In this document: positions 1-64,000 of the stretch, one piece after another
Layout: each line of letters opens with the position of its first letter
How positions within the stretch are numbered: position 1 is the first letter of the stretch
Source of the DNA: Dillenia suffruticosa
Taxonomy: Eukaryota; Streptophyta; Magnoliopsida; Dilleniales; Dilleniaceae
Direction: 5' to 3'
DNA: 64,000 nucleotides
Assembly: GCA_033439265.1 (NCBI GenBank)
Contig: JAVTVX010000015.1
Coordinates: 23,551,947-23,615,946 of the forward strand
Position numbers and translations under genes: made by a program
Notes under the pieces: model-generated
What the model saw: the letters and a program-made list of their open reading frames with translations, nothing else
Database searches by the model: none
Told to the model about the DNA's origin: nothing

Positions 1-1115
1 TGTATCAAGTTTTCAGCGGTCTACCTCTACATTTTATTAGATCTCCTATATTTAAGTTCTCAGTTCTCCAAACCGGTGCATCTTTTGATCTTCTTTGCAC
101 ATGCCCGAACCACCTCAGACGACACTCTCGCGTCTTATCTACAATTGATCTAACTCCCAACTTGTTACGAATCTCTTGATTTCTAATTCTATCTCTTGTA
201 GTTTTTCCACACATCCGTCTAAATATTCTCATTTATGCTACAACTATTTTTTGTTATTGTTGTTGTTTAATAGCGCAGCATTTAGTATCATACAATAATG
301 TAGGTCTAACCACGATTCTATAGAACTTTCCCTTCAAATGTAATGGTATCGTACGATCGCAAAGAACTCCGGATGCTCTTCTCCGTTTCATCCAACCTGC
401 TTGAATCATATGATTTACATCTCCATCTATATTACCATCATTTTGAATTATGAAACATAAATATCTAAATCGTTTATTTTTTAATATATTTTGTCTATCT
501 AATCTAATCGTTTCTTTATCATTCCTATAACTGTTGCTAAACCTACACCTCATATAGTCGGTTTTCGATCTACTCAATCTAAACCCTCTAAATTCCAATG
601 TGTCTCCGTAACTCTAATTTAGTACCAACACTCTCCCTGGTTTCACCGACTAGCACTATATCATCTGCGAAAAGCATACACCATGGTATTTCATCATGGA
701 TATTTTTTGTGATCTCGTCTATCACTATTGCAAAAAAGAGGGGACTTAATGCCGATCCTTGATGGAGTCCAATGTTAATAGGGAAGCTATTGCTCAAACC
801 CCCGCAAGTTCTTACACCGGTTACAACTCCCTCATATATATCTCTAATGAGATTTATGTATGGATACCCCTTTTTTCATCGGCGTCCACCACAGTAAGTC
901 TCTAGGAACCCTATCATATGTTGTTTCTAACTCAATGAATATCATATGTAGCTCTCTCTTCTATACTCTATATGTTTCCATCAAATGTCTTAACAAGTGG
1001 ATTGTTTCTGTTGTAGATCTTCCTCCAAATTGATTTTAAGATACATTTATCTCCAATCTCAATCTATGCTCTATTACTCTCTCCCATAGCTTCATGGTAT
1101 GGCTCATAATAGGAG
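1..1115 (-). mobile_element. LINE (RTE-like non-LTR retrotransposon), 5'-truncated
   Basis: Read on the minus strand, the segment encodes the end of a non-LTR retrotransposon polyprotein. In order from right to left: FGGRSTTETIHLLRHLMETY (about 1030-970), an AYDRVP-like stretch (about 915), LIRDIYEGVVTGVRT (about 860-810), GLHQGSALSPLFFAIVIDE (about 775-720), the catalytic FADDIVLV motif (about 680-657), and the carboxy-terminal RWFGHVQRR signature of plant RTE-type LINEs (about 120-95). The frame is broken repeatedly by stops and shifts, so this copy is dead. The right end (about 1115) is where similarity starts and no endonuclease domain precedes it, the usual result of 5' truncation. The 3' end lies beyond the left edge. 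It sits in the TOM40 intron that follows exon 7 and has the same orientation as the gene. The RTE assignment rests on remembered motif wording; the LINE call itself is secure. Confidence 0.88.
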
Positions 1116-1266
1116 ACCAGACTCTGGCATCTTCTACACTCCTAAGATAGCCAAATCTTTATGTAGACAAATAAAACAGGGACATCAAAAACAGCTATTG
1201 AAGTGATAAATATAAGGAATAGTGTAATATATCATGAGGATTTGACAACTTCTTGGAGAATCATAC

Positions 1267-4200
1267 CATCTTGTCTGTGTTATATCGAGCAGCATAACCA
1301 ACACCAGACTTCCGATGTTGCCCAGCCCAAAATACTTCGCCACCCAATGATAAATTAGGGGTCACACTCTGCAAAATTGAGGTTACACGTAGTGAAAATA
1401 GGAAGAAGACTACTTTAAATGTATTTATCATTTCCATCTCAGCAACAGATGGAGCTGGCTGTGATGTACCAACAACTAATAACAGCAATTACTAGCAATA
1501 AACAGAGAATTACAAGCCAACTTTTGCAATCAATATTATGCATGGCTTTGAAGCCTTGGATTACAAAAGAAAAACTTCGTGAAGACGCCTGGACTTTCAA
1601 AAATCTTCATCAATGACTGGCATGCCATTTGTAGAGAGACATGAATGGATGCATGTATCAAAAGTTTTCCAAAGAGACACTTCCCCAACACTTAAAAAGC
1701 ACTTAATTAACTCAATAGACACTACATTCATAGATTTGTCTACTTAAAAAATAAAATACTTGATAAAGACTAATATAAAACTCAAAAGAAAACTACCATG
1801 TGAACAAAATGAAGGTATAACTAAGGTTTCTACCAGCAATAGTACATTAAATATATATGAAAAATATCACTTTTATCGCTTAAGCTCACTTAGTTGGGAG
1901 CATTATAGTTTCAAAACATATACATATATTTAACATGTCTTTTCATGTCATCTTCTCCTATCATTTTTAATATTCTAATCATCATGTCCATGTTGTGTTG
2001 TGTCGTGGCCTACGTCTATGCTTCATAGAATCTGAGAGAGTAATTACTACTTGTTAAAGAGTGATCGTAGTAGCAGCTTAACCTCCCTGAAGCTTCCATT
2101 TCCCATTAGAACAGGTAGCCTTCATCCCTACCACCCCAGGCAAACGCCAATAAATATATACAAAATAGTGTGCCCATATATATATTATTCCACAGCATTA
2201 ACTTGCTTACATGCACAATTCCAATTTTTTTACAGCAACTTACAAGAAAATAAACCAGTTAACTGCTTCACAAACTGGTCAGTTACCTGGATGTAATTTG
2301 CCCCAAACAAAGCCCCATTGCCAAGTTGAAATTGAGACCTGTAGTCTTTACCCTGTGCAGTACATGTAAAAATTCAATAACTGGAAAAAAATACCTCTTG
2401 CATAACCTTAGTCGCTGAAAGTAATCAACAGTGTGATACATAGTCCTTACTCATGACCATGATGCGCTTAGAGTCTGATAACATTTTTTGCCCCAAAATA
2501 ACCCCTCCTAGAAGAGTTTTTTCAGAAAGTACTTAAACTAAAAGAGGAAGAAAATGGTTGACTAGAATGTCACTAATGAATCTGTTGGTATTGACGATTA
2601 TTTATTGTAAAAAACTCTATAAAGCACTACACATTGCCTAGAAAGCTTTTACTCAACTTGCCAAGTAACACTTGAGGGTAAACTCTCCTTTAGTGGTAAA
2701 TGATATTTCACTAGTGTTGCTAAATGCAAACTTACTGGATAATAGTACATAGGGTCAAGGAATTCTTAATTATTGGTGATCCTGCCTCTGATGAATTTAT
2801 TGCCCCAATGAGATCACTATATCCAATTAATAAGGCCACTTCTATATTCTCCTTCGCTTATTTAAATGACCTCTATAGTGTGTAAATCTCATCCCACGCC
2901 CCACAATTAGTACAAGTGAGACAATAGCATGAAGCAGTCCTTAGTATTACATCTGGGGGCATAGGATAGTATCATAATGATTCTACGATGACAAAAATAA
3001 TAGAGAGACTAAATAGTGAAAGCTGCTTCCTTCTTACTCAGCAGGCAAAAACACTTGATAAGGATTTCTTAGTCACTAGCCTCTAAATCCTTTCATGTTT
3101 TTTGTACCGATGACAGTGTAACTCTTAAGATGAGATATTGGACAAGGCAGTTCCTTTGTTTCAGGTCCAGCTTGGTTAATTTGGAGATGGATTATGACTT
3201 TATGGGGAGTTCAGAACATACAGTTCGAGAAAGAAGCCCTATGTTTGAGGCCGTTCCCCTGATGTCAGAATCTCATTGTAAAAGAGTTTGTTAGAGCCAT
3301 TAACAGATGGCTGCCAATGGGAGAATGTAGGAATACCGATCCATAAACTTATGTCATTTAGGTAAGACTACAGAAGACCCTTCTATGTTTATCATTCTTT
3401 TATTCTCCTCCCCCCCCCCCCCACCCAAACAAAGGAAACTCAAATTAACCCTTCTTTCAAGATCTTAATGAATTAAATGAATAAAGTCCCTTTGATGCCC
3501 AACATAGATGTCATGGGCACATGAAGGTTAAAGGAAAAAAGAGCATTAACAAGTATAGGCAAAGGCTACTAACCTTGTAATCAAAGTTAACCATGCAATG
3601 TGACATATGGGGTTCACTTGTAAGCTAGGAAACAACAGAAACATAAGCAGAATTTTACATTAATTATATAGGTAAAATAGATTAAAAATTCAAAGGCATA
3701 AGAAAATATAAAAGCATCACCTGAGCATTAGCTTTTAAGATAAGATTGTCACTCAAATCACACTTTACTCTAGCATTAACCCTTCCATCAGTTAAAACCC
3801 TCCCAATAAGCATCAGCTGTAGACCAACCAAATATATGGATGATGTCAATAAAATCAATAATAAAAGGGGCCAACAACAAATAAACAACAACAATGATGA
3901 GCATGTACCTTGGGATCAAGATAATTAGCACCAAACTCATAATGGGCGGTAGGGATTTTAATTGTTTCTGAGGACTGAGAAGGAATTTCAGTCGGCCCCA
4001 TGAACACACTGGTGGGAAAACAAAAGGCAAAAAAGAAAAAAGAAAATCAAGATTAAGATTAAGATTAAAAATTAAAAATATTAAAAAAAAGTAAATAAAT
4101 GAACAAATAAAATGTGAGGGACAAACAAGAAGTCATGGACAGACCTGTGACTGAGCGCAAATTTCTGATTGAGTCCTTTAGTAAAATCAAAGCGCATTCC

Positions 4201-4547
4201 CTCAAAAACTTCCGGCTTTAAGGACACTGCAAACGAGTCCCCCAAAATAATTATGATTATAAAAACCATCAAACAACAGAAAATTGGATGAAAAAATTAT
4301 TCCAAAATAAAACCCTATTAAATCTGATGATAACACATGCCAAAAAACCTTGATGAAATAGGAAGAATCAATCCAAATCAGTCAAAATTTAAAAAGGGCA
4401 GAGAAAGATTGGAGAGAGTAAGTAGTTACTGAGAGCTTCGCGGTGCATCTCCTCATAGGGAATTGGACAAGGAAGGTTAAAGTAATCGACTTTCTCTTTG
4501 GTCTCGACTGTTGGCTTGGTGGTGTTAAAAGCAGTAGGAGCAGCCAT
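1267..4547 (-). CDS. TOM40: Mitochondrial import receptor subunit TOM40, exons 1-7 (gene runs off the left edge)
   Basis: TOM40 is the beta-barrel channel of the TOM complex in the outer mitochondrial membrane, through which nearly all nuclear-encoded mitochondrial precursors pass. Seven exons join in frame with GT-AG introns: 4547-4430, 4226-4145, 4008-3909, 3816-3721, 3624-3574, 2352-2287 and 1368-1267, giving 615 nt or 205 residues. Plant TOM40 is about 310 residues, so the last third lies to the left. Recognisable blocks are [20 protein letters not shown] (exon 1), [20 protein letters not shown] (exon 2), [15 protein letters not shown] (exon 3), [20 protein letters not shown] (exon 4) and [20 protein letters not shown] (exon 7). 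The start at 4547 (MAAPT) is chosen because it fits plant TOM40 N-termini; a further in-frame ATG at 4583 would add 12 residues with no counterpart. All seven exons are open, so the gene looks functional. The intron after exon 7 (from 1266 leftward) hosts a LINE. Confidence 0.93.
3411..3421. repeat. Poly-C run in a TOM40 intron
   Basis: An uninterrupted run of about eleven C lies in the intron between TOM40 exons 5 and 6. It has no obvious role and is prone to length error in assemblies. Confidence 0.7.
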
Positions 4548-4870
4548 CCTTCTTCTGTTTGATTGGTAGTAGAATACCACCAACTACACTGCTCACTTGC
4601 TTTGCCGCTCTCTCTCTCTCTCTCTCTCCCCCTTTCTCTCTCTCAACTCTGAAATTTCCACCACCAAACAATTAATGCCTCTTATCCACTATCCAGATCG
4701 AGAGAGAGAGAGAGAGAGACAGATTACCTGAGCCTGAGCGAGAGCAATACAGGAGATTGATTTGCTCTGATGGGAGTTCTTCTTGACCGAGAAGAAAGCC
4801 TCAGTCTGAAGAGAGAGAGAGAGAGAGATGCAGAATCTTTAAAGGGTTTTTGGGGGTAGGGTTTTTGCCG
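4548..4870 (-). promoter_or_regulatory. TOM40 5' UTR / promoter-proximal region with three CT/GA tracts
   Basis: The 320 bp upstream of the TOM40 start contain three dinucleotide tracts: (CT) at 4608-4628 and (GA) at 4700-4719 and 4810-4828, plus-strand sense. Such tracts are common in plant 5' UTRs and core promoters. No convincing TATA box is seen. The extent of the transcribed leader cannot be fixed from sequence alone. Confidence 0.45.
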
Positions 4871-5360
4871 GGATCCGATCTACAATGCTACACTTACGTG
4901 TACCCAATCCATCACACCCTTTCTTTTCAGTTTCCATTTCCACCTTCTTTTTCCCTCATTTTTCCTTTTTTTTTTACTTAATTACCTTTGGGTTTTATTT
5001 TTAAAAAAAAGTTATATTATCAAAAATAGATTACAGTTTATTTTAGAAAATTGAAAAAAAAAAAAAAAAGAAAGAAAGCTTAGCGGCTCATGTTTTTATT
5101 AGTTTTTAAATTTAATTAGACCTGAAATTATATAATTTAATAAATAAAATTGTGTTTTAATGAATTTCAAGTTTGTTAAAATAATGTTCAATACTATTTT
5201 CTTTTTCTTTTTTTGATTCTCCGGTCTTTATGGATCAAAATTTTGTTATGATTTTCTAAATTGAGTTTTTTTTTTAAAAAAAAACCTGTTTAAAAACCAA
5301 CTATACCAATGTTGTCCAACATTTTGATTTCTTACCCAATGTTTTAAGGATAAACATAAA

Positions 5361-5400
<40 letters not shown>

Positions 5401-5538
5401 AATAGTTGCTAGAATTATTTTTTGAAAATTTAAAGCAATAAATATTAGAGTTGAAATTAATATTTATCCTTTTTTTATATATATATATGAGAGATTCAAA
5501 TTCGAAATCTTTAAAAAAAAGAAAAACAGTATCATTTA
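4871..5538. other. Intergenic AT-rich DNA with a (CT)17 microsatellite
   Basis: No gene is seen. The stretch contains poly-A and poly-T runs and a (CT)n microsatellite at 5366-5399. Confidence 0.7.
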
Positions 5539-6272
5539 GGGGTGATCATTCAATTAAATCGTAACCTAAATAATTAAAATTGAAATAATCGATTTAATTC
5601 GATTATATAATTTTTATAACTATAATCTAATCATATAGACAAAATATCGAAATTTCATTTCATCTAATTATGCGGTTAATTCAGTTCAATTATTTATTTT
5701 TTACTATAAAAAACTTTTAAGTAACGTTGTTTTTTATACATGTATATGTAAATGTAATATATATTATTCATATCAACCCAATTTTAAAATTTAAAATTAA
5801 TTTATAACTTTATTTTATCAAATATTATTTTAAAAATTTTAAATTTCAAATAAAATAAATTTTAAGAGCAGAAAGAAGCGAAATAGGAGAAGGAGAAGAA
5901 GAGAAGTGAATGAGTCTTAAGTTTGAGAATGAAAAAGTCATAAAATGAACCGGATATTGAAAATATGAAACTAGAAAGATAGAAACTAAAACTTTTCATT
6001 AATTATGCAATTTTCACTGTATTAGTTTTAAATTTCAAGTTTTTTTCTTTTTAATTTTTAATTATAATATTATAATATTATTTACATAAATAAAAATTAT
6101 CTAAAAAATATATAATATTTTTAATTAATTCGATTTGATCGAAATAAAAATTGATAAAACCAATAACCACCCATATAAATCAAATCAAAGTTTAGTTTTA
6201 TTCAAAACCAAACTGAATGTCTAATGATTCGGAAAAAACGATTTTTTCAATTTTAATTGAATAATACTTATC
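5539..6272. mobile_element. hAT-like MITE, copy A (about 730 bp)
   Basis: The block 5539-6272 is similar from end to end to 12700-13500. Both begin GGGGT...ATTCAATTAAA-like or GGTTACCATTCGAT-like and end with the inverted form TTTTAATTGAATA. The copies share internal phrases such as TTTAATTCGRTTATATAATT near the left end and AATATTTTTAATTAATT near the right. Imperfect terminal inverted repeats starting AGGGGT, an AT-rich body without coding potential and a length under 1 kb fit a non-autonomous DNA transposon, probably hAT. No clean target duplication is seen. Confidence 0.55.
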
Positions 6273-6425
6273 TATAGTGTCAGTTGATTTATAATTCATT
6301 GACACATATCCTTAATGCTCTGATAGTGTTTCAATTGATTTGTCCGGTACATTATACTCAAATGTCTTTTTAATCACATCATTTATAGGAAAAACTATTT
6401 TGAATTGAATTTTAAATTTTTGTAC

Positions 6426-6464
<39 letters not shown>

Positions 6465-8170
6465 GTTACCAAAAAATAATTACCAAAAAAAATGATTTAG
6501 TGGAATTTTTTTATTAGTGGGGAGGTTGGTTGCCATGTGGCCAATGCTCATTTGCCCTTTGACATGTCACATTATTTTTGGTCATTTTACATAAAATAAC
6601 TTAATTTTTCAAATTTTTTGTTTCAAAAATATTATTAATATTTTTGAAAGAGGAGGAAGAGAAAGAGAAAGAGAAAGAGAGAGAGAGAGATAGAGATGGT
6701 ATTTGAGTAATCACTACCAAACTAGGAGTTTGGGCTTCAAAGGTTATAATTCTTATAAACGCTCTCTTGATTGTCGTGTTAATTTTGACTTTTGTTATAT
6801 TTTATATTCGACTGATTAATAAGTTTAAGTGTTAATTTTAATTCTTATGGTATGAAGTATAAGAGCTTTGTAATGGTATTTTTGGGTTGTTAATACCTGA
6901 ATTAAATTCTAATTTTTCATTAATTTTATTATTATGTTTGTAAAAAAAAATTATATTAATTTCTCTATTGATTTAATTATTCAAATAGATAAATGGTAAT
7001 TCATATAATTTATGCATGTATAAAAGCTTTTATTTTCATATACGTGATTTATATATGTGATCGGGATGACAATGCATAAAAGAGGTAAAAGTTATGGCTT
7101 CATTGATCTAAAATAAAAGTATATGATTGATTGGTAAAGTCATTGTACATAAACTATACATTATGAGTCTCCTGTAAATCGGGAATGGTTTATTTTGATT
7201 ATCGGATGAAAATCGAACCGAGTAGTTAATACTAAACATGACATTTAGATTAATTTACTTAAATATATTATGAAAACGAAAATTTATACTCTACATTTAT
7301 ACGTAACTCTTGTACTCTTAATATTCAATATATATGGACGAATTTACGGAAACAATAATATATAATTTGATTTATTACGAGTGAAATTTTTTATATAAAT
7401 CAAGAGTTTCATTCATTGAATATGTAGTATTGGTTAGTGGAGACATGCATATACAATAAGAAATCTATACCAACTATGCTGAATATCAACCATCTGGATT
7501 CTCATAGTTGATTATTCAGAAATTAAATTTAATGATATGATTTTATATTATATTGTTTAGTATCATCAGTCAATACGAGATAAGTTGAACATTTTATGAT
7601 ATATTCTTTTTGGATGAAAAATTTAATGGGATCAAACAATTGACAAAATGATAATTCATTTGATTTTCTTTTGATCTTGATTACGGATATTAAATAAAGA
7701 AACAATATGTATAAATATGTAACTCTAATTATTTAATAGAACTAATTAGAGTTAAAATTTTAATATAACTATTATATTAATGGATTTTATTATAAGTATT
7801 CCCTCCATGATTCTAAAACTTTGTCGGTATTAATTATTTACTTGATGAATCGAGTGGTACTATTTTTATATTAAATTAATTGGAGAAGAAATATGATTAA
7901 GAGGAAGGAAGATTGGCATTGACGTGATAATGTATGAATAGCATCGTGGATTCAACGAGTACTAATCAATTTTATTTGATTAATTTTGATTTTATTTAAT
8001 TCCCTAAGATGATTAATCAATTTTTAACCTAAAATCTAATAAAAAGCAATTAAAAAAATAATAAAAATACACTAAAAATAATTCCTAACATAATTTATGA
8101 ATAAGAAAAATAAAAGTCTAAATTACTAACCCTAAAAGTATAAGAAAATACTAATTAACTCAAAAATTAC
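6273..8170. other. Intergenic AT-rich DNA, no gene seen
   Basis: No open frame of interest. A (TA)n microsatellite lies at 6433-6458, inside the same general AT-rich stretch, and a short GA-rich run at 6645-6690. Confidence 0.6.
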
Positions 8171-9319
8171 TGATGAGGCCCAAAAATAATTTTTATGGAT
8201 TTTTGTATAATTTACTAAAATTGAATGGATAATCATGAAATTAAAGTATTAAATAATAAATAAAATATATAAAAACTGAAGATACGATATTAAATAAATA
8301 AAACAAGGTACGGAAAGCAAATAAAATCAATGAGCCAAACAAGTCCTAAACCAGATTACCGAAGATGGCGATGGGCCACCATCAATGATTGTGGTTGGGC
8401 AAAAACGAAGTGGCGGAGTAATCGATGGTGAAGATGAACAGCAAAGCACACAAAAGCAATTGAAATCTGACGGCGACGAAGGCAGTGAAGAATCGACTTC
8501 TTGCAGACAATGACAGAAGGCGATCGACTTTGGTGGCTATAGAAATCGAATCAGATGACGGTGGAATTGAACAGAGGTGAAGGTGGTGATGGTAAATTGA
8601 GGAACTTGCAATCGACGACGTTGATGAAGGTTGAAAGTGAGACGGTGGTGAATCGAATTGAAGTCAAATGTTGTGAAATCGAAGGTTGCAAAAGGTTAAT
8701 AGAAGGTGGAATGAAGGGGATAAATCGATGGAGGATGAGGTGAATCCTAGCGAAGGTGATTAATTAACTGCAGAGAAATTGAAGGCGGTGGTTGTTGAAC
8801 AGACAACAGCCGAAGAGGAAGATGAAAGTGAATGAAACAGAGACTGGAGATGAACAATGGCCGAAACAAAAGAAACTGAAATTGAATACTGTAAAGGCTT
8901 ACCAAGGTGAAGACTAAGAAAGCAAGAACTAAAGCAAAAAAATTGAAAGAACAATGAAAGAATTGGATGGTTCAGACGCAACTGTCACCAACCCCAAACT
9001 TGTTTCCTCCCTCTTCCCATGCTCTGCTGCTTTTATAGAAGTTTTCTACCCTCTAATCCTAGTTGAATTCCAATTCTGAGTTTTCTTAGTCTTCAAACTA
9101 TTCTTCAAATTTTTTGTCTTTGATTGAATGTAGGATTCGTGTCTTCAATTTCATGTAAGCTTATGGTCTCCTGATGTGCATAGAACTCTGCAATGCGCAG
9201 AGGACTCCATTGTCATGTTCTTCATTCTAAGACCATCAAATTCTTTGTGGGCTTATATCGAAAACACATGATAAGTTCATAAAAAATAGTCCAAAACATA
9301 GCATAAAATGAGCTTATCA
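8171..9319. mobile_element. Possible solo LTR (TGAT...ATCA ends)
   Basis: The block starts TGATGAGGCCCAAAAA and ends GAGCTTATCA, giving the TG...CA ends and short inverted terminal repeat usual for plant LTRs. Inside are a purine-rich section (8330-8960), a CTCTGC/GCAGAG hairpin near 9190-9208 and an AT-rich tail. No matching 5-bp target duplication is found (ATTAC against GAGAT), so the ends are tentative. The small open frames inside (for example 8555-8743) are low-complexity and not gene-like. Confidence 0.3.
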
Positions 9320-9588
9320 GAGATGTTGAGGATTGAAATGCGACAATATAGTTTTTGATCGGGGCTGTTTGAATTTTTAAATGTTTCAAGACTCTTCTGT
9401 GAATTCTAAAAATTTCAAAGAGTTACGTAAGAACTACAAGTTCAAGAGATTTGAAAAGTAAGAATATTTGCACTTTTCTTTAAATTCTATTCGAGTCTCT
9501 TAGAAATTGTTCTTTTTTTTTTTATTTTTTTTTATATATATGGGGAATTAGGTTTTCCGTATGCATAAAGAATCAATTTCCGGATGGT

Positions 9589-9766
9589 GAGCACTCATAG
9601 TCACCCATATAATAAATCAGACACGTATTCTTGTTCATGCCTTGTTCATGCCTTGTTCACATAATAAACATAGTTCATGCCTTGTTCATTTTCTCCTATA
9701 GTGCAGAACCTTTTTTGGGATGAGTGAGCACTCATTGCCACCCATATAATAAATCAGACACCTTCC
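9589..9766 (+). repeat. Direct duplication of about 45 bp with GTTCATGCCTT repeats between
   Basis: A phrase containing GAGCACTCAT, then CACCCATATAATAAATCAG, occurs at about 9595-9637 and again at about 9725-9762. Between the copies GTTCATGCCTTGTTCA is repeated three times. It is a small local duplication with no known role. Confidence 0.7.
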
Positions 9767-9779
9767 CCTGTCATTAACA

Positions 9780-11890
9780 ACAAAATCTCCGGTGAAAAAC
9801 ACTATGATATTCCTCTAGATTTTATGATCTTAAAGTCTTTGTGCACTTGTTTGTTCCCATGAACACGATAAACTTGAACCACTGATCACTTATTTATGTT
9901 GTTTCTTGGGTTATAGGATAAACTCATTTCTAATACACATCGTGTTTCTAAACATGTTATTTTTTTTGGACCATAACATGCTCTCCTCCCTATCCAAATT
10001 CAGCTCTGTCAAAGATATACGTATTCTTTATTTCATTAATCCTTCTATTAAGCTGTTTTCTAATGATTCTCAGGGTTCTCTTATGAACACACCATATTGG
10101 CATCTTCCAATATTCCACCACTACCAATATGTTGCTGGTCTTATACCTACCTACCATTGAGCTCAAACTAATACCTTCCATTCTTTGTTCTACTTAGATA
10201 ACACAACTTCTTTTTCACCTATGTGATTTTCATTATTTTTCTACCATACTTACCCTCTCTGAGTCTCAAACCTACCTTGAGGCGTGTTCTAATCCTGTTT
10301 GGCTATAAATAATAATTGAGAAAATTGCAAGTACTCACGTCTGCTATTGGGCGCAAATGGGTTTACAAGATCAAGATAAAATCTAGTAGGTCTATGGATT
10401 GTTACAAAGCTCGATTGGGAGCAAAATATTTCACTCAAAAATATGATATTGATTATGATACTCTAGTTCGCAATTTTTTTGCTGTTATTGTTGGTAAATA
10501 ACGATAATTATTTTAGATAGATGTGAAAAATATCTTTCTTATTAGTGATTTTAATGAAGAAGTATATATATTGCCTCCTCCTAGATATGATTTGCAAACT
10601 TAAGCATATACTTTATGGTTTTAAGTAGATACCTCATAGTTGGTTTGCCAAATTCAGCTCCACTGTCACGCAGTTTGGTTTTGTCTCAAGTTCTTAGGAC
10701 TCTTCCCTCTTTGTCCAAAAATCAAAAAGGGGTATTTTTTTTATTCTATGTGAATGGCATGATTATTACTTGTGCATCTGGATTCGAAGAAGTATCTCAG
10801 TGAACACTTTGAGATCATGGATATTAGATATCATAATTTCTTTATTGGTCTCATATATCTATTGACTACTGGATAGTATCTTACTTAAATAAAATATGCT
10901 TTTGATCTCATCTCTAAGATAGGTTTGACAGATAGTAAGATTACTTCTATTCCAGTTGATCAAATTACTAAACTTATCTACTATAATAGTTCACTATTGC
11001 AAGATACTACCGTTTGCTGCTAATTTATTGGTAGTCTTATGTATCTAGTTGATATTACTCATGCTATTCATTGTACTTTTCTGTGCATTATACCACCGAA
11101 TATGTTATTGTTCTTCACATTTTTTTTCTGTATTAAGGTTCCTTATTTCGTGGACTTCATTTTTTATAAGATTTGCACTTGAGTTGACTACATACCTATT
11201 CAAATGTAGACTTAGCAAATGATATGGTCTACCACTGGTTTTTCTTTCTTTTTTGGTGATTCTCTCATTGCTTGGTAGAGCAAGAAGCAAGGGATCACTA
11301 CTTGCTTCCGGTACTGAAGCCGAGTATGTTGCTCCTATTGATACAACACAAAACTCATATGGATTTAATACATTCTAGAGTACGTTAGTGTTACACACTC
11401 CTCCCATACAAATCTAATTCAAGACAACAAGAGTGTCATTTAAATCACTTACAATGATTGTACCCAAAAGAAAAAATCACTTACAATGATGTCTTCCATG
11501 AATATATCAACATATAGAACAGATTGTCATTTTATCACACATCTTATACAACAAGATGAATGATGCATGAGTCTCATTTCTTGAACAAATTATCGATACC
11601 TTCACTAATCATTATCTCCGGGATACTTTCATAATTTAGTTTCCAAAACCTACTTGAGTTTGAAGGGGGTGCTAATGTAATTTTGGTAACATTATATTTG
11701 CGATATATTGAGAGTATATTACAACTCTACTCTCATGCAAATCATGAGAATTTTCACCATATATAATCTTGTTTGAGTTAGAGATCAGATTTATATACAA
11801 CGTTTTTGTGCAAATTAATTCATATGATCTGATACACAATATTTTTAAATTCTCTCTTTTCTCTTCACACATGGTCAATGTAGGTGAAAT
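9780..11890 (+). mobile_element. Decayed Ty1/copia retrotransposon, pol and 3' LTR part
   Basis: Plus-strand translations show scattered copia pol landmarks in the normal order. An integrase/pol join-like stretch lies near 9790-9990. Reverse transcriptase follows at about 10330-10500 (KWVYKIKIKSS and YKARLGAKYFTQKYDIDYD), then the YVDDM-box region at about 10735-10790. An RNase H segment with the GITTCSSTEAEYVA-like phrase lies near 11290-11330. A purine-rich tract at about 11658-11668 is followed by a TG start near 11669, taken as the 3' LTR start; its end is unclear. The frame is broken many times, and this is an old fossil. No gag or 5' LTR is recognised upstream. Confidence 0.8.
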
Positions 11891-11984
11891 GAGAGGGTTT
11901 GAAAGAAATAAAACTTTCTTTCTTTTTTTTTTTGTAAATAAGGGTTTTATTTTGTCAAGACCTCTTTCATGGCAGAAGAAATAA

Positions 11985-12690
11985 ACAAATGGAAATGGGA
12001 TAGGAATTCGAAGTGCTTAATTCATCACCGAAGGATCCCCTTTAGGCTACAAGGTTAAGGGATGTGTTTAGCTCACACCCTAAGAATGCATGGCTAGACT
12101 TATTCTGTCAGAGGAATTTGCCCAACAGTTAAAAAAAGTAAAGAGGGAACACACTCTTGAGAACCCAAGACTAAGATTATTGCTTATTATCATCCCAAAG
12201 ACACCTATTTATACTAGTTTAGTACAAGAATTCACTTACCCTAGGCTTCAATTTAAAATGTGTCATGATGAAGGTTGTTTAGATTTAAAAGAATATAATT
12301 CAGACCAATACAATGCATTTTGTAAATCTGGACTTTTTTATTTCTATTGATACGACCGTAGTAAACTGGCCATAACTTTTTTTAGAGAACTCAAATTGGT
12401 GAATCCTTTGTTGCATTAGAAAAAGCTTTTGAAGGTTTTCTTTTTTGGGTGAGAACTTTCGTGGCTTTCCAATGGTATATCATTCGACCATATTCAATGC
12501 AAGGGACCTATTGGAATGCTTTAATTGAAAATGACATTCTATTGCTGTCAATTTCTGCCTTGAGGTGTAATACTTCTTTATTTCACTATTATGACTATTG
12601 CCAACTACTACCCATACATTACTTTTAATTTATTTTGATTGTCATACTACTAAAACATTACATTGAATTTAATTTGACATCAATTCATGG
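11985..12690. other. Unassigned stretch; an 86-aa open frame is not credible as a gene
   Basis: A plus-strand ATG frame at 12090-12350 has no recognisable domain and ordinary AT-rich composition. Text near 12180-12420, with a TATA-like TATTTATACTAG and a downstream CTGGCCATAAC phrase, recalls LTR sequence, but no ends could be fixed. Nothing else is supported here. Confidence 0.4.
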
Positions 12691-12699
12691 TTGGAAGCA

Positions 12700-13500
12700 G
12701 GGTTACCATTCGATCAAATCGTAATCAAAATGATTAAAATTAGAATAATTAATTTAATTCGGTTATATAATTTTCATAACTATAATTTAACCAAAATAAA
12801 CTAAAAATCGATCATTCGTTTGATCGAATTAGATTAATTTAGTTTGATTATCCAAATTAACCGTATTATTGAAATCTCTTGTTGCAAGAGACTTTCAAAT
12901 AATTCTGCTTTCTACTCATATCTATATAAATGTAATATAAATCACATATCAATATATGACTATGAATTATAATTTTAAAATTTAAAATTTATTTATAATT
13001 TTAGTTTATCAAATGTTATTTTGAAAATTTTAAATTTTAAATTTCAAATTCCAAAAGGAGTGAAAAAAGAGAGAGGTTGAGTTATAATCTCAAGTTGGGA
13101 GTGGAAGAGCTGCTTGACATTGAAAATTTGGAATAAAAAAGGGAGAAACGAAAACTTTTCATTAGTTGTGTACTAAATTAATTTTAATTTTAAGGTTTTT
13201 TTCACTTTTAGAATTTTTTATTAATTATAATATTTTTTCTCTTCTAATTTTTAATTATAATATTATAATAATATTTATATAAATAAAAATTATCAAATAT
13301 ATATATATATATATATATATAATATTTTTAATTAATTTGACTAAAACGAAATAAAAATTATTAAAATTGATAACCATTTAAATAAATCAAATTAAAATTT
13401 GATTTTACTCTATACCAAACTGAATATCTAATAAATCACTTAAAATATATATATAAAGAAAAATGGTTATTTTGCTTTTAATTGAATAGTGTTTACCCCT
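12700..13500. mobile_element. hAT-like MITE, copy B (about 800 bp)
   Basis: Diverged copy of the block at 5539-6272, in the same orientation. The right end read in reverse begins AGGGGTAAACACTATTCAAT, matching the AGGGGTGATCATTCAAT start of copy A and so revealing the shared terminal inverted repeat. It holds a (TA)n microsatellite at 13297-13321. Many substitutions and small indels separate the copies, so both are old. Confidence 0.55.
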
Positions 13501-14017
13501 CGTCGAAAGAGATTTTGTTTTTTAAGTCAACTTTTCTTCCTCAACGTATGGAAATACGTGTGAAATATTGAAAGATACAAGAATTAAAGGACAACAAATA
13601 ACAAAAGAAAATAATACGAAAATGGCCAAAAACAATGAATAGTATTGATCCTATTATTAAGATATTTGTTTGCTTTCGATCTTTATTTACAAGCCTATTG
13701 ATAAGCTACTAAACTCTATTCTTACTATTCCGAAATTAGATAATTTTTCTAGTGAAACCATTTAATCATTGTCAAGTATCTACTTTGTCTCAGAATATAC
13801 CTCCATAGAACCTTCTAATATTTGGAATTTCTGTCTCTCTGAATCTTGCAATATTCAGTAGAGATACTCGTACACTCTCAGCTTGGTGGGAGTTGCTTGT
13901 GTAGCAAGAACAAATCACTTCAATATTTCCATCCCTTTCTTGAGACTGCTAGCTTAACTTATGCCGATGTCAGTTGGCATTAATTTTTTATTGGTCGTAA
14001 TTTAATTCTTTCATACT

Positions 14018-14915
14018 TGATGATATCCAGCTCAACAGCTCATAATCATTCATGATTATTCAATAGGGAAAGAAATTTCTAACAAATTCAAATTTTTCTT
14101 ATTTTCGTAAAATTTCAATTCTTTTGATAAAGAAGGAGACCCTCGCCCAATAAAGAAAGAAATCTCCTCATTGTTCTCGTAAGATTCCAATTCTCTTGTA
14201 GCGGAAACTTTCCTTATTTTTAGTTGTTTCCAATTCTTTTGTAGTGGAAACTTCCCTTATTCCTATAAAAATCCAATTCTCTTGTACTTTCAATAAGAAA
14301 TGAAAACCTTCTAAAATTTTAAACCGTCTTTAATTTCAAGTGATTTTAAATAAAATCTCTATCATTTCATAAGACACTTTCTCTAAGAGGTCAGTGGTGT
14401 TTCCTATGCCTCTTGATAGTTAAGGCTTTATATATAAAGTAAAGGTAACCCATCAGGGCAACTCTAGAAACCCATCATAGGGGGAGAGACAACTCAATTC
14501 TCCACGGGGGAGACAATTCAATTCTTCACAGGGGAGGTATGGCTTCAAAGCCAATTCCATACCATAATAGGTATGTCTCCATACTTCTTTTTATACACGA
14601 TCAGAGGTATGACTTCATGCACATCTATACTAATTGCATCATATGGCATTACATATGCAACAAATGATATGCTCTTATACATAGTGTTTATTGTACAATA
14701 CTCCATACACAATGCACATGGGACAAAATAGGACAAAAACTACAAACTACTCTCAGTCTTTCTTTTATTAGTCTTTCTAATTTAAGTGTCGAAATCTCCC
14801 CATTAGACCAACCCCAATATTTGCAGGTTTCCTATCATTTGGCGAATACCTCGGCATCGGTTCCCTATTTGAGTGGAAGAGAAGTTATCTGTGGAGCCAA
14901 AATCTAACTCCAATA
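14018..14915 (+). repeat. Left LTR of the outer element
   Basis: Alignable with 26015-26965 over its whole length. Shared landmarks include GCTCATAATCATTCATG, several tandem-like CCAATTCTCTTGTAG phrases, GGGGGAGA motifs near 14480, and GCATCATATGGCATTACATA near 14636. A TATATATAAAGTA TATA-like box lies near 14432. Confidence 0.82.
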
Positions 14916-15091
14916 GATTGGTGTTGTCCGTGGAAAACGATCGACTAATTAGTCAAAGAAGTTTCATACTCTATTTTGCTCTGCTTCTCAGGCATGGAGC
15001 GGAGAAACGAATGTCCAACCCCTTGAACCAGTCACACATGCATTCTGTAAGACCAAAGCCCCCACTTTTAGGGAAGTCCTTACCGCCCAAT

Positions 15092-15960
15092 ATTACTTTG
15101 TTAATATTCTAATATTTGTAACTGGTTGTTCTGATATGGAATTTTGCCTTATACTTCTCGTACTAATAATATTTCTGTTTTGCATGTTCTGTCACTCCTT
15201 CACAGCATTTTGATCACATCGAATGCGCAACAACCAAGAATAATTACCGGCCAAAATCACTCTCAATGTGGTCAAATTGCCATCCCTTGCAACACCATTT
15301 TGGGTCGACCTAACCTAGACACCCTAGAAGCATTATCGAATACCAAACATATAAAGGTCAAGTTCAAGACGTTTCTCGGCATCAGAGTGCATAGCTGCGA
15401 TCCCGATCCATCAAATACCTCTGCTTAATAATTCCTAATCACAGCCTATTATTACTTTGACAGTATTTTAATACTCCTAACTAGTCGTTCTAATCTTAAA
15501 TCTTGTTTTATGATTATCATACCAATAATATCATTATTTTACATGCTCTAACTCTTCTTTGTAACATTTTAATCATGTCAGTCGAGTAACAATCAAAAGT
15601 AATTTTTAGTCGGTGGTAACACAGTTAGGAGTACTCCTTTGCTAAGCAACTATGAAGATCGATCTTATTAAATTGCTCTCGAATTCGATTCTGTTGAGTA
15701 ATCTGAGACTTGGCCCTTATGCCCGGTAGTCAGCAAATTTGGAAAGCAACACTCTCTCGGCACCGAAGTGATCAAATGCAATCCAAATCCATTGAAAACC
15801 CCAATTTAATAATTCTTATCCACCGCTTGATATTAGTTTGTTAATCTACTAGCATTCTCACCCAGTTATCTCAATTTGGAATTTTTCTTTACGATCATCA
15901 TAATATTAATATCTCTATTTACTCTATAACTTTTTCATTATAATTGGATCAACAGTGAAA
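15092..15960 (+). repeat. Three diverged tandem units of about 360-380 bp
   Basis: The phrase ATTACTTTGTTAATATTCTA recurs in diverged form at about 15092, 15451 and 15831. Each is followed by a C/T-rich stretch, an AATAATATY...TTTAC phrase, and then CAACAATCAA/AGAATAATT-like text. Unit ends carry TTTAATAATTC. The third unit is partial. An ORF at 15144-15428 within it has no recognisable domain. Confidence 0.7.
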
Positions 15961-16039
15961 TTTAGGTCTTTACACCCATAAAACTTTAGCATGTTACTCT
16001 CTCTCTTGCAGGCTCAATCTCTCAGCCTTACACGGGTAT

Positions 16040-16326
16040 TCTCTCAACTAAATGCCTCATGGTGGTATCCTCTTGGCTCTATGCTTGAAATGTGACGTTA
16101 ATACAGGATGTAACTCTTGACTGGGTAGACACGACACACACTTTCAGCTCTACGCCTTAAAATGCGTCATTAATACGGGATCTATCTCATGACCAGATAG
16201 ACGCGGCTTACACTCTGGGTTCTATGCCTTCAAATGTGTCGTCAATACAAGATGTAACTCTCAGCCAAGTAGATATGGCCCACACTCTTAGCTCTATGCC
16301 TCGAACGTGTCATCAATGTGGGATAT
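16040..16326 (+). repeat. 75-bp minisatellite, left part (about 4 units)
   Basis: Units of about 75 bp carry CTCTATGCCT, then an AATGTGTCATCAATA-like phrase, GGATGTAACTC, and GGTAGACACGRCCCACACTC. Four units are seen before the nested element interrupts the array; the array resumes at 24053. Confidence 0.85.
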
Positions 16327-17796
16327 TGGTCGGGTTGTCGAAACCCTCAAATTAATACTGATTCTCCCAATACAACAAATTGTAGCAATAGTAGTTACCA
16401 GGTCAAATCTCAAGGGAATTATGTTAACTTAACTCCTTAGTAATGTCAAAATAAAATGGGGGGTTTATAAAAGAAATTTCTAAATCAAAATTAAATAGGT
16501 AAAATTAAAAAACAAATCAAATATGCAAAAATATTAAAATTTAAAGAAGAAATTCAATTCACCAAACTCCGATTCAAGGGTTCATATATTCGATTGTCTT
16601 ATTGATCATTGGTTGAAAATATTATTCTTGCAATTCAAGCATTTAATCTTAAATCTATTAGGATAGCCATAATAAATCTTGTATTTTCCTAAAATAATTG
16701 ACCAAATCCAGCATCCAGTCAAAACTTATCATTAATCGACTGGACACGATAGCGTTCCATATCAAATAATGACAGCATTAAGTTCTATGAAAACAGTTAA
16801 ACCAAAATACAAATAACCAGGATAGCCGTACAATTATTCGATTTTGGTTCATCGATTCCTTAGATTAAAATGAATATCGGCAAACGACCCATAAACATAT
16901 ATAACCTATTTGCTACTCGTACCATTCATTTATGACAATTATGGATTACTGAAATTCTGGATGCAGTAAAAAAATTGATATTGAATTAAATTATCAGATT
17001 AACCAATACCAATCTTTCATAAAAATAAACCAAGAATCAATGAATACTTGAATAAAAGACAAGAAATTAAATAAAATACATAACTTCACAATGAAGAACA
17101 ATCGATTAAAATTCCCCTTGAATCAGAATAAATAAACTAGCCATTCATGGTGGTAAGTATCAATACAAGAAAATAAAAAATAATGTTCTTAAAAAGAGAG
17201 AAAAAAATAAAAAATAAAACCTAAAGAGAGATTGAATGAACTGTCATGAAGTTCCTCTCTTTTCTCCTTAAGATGCAGCCATCTCCTTGGAGTATTGTGT
17301 TTCTTTGCAACAGCCCTCCCTTTTCTTGTGTAGAGAGTATTATGTTGTGTCTTTGAGTGCAGCCCCTTTTGTATTTAAATAAGTAAGGTAGCTGGCCTCT
17401 TTTTATGAAAATAGGAAACTTTCCTTCCATCTAGTCTTCCAATTTGATTAGGACTCTTCCCCTTCATAGAAAATAGGAAAGAAGACATTTTCTCCTAAAG
17501 AATAATGCAACTTTCCTTTCTTCTAGTTTTCTAATTTAATTATGATTCTTCCTATTGAGAAAATTAGAAACTCTACTAGAATGCTGAAATTAAAATTCAA
17601 ACTTCCCTTCTTCAAAGTCCAATAAGATGTCTTGACCCAATTAGTTCCAAAATTGCCTTATTAAGCCCAATTTGCTCCAAGTCTTCAATTTCAATCTCCT
17701 AAAAATAAAATTCAATAAAACCAACCATTAGTGCATTAAACAATTCAAATTCAAATCATGATAACAATAATAAATTGACAAAATTGCATGTTATCA
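16327..17796 (-). repeat. 3' LTR of the nested element (1470 bp)
   Basis: In plus-strand sense it begins TGGTCGGGTTGTCG and ends GCATGTTATCA. It matches 22583-24052 throughout with scattered substitutions. A TATA-like TATTTAAAT lies near 17370, about 430 bp from the U3 start in element sense. Confidence 0.95.
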
Positions 17797-20700
17797 AATT
17801 CCCCCACACCAAACCAATGTTTGTCCTCAAGCATTCACTAGATTAATGTCACACAAGTATTCTCTTCTTCACTCCTTCCCCTCTTTCAATTCATCTTCAA
17901 ATAATTTCAAAACAGCACACATCGAAAAATTCAAGCAAAAATAACAATTCAGAGAGCAACTGATCATAATTTTAAAACTTTAAAAGAAAATATAAGCATC
18001 CCATCAAGTTCGATAATTTCATCAAAATTCAATATATCAAGATTCAATCTCTCATTAAATAAAATACATAACCTCACAATGAAGAACAATCGATTAAAAT
18101 TCCTCTTGAATCAGAATAAAGAAACTAGCCACTCATGGTGGTAAGTATCAATACAAGAAAATAAAAAATAATATTCTTAAAAAGAGAGAAAAAATAAAAA
18201 AATAAAACCTAATGAGAGATTGAATGAACTGTCATGAAGTTCCTCTCTTTTCTCCTTAAGATGCAGCCACCTCCTTGGAGTATTGTGTTTCTTTGCAGCA
18301 GCCCTCCCTTTTCTTGTGTAGAGAGTATTATGTTGTGTCTTTGAGTGCAGCCCCTTTTGTATTTAAATAAGCAAGGTTGCCGGCCCCTTTTTGTGAAAAT
18401 AGGAAACTTTACTTCCATCTAGTCTTCCAATTTGATTAGGATTCTTCCCCTTCATAGAAAATAGGAAAGAAGACATTTTCTCCTAAAAAATAATGCAACT
18501 TTCCTTTCTTCTAGTTTTCTAATTTAATTAGGATTCTTCCTATTGAGAAAATTAGAAACTCTACTAGAATGCTGAAATTAAAATTCAAACTTCCCTTCTT
18601 CAAAGTCCAATAAGATATCTTGACCCAATTAGTTCCAAAATTGCCTTATTAAGCCCAATTTGCTCCAAGTCTTCAATTTCAATCTCCTAAAAATAAAATT
18701 CAATAAAACCAACCATTAGTGCATTAAACAATTCAAATTCAAATCATGATAACAATAATAAATTGACAAAATTGCATGTTATCAAACTCCCCCACACCAA
18801 ACCAATGCTTGTCCTCAAGCATTCACTAGATTAATGTCACACAAGTATTCTCTTCTTCACTCCTTCCCCTCCTTCAATTCATCTTCAAATAATTTCAAAA
18901 CAGCACACATCGAAAAATTCAAGCAAAAATAACAATTCAGAGAGCAACTGATCATAGTTTTAAAACTTTAAAAGAAAATATAAGCATCCCATCAAGCTCG
19001 ATAACTTCATCAAAATTCAATATATCAAGATTCAATCTCTCATTAAATAAAATACATAAACTCACAATGAAGAACAATCGATTAAAATTCCCCTTGAATC
19101 AGAATAAAGAAACTAGCCACTCATGGTGGTAAGTATCAATACAAGAAAATAAAAAATAATGTTCTTAAAAAGAGAGAAAAAAATAAAAAATAAAACCTAA
19201 TGAGAGATTGAATGAACTGTCATGAAATTTCTCTCTTTTCTCCTTAAGATGCAGCCACCTCCTTGGAGTATTGTGTTTCTTTGCAGCAGCCCTCCCTTTT
19301 CTTGTGTAGAGAGTATTATGTTGTGTTTTTGAGTGCAGCCCCTTTTGTATTTAAATAAGCAAGGTAGCCGGCTCCTTTTTGTGAAAATGGGAAACTTTCC
19401 TTCCATCTAGTCTTCCAATTTGATTAGAACTCTTCCCCTTCATAGAAAATAGGAAAGAAGACATTTTCTCCTAAAGAATAATGCAACTTTTCTTTCTTCT
19501 AGTTTTCTAATTTAATTAGGATTCTTCCTATTGAGAAAATTAGAAACTCTACTAGAATGCTGAAATTAAAATTCAAACTTCCCTTTTTCAAAGTCCAATA
19601 AGATGTCTTGACCCAATTAGTTCCAAAATTGCCTTATTAAACCCAATTTGCTCCAAATCTTCAATTTCAATCTCCTAAAAATAAAATTCAATAAAACCAA
19701 CTATTAGTGCATTAAACAATTCAAATTCAAATCATGATAACAATAATAAATTGACAAAATTGCATGTTATCAAATTCCCCCACACCAAACCAATGCTTGT
19801 CCTCAAGCATTCACTAGATTAATATCACACAAGTATTCTCTTCTTCACTCCTTCCCCTCCTTCAATTCATTTTCAAATAATTTCAAAACAGCACACATCG
19901 AAAAATTCAAACGAAAATAACAATTCAGAGAGCAAGTGATCATAGTTTTAAAACTTTAAAGAAAATATAAGTATCCCATCAAGCTCGATAACTTCATCAA
20001 AATTCAATGTATCAAGATTCAATCTCTCATTAAATAAAATACATAACCTCACAATGAAAAATAATCGATTAAAATTCCCCTTGAATCAGAAAAAAGAAAC
20101 TAGCCACTCATGGTGGTAAGTATCAATACAAGAAAATAAAAAATAATGTTCTTAAAAAGAGAGAAAAAATAAAAAATAAAACCTAATGAGAGATTGAATG
20201 AACTGTCATGAAGTTCCTCTCTTTTCACTTTAAGATGCAGCCACCTTCTTGGAGTATTGTGTTTTTTTGCAGCAGCCCTTCATTTTCTTGTGTAGAGAGT
20301 ATTATGTTGTGTTTTTGAGTGCAGCCCCTTTTGTATTTAAATAAGCAAGGTAGCCGGCCCTTTTTTGTGAAAATAGGAAACTTTCCTTCCATCTAGTCTT
20401 CCAATTTGATTAGAACTCTTCCCCTTCATAGAAAATAGGAAAGAAGACATTTTCTCCTAAAGAATAATGCAACTTTCCTTTCTTCTAGTTTTCTAATTTA
20501 ATTAGGATTCTTCCTATTGAGAAAATTAGAAACTCTACTAGAATGCTGAAATTAAAATTCAAACTTCCCTTCTTCAAAGTCCAATAAGATGTCTTGACCC
20601 AATTAGTTCCAAAATTGCCTTATTAAGCCCAATTTGCTCCAAGTCTTCAATTTCAATCTCCTAAAAATAAAATTCAATAAAACCAACCATTAGTGTATTA

Positions 20701-21310
20701 AACAATTCAAATTCAAATCATGATAACAATAATAAATTGACAAAATTGCATGTTATCAAATTCCCCCACACCAAACCAATGCTTGTCCTCAAGCATTCAC
20801 TAGATTAATGTCACACAAGTATTCTCTTCTTCACTCCTTCCCCTCCTTCAATTCATCTTCAAATAATTTCAAAACAGCACACATCGAAAAATTCAAGCAA
20901 AAATAACAATTCAGAGAGCAAGTGATCATAGTTTTAAAACTTTAAAAGAAAATATAAGCATCCCATCAAGCTCGATAATTTCATCAAAATTCAATGTATC
21001 AGATTCAATCTCTCATTAAATAAAATACATAACCTCACAATGAAGAACAATCGATTAAAATTCCCCTTGAATCAAAATAAAGAAACTAACCACTCATGGT
21101 GGTAAGTATCAATACAAGAAAATAAAAAATAATGTTCTTAAAAAGAGAGAAAAAAATAAAAAATAAAACCTAATGAGAGATTGAATGAACTGTCATGAAG
21201 TTCCTCTCTTTTCTCCTTAAGATGCAGCCACCTCCTTGGAGTATTGTGTTTCTTTGCAGCAGCCCTCCATTTTCTTGTGTAGAGAGTATTATGTTGTGTT
21301 TTTGAGTGCA
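17066..21310 (-). repeat. Array of four 988-bp tandem units plus a partial fifth
   Basis: Unit boundaries at ATTAAATAAAATACATAAC fall at 17066, 18054, 19042, 20029 and 21015, giving spacings of 988, 988, 987 and 986 bp. Each full unit holds, in element sense, about 257 bp of the internal 3' end including the polypurine tract, followed by about the first 731 bp of the LTR (U3 side), with its TATA-like box. The fifth copy is cut at about 21310, where it joins the gag/protease-like coding. Units are nearly identical by eye. An open frame of 69 codons repeats at 17221-17430, 18209-18418 and 19197-19406, exactly one period apart; it is a by-product of the repeat, not a gene. Confidence 0.93.
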
Positions 21311-22500
21311 GGCCCTTTCCTTTGTGAGGCGCATATGACTTTCCTTCCATATCTAATTGTGCATTCAATTCAAAATCAATATCAAATTTTTCTTCACAAA
21401 TTCCCTGCACAATTAAATAAAATATATCAGCAGAATAAAGTGATTGACACTCATTTGGGTACTTCATAGGATCGAAAATAATAAATTTCACAATCTCGCC
21501 TTCGAACTCGACGGAGAGAGTACCCTCATCCACATCTATTTTGATTTTTGTTGTCTTCATGAATGGTTGTCCTAATAGAAGTGGAGCTGAATTTGTGATA
21601 GTGTCTCCTTCCATTTTCAAGATGTAAAAATCAATTGGAAAAATTAATTCGTTAACCTGCACCAAAACATCTTCAACAATCCCCTCTGGATCAGCACATT
21701 TTTCAGGTAGAATTCCTTTGTTGATATCACATACATTTTTACCCATCTCATCACCTCTTATTTTCCCTACTTTTTTCTCGTATTCTTCTATCTTGGATTC
21801 CTCAAACTTAATTGGACTTTCATCGATGGCCTTATCCTCTTCTTCTTCATCCTTAATTTCATCTACCTTCTTGGACGATGGTGGGGTTGATCGCAACACC
21901 ATTGCACTATCATTCTCCTTAGGGTTTACTACCGTTTGTGAAGGTAATTTCCCTGAGATTCGAACCTCCAAATTGCTAACCGAAGTGCCTAGCTGAGTGA
22001 TTTGATTCCCTAAATTTTGAATACTAGCTCTCGTTTTCTGTTGAAATTGTTGAGTATTAGTCGCGAGAGCCTTAACTATATCCTCTAAAGACATACTAGA
22101 ATTTGAGGGTTGTGCAGGTACGGGTGTTGTTCTGTTGAAGTGTTGCCATCTTGTGTGTCCTCCTTGGTGTCCATAGCTCAAGTTTGGCTGATCCCTCCAT
22201 TCAGGATTATAATAATGGAAGAAAAGATCATACGTACATTGAGGTTAATCAGGGAATTCTCCTACCATATTTACTTGTTGAATGAAATCTTCTTGTAGGG
22301 ATGAACACATATCTGTCGGATGTCCGGGAACTGAGCGTATGCCACAAACTTTGGTTGCACGTATTTGCCTTGCAGCCATCTGACGAACCAAAGCAATCAA
22401 TTCAGAAATTTGATTTTCAAAATTCGAGTGACTTACCTCATGAGCTGGGTTCTCGATGCACAAGGGATGTTGGTTCAAAATTGATGCAGCTAACTCCATC
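21138..22500 (-). CDS. gag C-terminal and protease-like coding of the nested element
   Basis: Minus-strand open frames at 22245-22499 and 21138-22181 carry Ty3/gypsy features: a GHPTDMC zinc-knuckle-type phrase, then SYGHQGG, a glutamine-rich coiled stretch, an acidic linker, and an aspartic-protease-like region with VQVNELIFPIDFYILKME, LLLGQPFMKT and KIDVDEGTLSVEFEGE. This wording is typical of plant Athila/Tat polyproteins just before reverse transcriptase. The last 60 or so residues of the 347-codon frame come from the LTR-derived repeat unit, so they are not native to the polyprotein. The coding is a fossil with a few breaks and no pol. Confidence 0.85.
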
Positions 22501-22560
22501 TTTTCCTATCCAAAAATCAATAAACAAGTGAAAAGCACAAACTAAGAAATTAAAATAGTT

Positions 22561-22580
22561 CCCCGGCAACGGCGCCAAAA
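22561..22580 (-). other. Primer binding site of the nested element (tRNA-Asp type)
   Basis: The minus strand reads TGGCGCCGTTGCCGGGG immediately inside the 5' LTR, separated by two bases. It is complementary to the acceptor end of plant tRNA-Asp (GTC), the primer used by Athila-type elements. Confidence 0.92.
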
Positions 22581-22582
22581 TT

Positions 22583-24052
22583 TGGTCGGGTTGTCGAAAC
22601 CCTCAAATTAATACTGATTCCCCCAATGCAACAAACTGTAGCAATTGTGATTACCAGGTCGAATCCCAAGGGAACTATGTTAACTTAACTCCTTAGTAAT
22701 GCCAAAATAAAATGGGGGGTTTATAAAAGAAATTCCTAAATCAAAATTAAATAGGTAAAATTAAAAGACAAATCAAATATGCAAAAATACTAAAATTTAA
22801 AGAAGAAATTCAATTCACCAAACTCCGATTCAAGGGTTCATATATTTGATTGTCTTATTGATCATTGGTTGAAAATATTATTCTTGCAATTCAAGCATTT
22901 AACCTTAAATCTATTAGGATAGCTATAATAAATCTTGTATTTTTCTAAAATAATTGACCAAACCCAGCATCCAGTCAAAACTTATCATTAATCGACTGGG
23001 CACAATAGCGTTCCATATCAAATAATGACAGCATTAAGTTCTATGAAAACAGTTAAACCAAAATACAAATAATCAGGATAACCGTACAATTATTCGATTT
23101 TGGTTTATCGATTCTTTAGGTTAAAATGAATATCGGCAAACGACCCATAAACATATATAACCTATTTGCTACTCGTACCATTCATTCATGACAATTACGG
23201 ATCACTGAAATCCTGGATGCAGTAGAAAAATTGATATTGAATTAAATTATCAGATTAACCAATACCAATCTTTCATAAAAATAAACCAAGAATTGACGAA
23301 TATTTGAATAAAAGACAAGAAATTAAATAAAATACATAACCTCACAATGAAAAACAATCGATTAAAATTTCCCTTGAATCAGAATAAAGAAACTAGCCAC
23401 TCATGGTGGTAAGTATCAACACAAGAAAATAAAAAATAATGTTCCTAAAAAGAGAGAAAAAAATAAAAAATAAAACCTAAAGAGAGATTGAATGAACTGT
23501 CATGAAGTTCCTCTCTTTTCTCCTTAAGATGCAGCCACCTCCTTGGAGTATTGTGTTTCTCTGCAGCAGCCCTCCCTTTTCTTGTGTAGAGAGTATTATG
23601 TTGTGTTTTTGAGTGTAGCCCCTTTTATATTTAAATAAGCAAAGTAGCCAGCCCATTTTTGTGAAAATAGGAAACTTTCATTCCTTCTAGTCTTCCAATT
23701 TGATTATGACTCTTCTTCTTCATAGAAAATAGGAAAGAAGACATTTTCTCCTAAAGAATAATGCAACTTTCATTTCTTCTAGTTTTCTAATTTAATTAGA
23801 ACTCTTCCTATTGAGAAAATTAGAAACTCTACTAGAATGCTGAAATTAAAATTCAAACTTTCCTTCTTCAAAGTCCAATAAGATGTCTTGACCCAATTAG
23901 TTCCAAAATTTCCTTATTAAGCCCAATTTGCTCCAAATCTTCAATTTCAATCTCCTAAAAATAAAATTCAATAAAACCAACCATTAATGCATTAAACAAT
24001 TCAAATTCAAATCATGATAACAATAATAAATTGACAAAATTGCATGTTATCA
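22583..24052 (-). repeat. 5' LTR of the nested element (1470 bp)
   Basis: Same length and ends as 16327-17796. In the first 110 bases at the PBS end I count about eight differences, and about seven in the next 230; most are C/T or A/G. Confidence 0.95.
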
Positions 24053-24700
24053 GATATAACCCCCAACCGGGTAGATATGGCCCATACTCTCTCGGCTTCA
24101 TGCCTCAAAATGCATTGTTATTACGAGATGTAACTGCCGACCAAGTAGACAAGGCTCACACTCTCTCGTCTCCGTGCCTCGAAACATGTCATCAAGACGG
24201 GATGTACTTGTCGACTGGATATACATGACCTACACTCTTGGCTTTATGCCTCAAACGTATTGTCAATATGGAATGTAACTCCCGACTAGGTAGATGTGAC
24301 CTACACTCTCTTGACTCCACAACTCAAAACGTATCATCAATACAGGATGTAATTCCCCATGGGGTACGTGTAACCCATACTCTTAGTTTTATGCCTTCAA
24401 ATGTGTCATCAATATGAGATGTAAATTCCGACCGGGTAGACACGACCCATACTCTTGGCTTTATACCTCAAATATGTCATTAATATGGGATGTTACTCTT
24501 GACTGTATAGACATGGCCCACACTCTCAACTCTACGCTTCAAAACATTTTCTTAATACGAGATATAACTCCTGATTGAGTAAACATGGCCCACACTCTTG
24601 GCTCTATGCCTCCAAATATATCATCAATAAGGGATGTAACTCTTGATCGAGTAAATACGGCCCACTCTCTCATCTCTATGCCTCAATAGGGTTCTGCACC
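24053..24700 (+). repeat. 75-bp minisatellite, right part (about 9 units)
   Basis: Continuation of the array at 16040-16326 after the nested insertion. Units recur at about 24090, 24170, 24240, 24315, 24387, 24463, 24530, 24605 and 24677, spaced about 70-80 bp. They are considerably diverged from one another. Confidence 0.85.
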
Positions 24701-24822
24701 CTCTTTCATACTCTCTCGACTTTATGCCTCACAAGGGTTCCGTACTTACTTTCTTGGCTTCACCTTGTATATGAGTTCCGTACCGACTCTATCGATTTCC
24801 TATGTGATATGGGTCCTAGTGC

Positions 24823-25085
24823 CTGGATGGGATTCAACTCCCTTTCTTATAGTTTTCTATTTATATATGGGCTCCGGCCCCGGATGAAATTTAATTCCCT
24901 TTCTCGTGGTTTTCTATTTATATATAAGCTCTAGCCCCAGATGGAATTCATCTTCCTTTCTCTTAGTTTTTTGTTTATATATGGGTCTTGTCACCTGGAT
25001 GATATTCAACTCTCTTTCTATCAGTTTTCTTTTTAATATGACTACTACTGTACTAGACGAGACCTAACTCCCTTTCTTTCAATAC
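24823..25085 (+). repeat. About four tandem units of ~66 bp
   Basis: Units carry CAACTCCCTTTCT, AGTTTTCTATTTATATATGG and a CTCCRGCCCCGGAT-like phrase. They are a third repeat family inside the outer element. Confidence 0.75.
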
Positions 25086-25489
25086 CACAATATACTAGTT
25101 GTAACATTGCTCCAGTATATATATATTCTCTTGACTCTAATATCTAATATTCTCTCACAGTTACAACACATTTTGAGACAACTCAACGCTTAGGTTACTT
25201 TATCTTAACACAATCTATTTTCTCATTTATGAATTTTTTATATATTATGCAATCATAAAATATAAGAAGGACACAATGGCAACCAGCGAACATCTTCCTT
25301 ATATACACATGAAGCCCAAAGAGCCTCCTTACCTAGCTACAACAACCTCACCTCATTCTCTTTTACTCCAACCTCCAATCTCTCACACTTAATGAGAGTC
25401 TCATTACACCGATAAAACATAGACTCTAGGTCAGTCCTATGTATCCTTGTCACTCAAGGCAATATTTGTTATCCTCTCTTACTCAATTT

Positions 25490-25790
25490 CCTCTTGATCT
25501 CTAGAGCTCTTGGTCTCTCAGTCATTCAACATCCCGGTCACTCCACCTCTCGGTCTCCCAATTACTCAACCTCTCATCATTCAACCTCTTGGTCTCAAGA
25601 CTTCTTAGCCTCTCGATCTTTCAGTCTCCCGGTCATTCGACCTCCCAATCACTCGACCTTTCAGTTATTTCTTCAAACTTCTCGGTCTCTTGACCTCTCA
25701 ATCTCCTGATCTCTCGGTCATTGGACCTCCCAGTCATTTGACCTTTTAGATACTTGACCTCTTTATCTCTCAACCACTCGGTCGCCTACA
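25490..25790 (+). repeat. C/T-rich short tandem repeat, ~16-17 bp unit
   Basis: Degenerate units such as CTCGGTCATTCGACCTC recur for about 300 bp. The array creates a 71-codon open frame rich in Ser, which is not gene-like. Confidence 0.75.
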
Positions 25791-26014
25791 AATTTTATGA
25801 ACCCTAAAATCCAAACTTTTTCTCAAACTGTTTTTACTTTTTATCCTAAAAAAACATATAGAATATGATTCGCTCAATATGAAAATCCTTTTTAAAAAAA
25901 CACAAAAACATAATCGGCACCTTTCGCATTTAATACTCTACTTTCGCGTATCTTCCAATTCCCCTACCTACTCTACTCTTAATACTCCAAAATGCCATTA
26001 GGAGTGAGGGCAAA

Positions 26015-26965
26015 TGATGATACCTGGCTCAATAGCTCATAATCATTCATGGTTGTCCAATAAAGAAAGAAATTCCTAACAAGTTTAAACCTTTCTTATT
26101 TTTGTAAAATTCCAATTCTCTTGATAAGAAAGAAAACCTCGCCCAATAAGGAAATAAAGCTCCATGACACTGGAAACTTTCCTTATCCCTATAAGATTCC
26201 AATTCATTTATAGCAAAAACTTTTCTTACTCCAAACATTTCCAATTCTCTTGTAGCAGAAACTTTCCTAATTCCCAATCGTTTCCAATTCTCTTATGGTG
26301 GAAATTTTTCTTATTTTTCTAAAATTCCAATTTTTTTGTACTCTTAATAAGAAAGAAAACCTTTCTAAAATCTTAAACTTTTCTTAATTCTGAGTGATTC
26401 TAAATAAAATCCTAATCATTTCAGAACATAATTTTTTCACAAAGTAGGGTTTTCTACGTCTCTTGATACACAGAAGGCTATATATATAGAGTAGAGACAA
26501 TCCATCAGGACAATTCTAGAAACCCACCACAGGGGGAGAGGCAACTCAATTCTCCAGGGAGACAATCAATTCTCCACAAGTGAGATATGGCTTTATAGCC
26601 ATTTTCATACCATCAGCGTACTCCATTCTACGCACGATCAACGGTATGACTTCATAAATATGTACACAGATTGCATCATATGGCATTACATATGTAATAT
26701 ACAATGTCTTTATACACAGTGTTCATTGTACAATACTTTATATACACAATCCACACGGGGCAACATAGTACAAAAACTACACACTATTCCCAATCTTTCT
26801 TTTATTACTCTTTTTAACTTGAGTATCGGAGTCTCCCTGTCGGGCCACCCGCAAGAGGTCTTTTGCAAGTTTCCCATCTAAAAAGATTCAGTGAACACCT
26901 TGGCCTCGATTTTGCGTTCGAGTCAAAAGAGTAGTTATCTGAAAAACCAATATCCGACTCCAACA
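26015..26965 (+). repeat. Right LTR of the outer element
   Basis: Partner of 14018-14915, preceded by a purine-rich tract. It shares TCTAGAAACCCACCA, GGGGGAGAG, GCATCATATGGCATTACATA and the CTCCAACA end. Its TATA-like TATATATAGAGTA lies near 26481. Confidence 0.82.
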
Positions 26966-27005
26966 GTACTTAAGTATTAAAATATTTTTATGCCAACACG
27001 CTACA

Positions 27006-29489
27006 TGTAACACAAAAAATTCGGTATTAGAATTTTTAGTAAATTTTTTTATGTAATTACAAAAAAATTTAGAATTGTATTGACTATGATGTATTGAAAG
27101 AAAATCTATGGATCTCCTTTTGATGAGTTGTTATAATACATAGAGAGGGTTGATATATTTTGATATTGAGTCGATACATTTTTTTCTACAGCAACATTTC
27201 TCTGAAATTCAATCATTATGGATCAATATATACTTAAGTGAGATACGACATGTTCTCAAGAGATTTGTTTCAGAAATAAATTTTTGAGTATATTGATATA
27301 TCGATCTACTCTAAGGTGTAGATTGCTACATAGATATCTTTGGGTCGATATACTGAATCATTGGATTGATGTATTTAAATTTTGTAGTAAATTTCTGAGA
27401 GCATGGTATTGTATATTAATACATCCATTATAATGGATCGCTATAAATACTACCTTAGGTCGATATGCGCATGACTTTAGATTGCTATATGCATTCTGTG
27501 TCATAGATCTTTTGAGAACATGATATTGTATATCGATACATCTTATATTATAGGTGGATACAAAATGACAAAAGAAAACAACCAAATCCAATTAAAACTT
27601 TTGACTAATGAAGGGCAAGATGGTAAAAGATTTTTCTTCTATAATTTGAACCTTTGAACACAACTCTCTCATTTCTCTCCCATCTCTTACAATCGCACAC
27701 CCTCTCCCCCTTACTTGCCCTCTATAGCTTGCCTCAATCCCTCTCATTCTCTCTTGAAATCAATCAAAACTTTTCTAAACCTATATATTCAAACTTCCAA
27801 ACTCTCAAATAAGCACCTAGAAGATTAAATTTAGAGAGAGAACTAAGTTTTTCTAGTCAGAGAAAACCTAGAGTTTGGTGGCATCTCAATTTACGGATGA
27901 AATTGATGACACAATAGAGGTAATACTTCTCTCTCATCTTAAATTTGAATTAATTTGGAAATTTAGATTTAGAGTTTAAAAATATTGAAATTTGGGAAAT
28001 TTGCAAATAAAAATAATATATCGATACAAATAATATGTAATTGATGGAATCGGAATATAGATTTATAGATTTTGGAAATTAGGGTTTGAGCTGTGTTGGG
28101 GAGAACTTATAGACTCTAGCCATGAATGTGATTTAATATTGAATTTGTGTTTATTACCTTAGGTTAAGATAATTGGAACCCGAGAAGGGGTTACTTTTGG
28201 ATTTAATTGTAAATTGAAGTGTTCACCTTCCCAAAATGTGAGTGGACGGACTATTGTGCATTTATATAAGAAAAATGTTATAAATTCTTTTAAAAAAAGA
28301 TTTCTAAAATGATTTTTAAATGGATTTTTATATGTGATTTATAATTGTGGGATATCTCAAAATGGGAGTTTAAAACATGTATGTATCAAATATATTTATG
28401 AATGAATTTGTACCATATTGTATTGGAAATTGTGATTATGAATATTGCGATATGGTTTGATAATCTATTTATTGAAATCATGACACATTGAATGAGATTG
28501 AGATATTTGTTAAAGAATGGTACATATAATATAAATGGCTATAATTATTCTCTTCATGGAGCGACTCGATGGAGTGACGTGGTTAGAGTGTATTAGTAAA
28601 GGATGGTAGGTGCGGCCTCCTATACTCCCGTCGGACTATCTAATTGCATCACTAGTGAGGCTTGAGTCAATACCAAGGAAGGAAGAAGTAGTATTATGAA
28701 ATGAATGAATCGAAAACCCTTAGCGGGCTTGTGCCGAGACTAGGCCAAATTTTGGGCGGAAGTATTTTTCTTAGGGAGACCCTATAATCTTTTGAAAATA
28801 TGAACTTGTGGATGCATATTTTTTATTTTTATTAGAACTATTTGAAATTAGCTATATTTGATGAATTGTTTGAAATTTATGATTTTGATATTTCCATTTT
28901 CACGACTTATTTACTGTCACAGGCATGTCATTGTACTTTTTTCATTGAGTATTTTTATATTCACCATTTTTTCTTTCATTTTTAAAGAAATCTTAAATTT
29001 GGAGTTTTAGCTGATCTTAGTGTCAAATTTTTGTCAAATCCTAGTTTTTGTTGGGCGTCCTATTTCCAGACTAGTTCTTATTTCGGTTGAGATTTTGAGG
29101 AAATTAGTTGGACCTATAAGGAGGGTATATGTGTGTGTTTGCTTATATATATATATCTTTTTGAGAATTACATTTGAAACTCCATTTTGTCAATGATTTG
29201 GATTACCAAATTTAAATTTGTACTCGAATTTTGTATGTTTTGTTCGTTGGATTTTCTTTTAAATTTATGAAATTTTTATTAGAAATGTTTTATCGGCCAA
29301 GTTGGCCATATGTATGCCTTTGAAATAGAGATAGACCGAGCTGGTCTTTTAGATTTTGTTGAGTTATTTTGAAAATGTATGGATATTGATAAATATCTTG
29401 TGCTATCCTGGTGTGCGCGTAGGGTTTACTCATATTTTGAAATGACGAGAGAGTTGTTGTGTGTCCAAGTTGAGGGTTGGGGCGTGGCA
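27006..29489 (+). mobile_element. Solo LTR (2484 bp), Tekay/Del-like ends
   Basis: Begins TGTAACACAAAAAATTCGG and ends GGGTTGGGGCGTGGCA, the same kind of ends as the solo LTR at 30443. Flanks are CTACA (27001-27005) and CTATA (29490-29494), a target duplication with one change. Degenerate repeats of TCGATAYAT-type phrases fill 27130-27560. A GC-richer part with GGTGCGGCCTCC and CCCTTAGCGGGCTTG phrases lies at 28560-28770. No internal region or partner LTR adjoins it. It is the older of the two solo LTRs, judging by its imperfect duplication and ends. Confidence 0.7.
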
Positions 29490-30389
29490 CTATAACTCCT
29501 CATTTAGTTGAGATTTAGTTTTGGTTTTGAATGAGTAGAATTTAATTCAAAAGATAGAAACTTGTTTTACATCTTGTCATGTTATCGAAATAATTTTGGA
29601 TCTTTAAACTTGAATAAAAAAGAGTACAAAGTATTTACAAAGTTCAAACATATATAAAATGATAGCGTTACTTGTCAAATATTTGCTATGTTGAATATGT
29701 GTGTTTTTGATACAGAAGTCCTCTCCTTTGACACTAAGAACTTGATTTTTGGTCTCAAGTGTCCTTAGGGTGGTAAATTCCTTAACCTCCAAACATCTTC
29801 AATAACTATCATAATATACTGAAATACCAGTTGGATAAATACCAACAAACAGTTAGAGTTAATGGATAAGAATATTAAAATTTTTAACTAAATTTTAGAT
29901 TTAAAATTTAAAAATAGAAAATATTATATTGGAAGAACTTATCATTAAATTAAATCCAACAACGTTTAAATCGAATTAATTGAAATATAACTATAGATAC
30001 CGATTAGTTAAAAAATATAAGATAATATAAAAATAACCCTTGATTGTTGGATTGTTGGTAGGATTTTGTAATCACCTTTTTAATGAATATAGTCATATTA
30101 TTGTATTAATTATCTAATTTTTGTCAGAGCTAATCTCAATATTTTCAGAGATAATAAATTTTTGTGGAAGCTTTATGTGGGGATAATTTAACCGCACTAA
30201 ATTTTTTAATATAATTGATCTTAAAGGTAAGGTTTCGACCTAGTAAAAAGGGAAAGACCAAAATTGGTGAAGTTGGGGGACTTGCATTGAAGTGAAGTGA
30301 AGAGAAGACAAGGTTGGAGAGAGAGGGAAGGGACCATGGGATAATGAGTAGGGTCTCACTGAGTTAATTCCCGCTGATAGCAGTGAAAT
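29490..30389. other. Intergenic / former promoter region of the STR8-like pseudogene
   Basis: AT-rich, no coding signal. The last 150 bp before 30390 are GA-rich and less AT-rich, as expected of a 5' leader. Nothing more can be supported. Confidence 0.45.
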
Positions 30390-30442
30390 ATGAAACCAAA
30401 TGCTTCCTTTCTTATGCTTATCTCCTACTCCCAAATCCTTGT

Positions 30443-33400
30443 TGTAACACCGAAATTTTATATATATATATATTTATTTTTGAAAAAAAAAACAAAAAAG
30501 GAGAGCTAAAACGCAGCGTTTTGGTCCTCCCCAAATCGAATTAGGGCTAAAGCCCAAATTTGCCCCTTCGTCTCTCTCTCTCTCTCTCCTCTGTGGCGAA
30601 TCCCCTTCCGTACCGCCGCGCTTATCCTCCCGTGCCCTCGCCGCCGCGGGTTCTTCCCGGCTCCTCCTTCTCCTTCTTCTTCTTCTTCTTCTTCTTTTTC
30701 TGTTTCTTCTTCTTTCTCCCGCGGCTCATTTCCTCGCGATCTCTCATCGCGATCTCCGCCGCGAGCAAAGCCTGCAAAGAAATCATGCCACCACCGCTCT
30801 TCCATCTGCGAACATCCGCCATTGCAGTGATCTTCTTCCCGTGACTCACTCTCCCTTCTGCAGTCGCGATCGTTCGCGATCTCATCTCCTTCGCAAGCTC
30901 CGCCGCGCGCCGCCATTGCGCGCGATCTCATTTCCGTCCGCGAATAGCCGCCACCAGCAGCAACCCCCTCCTTCTGCCACCATCGCACGAGCTTGAGCGC
31001 TCCACAGCACGATTCCTCCGCGCAAGCCCGATCGTGCCACAGCGCGCGATTGCTGCCTCCTCGCGCGATCGAGCCATCGAGTGTGCCCTCTAACTCCAGC
31101 GCGCTACGTTGCAAGCCCGAGTGCTCGTCCGAGCACACGAGTGCGAGCGCTCTAGCCTTGCGCGCAAACGTGCCCCCAGCAAGCGTGCACCTTGCTCACG
31201 CACGCCCTTCTCGTGCCCCTGCCGCGTACCCATGCAGCACGCCTTTGTTCACAGAGCGCCTTAGCCCCTGCTCGTGTGCGAGCCAGGGCCTGCGCACGCG
31301 CCGGTGCCTGCACACGCACTATAGCCCGCAGGTCCAGCAAGCCCACGGGCCCACCAGGCCCGACAGTCAGTCCAAGCCCGCAGGCCCAGTAAGGCCCGCG
31401 AGCCCACGACGACCCGTGACCCTCTGCGTAGGTAAATAAATTCTCGATTTCGTGTACGTACTAGGGTTTCAAAAATTATTGGTAATTTGACTTACATTTC
31501 TCACTTGTGTTTCAAATGGTAAACATTACAGGTTTTAGACCAGGTTGACGGGCGAACGAAAGCTAGATCCGGAAATCCGAGAAACCCTAGGTGAGAGAAA
31601 TACAACCTTTTCAACATTTGAATTAATTCTATCGAAATTAGGTCGAATTTAGATCGAGAGTTACATAATATATTGAAATGTGTGAAATCCGAGGAAAATT
31701 AGACAAAAAAAATGAGAAATATTAGAAACTTGACCATTGGTGAGTCAGATGATTCGAAATTGAGGAAACGAGAATCTATAACGAAGTTTTGTAAATTAGG
31801 TGGTATATATTTGGAAGGGAAAAATTGAAAATCGCTGATTTGGCTTTTATTTGATATTAAATGTTGATAATTTGATTTAGGTTGATCTTTTGGAGACTCG
31901 AATGGTCAGATCAGATTTGGCTTGTCAGTAGGGAGTGACTTCCCTCCCGTAGACAGTGAGTGGGACTTTGACATTCACTATTGATTGAAAACCATATTTC
32001 AAAAATACTTTTTAAATAACATGTTTCTGCAAAATGTATGATTGCTAGAATTTTCGAATATTTTATGAAATATTTTGTAACCTTTTGAGTGTCTTAATTT
32101 CTGACTTTATTGATATGCATCCATGAGTTTTGATAACTGTGTATTGTGCCACATTTTCGACATATTGACATGTTTTTAATACTTTCACTGCATTGACACA
32201 TGGTTTTAAATGGATTTACTTATATATTGGGTTGTATGCCCGGCCGACATTATGATATTATGCATGGGGCTATATGCCCGGCCGACATGGTGACGGGATG
32301 CATGGGGCTACGTGCCCGGCCGATATGATATTGTGATCCGTAGCTACGAAGGACATCTGGTAGAGATACCCCTTGTGTTCGGATACGTTTCGGCCGGAGG
32401 TATCCGCCAGATTGTCATGTGTATGAGTGTCCCAGGTTGACCCTCATCGGAGAGTACGTTGAGTACGGCTCCGTCTAGCATCAGGCGGGGGCACCATACA
32501 TGGCCGACTAGTTATATGTACATTATTATTATTTACAGGTTAGTTGGGGTAGTCTGTGGCCAACATTGGGGCAGAGAGCCATTATTTAATACTTGCATTT
32601 GGAAAAACCCCCAATGCGCCGTCCTTGGTCGAGGTAGATCATTGCCGAAAATATTTCATTGGCTGGCTCTTCATGACATTGATGTAAATATTGGATGCAT
32701 ATCCTACTTTTTGATGTGTGCGTATGATATATGATTTTGAAATAACATGATCGGTTTGCACACTGTGGATATTTTCTTATCTTATGTTTTGACACTCCAA
32801 GTTCACCCTCGATATTGATAGTATGATGTCAATCCCCTCACTGAGTATCCTCCCATAGATACTCACCTCTCGCTTTCTTTCCCATAGGATTAGTGTTGGA
32901 CCGAGAAGATATCATTGGGCTCGGGTATGGTTATTTTCCATCTCTTCCGTTACGATGATTGGTGATATCGTTATGTATTGGAGATTTTAGTTTGACCAAT
33001 GTATTTATATAATTTTTTTTGGGATGACTGTATAAATTATGAACATTTATTCGTGAAACTCTCGTATTGATTTATTTCATTGCATTGAGGCATTTGTAAA
33101 TATCTAAAAATAATTTGAGAATTTATTTTATATATGCATAGAATTTAAGTCCGCTCGGTGTGACGGCTGCTCATACTCTAGTTGGGCATGACAGTAGAGG
33201 TCTGTTGCTAGGACTGCTGAAACTTTATAGCCTTGCGTTATTTTGGATGTTGGCTGTAGTATTTGTTGAATTTTTGGAGAGGCCGGGATTGCCAATTGTT
33301 TATTTTTACAGGATGAATATGATATACAGGTGAAATTGTACATGGGAAACCTCCGATTTATGGGGAGATTTTGTCCGATTTTCTGTAAAAATACAGCCGG

Positions 33401-33450
33401 CATCCAGGGACAACGGGCGGCTGTTCACGATCCCGGTTCGGGGCGTGACA
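30443..33450 (+). mobile_element. Solo LTR (3008 bp), Tekay/Del-like, inserted in exon 1 of the STR8-like gene
   Basis: Begins TGTAACACCGAAATTTTATA and ends GGTTCGGGGCGTGACA. The 5-bp flanks are identical: CTTGT at 30438-30442 and 33451-33455. No partner LTR, primer site or coding region is present, so this is a solo LTR left by recombination. The length and ends fit the long LTRs of chromovirus (Tekay/Del) elements. Inside are a GC- and CpG-rich block (30540-31435), three tandem ~47-bp units with TGCCCGGCCGACAT (32222-32335), and a CTCACTGAGTAT/ATAGATACTCACC motif near 32840-32870 typical of this LTR class. The perfect duplication suggests a fairly recent insertion. Confidence 0.9.
32222..32335 (+). 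repeat. Three ~47-bp tandem units inside the solo LTR
   Basis: Units with the core TGCCCGGCCGACAT followed by ATGCATGGGGCTA repeat three times. This is an internal feature of the LTR at 30443-33450. Confidence 0.85.
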
Positions 33451-33474
33451 CTTGTTCGATCCAATTTTACCCTC

Positions 33475-33497
33475 TCCTCTCTCTCTCTCTCTCTCTC
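33475..33497 (+). repeat. (CT)n tract inside exon 1 of the STR8-like pseudogene
   Basis: A CT dinucleotide run that in the gene frame encodes alternating Ser and Leu in the presumed transit-peptide region. Such tracts are unstable in length. Confidence 0.75.
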
Positions 33498-34589
33498 AAG
33501 AAGAAAAAGATTGTCCATTGTTGTATCAGAGTTGGGTCAGAATCAAGAGTCTTGGCATTCCAACTTTGTAGTCGTCAGCTTTTATCAACTCGTGTTTATT
33601 AAAGATCCTCAATGGGAGGTCTCCAAAGCCTATCCTTTTTGCAGGTTGCCCCTCGCCCTCTCCTTTTCCAGCTTTAATTTCAAATGGGTTTAATTTGCTA
33701 GTACTAGATAAGGGACTATCACAAGTGGGGTTTGCCTCTGATGCTGAAACCCGTAATATTTAATTTTTTTTTGGGTGTTCAGACAACAAAAACTCAGAGA
33801 TAGTAGATATGGAAATGGAATACTACTTATGGTGCAAAGAGAAACAAGTGTTGGTAAGTGACTAGCGGGAGCTAATTTAATTGACAGTTAAATAGTGTCA
33901 GTCTGAAGCAATTTATGATGATGATGGTAATTGCAGAAATGTAGCATCCAAAGATATATTACAAAGTTTCTGATCATTGCATTGTGATCATCATATGCAA
34001 TATTGACATAGTAAGTTACATCGAATTAGATAATGGATGACATATTTGATTATTCATAACAAGAAAATTGTATGACAGAAAGTCCTGCTGCTATCTTATA
34101 CTATGAAATTTATCCATGATATACAACTGCTTCTACTGATAAGTATTAAAGGTTATGAAATATATTGTATTTAGGTTATGAGTGGGATATGGGTCACTTC
34201 TCTGGTGCTCAGCGACCTCAGGTGAATTGCTTTAGAAAAACATCCTTTGGGCTAGCCCTGTCTGAGGTATAACTTTGTTCATTCATATCAGAAACATTGA
34301 ATTTTAATCTGATGTACTTATTAGCAACCTTAAGAAGATGAAACAAGTTTGCATTCTTCTTTATTTGTTCTCTATGTAATTGGTCTAAATAAGCAGTCAT
34401 TCATGATATTCATTTGTTATAGATATATCTAGCTGGTTGATTGTAGTTTTTTTTATACTTATGTCATATAATACTCAAAGATAAATAATTGGAGCCTTTG
34501 GCAAGTCAGATCCATCTATAACAGAATTTTGCCTTGTGTGTGTGTGAAAAATGATAGTAACAATAATAATAACAAAAAGAGCCCATATT

Positions 34590-34614
34590 GAGAGAGAGAG
34601 AGAGAGAGAGAGAG
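34590..34614. repeat. (GA)12 microsatellite in a pseudogene intron
   Basis: Perfect GA dinucleotide run between two exon remnants of the STR8-like pseudogene. Confidence 0.9.
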
Positions 34615-36082
34615 CGCCTATGTTATAGAAATTAATTTAAATGTAAATCTATAGTTTATATCAATTTTAACCCTAATTTGAAAACCTGCAACCATATCTT
34701 TATAAGGACAATGCGACACTTTTTCTAAATGCATCTGGGCTTAAAATTTTTTCTTCATCAAAAGCTACTGTTATCTTAATGATGTATATAAAAGGGGAAA
34801 CTTCTCTAATGTCTCTTGAATCCTGGATAAAGTTACACTGTTGTTTTATGTGGAATCTCATTGTAGCTGAGACAGTTAATCTTATAAAGTTGTTTATCTG
34901 TCAAAAATGCTGCTCATATGCTCACTACACTTTCTCCGACAAAGCACTTTGTAGTATATGCACTGCACCTAGATCAAGCATAAAACCATTTCTCTGAACT
35001 TCTCAATTTGGGATGTTCCACCTGAGATAGATGGTCACTGTCCAGCCTTTTGCATAGACTTCCATTTTTTTTCTTTTTTTTTTTTGGCTTCAACGCACTT
35101 CAATGATAGAAATGATTTTGAGCACTTAAAATACCAGCTAAGCACCCTAATCCATGCTACCATGATGATTACTGTTCGACAACCCCAGTTGCATCATCAA
35201 GATGGGCAATGTTTGGTGCCTCTAAGGATGATTATAGTTGACAATTATATCTTTTTAGAGTAGCTAACCAATATGTAGGATCTCATGAATGGGCATGACA
35301 TATTGGATTGTCAATGAACTTGCTTTGCCAACTTGAAATCCATATGTTTGTTTTTGTGATTAGGAAAATGTAATGACTGACACATATGGAGCTGTCTTTC
35401 TGTTCTTAAGTTTTTGGGAGCACAAGCTTTAGGATGTTGCCTTCGAGTTGGAAAACACCTCTTGATATTTCTTACCACTTTACTGCTATTTTAAGAGTCT
35501 TGTGCTTATACCTTTGGTATATCATAATGAATCCATGATCTAGATTGATTCTTCTGATCAGCTAGACCATGTCGATGAAGAAAAAATGGATATACTCATG
35601 TATTGTAGTGGAAGTAGTCGCAACGTATATTCAACTGTGCTTAGGTAGCTTGATGTATCAATTGGTCTCTTTAATAATTTCCATTTTGTATCTGGATGTT
35701 GGAATTGTTATATTATTAATTGAATTTTGCTGGGATGTTATCAGCTATGGACTAACAAAATAAAAATGTAGATATTGACTTCAACAAACAAACTTTTCGC
35801 CTGCTGTCTTGTCCCCATTCGAGGAGTTGTTCTTTTCAGATTCTTAAGTATTAATAAGGTATTGCTGCTTCTGGATATAGTTGGAGGGGGAAGTTTATCT
35901 TCTATGAAGATGCAACAGTCTATTTCAATAGAGTAGTTTTATCATGACCTTAGCCTGAAATAAGTAGCTCGCTAGCAATTTCTAACAACTACGGTAACTA
36001 GTTTAGAATCATTTTTAGGCATCAAAGCCAGGAGACTTAGCACACCTCAGGTTTAGTATCTACAAAGAATGGATAGAGTTAA

Positions 36083-36524
36083 TGTTGAAAATAAATATCA
36101 TCTAAAATCCAGAATTTCTCAGCCTTTGTATCAAAACCTGCAGCCCACTCTCTAAGCTCATTTGGTGAATCAATTCAGTCCAAGAAAAAGTCTCATCAGG
36201 CCCAAGAAAAGGTACTCTTCAAGCCCAAGAAGGGAGGGCCTAAAAGCCCCTCCCAACAGTCAGCAGACTAGCCGTTGGAAAGGATTCCAACGGCTAGTTC
36301 TGTTAGCCGTTAGTGGCCCTCCAACGACCAGATTTCTATCTGTTGGAGGGCCATCATATGTCCCCTCTCTCTCTGTCTTTTTTCTCCTATAAATACCTGT
36401 CCCCTTCTTTTTGTAACCCATGAACAAGAGTTCAAAATCTCTATGTATTCTCACTTTGAAATGCAATCAAATTTCTATTAATTTTATGCTTTCTTGTTAT
36501 TCAATATCTTCCATAGCTTTAACA
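36083..36524 (+). repeat. 5' LTR of the copia element
   Basis: Carries a TATAAATA box near 36391 and a perfect 11-bp-stem hairpin at 36269-36296 (TAGCCGTTGGA, 6-base loop, TCCAACGGCTA). Confidence 0.92.
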
Positions 36525-39500
36525 CGGTATCAGGGCGTCAAACAATCTTATCCTCTTCAAGGTTGGGTGATCCTCTTCCTTCCATAAATCTTACCCAAAT
36601 TCAAAACATTTCCTCTATTCAATTGAAATGAGGAAATTACAATGAATGAGTGAGCATCATGAAGAGAGCACTCAATTTTCAAAATTTAGAGGAGCATATT
36701 CTTGATGATCCTCTTGATGAGAACAATCCCTCATATAGGGAATGGAAGAAAAGAGATGATCATGTTCTTATCATCTTACTCAACTTCTTAGATGAAACTC
36801 ATAAAACCATGGTGACTTGTGCTCCCAATGCCAAATTGGTGTGGGACACAATGTTCTCCCTATATGGTCAAGAGTCCAATGTAGGGAGGATCTTTGAATT
36901 GAAGAAACAAATTGCTAGCATCAAGAAGGAGGGAAAGTCTTTTCCTCAATATTTTGGTGAGCTCAACGACTTATGAAATGAGCTAATGACTCTCCAATCG
37001 GATTCAATTGATTTTAGAGTCATCCAAAAGAGAAGAGAAGAGGACAAAACGTTTGCACTTCTAATGGGGTTGGATAACTCCTTCACTCATCTCCAAGAAG
37101 AAATTCTACGCATGAAGGAATTTCCTACATTCGGGGAAGTACAAAACATGGTGCAAATGACCGAAGTAAGCATGAGGATTGAGGAAAACTCCAAACTAAA
37201 GATGGAAGCTCACAGATTCATGGCTTTTCAAGACCTCACGGCTGCCAAGATCATCAAAAGGGAGGTATGCTCTCATTGCAAAAAGAAAGGGCATAGAAGG
37301 AATAAATGTTGGTTCATACATCCTCACCTAAGACCAAAGAATTTCAAACCAAAAGACCAACAAGGAGGCCCAAGCTTTGGAGCTCAAGCTACTGCCCAAC
37401 AAGCAACTTCTCATGATCCAACAATGGTCGAGCTTGCTGCCCTCAAAACCACTCTTGAGAATGTCACAAAGAGGTTTCAACAAATCTCTCCTCTTGAAGG
37501 TACAATTCAACAACCACTTACTAATTTGCATTCAGAAAATTTTCTCATAGATTCGGGCACCAACTACCATATGGTTAGGGATATTTCAAAAGTTAAGAGA
37601 TTTAAAAACCTCCCCAACCATAAGATAGTATGAGTTGTTAATGGGCAAGATTTGAAGGTAAATCAAGTTGGAGAAATTGATATTTTTTGAAAAACTATAA
37701 ATGTTTTATATGTTCCCAAACTTATTTCAAATCTATTGTCTATAAACAAAATCATTAAGAATCAAGGGTATAGAGTTGTTTTTAACCCAAACTTCATTTC
37801 TTTTCAGGATCTGAAGTCGAATCGATTGATTGGCAAGAGTTCTAGAAAAGGAGGACTTTATTTTTTGGATCAAGAACAACATGCACTTAAGACACATATC
37901 AAGGAAGATTCATCTCTTTGGCATGTGCGGTTAGGGTATCTTAGTGATGAGTTTTAAAACGTCTATTCCCAAACTTAAACTATGAGAATAGACATTGTAA
38001 AGTTTGTATTTTGACTAAAAAAACCCGAACTATATATCATATTTCTGAAACAATATATGAAAATGCATTTGATTTGGTTCATTCGGATGTTTGGACTTCT
38101 CCCATTATTTCACATTTAGGATACAAATATTTCATCACATTCATTGACCACAAGACTAGGTATACATGGGTGTATCTTTTAAACACCAAAGACCAAACTC
38201 TTGAAGCTCTCAAGAGTTATGTGAAATATGTGACCAGACTTTATAATGCCAACATTAAAGTTCTAAAATCCGATCATGGTGGTGAATTTACAAGTCACAA
38301 TTTTGAAAATTACCTTAAGAACAATGTCATTATCTATCAACTATCATGTGTTTACACACCCCAACAAAATGGGATAACCGAACGTAAAAATAGGCATATA
38401 CTAGAAATTGCTAGAACTATGATGTTTCATGCAAACACTTCTAAGAAATTTTGGTGTGACGCGGTTAAAATCGTGATTCATATAATCAATCTCATATCAT
38501 CTGATATTTTGAAAGGCCAATCTCCCTTAGAACTTCTTTTAGGAAGAAAACCAAAACTTTCTCACCTTAAAACATTTGGTTGCACATTCTATGTTCACGT
38601 TCCTACATATTTGAAAATCAAATTAGAACATAGAGGAAAAAAGTGTGTGTTTCTTGGGTATGCATCCTTTGAAAAAGGTTATAAATGCTATGATTGTTCT
38701 ATTAACCGCACATACACATCGAAAGATGTGATTTTCTTGGAGAGTGAGTTTTACTTTTCAGGCGAAGAAGTAAACGAAATTCCAAAGGAAAGCTCTCAAA
38801 CAACCATTTGGGATTTTCTAGTGACTCACAATACTACTCAAGAAATTGAAAATTCAATCAATCCTCAAGTAGCCGAAGGAAGTTCTCAAAATGAGGAAGA
38901 ATGATCAAACCTTACGGATGAAGACTCACCACTTGATTCAGGGGAGATCAAAGAACAAGTGAGGATGAGAATTTCTCACCAAGTTAAAAGAGCCAAGTGA
39001 CCCTCCCGTTCAGCTTAGAAAATCAACAAAACTTAGACTTCCACTACCAGAATAGGTCAACCAAAGATTTTCCATTTATGATTATTACACTACATCTCAT
39101 GTTTTTTCGAGCCATCAAGCATTCATGAATGGGATAGACAAGAAGATTGAACCCAAGACATTCGAAGAAGTTTCAAAAGATCCTAGATGGAGGGAAGCAA
39201 TGAACAAAGAATTAAAAACTCTAAGTAAGAATAGTACTTTGGAGATAACCTCTCTACCAAAAGGAAAAAAAGTCGTGGGATGTAAGTAAGTGTTTAAAAT
39301 CAAGTATAAAAGTGATGAATCTATCGAAAGATACAAAACAAAGTTAGTAGCAATTGGATACACTCAAGCATATGGAGTTGATTATAAGAAAAGTTTTACA
39401 CCGGTTGCTAAAATGAATACCGTTCGAGTACTTTTTTCGTTTGTAGCCAACTATGGATGGAATATGTTCCAAATGGATGTAGCAAATGCATTCCTTCAAG

Positions 39501-40695
39501 AAGACTTAGAAGAAGAAGAAGAAGAAGTATATATGCAACTTCCTCAAGGCCTCCAACATTAAGAAGGAGATGTATGTAAGCTACACAAGGCAATATATGG
39601 GCTCAAGCAATCTCCAATGGTATGGTACGCAAAATTAAGCCTTGTTTTTCTTAGTAACGGTTTCACAAAATACAATAGCGATTCATTTTTGTTTATTAGA
39701 AAAAACAATGATAAAATAGTAATTGACTTAGTTTACGTAGACGATATTATAATAACCGGGAATGATATGCATCTCATTGATATTGTTAAAAATTTCTTAA
39801 AATCTAGATTTGAAATTAAAGATTTAGGGAGAATAAAATATTTTTTAGAAATTGAGTTAGTCTATTGCCACAATGGGTTAGTTCTATTCCAAATCAAATA
39901 CGCTTTTGACTTGTTGCAGGAAACAGAAAAGCTAAGAGCTAGACCGGCTTGTAGTCCAGTTTCCACCTCTGGACCCTTAGAAGACGATGAGGAGCCCTAT
40001 GAAAAGAGCGAGAGATATCAGTGGCTTGTAGGAAGGTTAATCTATCTCATTATCACAAGACCAGATATAGTTTATGCAGTGAGTCAAATAAGTCAATACA
40101 TGCATGCTCCAAAGAAGGGCCATTGGAGAGCAGCTGAGAGAATCCTCCACTACATCAAAGGTTCCCCCGAATTAGGAATTTGGATGAAGAAAAATGGAAG
40201 TTCAGAAATTAAGGGATACTGTGATGTAGATTGGGCAGGTGATTCTAAAGATAGAAGATATACTACCGGATTTTGCATGTTCATAGGAGGCAAACTAGTT
40301 GCATGGAAAAGTAAGAAACAAAGTGTAGTATCTAGATCAAGTGCAGAGACCGAATATAGGGCAATGGCTGCTAGCGCTAATGAAATAGTATGGTTGAAGG
40401 CCCTAGTAGAAGAACTAGGGTTCAGAGTCACAACTCTCATCAAACTTCATTGTGACAATCAGTCCGCTATTCACATTGCCTCCAATTCAGTCTTCCATGA
40501 ACGTATCGAGCACATAGAAGTTGATTGTCATTTTATCCGACAAAAAGTGGAAGAGAAACTCATTATCACATCTCACGTCAAAGAAAAAGATCAACTAGCG
40601 GATATCTTCATAAAAGGAGGAACCGCAACTCACTTACAAGAAATGATGGGCAAGTTGGGTACTATCAACATTTTCACACCCAACTTGAGGGGGAG

Positions 40696-41136
40696 TGTTG
40701 AAAATAAATATCATCTAAAGTCCAGAATTTCTCGGCCCTTGTATCAAATCCTGCAACCCACTCTCTAAGCTCATTTGGTGAATCAATTCAGCCCATGAAG
40801 AAGTCTCATCAGGCCTAAGAAAGGGCACTCTTCTAGCCCAAGAAGGGAGGGCCTAAAAGCCCCTCCCAGCAATCAGCAGACTAACCGTTGGAAAGGATTC
40901 CAATAGCTAGTTCTACCAGCCGTTGGAGGCCCTCCAACGGCTAGATTTCTGGCTGTTGGAGGGCCATCATTTGTCCCCTCTCTCTCTCTCTTTTTTCTCT
41001 TATAATATCTGTCCCTTTCTGTTTGTAACCCATGAACAAGAGCTCAAAATCTCTATGTATTCTCATTTTAAAATACAATCAAATTTTCATTAATTTTATA
41101 CCTTTTTATTATTCAATTTCTTCCATAGTTTTAACA
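40696..41136 (+). repeat. 3' LTR of the copia element
   Basis: Same ends and order of motifs as 36083-36524. The hairpin arms are partly eroded compared with the 5' copy. Confidence 0.92.
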
Positions 41137-41923
41137 GTTCGTGGAGTAGACACAACGGAATGGTGAATTTTCAGAAATAGGAGAGGACAAGAGATGCTAT
41201 GGACATGAAATTAAAGCAGTACTATCTTAAGATAACATTTGTAACTTTTGGCTATAACTTTCACACACATTGTAAATAAGCAACTTATATTATTTCAAGG
41301 TGACTACCACTGAAATCTACTATTGAATAGGAAACTCTTAGAAATATCTGCATAGTCCTGTGACCTATTTAATTATGGGTCACTTAGAGATGCAGATCTA
41401 GAACCCTGCCCAAACCAAGAGCAGACTATAAGGTGATTTGATCTGCACTAAATAATTTGTTCAAGATTTAGAGCATTCAGTGTGTTGAGCTAATGTTCTG
41501 TCAAATGAACTCCTTTACCTGTGAGGGATATCTAGCACTCGAACAAACGGTCTAAAAATTAATTACTTAGTCCAAGCTTTGAGTGAGAGCATTGGTAGCG
41601 TTTGCATACAAGTACAAAGGGGCCAGTACATTCTCCTGAACGTGTGCATGTGATGTGTATCCACACTTTACTTCCTCGAGTCCTTGTTGCTTTACACAAT
41701 TGTAGAAAGTTTCTGAGCCGATATAGTTAGATGTGGAATCATTTTAATCTATGACAGTTAATTCTATTATTTATAATCCCATCTTGTGCATGAGGCACTA
41801 GTCAAGGACACTCACAGCAAAGTCTTGAAAGAAATAACCACATTAGCATTCAAGTTGTATTGTGGATTCTGGGTGCCCAGGTATCTCTAATTCTTAACTT
41901 GATGTGTTTCTTTCATGTGGCAG
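41137..41923. other. Pseudogene intron sequence, nothing further seen
   Basis: Sequence between the copia 3' LTR and the next STR8-like exon. No coding or repeat structure is supported. Confidence 0.5.
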
Positions 41924-43174
41924 GTAAAGGGGGCTTCCACAATTTATTCACCTTGAAGGGAGATGTTTCTCGTTATCTTAAGGAAGAAGGTCCTGCAGAA
42001 TGGATCCGCAATTTGTTTATTTTTGACTCCTGTCTTTCCCTCCCCGCTTCTGCATACAAGCCTGGAGCAAGCATGATTCATCAAGTTCCCAAGACTAGTA
42101 CATTTGCCAGATGTTATGTATGTTGGTGAGTTAAGGCAGTAGAATTGTACAAATCTAGATTGCAACTTGTTCTTTTTTGTAAGTCTTCCTTTCTCCCTTT
42201 TTAATACAAATCCCTTTTCAAGTTCAGATATCTTTGATGATTTAGAAGCATTTGCCTTTGTTATCTGTCAAGGTGGTTTTGATTTAAATTAGCCCCTGGC
42301 TTGAAGTCCTTGTGATATGGGAAAACATTTCCCACCTGAGACTTTTGAATCTACGGATGCATTTTATAGGTGGCCATATCCAAATATTCTACAATAAAAT
42401 ATTTGAAGCAATAAGATTCTGAACATCGTATCTGCGGTTTTGGTTACTACTACTTTCCTTTTGCTGCACACAAGCCATTGCAGATATGGTGATCCTAAAT
42501 GTGACCTTTGAGCAGAGATGGTAACCTAAAATATACTTAAGTGTTCCAAAACTGTGGCAACAAAAGAAGTTAAGACAGATTGTTGTGACTTAGTTGTGCA
42601 TTGCAGGCCCTAAGAATTAGATTGGTGTTTTCTAGACCAAAACTTTTGTTGTGCTCAATGGCCTTGTTCCTTTGTGATTTGCTTTCTCCTTGTTTTGGCG
42701 AGGTTAGTTTTTAGATAAAAATAAGCAATATAATGAATGTCAAATTTGTTGAAATCGAGATTGCTGGAAGCGATCAAGGCAGAATTTATGTTGTTTTGTT
42801 ACATTTTGTTAAGGGCTTGACAGCGGCAGATATTCCATGTTTCTTCTCTCTCTCTCTCTACGAAAACAAAACAGGAAAAAATTAAAAAGAACCCCTCAGA
42901 TGCAGCCAACTGTTGTTTCTACTTCAGTGATTAGTAATTAGACTTTTTTTCACTCCCCATATTTGGGGCTGTTTTAGTGGTTTATGCCCCCATTCTGAAC
43001 ATCTCAATCACTATTTCAGATGCTGCACAGGTTGTGTGAACGATTTAAAAGGATGCTGCTGTTCAGATTGCACAGTTGCGCCTCGACTGAGATCTGTTCT
43101 TCCTGGGCACCACAGATACAAAAAGGTGGCATATTTATCAAGATCTTCAGTTACAAAGCAGACTGACATCCTGA

Positions 43175-43836
43175 ACAGAAAAACATTAATCAGCTATTGC
43201 TTTCACTCTAAAAGGAGTAGCCTGGATAAGGCAAGCCACGTTTTAATAATGAGTTAAAGAATGAATTCAGCTGCCCGTCGTATTGATTTCTAAGTTATTA
43301 AGACTAATGCTGCAGAAACAACAAAGGAAAACAAGCATGTCTCCCAAACTCTACTCCATGCCTCCAGGTTCATCAAGATGTTAAACATTATTATCTCAAG
43401 CCTTGTGCTTTGAAATTTGCCAAGGCAAGACCAGTTCGGCTAAGTTATCCTAATATTGGAACTTGCAGTTTCCTGCTAAATCAATGGCATGGGATTAAAA
43501 CATTGTTCATGTCATGCTGTCTTGAGCTTGACTCTACTATTAAGAGTCCTTTTCCTTCTTGTTTTCTCATACTATCTTTCTATAGTCGATGAGCAAATAT
43601 TACTGACCCTGGGATTAGAGACTTCTTTGTCTCTATTTGGTATCCTGCAGTTTGTGCTATTTAATACGGGAGCTGAGCAGTCGAGCATATTGGAACGAAT
43701 CACTCGTCCCTTAGGGTTGAAGTGCATACAGTTCTTAGTATTGTGGGTTGTGGAAAACAGTTTGTTCTTGCTATATAATTTACAGGATAGGATATTACAG
43801 ATAGCAATGCTGCAACATGAAAGAAGACTCCCAATT
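43175..43836. other. Convergent intergenic interval (STR8-like pseudogene and OCT 3' ends)
   Basis: The two transcription units point toward each other across about 660 bp. Open frames on both strands here (for example 43489-43881) have no recognisable domain and overlap the OCT 3' end. The interval presumably holds the 3' UTRs. Confidence 0.5.
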
Positions 43837-46581
43837 TTAGGTCGTAGATACCCCACTCTTCACTCCAAGCTCCAAGTCTGAGCCCTGAGATGCAGAGCCC
43901 TGTTTATCTTCTTCCTCTTCTTGTTGCTCCAGTGTCTCGTAAAGTGGAGCATTCCTGGTCTCTGGAAGCCACAGACTTAAGAGTCCACTGGAGATGGAAA
44001 GAGCTCCAAAAATGATGAATGACAAAGATGGTCTCAATCGGCCGACAGCAACTAGAAGAGGTGAAACTGAAGCACCTAGCATCAAGGCTTGGCGTAACAT
44101 GGACACAGCAAAGTTTCTGACATTGGTTGGGAAAAGCTCCACACAGTAAATATATAAAACATCAAATGCAGTTGAAGCAGCCATGAATCCAATCCCTTCT
44201 GTAAGCAACTGAAGCCAGCTTCTTTCGGATGATTTTCCAACCCTTTCACTGTGGGCTGGTTTTCCCACTCTCGCATGATCTTCACTGCTGAAGAGTATGC
44301 AGAGAAGGCAAGAGATGCCAGCTGTACAAGCGGAGAGTGAGAAAAGCAAACGCCGGTTTGTGAAGCTAAGAAGTATGCCGCCGAGGAAAACAGCTGGGAT
44401 TTCTAATATAGCATTGAGTCCAACTGTGAAATAGATGTTGAAGTTGAGGTTCTCGGCATTCAGTTGAATTCCGTAATAAACAAAGCCAACGGCCAAGCCT
44501 GCTATCATCACTGTGAACATCCTTTTAGCTGCCCATTTGGCCTCCCAGAGGCCTTTGCCTGTGGATGGTGCACCAACTTCACTCTCTGCCTTGCCTTGGC
44601 CAGCACATGGATTGGCAAGGCACACGTTATTAGGCAACTTCTGCCCATTAAGTCTGGCAAATTTCTTCAGCACCTCGAGGGCTTCTTTGCCTCTTCCTCT
44701 AACAAGAAGCCAGCGGGGTGACTCTGAAACAAGTGGGAGTACCAAAACAGTGTAAGCTAATGGGAGAAGAGAGAGGATTCTGTATATCTCTCTCCAAGAT
44801 GACCTGGTAGGAATGGCAATTAGAGGGAGAGAAAGGAAGCCGGCAGTGAAGAAGAAGAAACCATACTGTCCAACCTGACCACGCCACTTACGGCCAACAG
44901 CTTCTGTGGATAGAACGAGGCAGCAGATGCCTATTCCTGATCTGCAAAACCCATTTACAAAACGAAGAGCAGCATAAAACCACGCATTGGGCGACAGAGA
45001 TGTTATGAAAGAGGTAATGGAGGTAAGGAGGCAAGAAATGAGCAGCGCTCTCTTCCTTCCTAGCCACGAGTCTGATAATTTCCCATACACAAGTGACCCT
45101 GCATTTTCAATGTATTGCATCAAAATAACATTTTAGGTAGCTTGCAAAAGTATTCACAAGAAGGGAAGCAGCAGAGAAGCATTCCTCAAATGTAATGCTG
45201 GCTTGGCTAGGCCTTTGGTATGTATCATGTGCTTCTTTGTTGTGTATCAATTTCAACACAAAAGTCTTTTTTAATTAAAGGAATTCAGATTTGTTATAAT
45301 TATTATTAATGTTAAGAAAGTAAAATTCTATAAAATAGACACAAGTCTACATGACAATGGAATTGCACTCATATGAAGTTATACCAATGCATGACAAAAT
45401 TCCTAGAAGATAGTGCAATGCTACCTCTTCATAAGCTTGGCAATAGGGATTATGAATTTTTAATAATATATATATATTTATATATATATATATATATATT
45501 GATTTTAAGTTTTTTAAATAATTATTTGAGTCAATATTAAAAAATAAATAAAATAGCATATATATTAGTAAATTGATAGTAAAGAGAGTAATCCATCGAT
45601 TGCACAAATATTATAATTTCCATCATGAACAAATGAAACAAAATACTCCTGAAAAATAGGAAAACTAATAAATACCGGAATCTGTGGAACACAATGTGCA
45701 TGCATAACAAATTATGAATAAATTAAAATAAATTCAATATATATATATATATTATTTTTTTAATTCACTTAATTTTTTTTTTCGTCATCCGAAACTCAAC
45801 TAATCCGATTCGATCAGTTATGAGATTTAACTTAGAAACTGACTCTCTTGGCATTTATTTTTTTATTTCCAATTAATAGTCAAACTCGAGATGAAATTAA
45901 TTAAGAGAATTTAATGTATTGCCACTAGACACACAGATTTAGGATTCAAGAAAATATAAAATTCAATTAAATTTTATTATTTAAAACAACCAATTGACTT
46001 TAAAGTTTAATTCTAAAATTATTACTTTTTATAGCATTTTAAATCTAGAAAAAAACGGACTTCATGAATATTATAAAATATATTATAAATAAAACATTAA
46101 TTAATAAAATCTAGAAGAAAAAAATTAAAAAGAGGGAAGGAAATCCTTCAATAGGGCATTAAAATTTAGACGTACCCAGGAGAGAACCAAGAAAGAAGAG
46201 GGAAGCAGGTAGAGCGGCGAGAAACTTGCGGTCACATACGAGGCCCCACTCGGCAACAGTAGAGGTCTTACTACCCCCAACCCACTCCCAGCTTCCTAAA
46301 GGCGCCCTACACACCGCATCTGAGCCGCCGGCGGCAGCCGCAACGCATGCGGCGTACAAGGGCGGCGCCCGATCCTCCTTGCATCTCCATGCGGTGGGCT
46401 GGGCATCGGTGAAGATGGTAACGAGCGTGGTCTGGGAGTCGAATATCCAAGCCAAGGACACCAACAACACGTGCACCACTTGAGACACTCCCAATGCTCC
46501 TACGTGCTCCTCTACTACTTCCTCCACCGTCTTCTCCACTTTCCCTACCACTAGATCTTCCACCAACTCCTCCTCCTCCAT
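43837..46581 (-). CDS. OCT: Organic cation/carnitine transporter (OCT family, MFS)
   Basis: A major-facilitator transporter of the plant OCT family, thought to move organic cations, polyamines or carnitine across plasma or vacuolar membranes. Exon 1 is 46581-46176 and exon 2 is 45098-43837. The intron (GT-AG, about 1.08 kb) splits a Gly codon, and the stop TAA is at 43839-43837. The product is 555 residues, close to the usual 500-550. Seen: an acidic N-terminus (about residues 1-30), TM1 with [20 protein letters not shown] (about 44-63), a Cys-rich outer loop (Cys in WRC, AAC, AVC, LVC), a second membrane segment running into the MFS loop [12 protein letters not shown] (141-152), SESPRWLL (260-267), [13 protein letters not shown] (456-468), LPETRN (513-518), and an acidic EEEED tail. 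About twelve hydrophobic segments fit. No lesion is seen. Which Arabidopsis OCT is closest cannot be settled here. Confidence 0.93.
45466..45499. repeat. (TA)n microsatellite in the OCT intron
   Basis: An AT dinucleotide run with small interruptions inside the single intron of the OCT gene. Confidence 0.85.
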
Positions 46582-46623
46582 ATTTCTCTCTCTATGCTAT
46601 TCAGATTTCAGCCGACACTTCCA

Positions 46624-46631
46624 GTTATATA
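46624..46631 (-). promoter_or_regulatory. Candidate TATA box of OCT
   Basis: The minus strand reads TATATAAC 43 bp upstream of the OCT start codon. If used, the leader would be very short, about 10-20 nt. An ACGTGTTCACATG stretch with an ACGT core lies just upstream. The assignment is by position only. Confidence 0.35.
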
Positions 46632-46639
46632 CTATATCA

Positions 46640-48900
46640 TGTGAACACGTAAAGAACATGCACTTGATATGAGTGGGTTCTCTCTCTCTCTCTAAATTTG
46701 GTGCGTTTTCATGTGGAGAATTTGCTGTGTATATAAAACACTTGGCCTCCAAGCGGAAATGGATTTGACTTATTCTCTAAATTCAAGATTTTCTACAAAT
46801 ACCTGTGACGTAGTTTGAATTTTACTAAAACTCAATTTATTTATTAGAAAAATCAAATTTCATATATTTTTTTGAGAGAGATTTATATATATATATATAT
46901 ATATTATAAATTATCATTATTCGGTAGTCATATTGATTCTGATTAAATTTATTTTAAATTAGATTGTATTTTAAAAAGGCAAAATTTCCCGATATCATTT
47001 TTTCCGTACATAATACTCAAGACCAAAATCTTATTTAATTTAATTTGTTCCTTAAATTCAAGATTTTCTATAACATAATTTGGATTTGATTAAAACCCAA
47101 CTTATTAATCAAAATAAATTGTTAGAAGGGCATCGTTGAAAGTTTTTTTTTTTTTTTAGGTTTCACCATCATTATCTGGAATTTATTTGATTAATCCGGT
47201 TCGAATACTATAAAACTCATTTTTAGAGATTGACTCTTCTAAATTCTTTTTCGTTATTCTCAAAACTCGAACTCAAAATTTCTGGTAAAGGGAATAGAGT
47301 ACTCTTGACCACTCAATTCAAACAAGTTTGGTATAATTGAAAGTTTATGAAATATCATGTAAGGGGACATTTTGCAAGGGCCTCCTTTCTTTTTAATTTT
47401 AAAAGTTTTTAAATCATTTTATTTTGTCTTATTTTATATAAAATTTATTATAAAAGAATTTGATTTATATTTCAAATATTAGTCTTCAAAATAAAGAATT
47501 TTTATATTTATATATTATGTTTTAAATTTTACATTAGTGAATGTGAGATACAAGAATATTCATTAAAAAATAATTAAAAACTTCTTTGTCATCTTTGTAA
47601 ACCCTCTGTAAATAGCATCATTATAGTTCAAATGACGCCACGAGGATTGCTAATTTCGAAGTACTTCACATATAAAAAATATATAAATATAATTCAAAAT
47701 ATTAATTCAATAAACATGCATTTTAATTTAAATATAAAAATAAATTAATTTCAAATTATGCAATAAAACACAACAAAGCAATTAAAAATAAGTTTAGAAT
47801 TTGTCCAAAAATAAAAGTTTTCAAATTTAAAATATTTTCTACTTGTCAACACTCAAGAGTTAAAATCACAATCAACTCTTTAGATTTTCTTTTTTAAAAA
47901 TTCGGCTATTAGATTTCAGTTATTAAAATTTTAATTTTTATTATATTATTTAAAATAATTTACTCTCTCCATAAATTAAATTGTTTTTAATTTTATATTA
48001 TACTCCACCCTAAAAATGGTTACGGCCGTCGATTCTTAATTTAGAAGGGCGAAAGTTCCGATTTCAATTTTGGAATAACCGGTTTTGATTCAATTTCAGT
48101 TTTAAATAGTTTAGGTTTAAGATAGTTTCAGTTTTGATTTTGAAACGATTTTGGTTGTACTTTCAAATGATTTTGGTTTTGATTCTAAAACCGTAATAGT
48201 AAAAAATAAAAAATAAAGATAAATATCGTTTTTTCTATTTTTTTTTAAGAATAGAATACAAAAATGCTATTAATTAATAATGAAATAAATTTAATTAGAA
48301 ACCTATCATGCCCGCTGCATTGATAAAGTTTTTTAATCAATTAGAGTGTAAACATTTGAAACCCACTTTATCGGTGCCCATGAGGGCTAATTTATTTATA
48401 TATAATAATTTTTCATTATAAATATTTATTACTATATGTTACGTGTAATTTTTTAATTTTTTACTTCTACCTTCAAAATTACAAAAATTGACTTTTAGTA
48501 TTTTCATGTTTTAATGTGACTTAGTTTAAGGTGAACAAATTAATATATTTATTAACCATATAGATATAAGCGTTAAAAACCCCTTACTACTTGGATTTCG
48601 TCGTCTTTCATTTGACAAAAGGTGATTGCTCATTGGTGAGATGGAGCTGATATATGTTTTTTTTCTCTTCAAAAATAAATTGTCACTAATTTTTTTTCTC
48701 ATAAGTAATATTAATGAACTAGATTTTGTTGTTGATTTCACGGAAGACATACCTGGAGTAATTGGGAGGACTCTTTAGCAATTTACTTTTTTGTCCCCTT
48801 TTTTTTAGAGTAGACTTCTTCTTGCGGTCCCGTGATAATTTGGGAATTTGGATAATTTTGTCAATTTACCTACTTTTGTACTTTTGGGGAAAAAAAGTAT
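46640..48900. other. Intergenic AT-rich DNA upstream of OCT
   Basis: No gene is seen. At 48000-48230 there is a block with repeated GGTTTTGATT and TTTTGGTT phrases and an ACCGGTTTTGATTC core, a pattern common in degenerate plant hAT-type MITEs, but without clear ends. A (TA) run lies near 46887-46905. Confidence 0.45.
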
Positions 48901-49019
48901 GTGAGACCATTCTTTTAATACTCATTGCGATTAAACTTTTGTACTTTTGAGAAAAAAAAAGTATATGAGGCCATTCCTCTATGCTTTTTGTATCTCTCTT
49001 TGTTATCTCTCTAAAAAAG

Positions 49020-49360
49020 CAAGACAGATGCGCTCTTTCTCTGTTTCTCACTTTCTGAGTGGGGCGAATGGAGACGTTCAGGTTCAGGTACTGATTATGG
49101 AATTATTCTTCCCTTTGTGATGGTTTGTTTTTGTCTTTTCTTTTAAACATTTACTTTGTTTCACATTTATTTTACTTGCTGCTCTTCATATTTATTTTTA
49201 TTCAAAAATCTTAGTTTTTTAGTTCCTGTTGAGAAGAGTGGTGTGCTTAATGGTGATGGTTTATGGAGGTGATTTTCTCTGTTATGAAAGTTTGTGTTTC
49301 TACATATTCCTTTCGTTTGGCATTGTTCTGCTGCTCTTCATGTTTATTGCAGAGTGGTGT
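49020..49360 (+). repeat. Segment S, copy 1 (duplicated at 52690-52990)
   Basis: Starts near TTTCTCACTTTCTGAGTGGGGC, then AATGGAGA, then pyrimidine-rich text and a TTTAGTTCCTGTTGAGAAG phrase, followed by TTATGGAGGTGATT. The same order occurs at 52690-52990 with many differences. It might be a captured gene 5' end, but no protein is recognised. Confidence 0.6.
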
Positions 49361-49549
49361 GTAAGAATTTACTATGAGAATTTGATTTGCTTGCTGGGTT
49401 GGGGTTTGGTATTTCTTTAATTTTGATTTTTATTGTTTGTTTTTTATCTGTTTTGTACATTTTTTTACATTTTGCTTCTGCTTCTACTGGACTATAGTTA
49501 ACTATGTCTCATTCCTGATTGTTGACTAAGCAGCAAACTCTCTCTCGGT

Positions 49550-49755
49550 TGCTGACCAAGTTCTGCACTGTGTGGAATAGCAAAACCAAGTTCTGCACAT
49601 GCAGAACTACATAGTTCTACTGTTCTGCACTGAGAACTATAAAGTTTTGTAGTCTGCACTGTGCAAAACAACAGAACCAAGTTTTGCACTATGCAAAACA
49701 CAGAACCTAGTTTTGCACATGCAGAACCACATAGTTTTGTAGTGCAGAACATGAT
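49550..49755 (+). repeat. Hairpin repeat cluster 1 (AGTTCTGCA/TGCAGAACT)
   Basis: About eight occurrences of AGTTYTGCA and TGCARAACY in both orientations, with spacers of 5-20 bp, often CACATGCAGAACNACATAG. Complementary arms can pair. Confidence 0.8.
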
Positions 49756-50495
49756 ATTTAGAGAAAATATTATGATATTATAATATTATAAATATTATAA
49801 TAATAAATATATTAAGTAAAATATTTTTAAAATTATTTTTAAATTAAAAAATTCATATTCGAAATAATTTTACGATTATATTAAAAATACTAGAAATATA
49901 CAAAATCTTTTTGTATTTATAAACATACTTTAATTTAATATTATGGTATTAGAAAAATTATAATTTTAAAAATACTAACTAAATATATTCAATTTTTTTT
50001 GCATATATAAAAGGGTAACAAACAACTTATCATATAGGTTTCAATACTTAGCCGAGGTAGACAAAAATGAGTTTGGGGTTTTGGAAGTGATTTTAATTTT
50101 GTTTTTATTTTTTATTTTTCGGTTTATATAGTTTGCGCATGAATAAAAATAAATTCTTAATAAATTATTTCATGAACTTTTTTAATTTTTTCAAGTGTTA
50201 TTTTAAGTACAGAACGATGTGGCTCTACACAGTGCAAAATAACAAAGTACAGAACGATGTAGTTCTGTGTAGCGCAAAACTACAAAATGTAAAACGATGT
50301 GGTTTTGTACAGTGCAGAACCACGAGTGTAGAACGACGTGGTTCTGCAAAGCGTAGAACCACATGGTTCTACGCGGTGTAGACTGTAGATCGATGTGGTT
50401 TTGTACTGCGTAGAACTTCAACATTTTTTTCAAATCTTTTAACAAAACTGTCGAATATAATAACAAAGTAGTGGAGAAATTCAAATTGGTGATTA
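49738..50495 (+). repeat. Duplicated block C, copy 1
   Basis: Runs from GTGCAGAACATGATATTTAG through an AT-rich core, AAAAGGGYAACARACAACTTA, CCGAGGTAGACAAAAATGAG and a hairpin-repeat cluster (50210-50415) to AGTAGTGGAGAAATTCAAAT. It is matched in the same order by 51505-52625. Two inverted partial copies lie at 56385-56800 and 57868-58400. Confidence 0.85.
50210..50415 (+). repeat. Hairpin repeat cluster 2, units of about 40-45 bp
   Basis: Units alternate GTACAGAACGATGTGGTTCT and GTGCAGAACCACG-like phrases: an ACGATGTGG core flanked by complementary AGAAC and GTTCT arms. Confidence 0.8.
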
Positions 50496-50889
50496 AAAAT
50501 TTTTTAGAAGAATTACATTTCTAAGATATCAAAATCTTTATGGGATAGAGAGACAGTTACTTCAAAAATAAAAAAAAAAGATTTAATGTATGTCATTTTA
50601 GAAATTATGTTTCATTAGTTTATTATAATTCGTTAAATTTAAGAAAAAAATTTAGCACACAGAATTAACATAATACGCTTTGATAATTCCATGGTTCGTA
50701 GAACAAAATTGACTGTATTTCGCATAACTAACATGATTTCATAGTTCTGCGTAGTAAGCTATTTTTTTCCCTTTGTATAAAATTATATTTGGAATATTTT
50801 ATCTTTCATGATATGATAATACTATTTTTATGGAAAAAATTCCATCAAATAAAACAGTGTCTTCTTTTTTTTTTTTGTGTTATCGAATA

Positions 50890-50920
50890 CTAGCATGTGT
50901 GCGATAGGTATAGCGCACGA
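50890..50920 (-). mobile_element. Candidate Helitron 3' terminus (minus strand)
   Basis: On the minus strand, GTGCGCTATACCTATCGCAC can form a stem with a 5-bp base. It is followed 5 nt later by CTAG and then T, matching the hairpin plus CTRR plus T pattern of Helitron 3' ends. A possible 5' end in the same orientation lies near 58926. Confidence 0.4.
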
Positions 50921-51354
50921 CTTTTATTTTTTCTACTCAAAGTGATCGATAAAAATAATAAAATATTATTATAATATTGGCATGTTAAAAACATAATCAA
51001 AATATATCTTAACTATTAATTTATTAATTTATTTTACGTATTAGATTGTGTTAAATTGAAAAGTAAAAACAAAAAAATTAAAGTGGTGAAAAATTCTACA
51101 CTACAGAACTAAGTTCTACACGTTTTGCAGTGTAGAACTACAAAATATTATAATTTAGCACCTAAAAAAAATAATTCGTCGACGAAAACATTACAAATAT
51201 TTTGGATACTTTTTATAACTTATCTCCTCAAAACATGCATTTTTTATATATTTTAGATTTTAGACATGTATTAATATTATTCAGATATTTTTTTCATTTT
51301 AATTTATAATATTTAGATCGAATTTAAACAAATGAGAATGAAAAAAATGGACAC

Positions 51355-51510
51355 AGTGCCCTATAGAACTACATAGTTCTACACATACAGAACTATATAG
51401 TTCTGCACATGCAGAACCATAGAATACAGAACCAAGTTCTGCACTGTGTAGAATACAGAACCAAGTTCTGCACATGCATAACCACATAGTTTTGTAGTTC
51501 AACAGTGCAG
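51355..51510 (+). repeat. Hairpin repeat cluster 3
   Basis: Copies of ACATAGTTCTRCACATRCAG and GAACCAAGTTCTGCAC, matching cluster 1 in content. It precedes block C copy 2 just as cluster 1 precedes copy 1. Confidence 0.8.
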
Positions 51511-52625
51511 AACATGATATTTAGAGAAAATATTATGATATTATAATATTATAAATATTATAATAAAAAAAATATTAAGTAAAATATATTTGAAAATATT
51601 TTTATTTTAAAAAATTCATATTCGAAATAATTTTACGATTATATTAAAAATATTAGAAATATGCACATTTTTTTTCATTTATAAAAATACTTTAATTTAA
51701 TATTATAGAATTATAAAAATTATAATTTTAAAAATACTAACTTAAAATAAGCAATTTTTTTGCATATATAAAAGGGCAACAGACAACTTATTATATAGGT
51801 TTCAATCTTAGTCGAGGTGGACAAAAATGAGTTTGGGGTTTCGGAAGTGATTTTAATTTTGCGTTTATTTTTTATTTTTCGGTTTATATAGTTTGCGTCT
51901 GAATAAAGATAAATTTTTAATAAATTAATTTATAAACTTTTTAAATTTTTTCAAGTTTATTTCAAGTACAGAACGACATGGTTTTGCGCAGTGTAGAACT
52001 ACAAAGTGCAAAACGACGTACTTTTGCATAGCGCAAAACCACGAGTGCAAAACGATGTGATTCTACAAAACGCAAAACCACCCTGTTCTGCAGAACCACA
52101 TGGTTCTGCACAATGCAAAACAATGCGGTTCTGCATTGCGCAGAACTTCAACATTTTTTTCAATTTTTTTTTTAATTTTTAAATTAAAAAAATTTATAAT
52201 TATATTAAAAATATCAAAATTATTTGAAATAAATGATGATTAGAGAAAATATTACAATATTATAATATTATAAAAATTATTATAATAAAAATATTAAGTA
52301 AAAAATATTTGAAAATATTTTTAAATTAAAAAAATTATATTCGAAATAAATTTACGATTATATTAAAAATACAAAAAAATATGCAATTATGCAACTAATA
52401 TTTTTTTCTATATTTTTCTTTTCAGTCTGTAGTTGGCCTTCTTTTTCGATCTTGTCTCGAAATCCGTCTCTAATTTTCTTCTTCATATAATTGCTTTTTT
52501 ATCTAATAAGGAAATATTAAACGGAAATGAAGAAAATTTCATCAAAATTTTCAAGTTGTGACTCTGTTTAGTACACAAAACTGCCAAACATAACAACAAA
52601 GTAGTGGAGAAATTCAAATTGATTG
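51505..52625 (+). repeat. Duplicated block C, copy 2
   Basis: Parallels 49738-50495: GTGCAGAACATGATATTTAG, the AT-rich core, GTCGAGGTGGACAAAAATG, a hairpin cluster (51965-52150), then an insertion-rich AT stretch before AGTAGTGGAGAAATTCAAAT. It is followed by segment S copy 2. Confidence 0.85.
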
Positions 52626-52689
52626 CCAGCCTTCTGTGATTAGACTTTCTCTTCTCGTTTTATTTACCGTGTAGATGGAGTTGTGTGAT

Positions 52690-52990
52690 CTTATTAGTCA
52701 TTATAAAAGGGGGCCTCTTTATCTATTTCTCACTCTCAGTAGGGCAAATGGAGAAATTCAATTGCTCGTTATAGAAGTGATTGCTCTCTTCTTTGCTATG
52801 AAAGTTTGTGTTTGTCTTTCTCATTTTTTAACATTTATTTTGTTCCGCTTTATTCTACCTTTATTTTGCTTACTGTTTTTCGCATTTATTTCTGATTAAA
52901 AAATGTTAACTTTTTTTAGTTCTTGTTGAGGAGTGTGGTATGTCTAATAATGATGATTATGGTGTATGGTGGCGATTCATCTGTTCTGAA
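52690..52990 (+). repeat. Segment S, copy 2
   Basis: Counterpart of 49020-49360. The ORF at 52675-52899 (74 codons) belongs to it and shows no known domain. Confidence 0.6.
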
Positions 52991-55240
52991 ACCATTTTAA
53001 AAGATGTTGACAAGTTTTTCTATATAAAAGTGGTTAGATTTTGATTTTCCTTTCACTTTTCTAAATTGCGCTATCTTTTGTTAGGAGTTTATTGGTTCTG
53101 CGTATTGAATATCACGCTTGTCAATATAAATTAGAACTTGCACTCTTAGTGTCCTGTAAATTTTAAGCATGGATGCTATTCTTTTGAAATTTGTGGAGGA
53201 CAAGTAGTCATAGGAGGTTACACCGGAAACTTTGAAATTTGTCAGCTCTTTAGGGTCCCAAATTTGTTGATTTGAGAGTGATTTTTAAGAACTTATAGTT
53301 CAGAGTAGAATTTGGAGATTTCTAAATTAATTATTTTTAGAACAAATTAAACCTTAATATCCATGTGTTATGGTTCTTTCAACATTTCAACTAAAACTGT
53401 AATTTCAATGAACCAGGTTGCTACAAGCTTTGCTGCAGAGGGATTATTTTTTATGAGTGAGCTAAAGTAATGGAATGATTTGTATGGAGAAGAAGGTTCA
53501 TGGAAGAGGCAACAGTTGACTTACTTTCTTTAGACAAGTGAAGAGCAGAATTTATGATAAAATCAGTTTCATTCTTTAAAAATGGGGTTAGAATTTGAGG
53601 AAAGCCCAAAACCCCCTTTCAACTAAGAGAGAGGCTCAACAATGTCAGCCTGAGACGTTCATTTGGAAAGTTTAGCCGTAGCTTCATAGCCTCCTATACA
53701 ACAATGTCCTTGTAACTAAAACCTACCAAAAAAAAAAAACTCACATCAACAGTGTCAACAATATTTGTTTTAAATGGTTTCTTTGGCATTCATGTGTCAT
53801 GCTTGAGAGACAAGAAAATTATATAGCCATTCTACAGCCTAATTCCTACCACTGTATGGGTTTTAGGTTATTATAAATGTGTGGTATTTGAAACATGGTT
53901 ATGGGATTCTAGATAGTTACATAGATTTATATTGAATTTGTTCCATATCTTGTATTCATATAGTTTATATAGTAGTATTTTGTACATTGTTCTTGTGTAA
54001 AATCAGTTTCTCCCTTTCTTTGCTTCATGTTTGTTTATAATCTTTTCCTTTTACCCTTACCCTTTTGATACAAGGTCATATTATTTGGTTGACTCAATTT
54101 GATGCTCCACCGCTGGTGTAACTCCATCACCAGAGAAGACTTTATTTTTTTATTTTGTCTTTATATTTTTATTAGAAGGTCAGAAATTAGGAATTGATTT
54201 TCCTTTTGTTTTTCTATGTAAATGAGCTTGGTGGCCGCAGTTGGTCTTTCATCCCAAATGGTGAATACCAGCCAGCGGCCTTCTTTTCATGGGGACATGC
54301 CATCCCATTTGGAGTTTCGTGTCTAACCCCACCCTACTTAGCCTTTTAGGGTACAAATAAGTCATTTTAATGTAAATAATAAATTGTTTATTTAAATAAT
54401 TTAAATATTAAATAATTTTTTATGAATAAAAATGAGAAAATTAACATATATGATGCTTAAATTTGATTTTTTAATTAATAAATTTAATTTTGAAGACAAA
54501 ATTTTTAATATTTAGAAAAAAAAACCCACTAAAAGTAAGGTGTTGGCTTGAAATGCTTAAAAAACCTAAGACTCTCCCCGATTTCTATTATCTTCCCCTA
54601 TATCTCTCTCTTTAACTTGTGATTTATATCGTCATTAGAAACTCCTAATTAACTTTGAATTGTAAGCATTAATCATACAATTTCGGAAACAAAAATTAAT
54701 TATTTTGATGTTTAATCTACTTTGAAATGCTATAACTTTGAAGATATGGTTTGATATTATTTTGTGTGCCTTAATTTCGAAACTAAACCAAGTAAGACAC
54801 ACCATTGACTACATCAACTATATTCTACGTTGCTTACGTCTTAGGTTTATTATGCTAGAGTTAACCTAGGGTTTAGTTGCCTCAGACCAGATATGTTTGA
54901 TAGTTCGTCAGCCCATTGAGCATATTTTCCTTTCTATTTGGTGTTTTTTACGTTCTAAAGAAAAAAATGATAATCAACTGAGTTACTAGATTTGTTTTCT
55001 TTCTTTTAATTATTTAATTTCTTTTATGATGTCGAATTTAATATTATATTATTTTAATTATTTAATTATTTTAATCGATTTATTATTTTATTATTATTTT
55101 CTATTTAAAATCCTTAATTTTAAAATTTTTTAATATTTATAAAAAATAATTCAATGATATCGTTCAGGTATATCAAAAAGGAAAAATTAATAAGGAGTGA
55201 GATAAGAACAGAAAAAAAAAACAACACACATTATGGTGTG
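52991..55240. other. Unassigned AT-rich region
   Basis: No coding region is supported. The text at 53400-53560 and 54060-54330 is less AT-rich than its surroundings and could be remnants of a transcribed unit, but no reading frame or splice pattern is convincing. Confidence 0.4.
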
Positions 55241-55249
55241 GCGGTTGTT

Positions 55250-55735
55250 GGTTCTTCACTATACTTCAATATTATAAGAATGTTATCGCAGAACCACCAA
55301 TATTATAAAAATGTTATCACAGAACCATTAATATTATAAAAATGCCATCACAGAATCACCAATTTACAAGAATGGTATCGCAGAATCATCAAACCACCAA
55401 TTTATAAGAATGTCTTCGCAAAACTACCAATATTACAAAAATGTTATCGGAGAACTACCAATATTATAAGAGTGTCATTGCAGAACCACCAATATTACAA
55501 GAGCGCCATTGGAGAACCATCGATATTACAAGAATGCCATTTCTATAGTTTTACAGAACTATCAATATTACAAAAATGCAATTGCAAAACTACTAATTTA
55601 CAAGAATACCATTACAAAACTAACAATATTACAAAAATGCTATTGTCATAGTTCTGTGGATAGTTCTTCATTATGTTTCAATATTATAAGAATGTCAATA
55701 TAGAATTACTAATATTACAAGAATTTCATTATAAA
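55250..55735 (+). repeat. ~34-bp tandem repeat, about 12-13 units
   Basis: Units follow the pattern CAGAACCACCAATATTA, then YAARAATGYYATYG. The array opens and closes with related TTCTTCA...TTCAATATTATAAGAATG phrases (55252-55290 and 55664-55695). The CAGAAC core links it to the hairpin repeats around it. Confidence 0.85.
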
Positions 55736-56384
55736 AAATAAATATATGTAAAAAATATTATAATTTTATTATATACAAAATATTCGTGCATACATTAAAA
55801 TACTTTAATACTAATATTAAGATATTAGAAAAAATTATGATTTTAAAAGTACTAAATAAAAAAAATTCATATATTTTTATATTAAAAAATATCTAAAAGT
55901 GTTATATTAAAATATTATATAATAAATAATTTTTTTGTTATAATATGATACTATAAAAATATTTTTTAAAATTCTAAGTATACGCAAAATACTGATAATT
56001 TTATTAAAAAAATTTATGATTCTACTAAAAATATAACAACGATTTGAAATAAATGATATATATTAAAAATATTTTAACACATATGCACTATTACTCAAAC
56101 ATTAAGTGCCCAAGTTCTGTGAGTTCTGTATCGTGTAGAACTATATAATACAGAGCCATATAGTTTTGCACCTAATACAAAATATAAAAATATTAAATAA
56201 TAAAAGAAAATTATGTCATTCAATGATTTAATTTAAGTAAGTTTATAAATTTTTTTATCTAATTTAAAATTATATAAGAATAAAACATTTAATTTAAATA
56301 TTTAGATATTTATTTAATATTAAATTTATTATGTATTAAATATATTATATTAAAATGGAAAAGTATATTTAATTATATTAGACA

Positions 56385-56800
56385 TTTAATTACTTTTTCA
56401 TGTATTTTTGTGTGGATAGACATATTTTATTTAAAATAACAAAAAAATATTTTTTTTGGACAAACTTTTCGAATTTTCAGAAATAACATTTGAGAAAAGT
56501 TTAAAAATTCATGAACCAATTTATTAAAAATTTATCTTTATTCATACACAAACTATATAAACTGAAAAATAAAAAATAAGGGTGAAATTAAAATCACTTC
56601 AGAATCCCAAAACTCATTTTTGTCCACCTCGACTAAGCTTTTTTGCCTTCACCAACAATTTTTTTTTTTAATTATGTTCTACGAAGTGGAGAACTATAAA
56701 TGGTTTTGCGAAGTACAGAACTATCAGGTGGTTTTGTGAAGTGCAGAACTACCAAAATAGTTTTGTCAAGTAAAAACTATTCTAATTTTTTGTAGGTAAA
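56385..56800 (-). repeat. Inverted partial copy of block C (copy 3)
   Basis: The reverse complement of 56460-56640 matches the AGTCGAGGTGGACAAAAATG to TTCATGAAC part of block C. It continues into a short hairpin cluster (56680-56780) with GAAGTRCAGAACTA units. Confidence 0.8.
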
Positions 56801-57000
56801 CAATATTTAGGTTAAAGTTTAATATTTGGTTCAGATAAAATATTAATTTTAATGTTTAATTTTTTAAATTACTTTTAATATTATATAAATATTAAAATAT
56901 TAAAATTAATTTTTAAAATTTTTATTTTTTAAAAGCTTTAAATCAAATATTAATATTTATGAATTTTTTATAGTTAAATTTTTAAATATTATAATTTTAG

Positions 57001-57175
57001 ATTAAACCATTCAAGTGGTATTGATCCAAAGTGTTTTTGTTGTGGTTTTGGTCGATGGAAGCTCAGTATTTGGTGGACTGAGGGAGGACTTTTGTTGATC
57101 AAGCAAGGCTTTGGTTGACAAAGGAAGGACTGACTTTGGTCGATAAAACAGTCTACAAAAGCATTAAGCAAGAAT
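57001..57175. repeat. Degenerate GGTCGAT/GGTTGAC short repeats
   Basis: TTTGGTCGATGGAAG, TTTGGTGGACTGAGG, TTTGTTGATCAAG, TTTGGTTGACAAAGG and TTTGGTCGATAAAAC recur over about 130 bp. A minus-strand ORF of 60 codons covers it without known similarity. Confidence 0.5.
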
Positions 57176-57867
57176 CCAAGTCTATGAATTTTTAAATTCA
57201 GTTTATTTTCAAATCTTATTCATTTATTTGTAAATGAATTTAAAATTTTAATTTTATGTATTTTATAAAACTTTTAAATCTCTCTTTTCTTTTATTCTAT
57301 ATATTCTTCTCTTCTATATTTAGATTTTTTTTTGAAAATTACTCAATTTTTTAATCCAGTTCTTTTATACATTTTTATATTTATTCATTCAAATTTATAA
57401 TTATTTTTTTGATTTTGACATTTAAAAATTTTTAGATTAAATATTAATATTTATAAATTTTTTACACTTAAATTATTTAATATTTTGATTTTAAATTTTC
57501 ATATCAGATTTCTAATTTGATTTCAAATTTCTATCATCTTTACTCTGCATTTGGTTCCTCTCTGTCAGAATAATTAGTGTCTGCTCTACTCAAGAAAGAG
57601 ATTAATGGCAGTGGTGTTTACTGAGTAGCATATAGGTTCCAAAAATGGGTCATTTGAATTTTATAGGCAGTTTTATCACCCTTCCATTGAAAATTTCCTA
57701 TCTTTTATTTTATTAATATTAAAGTATTAATATTAATATTAAAATATTTTTACATTCACACAAATATTTTACATATAAAAATATTTTAGATGATTTAAGA
57801 AATGTATCAGTTAGATTAAAATTTTCATTTATAATTAATCTATTATTTGTACATAAACTATTAAAAA

Positions 57868-58400
57868 TTAATTACTTTTTCATGTATTTTTGTGTACATA
57901 GACATATTTTATTTAAAACAACAAAAAAATATTTTTTTGGACAAACTTTTAGATTTTTTAGAAATAATATTGGAGAAAATTTAAAAGGTTCATGAACCAA
58001 TTTATTAAAAATTTATCTTTATTCATACACAAATTATATAAACTAAAAAATAAAAAATAAAAGCGAATTTAAAATCACTTCTGAAATCCAAAACTTATTT
58101 TTGTCTACCACGACTAAGCTTTTCTGCCTTCGCCAACAAATTTTTTTTTAATTACGTTCTGTGAAGTGTAGAACTATAAATGGTTCTGCGAAAAGTGGAA
58201 TTAGCAAGTGGTTCTGCGAAGTGTAGAACTAAAATGTGATTCTGCGAAATACAGAACTACCAAGGTCATTATGCGAAATGCAGAGCTGCCAAGTGGTTCT
58301 GCGAAGTGCAGAACTGCCAAGATAGTTCTGCGAAGTGCAGAATTACCAAGTTAGTTCTGTCAAGTAAAAAGTATTCTGATTTTTTGTAGGTAAACAATAT
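57868..58400 (-). repeat. Inverted partial copy of block C (copy 4) with a 28-bp hairpin array
   Basis: A direct duplicate of 56385-56800. Its hairpin array (58150-58375) has seven to eight units of about 28 bp: GTTCTGCGAAGTGCAGAAC followed by about 9 bp (TRCCAAGTG). Each unit can fold into a 7-bp stem (GTTCTGC/GCAGAAC) with a 5-base loop. Confidence 0.85.
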
Positions 58401-60316
58401 TTGATTTAGAGTTTAATACTTGGTTCAGATAAAATATTAATTTTAATATTTAATTGGTTTAGATAAAATGTTTAGAGTTTAATATCAAAATTTTGGTTCA
58501 GAACTACCAAGATAGTTCTGTCAAGTTAAAACTATTCTAATTTTTTATTGGTAAACAATATTTGGTTTAGAGTTTCGTATTTTAATATTCAGATCTTGAC
58601 ATGGTTCTGCATAGCAGAACTACATAGTTCAGTGTACTATCTTATTATTCTAATATTCAATTTTTTAGAATATTTAAAATAATTTATTTGGATATTTGAT
58701 ATTTATTTAAATAAAATATGAAATTGTTATATAAAATGTGAAAATATTAAATGATGAATTAAAATAATATTATTAATATTTTTATTTAAATAGATTTATA
58801 AATATTTTTATAATTTAAAATTGTATAAGAATAAAAATTAACAAATTAAATATATAATTTTTAATAAATAACACGCACACCACGCACACTACAAGCTACA
58901 TTTTATCACACCTCTCTTTATATAGAAAAAAAAAAGGCTTAAAAAAAAAGGATATACAAGTACTCAAAAACAATTATGTCATTTAAACATTATATCATAT
59001 AATATTACACAAATAATTTTTTTCCAGATATAATTTATTTAATATCTAATTTATTTAATTTTAAATAAATATCTACACATTTAAATTAAATATTTAAATA
59101 TTTTTATTTTTATAAAATTTTAAATATCCTTCTATTCTTTTCTTTCTCTCTCTCCCTCTTTCTCTCTCTTCATTTATTACTCTACCTCTCTCTCTCTCTC
59201 TTCATATCAAATATCCCAATGGAGAAAAAAAATAAAATAAAAAATTCTTTACTGTGCAGAACTCCATAACTACAAATACCACAATTTAATATTTTATTTA
59301 AATATCAAATATCTCAAAATTGAGATTTAAATAATTGATTTTTCAAATTATTATTTAATATTATTTAAATATTTAAATATTTTAATTAAATTTCTAATTT
59401 TTTATTTCAATTATTATATTAATATTATGACATTCTAATATTTATTTTTATTCAAAAAATATTTTGCAAGAAAAAAATTTTATGAATGTTTTAGATAGTT
59501 TTAATACAATCTTAAATTTTTTTAATTAAAAATCTCTTCCATCGTAAAATTTTACAAATATTTTAGACATTTTTAATATAATCATAAAATTTTTTAATTA
59601 AATTATTATTTATCTTGCATAGTATTATAATATAATGCTTTTAATTTTTTTGTTAAAAATATTTTTAAATTTTTTTAATTGATATTTGTATGATAATAAA
59701 ATTGACAGAATTATAATATTATATAATATTATGGTATCTTTATTATACATCATTTATTTCAAATCTTTTTTACATTTTTAGATTAAAAAATTATATGATT
59801 ATATTAAAAATATCAAAAATATTTGAAATAAATGATGTTTAAAAAAAATTATTAAAATTTTATAATACTATAAAAGTTATAATAATATAAATATTAAGTA
59901 AAAAATATTTGAAAATATTTTGATATTAAAAATTTCATATTCGACGTATTTATCTTCACAAATTCATGTTCACCAATTGGCTACCATCTATCACTGCAAT
60001 CAAAATTAAAATCAATAGACAATCAGATTCAAAACAAAAATAAATTAAAACAGCTAATTTGTAGTCGAACTTAAGTTGTGATAAAAATATCTCACACAAC
60101 TTTTGTTACAAAATTTTGATTCCTACATATATTACCTTTTTACATTTTTTCTTTATAATATAAAAAATACGGACAATGAATCTTCTCCTAACCCAAGGCT
60201 CAGCCAAGGCCCACCTCCACAAAAACATACAGCCTTACACTTAAACCCCTAAACCCTATCGACAGCACATGGCACGGGGCATATCACCCCATTTTTCAAA
60301 CCCACTTAAAACTTTC

Positions 60317-60348
60317 CACCGCGCAAGCGCACGGTGTTCTCCTCCTAA
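60317..60348 (+). mobile_element. Candidate Helitron 3' terminus (plus strand)
   Basis: CACCGCGCAAGCGCACGGTG can form a stem based on CACCG/CGGTG. Eight nucleotides later comes CTAA followed by T, the CTRR|T signature. Just upstream is CACGGGGCATATCACCCC. No 5' TC end was identified to its left, so the element length is unknown. Confidence 0.45.
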
Positions 60349-60350
60349 TA

Positions 60351-60960
60351 TATATTAAAAAGCCATTGGTCGACAATTCGTGACAGCTCACGGTAGTTTG
60401 ATCTAAAGGTTTGCATAAAAAATTGTCGATTTTTATTTTTTAAAATGTGGAATCAAAAATGAATTTTTTGTTTAAAAATTCGTTAATTTATAGGAGATTA
60501 TGATATCGTCGACAACCATTCAATAATTAATAATTGAGATTTATCATACATAAGATTTTTAAAATAATCAAATATATTCATTGAAATTTGGAACTATATT
60601 TTGATTAATTTACTTTAAACATTATCGGACTCAATTTATAAGAGATTTATTTCTTTCATTCTTAAGTTTTAAATGATTAAAAAATCTAACACTCTTACTC
60701 ATTAACGGTGAAAAGTCTGGAACACTTGTACTCAACTCTTTGTTGGGATTGAGGCAAAATTGGTTATGTCTTTTGAGATTTTTATGATAACATTATAAAT
60801 TATTCCAACTTTGGATATCATGATTAGGTCTCAGTGATGTTTGATGTGTAGATGCACTTTCAAGCGTTCTCGTACTCCGCCTTTTGCTCTTCCCCCATTT
60901 TATGTTTATGTTATGCAACATTAGCCTGAAACAAACCCCCCCCCCCTCTCAAGAAAAAAG
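60351..60960 (+). repeat. Segmental duplication, copy 1
   Basis: Two blocks recur downstream in the same order. The one containing TTGGTCGACAATTCGTGRCA (60351-60490) matches 61340-61500. The one containing ATTATAAATTATTCCAACTT and TTATGTTATGCAACAT, then a poly-C run (60720-60955), matches 62196-62465. Confidence 0.85.
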
Positions 60961-61263
60961 GAAGAAGAAAAAAGGCCCCAACCCAATTGTTCTTGTATCA
61001 CTGTTCCTCCCCGGTAGTAAGGTCATGTTTCCAACCAGACTAAGGTTTGTGATTCATGATTCTGCAATAGGAACCAAAACCGGAATCAAAATTGTCTATA
61101 ATGTCCGAATACGATCCTTCATTTTAGAGAAATGGAAACCATGGGTTTAACCTTTCAATTTAAACTAAGAATCATCAATTTAAACTGTTAAAAATTGACG
61201 ATTTGAACTGATAATTCTTTTATAGAGTGACGGTTATACATAATATATTTTATATTAAATAGT

Positions 61264-61268
<5 letters not shown>

Positions 61269-61300
<32 letters not shown>
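61269..61300. repeat. (TA)16 microsatellite
   Basis: Perfect TA run between the two duplicated blocks. Confidence 0.92.
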
Positions 61301-61302
<2 letters not shown>

Positions 61303-61339
61303 TCGAGAGAGTTAAATAAATTAATAAAAAAATAAATTT

Positions 61340-62147
61340 CAATACTTATATTAAAAAGTTGTTGGTCGACGGTTCGTGGCAGCTTGCGTTAGTTTGATCT
61401 AATGGTTTGAATAAACAACCATCGATTTTTATTTTTTAAAATAAGGAATCAAAATTGAAATTTTAAATATGATTTTTGTTTAAAATATCATTAATCACGA
61501 TTCGATTCGAATCATGGTCATCTCTATCCACTAAAACCTCTTTTGTTAAACGACCTAGGAAGGGTTGCAAACCAACTCCTAGAATGAGCTTGGCCATCTT
61601 GTTTTGATTTCATGTTTGTTGGTGGTTTTGTATCCTCTGAATCAAAGAAATAAAATAAAATGAAAACTAGAAATTTTCATAAAGCATTATATATTTTGTA
61701 CTGTAAGTTCAGATATTAATCCCACGGCATCTGTATTATGTACCCAATTCATACGACCAAACAATAATTCTCTATTGACGCTTCCCAAAAAGCAAACCCT
61801 CGAGTCTTATTCATAATTAGATTAATGTAATATAATCTTCTACTTTTAATATATATATTTTTTTGTTATATGAAATCGTAAAAATTATAAAAATACTCCT
61901 ATCCATAAAAATTCAAATATAAAATCTCAAGAAAAATACTTAAATAAGAGTTTTTTACTATTCGAATGTCTCTGGAATGACATCTTCATATTTTTAATAT
62001 TTAATTTTGTTAATAAGTCTACAATTATTCATTAGCATTGGTACCAAAAGTTTACTGCTCTAAAAAAGGTCCTGCCATTTGCAATTTTAGGGAGGTGATG
62101 TGAACACTTGTTAAGAGGGTAATACATACACTATTCTGTTTTATCTC

Positions 62148-62192
<45 letters not shown>

Positions 62193-62465
62193 ATACTTTC
62201 CAAACACTTGTCCTCAATTCCCTGTTTTGAGTTGAGAATGAGCTTTATGAATCATGATTGTGGCAAAATTGGTTGCATGATTGAGATTTTTATTATAGCA
62301 TTATAAATTATTCCCACTTTGGATTTCATGATTAGGACTCGGTGATGTTTGACGTGTTGACGCACTTTCCAGTGTTCTCCGCCTTCTGCTCTTCCCTTGT
62401 TTTATGTTTACGTTATGCAACATCACCCATGAACGACCCCCGCCCACACCCCCCCCCCCCTCCAG
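61340..62465 (+). repeat. Segmental duplication, copy 2
   Basis: Counterpart of 60351-60960, with about 500 bp more between the two matching blocks. The extra DNA includes a (GA)20 microsatellite at 62149-62188. The copies are diverged, with indels, so the event is not recent. Confidence 0.85.
62149..62188. repeat. (GA)20 microsatellite
   Basis: Perfect AG dinucleotide run of 40 bp inside the second copy of the segmental duplication. Confidence 0.92.
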
Positions 62466-62469
62466 CAAA

Positions 62470-64000
62470 TCAAATTACAAAGTTAACTGTGAAAATTTTA
62501 AATAGAATTAACTTATAATTGTGAAAGTTGATTAGCTTGGAACACTAGTCAAATTAAAATAAAAAAATACCAAGGATGCAAAGAGCAGGGAGTTGTGGTA
62601 AACGTGTTATCCACTAGGACCATAAGCCACTACAAATCAGATGGTACTTGTGGCTACAATAGCATCAGGGATCTTTTCCCACAATGAGTAGAATCTGCTA
62701 AACACTTGTAAACACCACATTTTATGCTATTAATCTATTAGAAAAGATGTATTAGTAATAGCAGCCAGTGAGATGAAGAACAATGGAAATGGGTGTGGAG
62801 GACAGTGACAAGAACAGCCATAACCTAAAAAGAGTGATGTTGTGGCTGGGATTGGTTGAATAAAAAGGGGAAATCGTATTTTTTTATTGTGAAAATATTT
62901 TTTTTTTCGTTTTCACCTATAAATATTTGAATTTTATCTGATTAATCTAATTCGAGTACTGTAGAGTTCATATAAAGAATTAGTTATCCCAAATTTCATT
63001 CCTCTGTTTTCATGACTTAAACCTGAGGGTAAAAATATGATACTTTGTTGGTCTTTTCCCTAATAAAATAAGGGAACATCTGTTGTCATGCCTTTAAAAT
63101 AGTTTGTTCCACTCTGTGAACGGTTCAACCTCATTTGTTCCTTCAAATTTCACCAGTCATGGAAGTCCCTTATGATACTCGATGTAAACAAGGCAACAAA
63201 TAAAGCAGTGTCCCAGGATAAGTGGCCAATTTACCTGTTTGGGACTTCTCTAAGGGAAGGTGGATCCCTCCATTACTATCAAATTTCAAGGCTCATTCTT
63301 CTTTGTCATGAATGGTGAGCAAAGATGACCATTTCCCTCATCTGTCCTAACTTTTTTGTCATGAATTGGTTTTTTTTTTCTTGGCTTGAAATATCCAGGG
63401 CAAGTGTTTGCCGTTCCAATGTTTATCATCCTTTAAGGGGTGTAGGAAAGAAATACAAAAGAAAGGATGAGTCAAGTGACAAAAATAGGTAGCCAGCAAA
63501 GAGGGATGTGGAGAACTTCCATCAACCACTTGACCATCTTCAAACTACTATCACTTACTAAATCTAGAAAAGCTCCCACAGCAGCATCATAAAACTTTTT
63601 TAAGACAGTATGCATAATATACAAATCAAGTTAAGTTTTGCAGAATATCAGAAACCAGCAATGGGTATTAGTTTCCAGGCAGGAACACATGAGACACATT
63701 TGCCAAATAATTTTTGAACTTAACTCGGTAAACAAAATTAACAAATACATATTTTAAAAAAAGAAAAAAAAATGATGATCCTTTATTCTCTTTGGAACTT
63801 AACAATAATGTAGCATAAATAAGAATGTATAAGCAAGAGGGTTACAAATTTCTCACCCACATGTTACAACATATCGTGGCAACAATGATAGTTTATAGGA
63901 GACCAAACTCACTGCACAACATGGAGAGAAATGGGAAAAACTTTACCAGTTTATATGTCTCCTTTTATCTTTCTTCTCTTCCTTTCAGTCCAAAGACGTG
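62470..64000. other. Unassigned right end, no gene seen
   Basis: Composition is less extreme than in the preceding 15 kb, and long open frames are absent on both strands. It could be flanking or untranslated sequence of a gene beyond the right edge. No coding, RNA or repeat feature is supported. Confidence 0.4.

Follow-up and report, generated by a model that had tools for sequence, protein, structure and literature searches.

Pieces of retrotransposons can become tandem repeats, and whether this happens in the particle at reverse transcription or later in the chromosome is not settled; the excerpts of the literature compared below leave the question open as well. A copy in Dillenia suffruticosa, in which both LTRs and the target duplication are found beside a four-unit array, makes the order of events testable if the 5' LTR is used as an internal clock. 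It is located in a 64,000-nucleotide stretch (the window, to whose first letter positions refer unless a contig is named) within a 25.8-Mb contig; the genome scanned comprises 596 Mb.

The element is oriented on the minus strand and reads from 24052 to 16327. It shows the features expected of an LTR retrotransposon, namely two LTRs with TG...CA ends, a target-site duplication of 5 bp (GATAT, 16322-16326 and 24053-24057), a PBS adjoining the 5' LTR and a PPT adjoining the 3' LTR. Its parts and its flank are listed below.

16076..16301, no strand: 72-bp minisatellite of the left flank, resuming at 24125-24686
16327..24052, minus strand: whole non-autonomous LTR retrotransposon, 7726 bp, delimited by the LTR ends TG...CA and the flanking GATAT
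16327..17796, minus strand: 3' LTR (LTR3), 1470 bp, the first 731 bp being the LTR part of unit 1
17797..18053, minus strand: internal 3' end with PPT, copy 1, adjoining the real 3' LTR
18054..18784, minus strand: A, truncated LTR copy
18785..19041, minus strand: internal 3' end with PPT, copy 2
19042..19772, minus strand: B, truncated LTR copy
19773..20028, minus strand: internal 3' end with PPT, copy 3
20029..20758, minus strand: C, truncated LTR copy
20759..21014, minus strand: internal 3' end with PPT, copy 4
21015..21318, minus strand: D, 304-bp partial LTR copy starting just downstream of the TATA-like box and joined to the protease-like remnant at AAAG
21319..22499, minus strand: gag/protease-like remnant with two open pieces, one of 84 aa and one belonging to a 347-aa ORF
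22560..22577, minus strand: PBS
22583..24052, minus strand: 5' LTR (LTR5), 1470 bp, with 67 differences to the 3' LTR (K2P 0.0475)

The insertion took place within the 72-bp minisatellite, as the joined flanks, compared by eye, read through as minisatellite. The units of this minisatellite (16076-16301 and 24125-24686) match each other at 69-72%. Elsewhere in the window, several short tandem arrays are spread over about 8 kb (50205-58359), with units containing GGTTCTGC- and GCAGAACC-like motifs, partly self-complementary.

The PBS is presumably the complement of the 3' end of a plant tRNA-Asp, and the remnant at 21319..22499 is taken, from its motifs, to be derived from gag and protease. Its gag/PR-like frame continues into the partial LTR copy D, forming a fused 347-aa ORF (21138-22181, minus strand). 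A zinc-knuckle-like CCHC motif is present in the relatives L009 and L010, and one of its cysteines is changed to arginine in the element. No Pfam family scored above the cut-off for the gag/PR-like pieces of the element. Among its ORFs of at least 70 aa, only gag/PR-like remnants were found of the set that characterizes an autonomous Ty3/gypsy element (protease, RT, RNase H, integrase), and no RT was recognised in the element or in the two relatives scanned (L009, L010). Assignment to Athila or another OTA lineage of Ty3/gypsy depends on RT/RH/INT phylogeny; according to the excerpt of PMC6317226, a tRNA-Asp PBS is compatible with non-chromoviruses, without deciding the lineage.

The tandem array foreseen by the original prediction is plainly visible in a self-comparison. 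It consists of four units of 986-988 bp and a partial unit, all about 97% alike, with starts exactly as predicted at 17066, 18054, 19042, 20029 and 21015. The spacings are 988, 988, 987 and 986 bp, followed by 304 bp of partial unit (21015-21318), which ends just short of a TATTTAAATA box. Shifted by one unit (17066-20331 versus 18054-21318), the array aligns with itself at 97.0% identity over 3268 positions, far beyond chance. A full unit is composed, as proposed, of about 731 bp of LTR and about 257 bp of internal 3' end including the PPT; in element order the protease-like remnant is followed by D, 257 bp, C, 257 bp, B, 257 bp, A, 257 bp and the full 3' LTR. An unrelated satellite is excluded, the unit being the retrotransposon family's own LTR and 3' end. 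The array is absent from the output of TRF because the longest period in that run was 500 (periods <=500). Two of the predicted counts were too high. Instead of five PPT/LTR-start junctions there are four (pattern starts 17791, 18779, 19767 and 20753), the fifth LTR start, at 24052, being that of the 5' LTR, which has no PPT; and instead of up to six promoter-like regions, five exact TATTTAAATA TATA-like boxes were counted, both LTRs included (23637, 20343, 19357, 18369 and 17381). The extra promoters of the array are putative and, like its extra PPTs, exist at the level of sequence; the suggested effects on strand transfer, transcription or small RNA are hypothetical.

The array had been thought to stand in place of pol. 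Five relatives were fetched (L009-L013), four of which (L009-L012) have both LTRs and the layout LTR-PBS side-gag/PR-1.68 kb-257 bp-PPT-LTR, the gag/PR-like remnant being followed by a segment of about 1.68 kb (1672-1683 bp by alignment ends), the 257-bp 3' end and finally the LTR. This segment is absent from the array-bearing element, which has the 304-bp LTR piece and three extra PPT-U3 units at that place. In L013, the match is confined to the LTR and the 3' end. Scanning L009 and L010 for ORFs of at least 80 aa yielded six, among them two gag/PR-like pieces in each relative and, in L010, a 115-aa frame that overlaps the gag/PR region in antisense; the 1.68-kb part held at most one 80-aa frame, in L010. 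Pfam returned nothing above the cut-off for the three of these six ORFs that were submitted, and no pol was recognised in either relative by the ORF scan or by Pfam on those three. Family members of this type look already non-autonomous. Because the four relatives have about 1.68 kb at the corresponding place, with no pol recognised in the two scanned, the array is not a substitute for pol, and a replacement of pol was discarded on the basis of the two relatives scanned. Two gag/PR-like family copies in opposite orientation, with starts 3.8 kb apart, were also observed at G000 C16:1010468-1015452, possibly an inverted duplication.

Other genomic copies with the same junction were searched by pattern, and neither junction type was found outside this locus. 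A 27-mer across the repeated joint (<=3 mismatches) occurs at four places genome-wide, all of them joints of this array and all exact, and a 29-mer across the entry junction (<=3 mismatches) at one place, in this element. By contrast with this single locus, the ordinary continuation (29 bases, <=3 mismatches) was found at 158 places (81 forward, 77 reverse), so the array differs from Tat/Ogre-type repeats, which are found in many family copies. Nor does it form the long arrays beyond one element, at several or large loci, of a retrotransposon-derived satellite, since it comprises 4.3 units at one locus. The PPT/LTR-start pattern (<=2 mismatches) occurs at 156 places; among the 100 listed, three are from this element and no pair outside it lies less than 3 kb apart, the closest such pair being on opposite strands at a distance of 3.1 kb. 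Uniqueness is based on these pattern scans because the first DNA search scored only 40 of 1142 candidates. Of the 44 matches of that search, 38 were located elsewhere than in the element; one of these, on C10, extends to position 988 at 89% identity, and its locus (L013) is without the joint. With the junctions detected in no other copy, there is no sign of propagation of the array. Six exact family PPT/LTR-start matches of the same orientation lie, among the matches listed, within about 126 kb at G000 C34:6109365-6235586 and may represent a nested cluster or a segmental one.

At the repeated joint, LTR sequence ending in TTTAAT abuts internal sequence starting with GAGAG. The internal side reads TTTATGAG in seven of the eight relatives printed and TTGTGAG in L013, and the exact homology with those seven is AT (2 bp). 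At the entry junction the homology is 4 bp: AAAG occurs both on the LTR side and, in the four relatives printed, on the protease side. The original prediction had the array arise by template switching at a shared microhomology, ATTAAATAAAATACATAAC, and expand by unequal exchange. The latter part fits; the former does not, as this 19-bp motif is LTR sequence, present also in the 5' LTR at 23322, and was not found at the internal side of the joint in any of the eight relatives, for which reason template switching at this motif was discarded. Strand transfer forced at the 5' end of the RNA was considered as the source of D, since D starts near the TATA-like box (12-16 nt after its first T, counted by hand). 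It was likewise discarded: D extends upstream of the expected start and carries the changes that the 3' LTR and the units have in common.

Over the 731-bp LTR part, LTR3, A, B and C are separated from each other by K2P distances of 0.028-0.034 and each of them from LTR5 by 0.045-0.047; LTR5 and LTR3 show 33 differences in 730 positions, LTR3 and the units 20, 23 and 24. By column bootstrap, LTR5-LTR3 differences exceed LTR3-unit differences by 1.0-20.7 sites (P(<=0) 0.014), and the age of the array is estimated at 0.68 (0.48-0.93) of that of the insertion. Of the unpolarised differences confined to one of the five copies, 19 of 56 are in LTR5 (P 0.010 if all are equal). For polarisation, columns were dropped if less than 80% of the relatives agreed, if fewer than eight had a letter or if a compared copy had a gap, which left 705 columns for the 731-bp LTR part, 699 for the other LTR half and 293 for the D region. 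In six of the 705 columns, LTR3, A, B and C have a derived state that LTR5 lacks; private derived columns number 9 in LTR3, 9 in LTR5, 8 in A, 7 in B and 8 in C, two columns are derived in all five copies, and three conflict (one each for LTR3+LTR5, B+C+LTR5 and B+LTR5). Three columns of the D region are derived in LTR3, A, B, C and D, none in LTR3, A, B and C without D, and one column each conflicts for LTR3+LTR5, B+C+LTR5+D and C+D. In the other LTR half, 15 columns are derived in LTR3, 10 in LTR5 and 7 in both.

In the maximum likelihood tree of 18 rows, LTR3, A, B, C and D form a clade (99/98) with LTR5 outside. The AU test on the U3 part rejected neither an LTR3+LTR5 clade (p 0.111) nor a clade of LTR5 and the array, which is absent from the best tree and, when forced, is 1.47 log units worse (p 0.277). 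LTR3 and LTR5 group together in the tree of the R-U5 half (88/92), in which one relative is counted twice, L007 being the 3' LTR of L009 and identical to L009_3. LTR-LTR divergence is even over both halves (K2P 0.0469 and 0.0482); this evenness and the R-U5 grouping disfavour a 5' U3 of foreign origin. The distances of D are 0.0372 to LTR3, 0.0373 to LTR5, 0.0302 to A and 0.0234 to B, D being no nearer to LTR3 than to LTR5. LTR3 has 30 of 49 derived sites (P 0.15), and it may simply change faster than LTR5.

Because LTR3 and the truncated and partial copies have derived changes that LTR5 lacks, the rearrangement is more probably placed after insertion than in a reverse-transcription intermediate, with the AU test leaving room for the other grouping (p 0.111). 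The signal for this is carried by six common sites only, three of them in D, and three columns conflict. The order that we favour, with somewhat less assurance than the in-chromosome origin itself, is insertion, then about 1/3 to 2/5 of the changes of the 3' LTR, then duplication, the birth of a satellite being caught at its first step. At the rice rate of 1.3e-8 per site and year, which may not be that of the host, insertion would date to about 1.8 and the array to about 1.2 million years; these absolute ages depend on the rice rate, and only their ratio is based on the data.

It is less probable, though worth weighing, that the founding rearrangement occurred in the virus-like particle just before insertion (abnormal strand transfer, co-packaged RNAs) and that gene conversion later homogenised the array. 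Abnormal strand transfer was proposed for the 3'UTR repeats of the Tat lineage by Macas et al. 2009, as reported in the excerpt of PMC7004042. The two short-homology junctions are also typical of template switching, the start of D lies fairly near the expected RNA start, and the p value for LTR3+LTR5 leaves room for this course of events; an array that was there at insertion and was homogenised afterwards would show nearly the same pattern. Against these points, LTR5 lacks all six of the derived sites common to LTR3, A, B and C (three also in D), the genome pattern scans revealed no sibling copy that has the junctions, and D includes sequence upstream of the typical start site, going by the usual spacing.

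That one unit was duplicated by misassembly or by mixing of family copies is very improbable. Tandem repeats of about 1 kb in a repeat-rich genome are prone to such errors, but LTR3, A, B and C carry 7-9 private derived sites each and in the tree cluster with D and not with the other 12 sequences of the family, the 27-mer is exact at all four joints and found nowhere else, and the contig around the array extends over 25.8 Mb. Still further from likely is a mobile variant spreading as such, its four PPTs and five TATA-like boxes altering replication, as both junctions were detected at this locus alone and no close PPT/LTR-start pair appears outside the element among the 100 of 156 places listed.

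The array is thus probably a post-insertion, in-chromosome rearrangement of a single Ty3/gypsy-type copy from a family without recognisable pol. In a first step, microhomology-mediated (illegitimate) recombination after insertion would have linked a site in the LTR with the internal 3' end at AT, yielding a direct duplication of 988 bp. Unequal exchange between sister chromatids, or conversion, acting on the long direct repeats could then have raised the number to 4.3 units. Finally, the 1.68 kb would have been lost, and the last unit cut to 304 bp, by a deletion that reached from the protease-like remnant into that unit, at AAAG. The first and third steps may also have been a single event, a deletion with the 304-bp LTR piece as filler.

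This array is a small example of a kind already known from CRM1TR and CRM4TR of maize, which the excerpt of Sharma et al. 2013 (PMC3648361) describes as tandem repeats of part of the LTR and the adjoining UTR. There, illegitimate recombination is proposed to form a UTR~LTR junction, with deletion of the internal region and subsequent growth by gene conversion. The D. suffruticosa unit likewise combines part of the LTR with adjacent UTR at a novel UTR~LTR junction. It uses the PPT-U3 side, however, whereas the LTR-then-UTR segment of CRM1TR/CRM4TR is taken, from that excerpt, as the PBS side. The maize arrays are long and centromeric or pericentromeric, with 187 full-length CRM1TR monomers extracted (PMC3648361), in contrast to 4.3 units inside one element that keeps both LTRs and the target duplication. 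The 3'UTR tandem repeats of Ogre/Tat elements lie, like the present array, between the coding region (here a remnant) and the 3' LTR and are reported to seed satellites; in the excerpt of PMC7004042 they are described as frequent in the lineage and as spreading along with the elements, while the D. suffruticosa unit includes LTR sequence and was seen in a single copy. Tandem arrays of Cassandra, ascribed to recombination or template switching, are built of LTRs with an internal domain between them according to the excerpt of PMC7215508, compared to a truncated LTR with only 257 bp of internal sequence here. Among the literature matches listed, no title or abstract opening dealt with this element or with a single-copy PPT-U3 array, by which absence is not proven.

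Taken alone, the array concerns one defective copy and leaves ideas on the workings of the element unchanged; a satellite could potentially grow from it. If the proposed order is true, the 5' LTR dates the insertion and the divergence between the 3' LTR and the units dates the array, which would separate an in-chromosome origin from one at reverse transcription, and the same use of the 5' LTR as a clock would be applicable across whole genomes.
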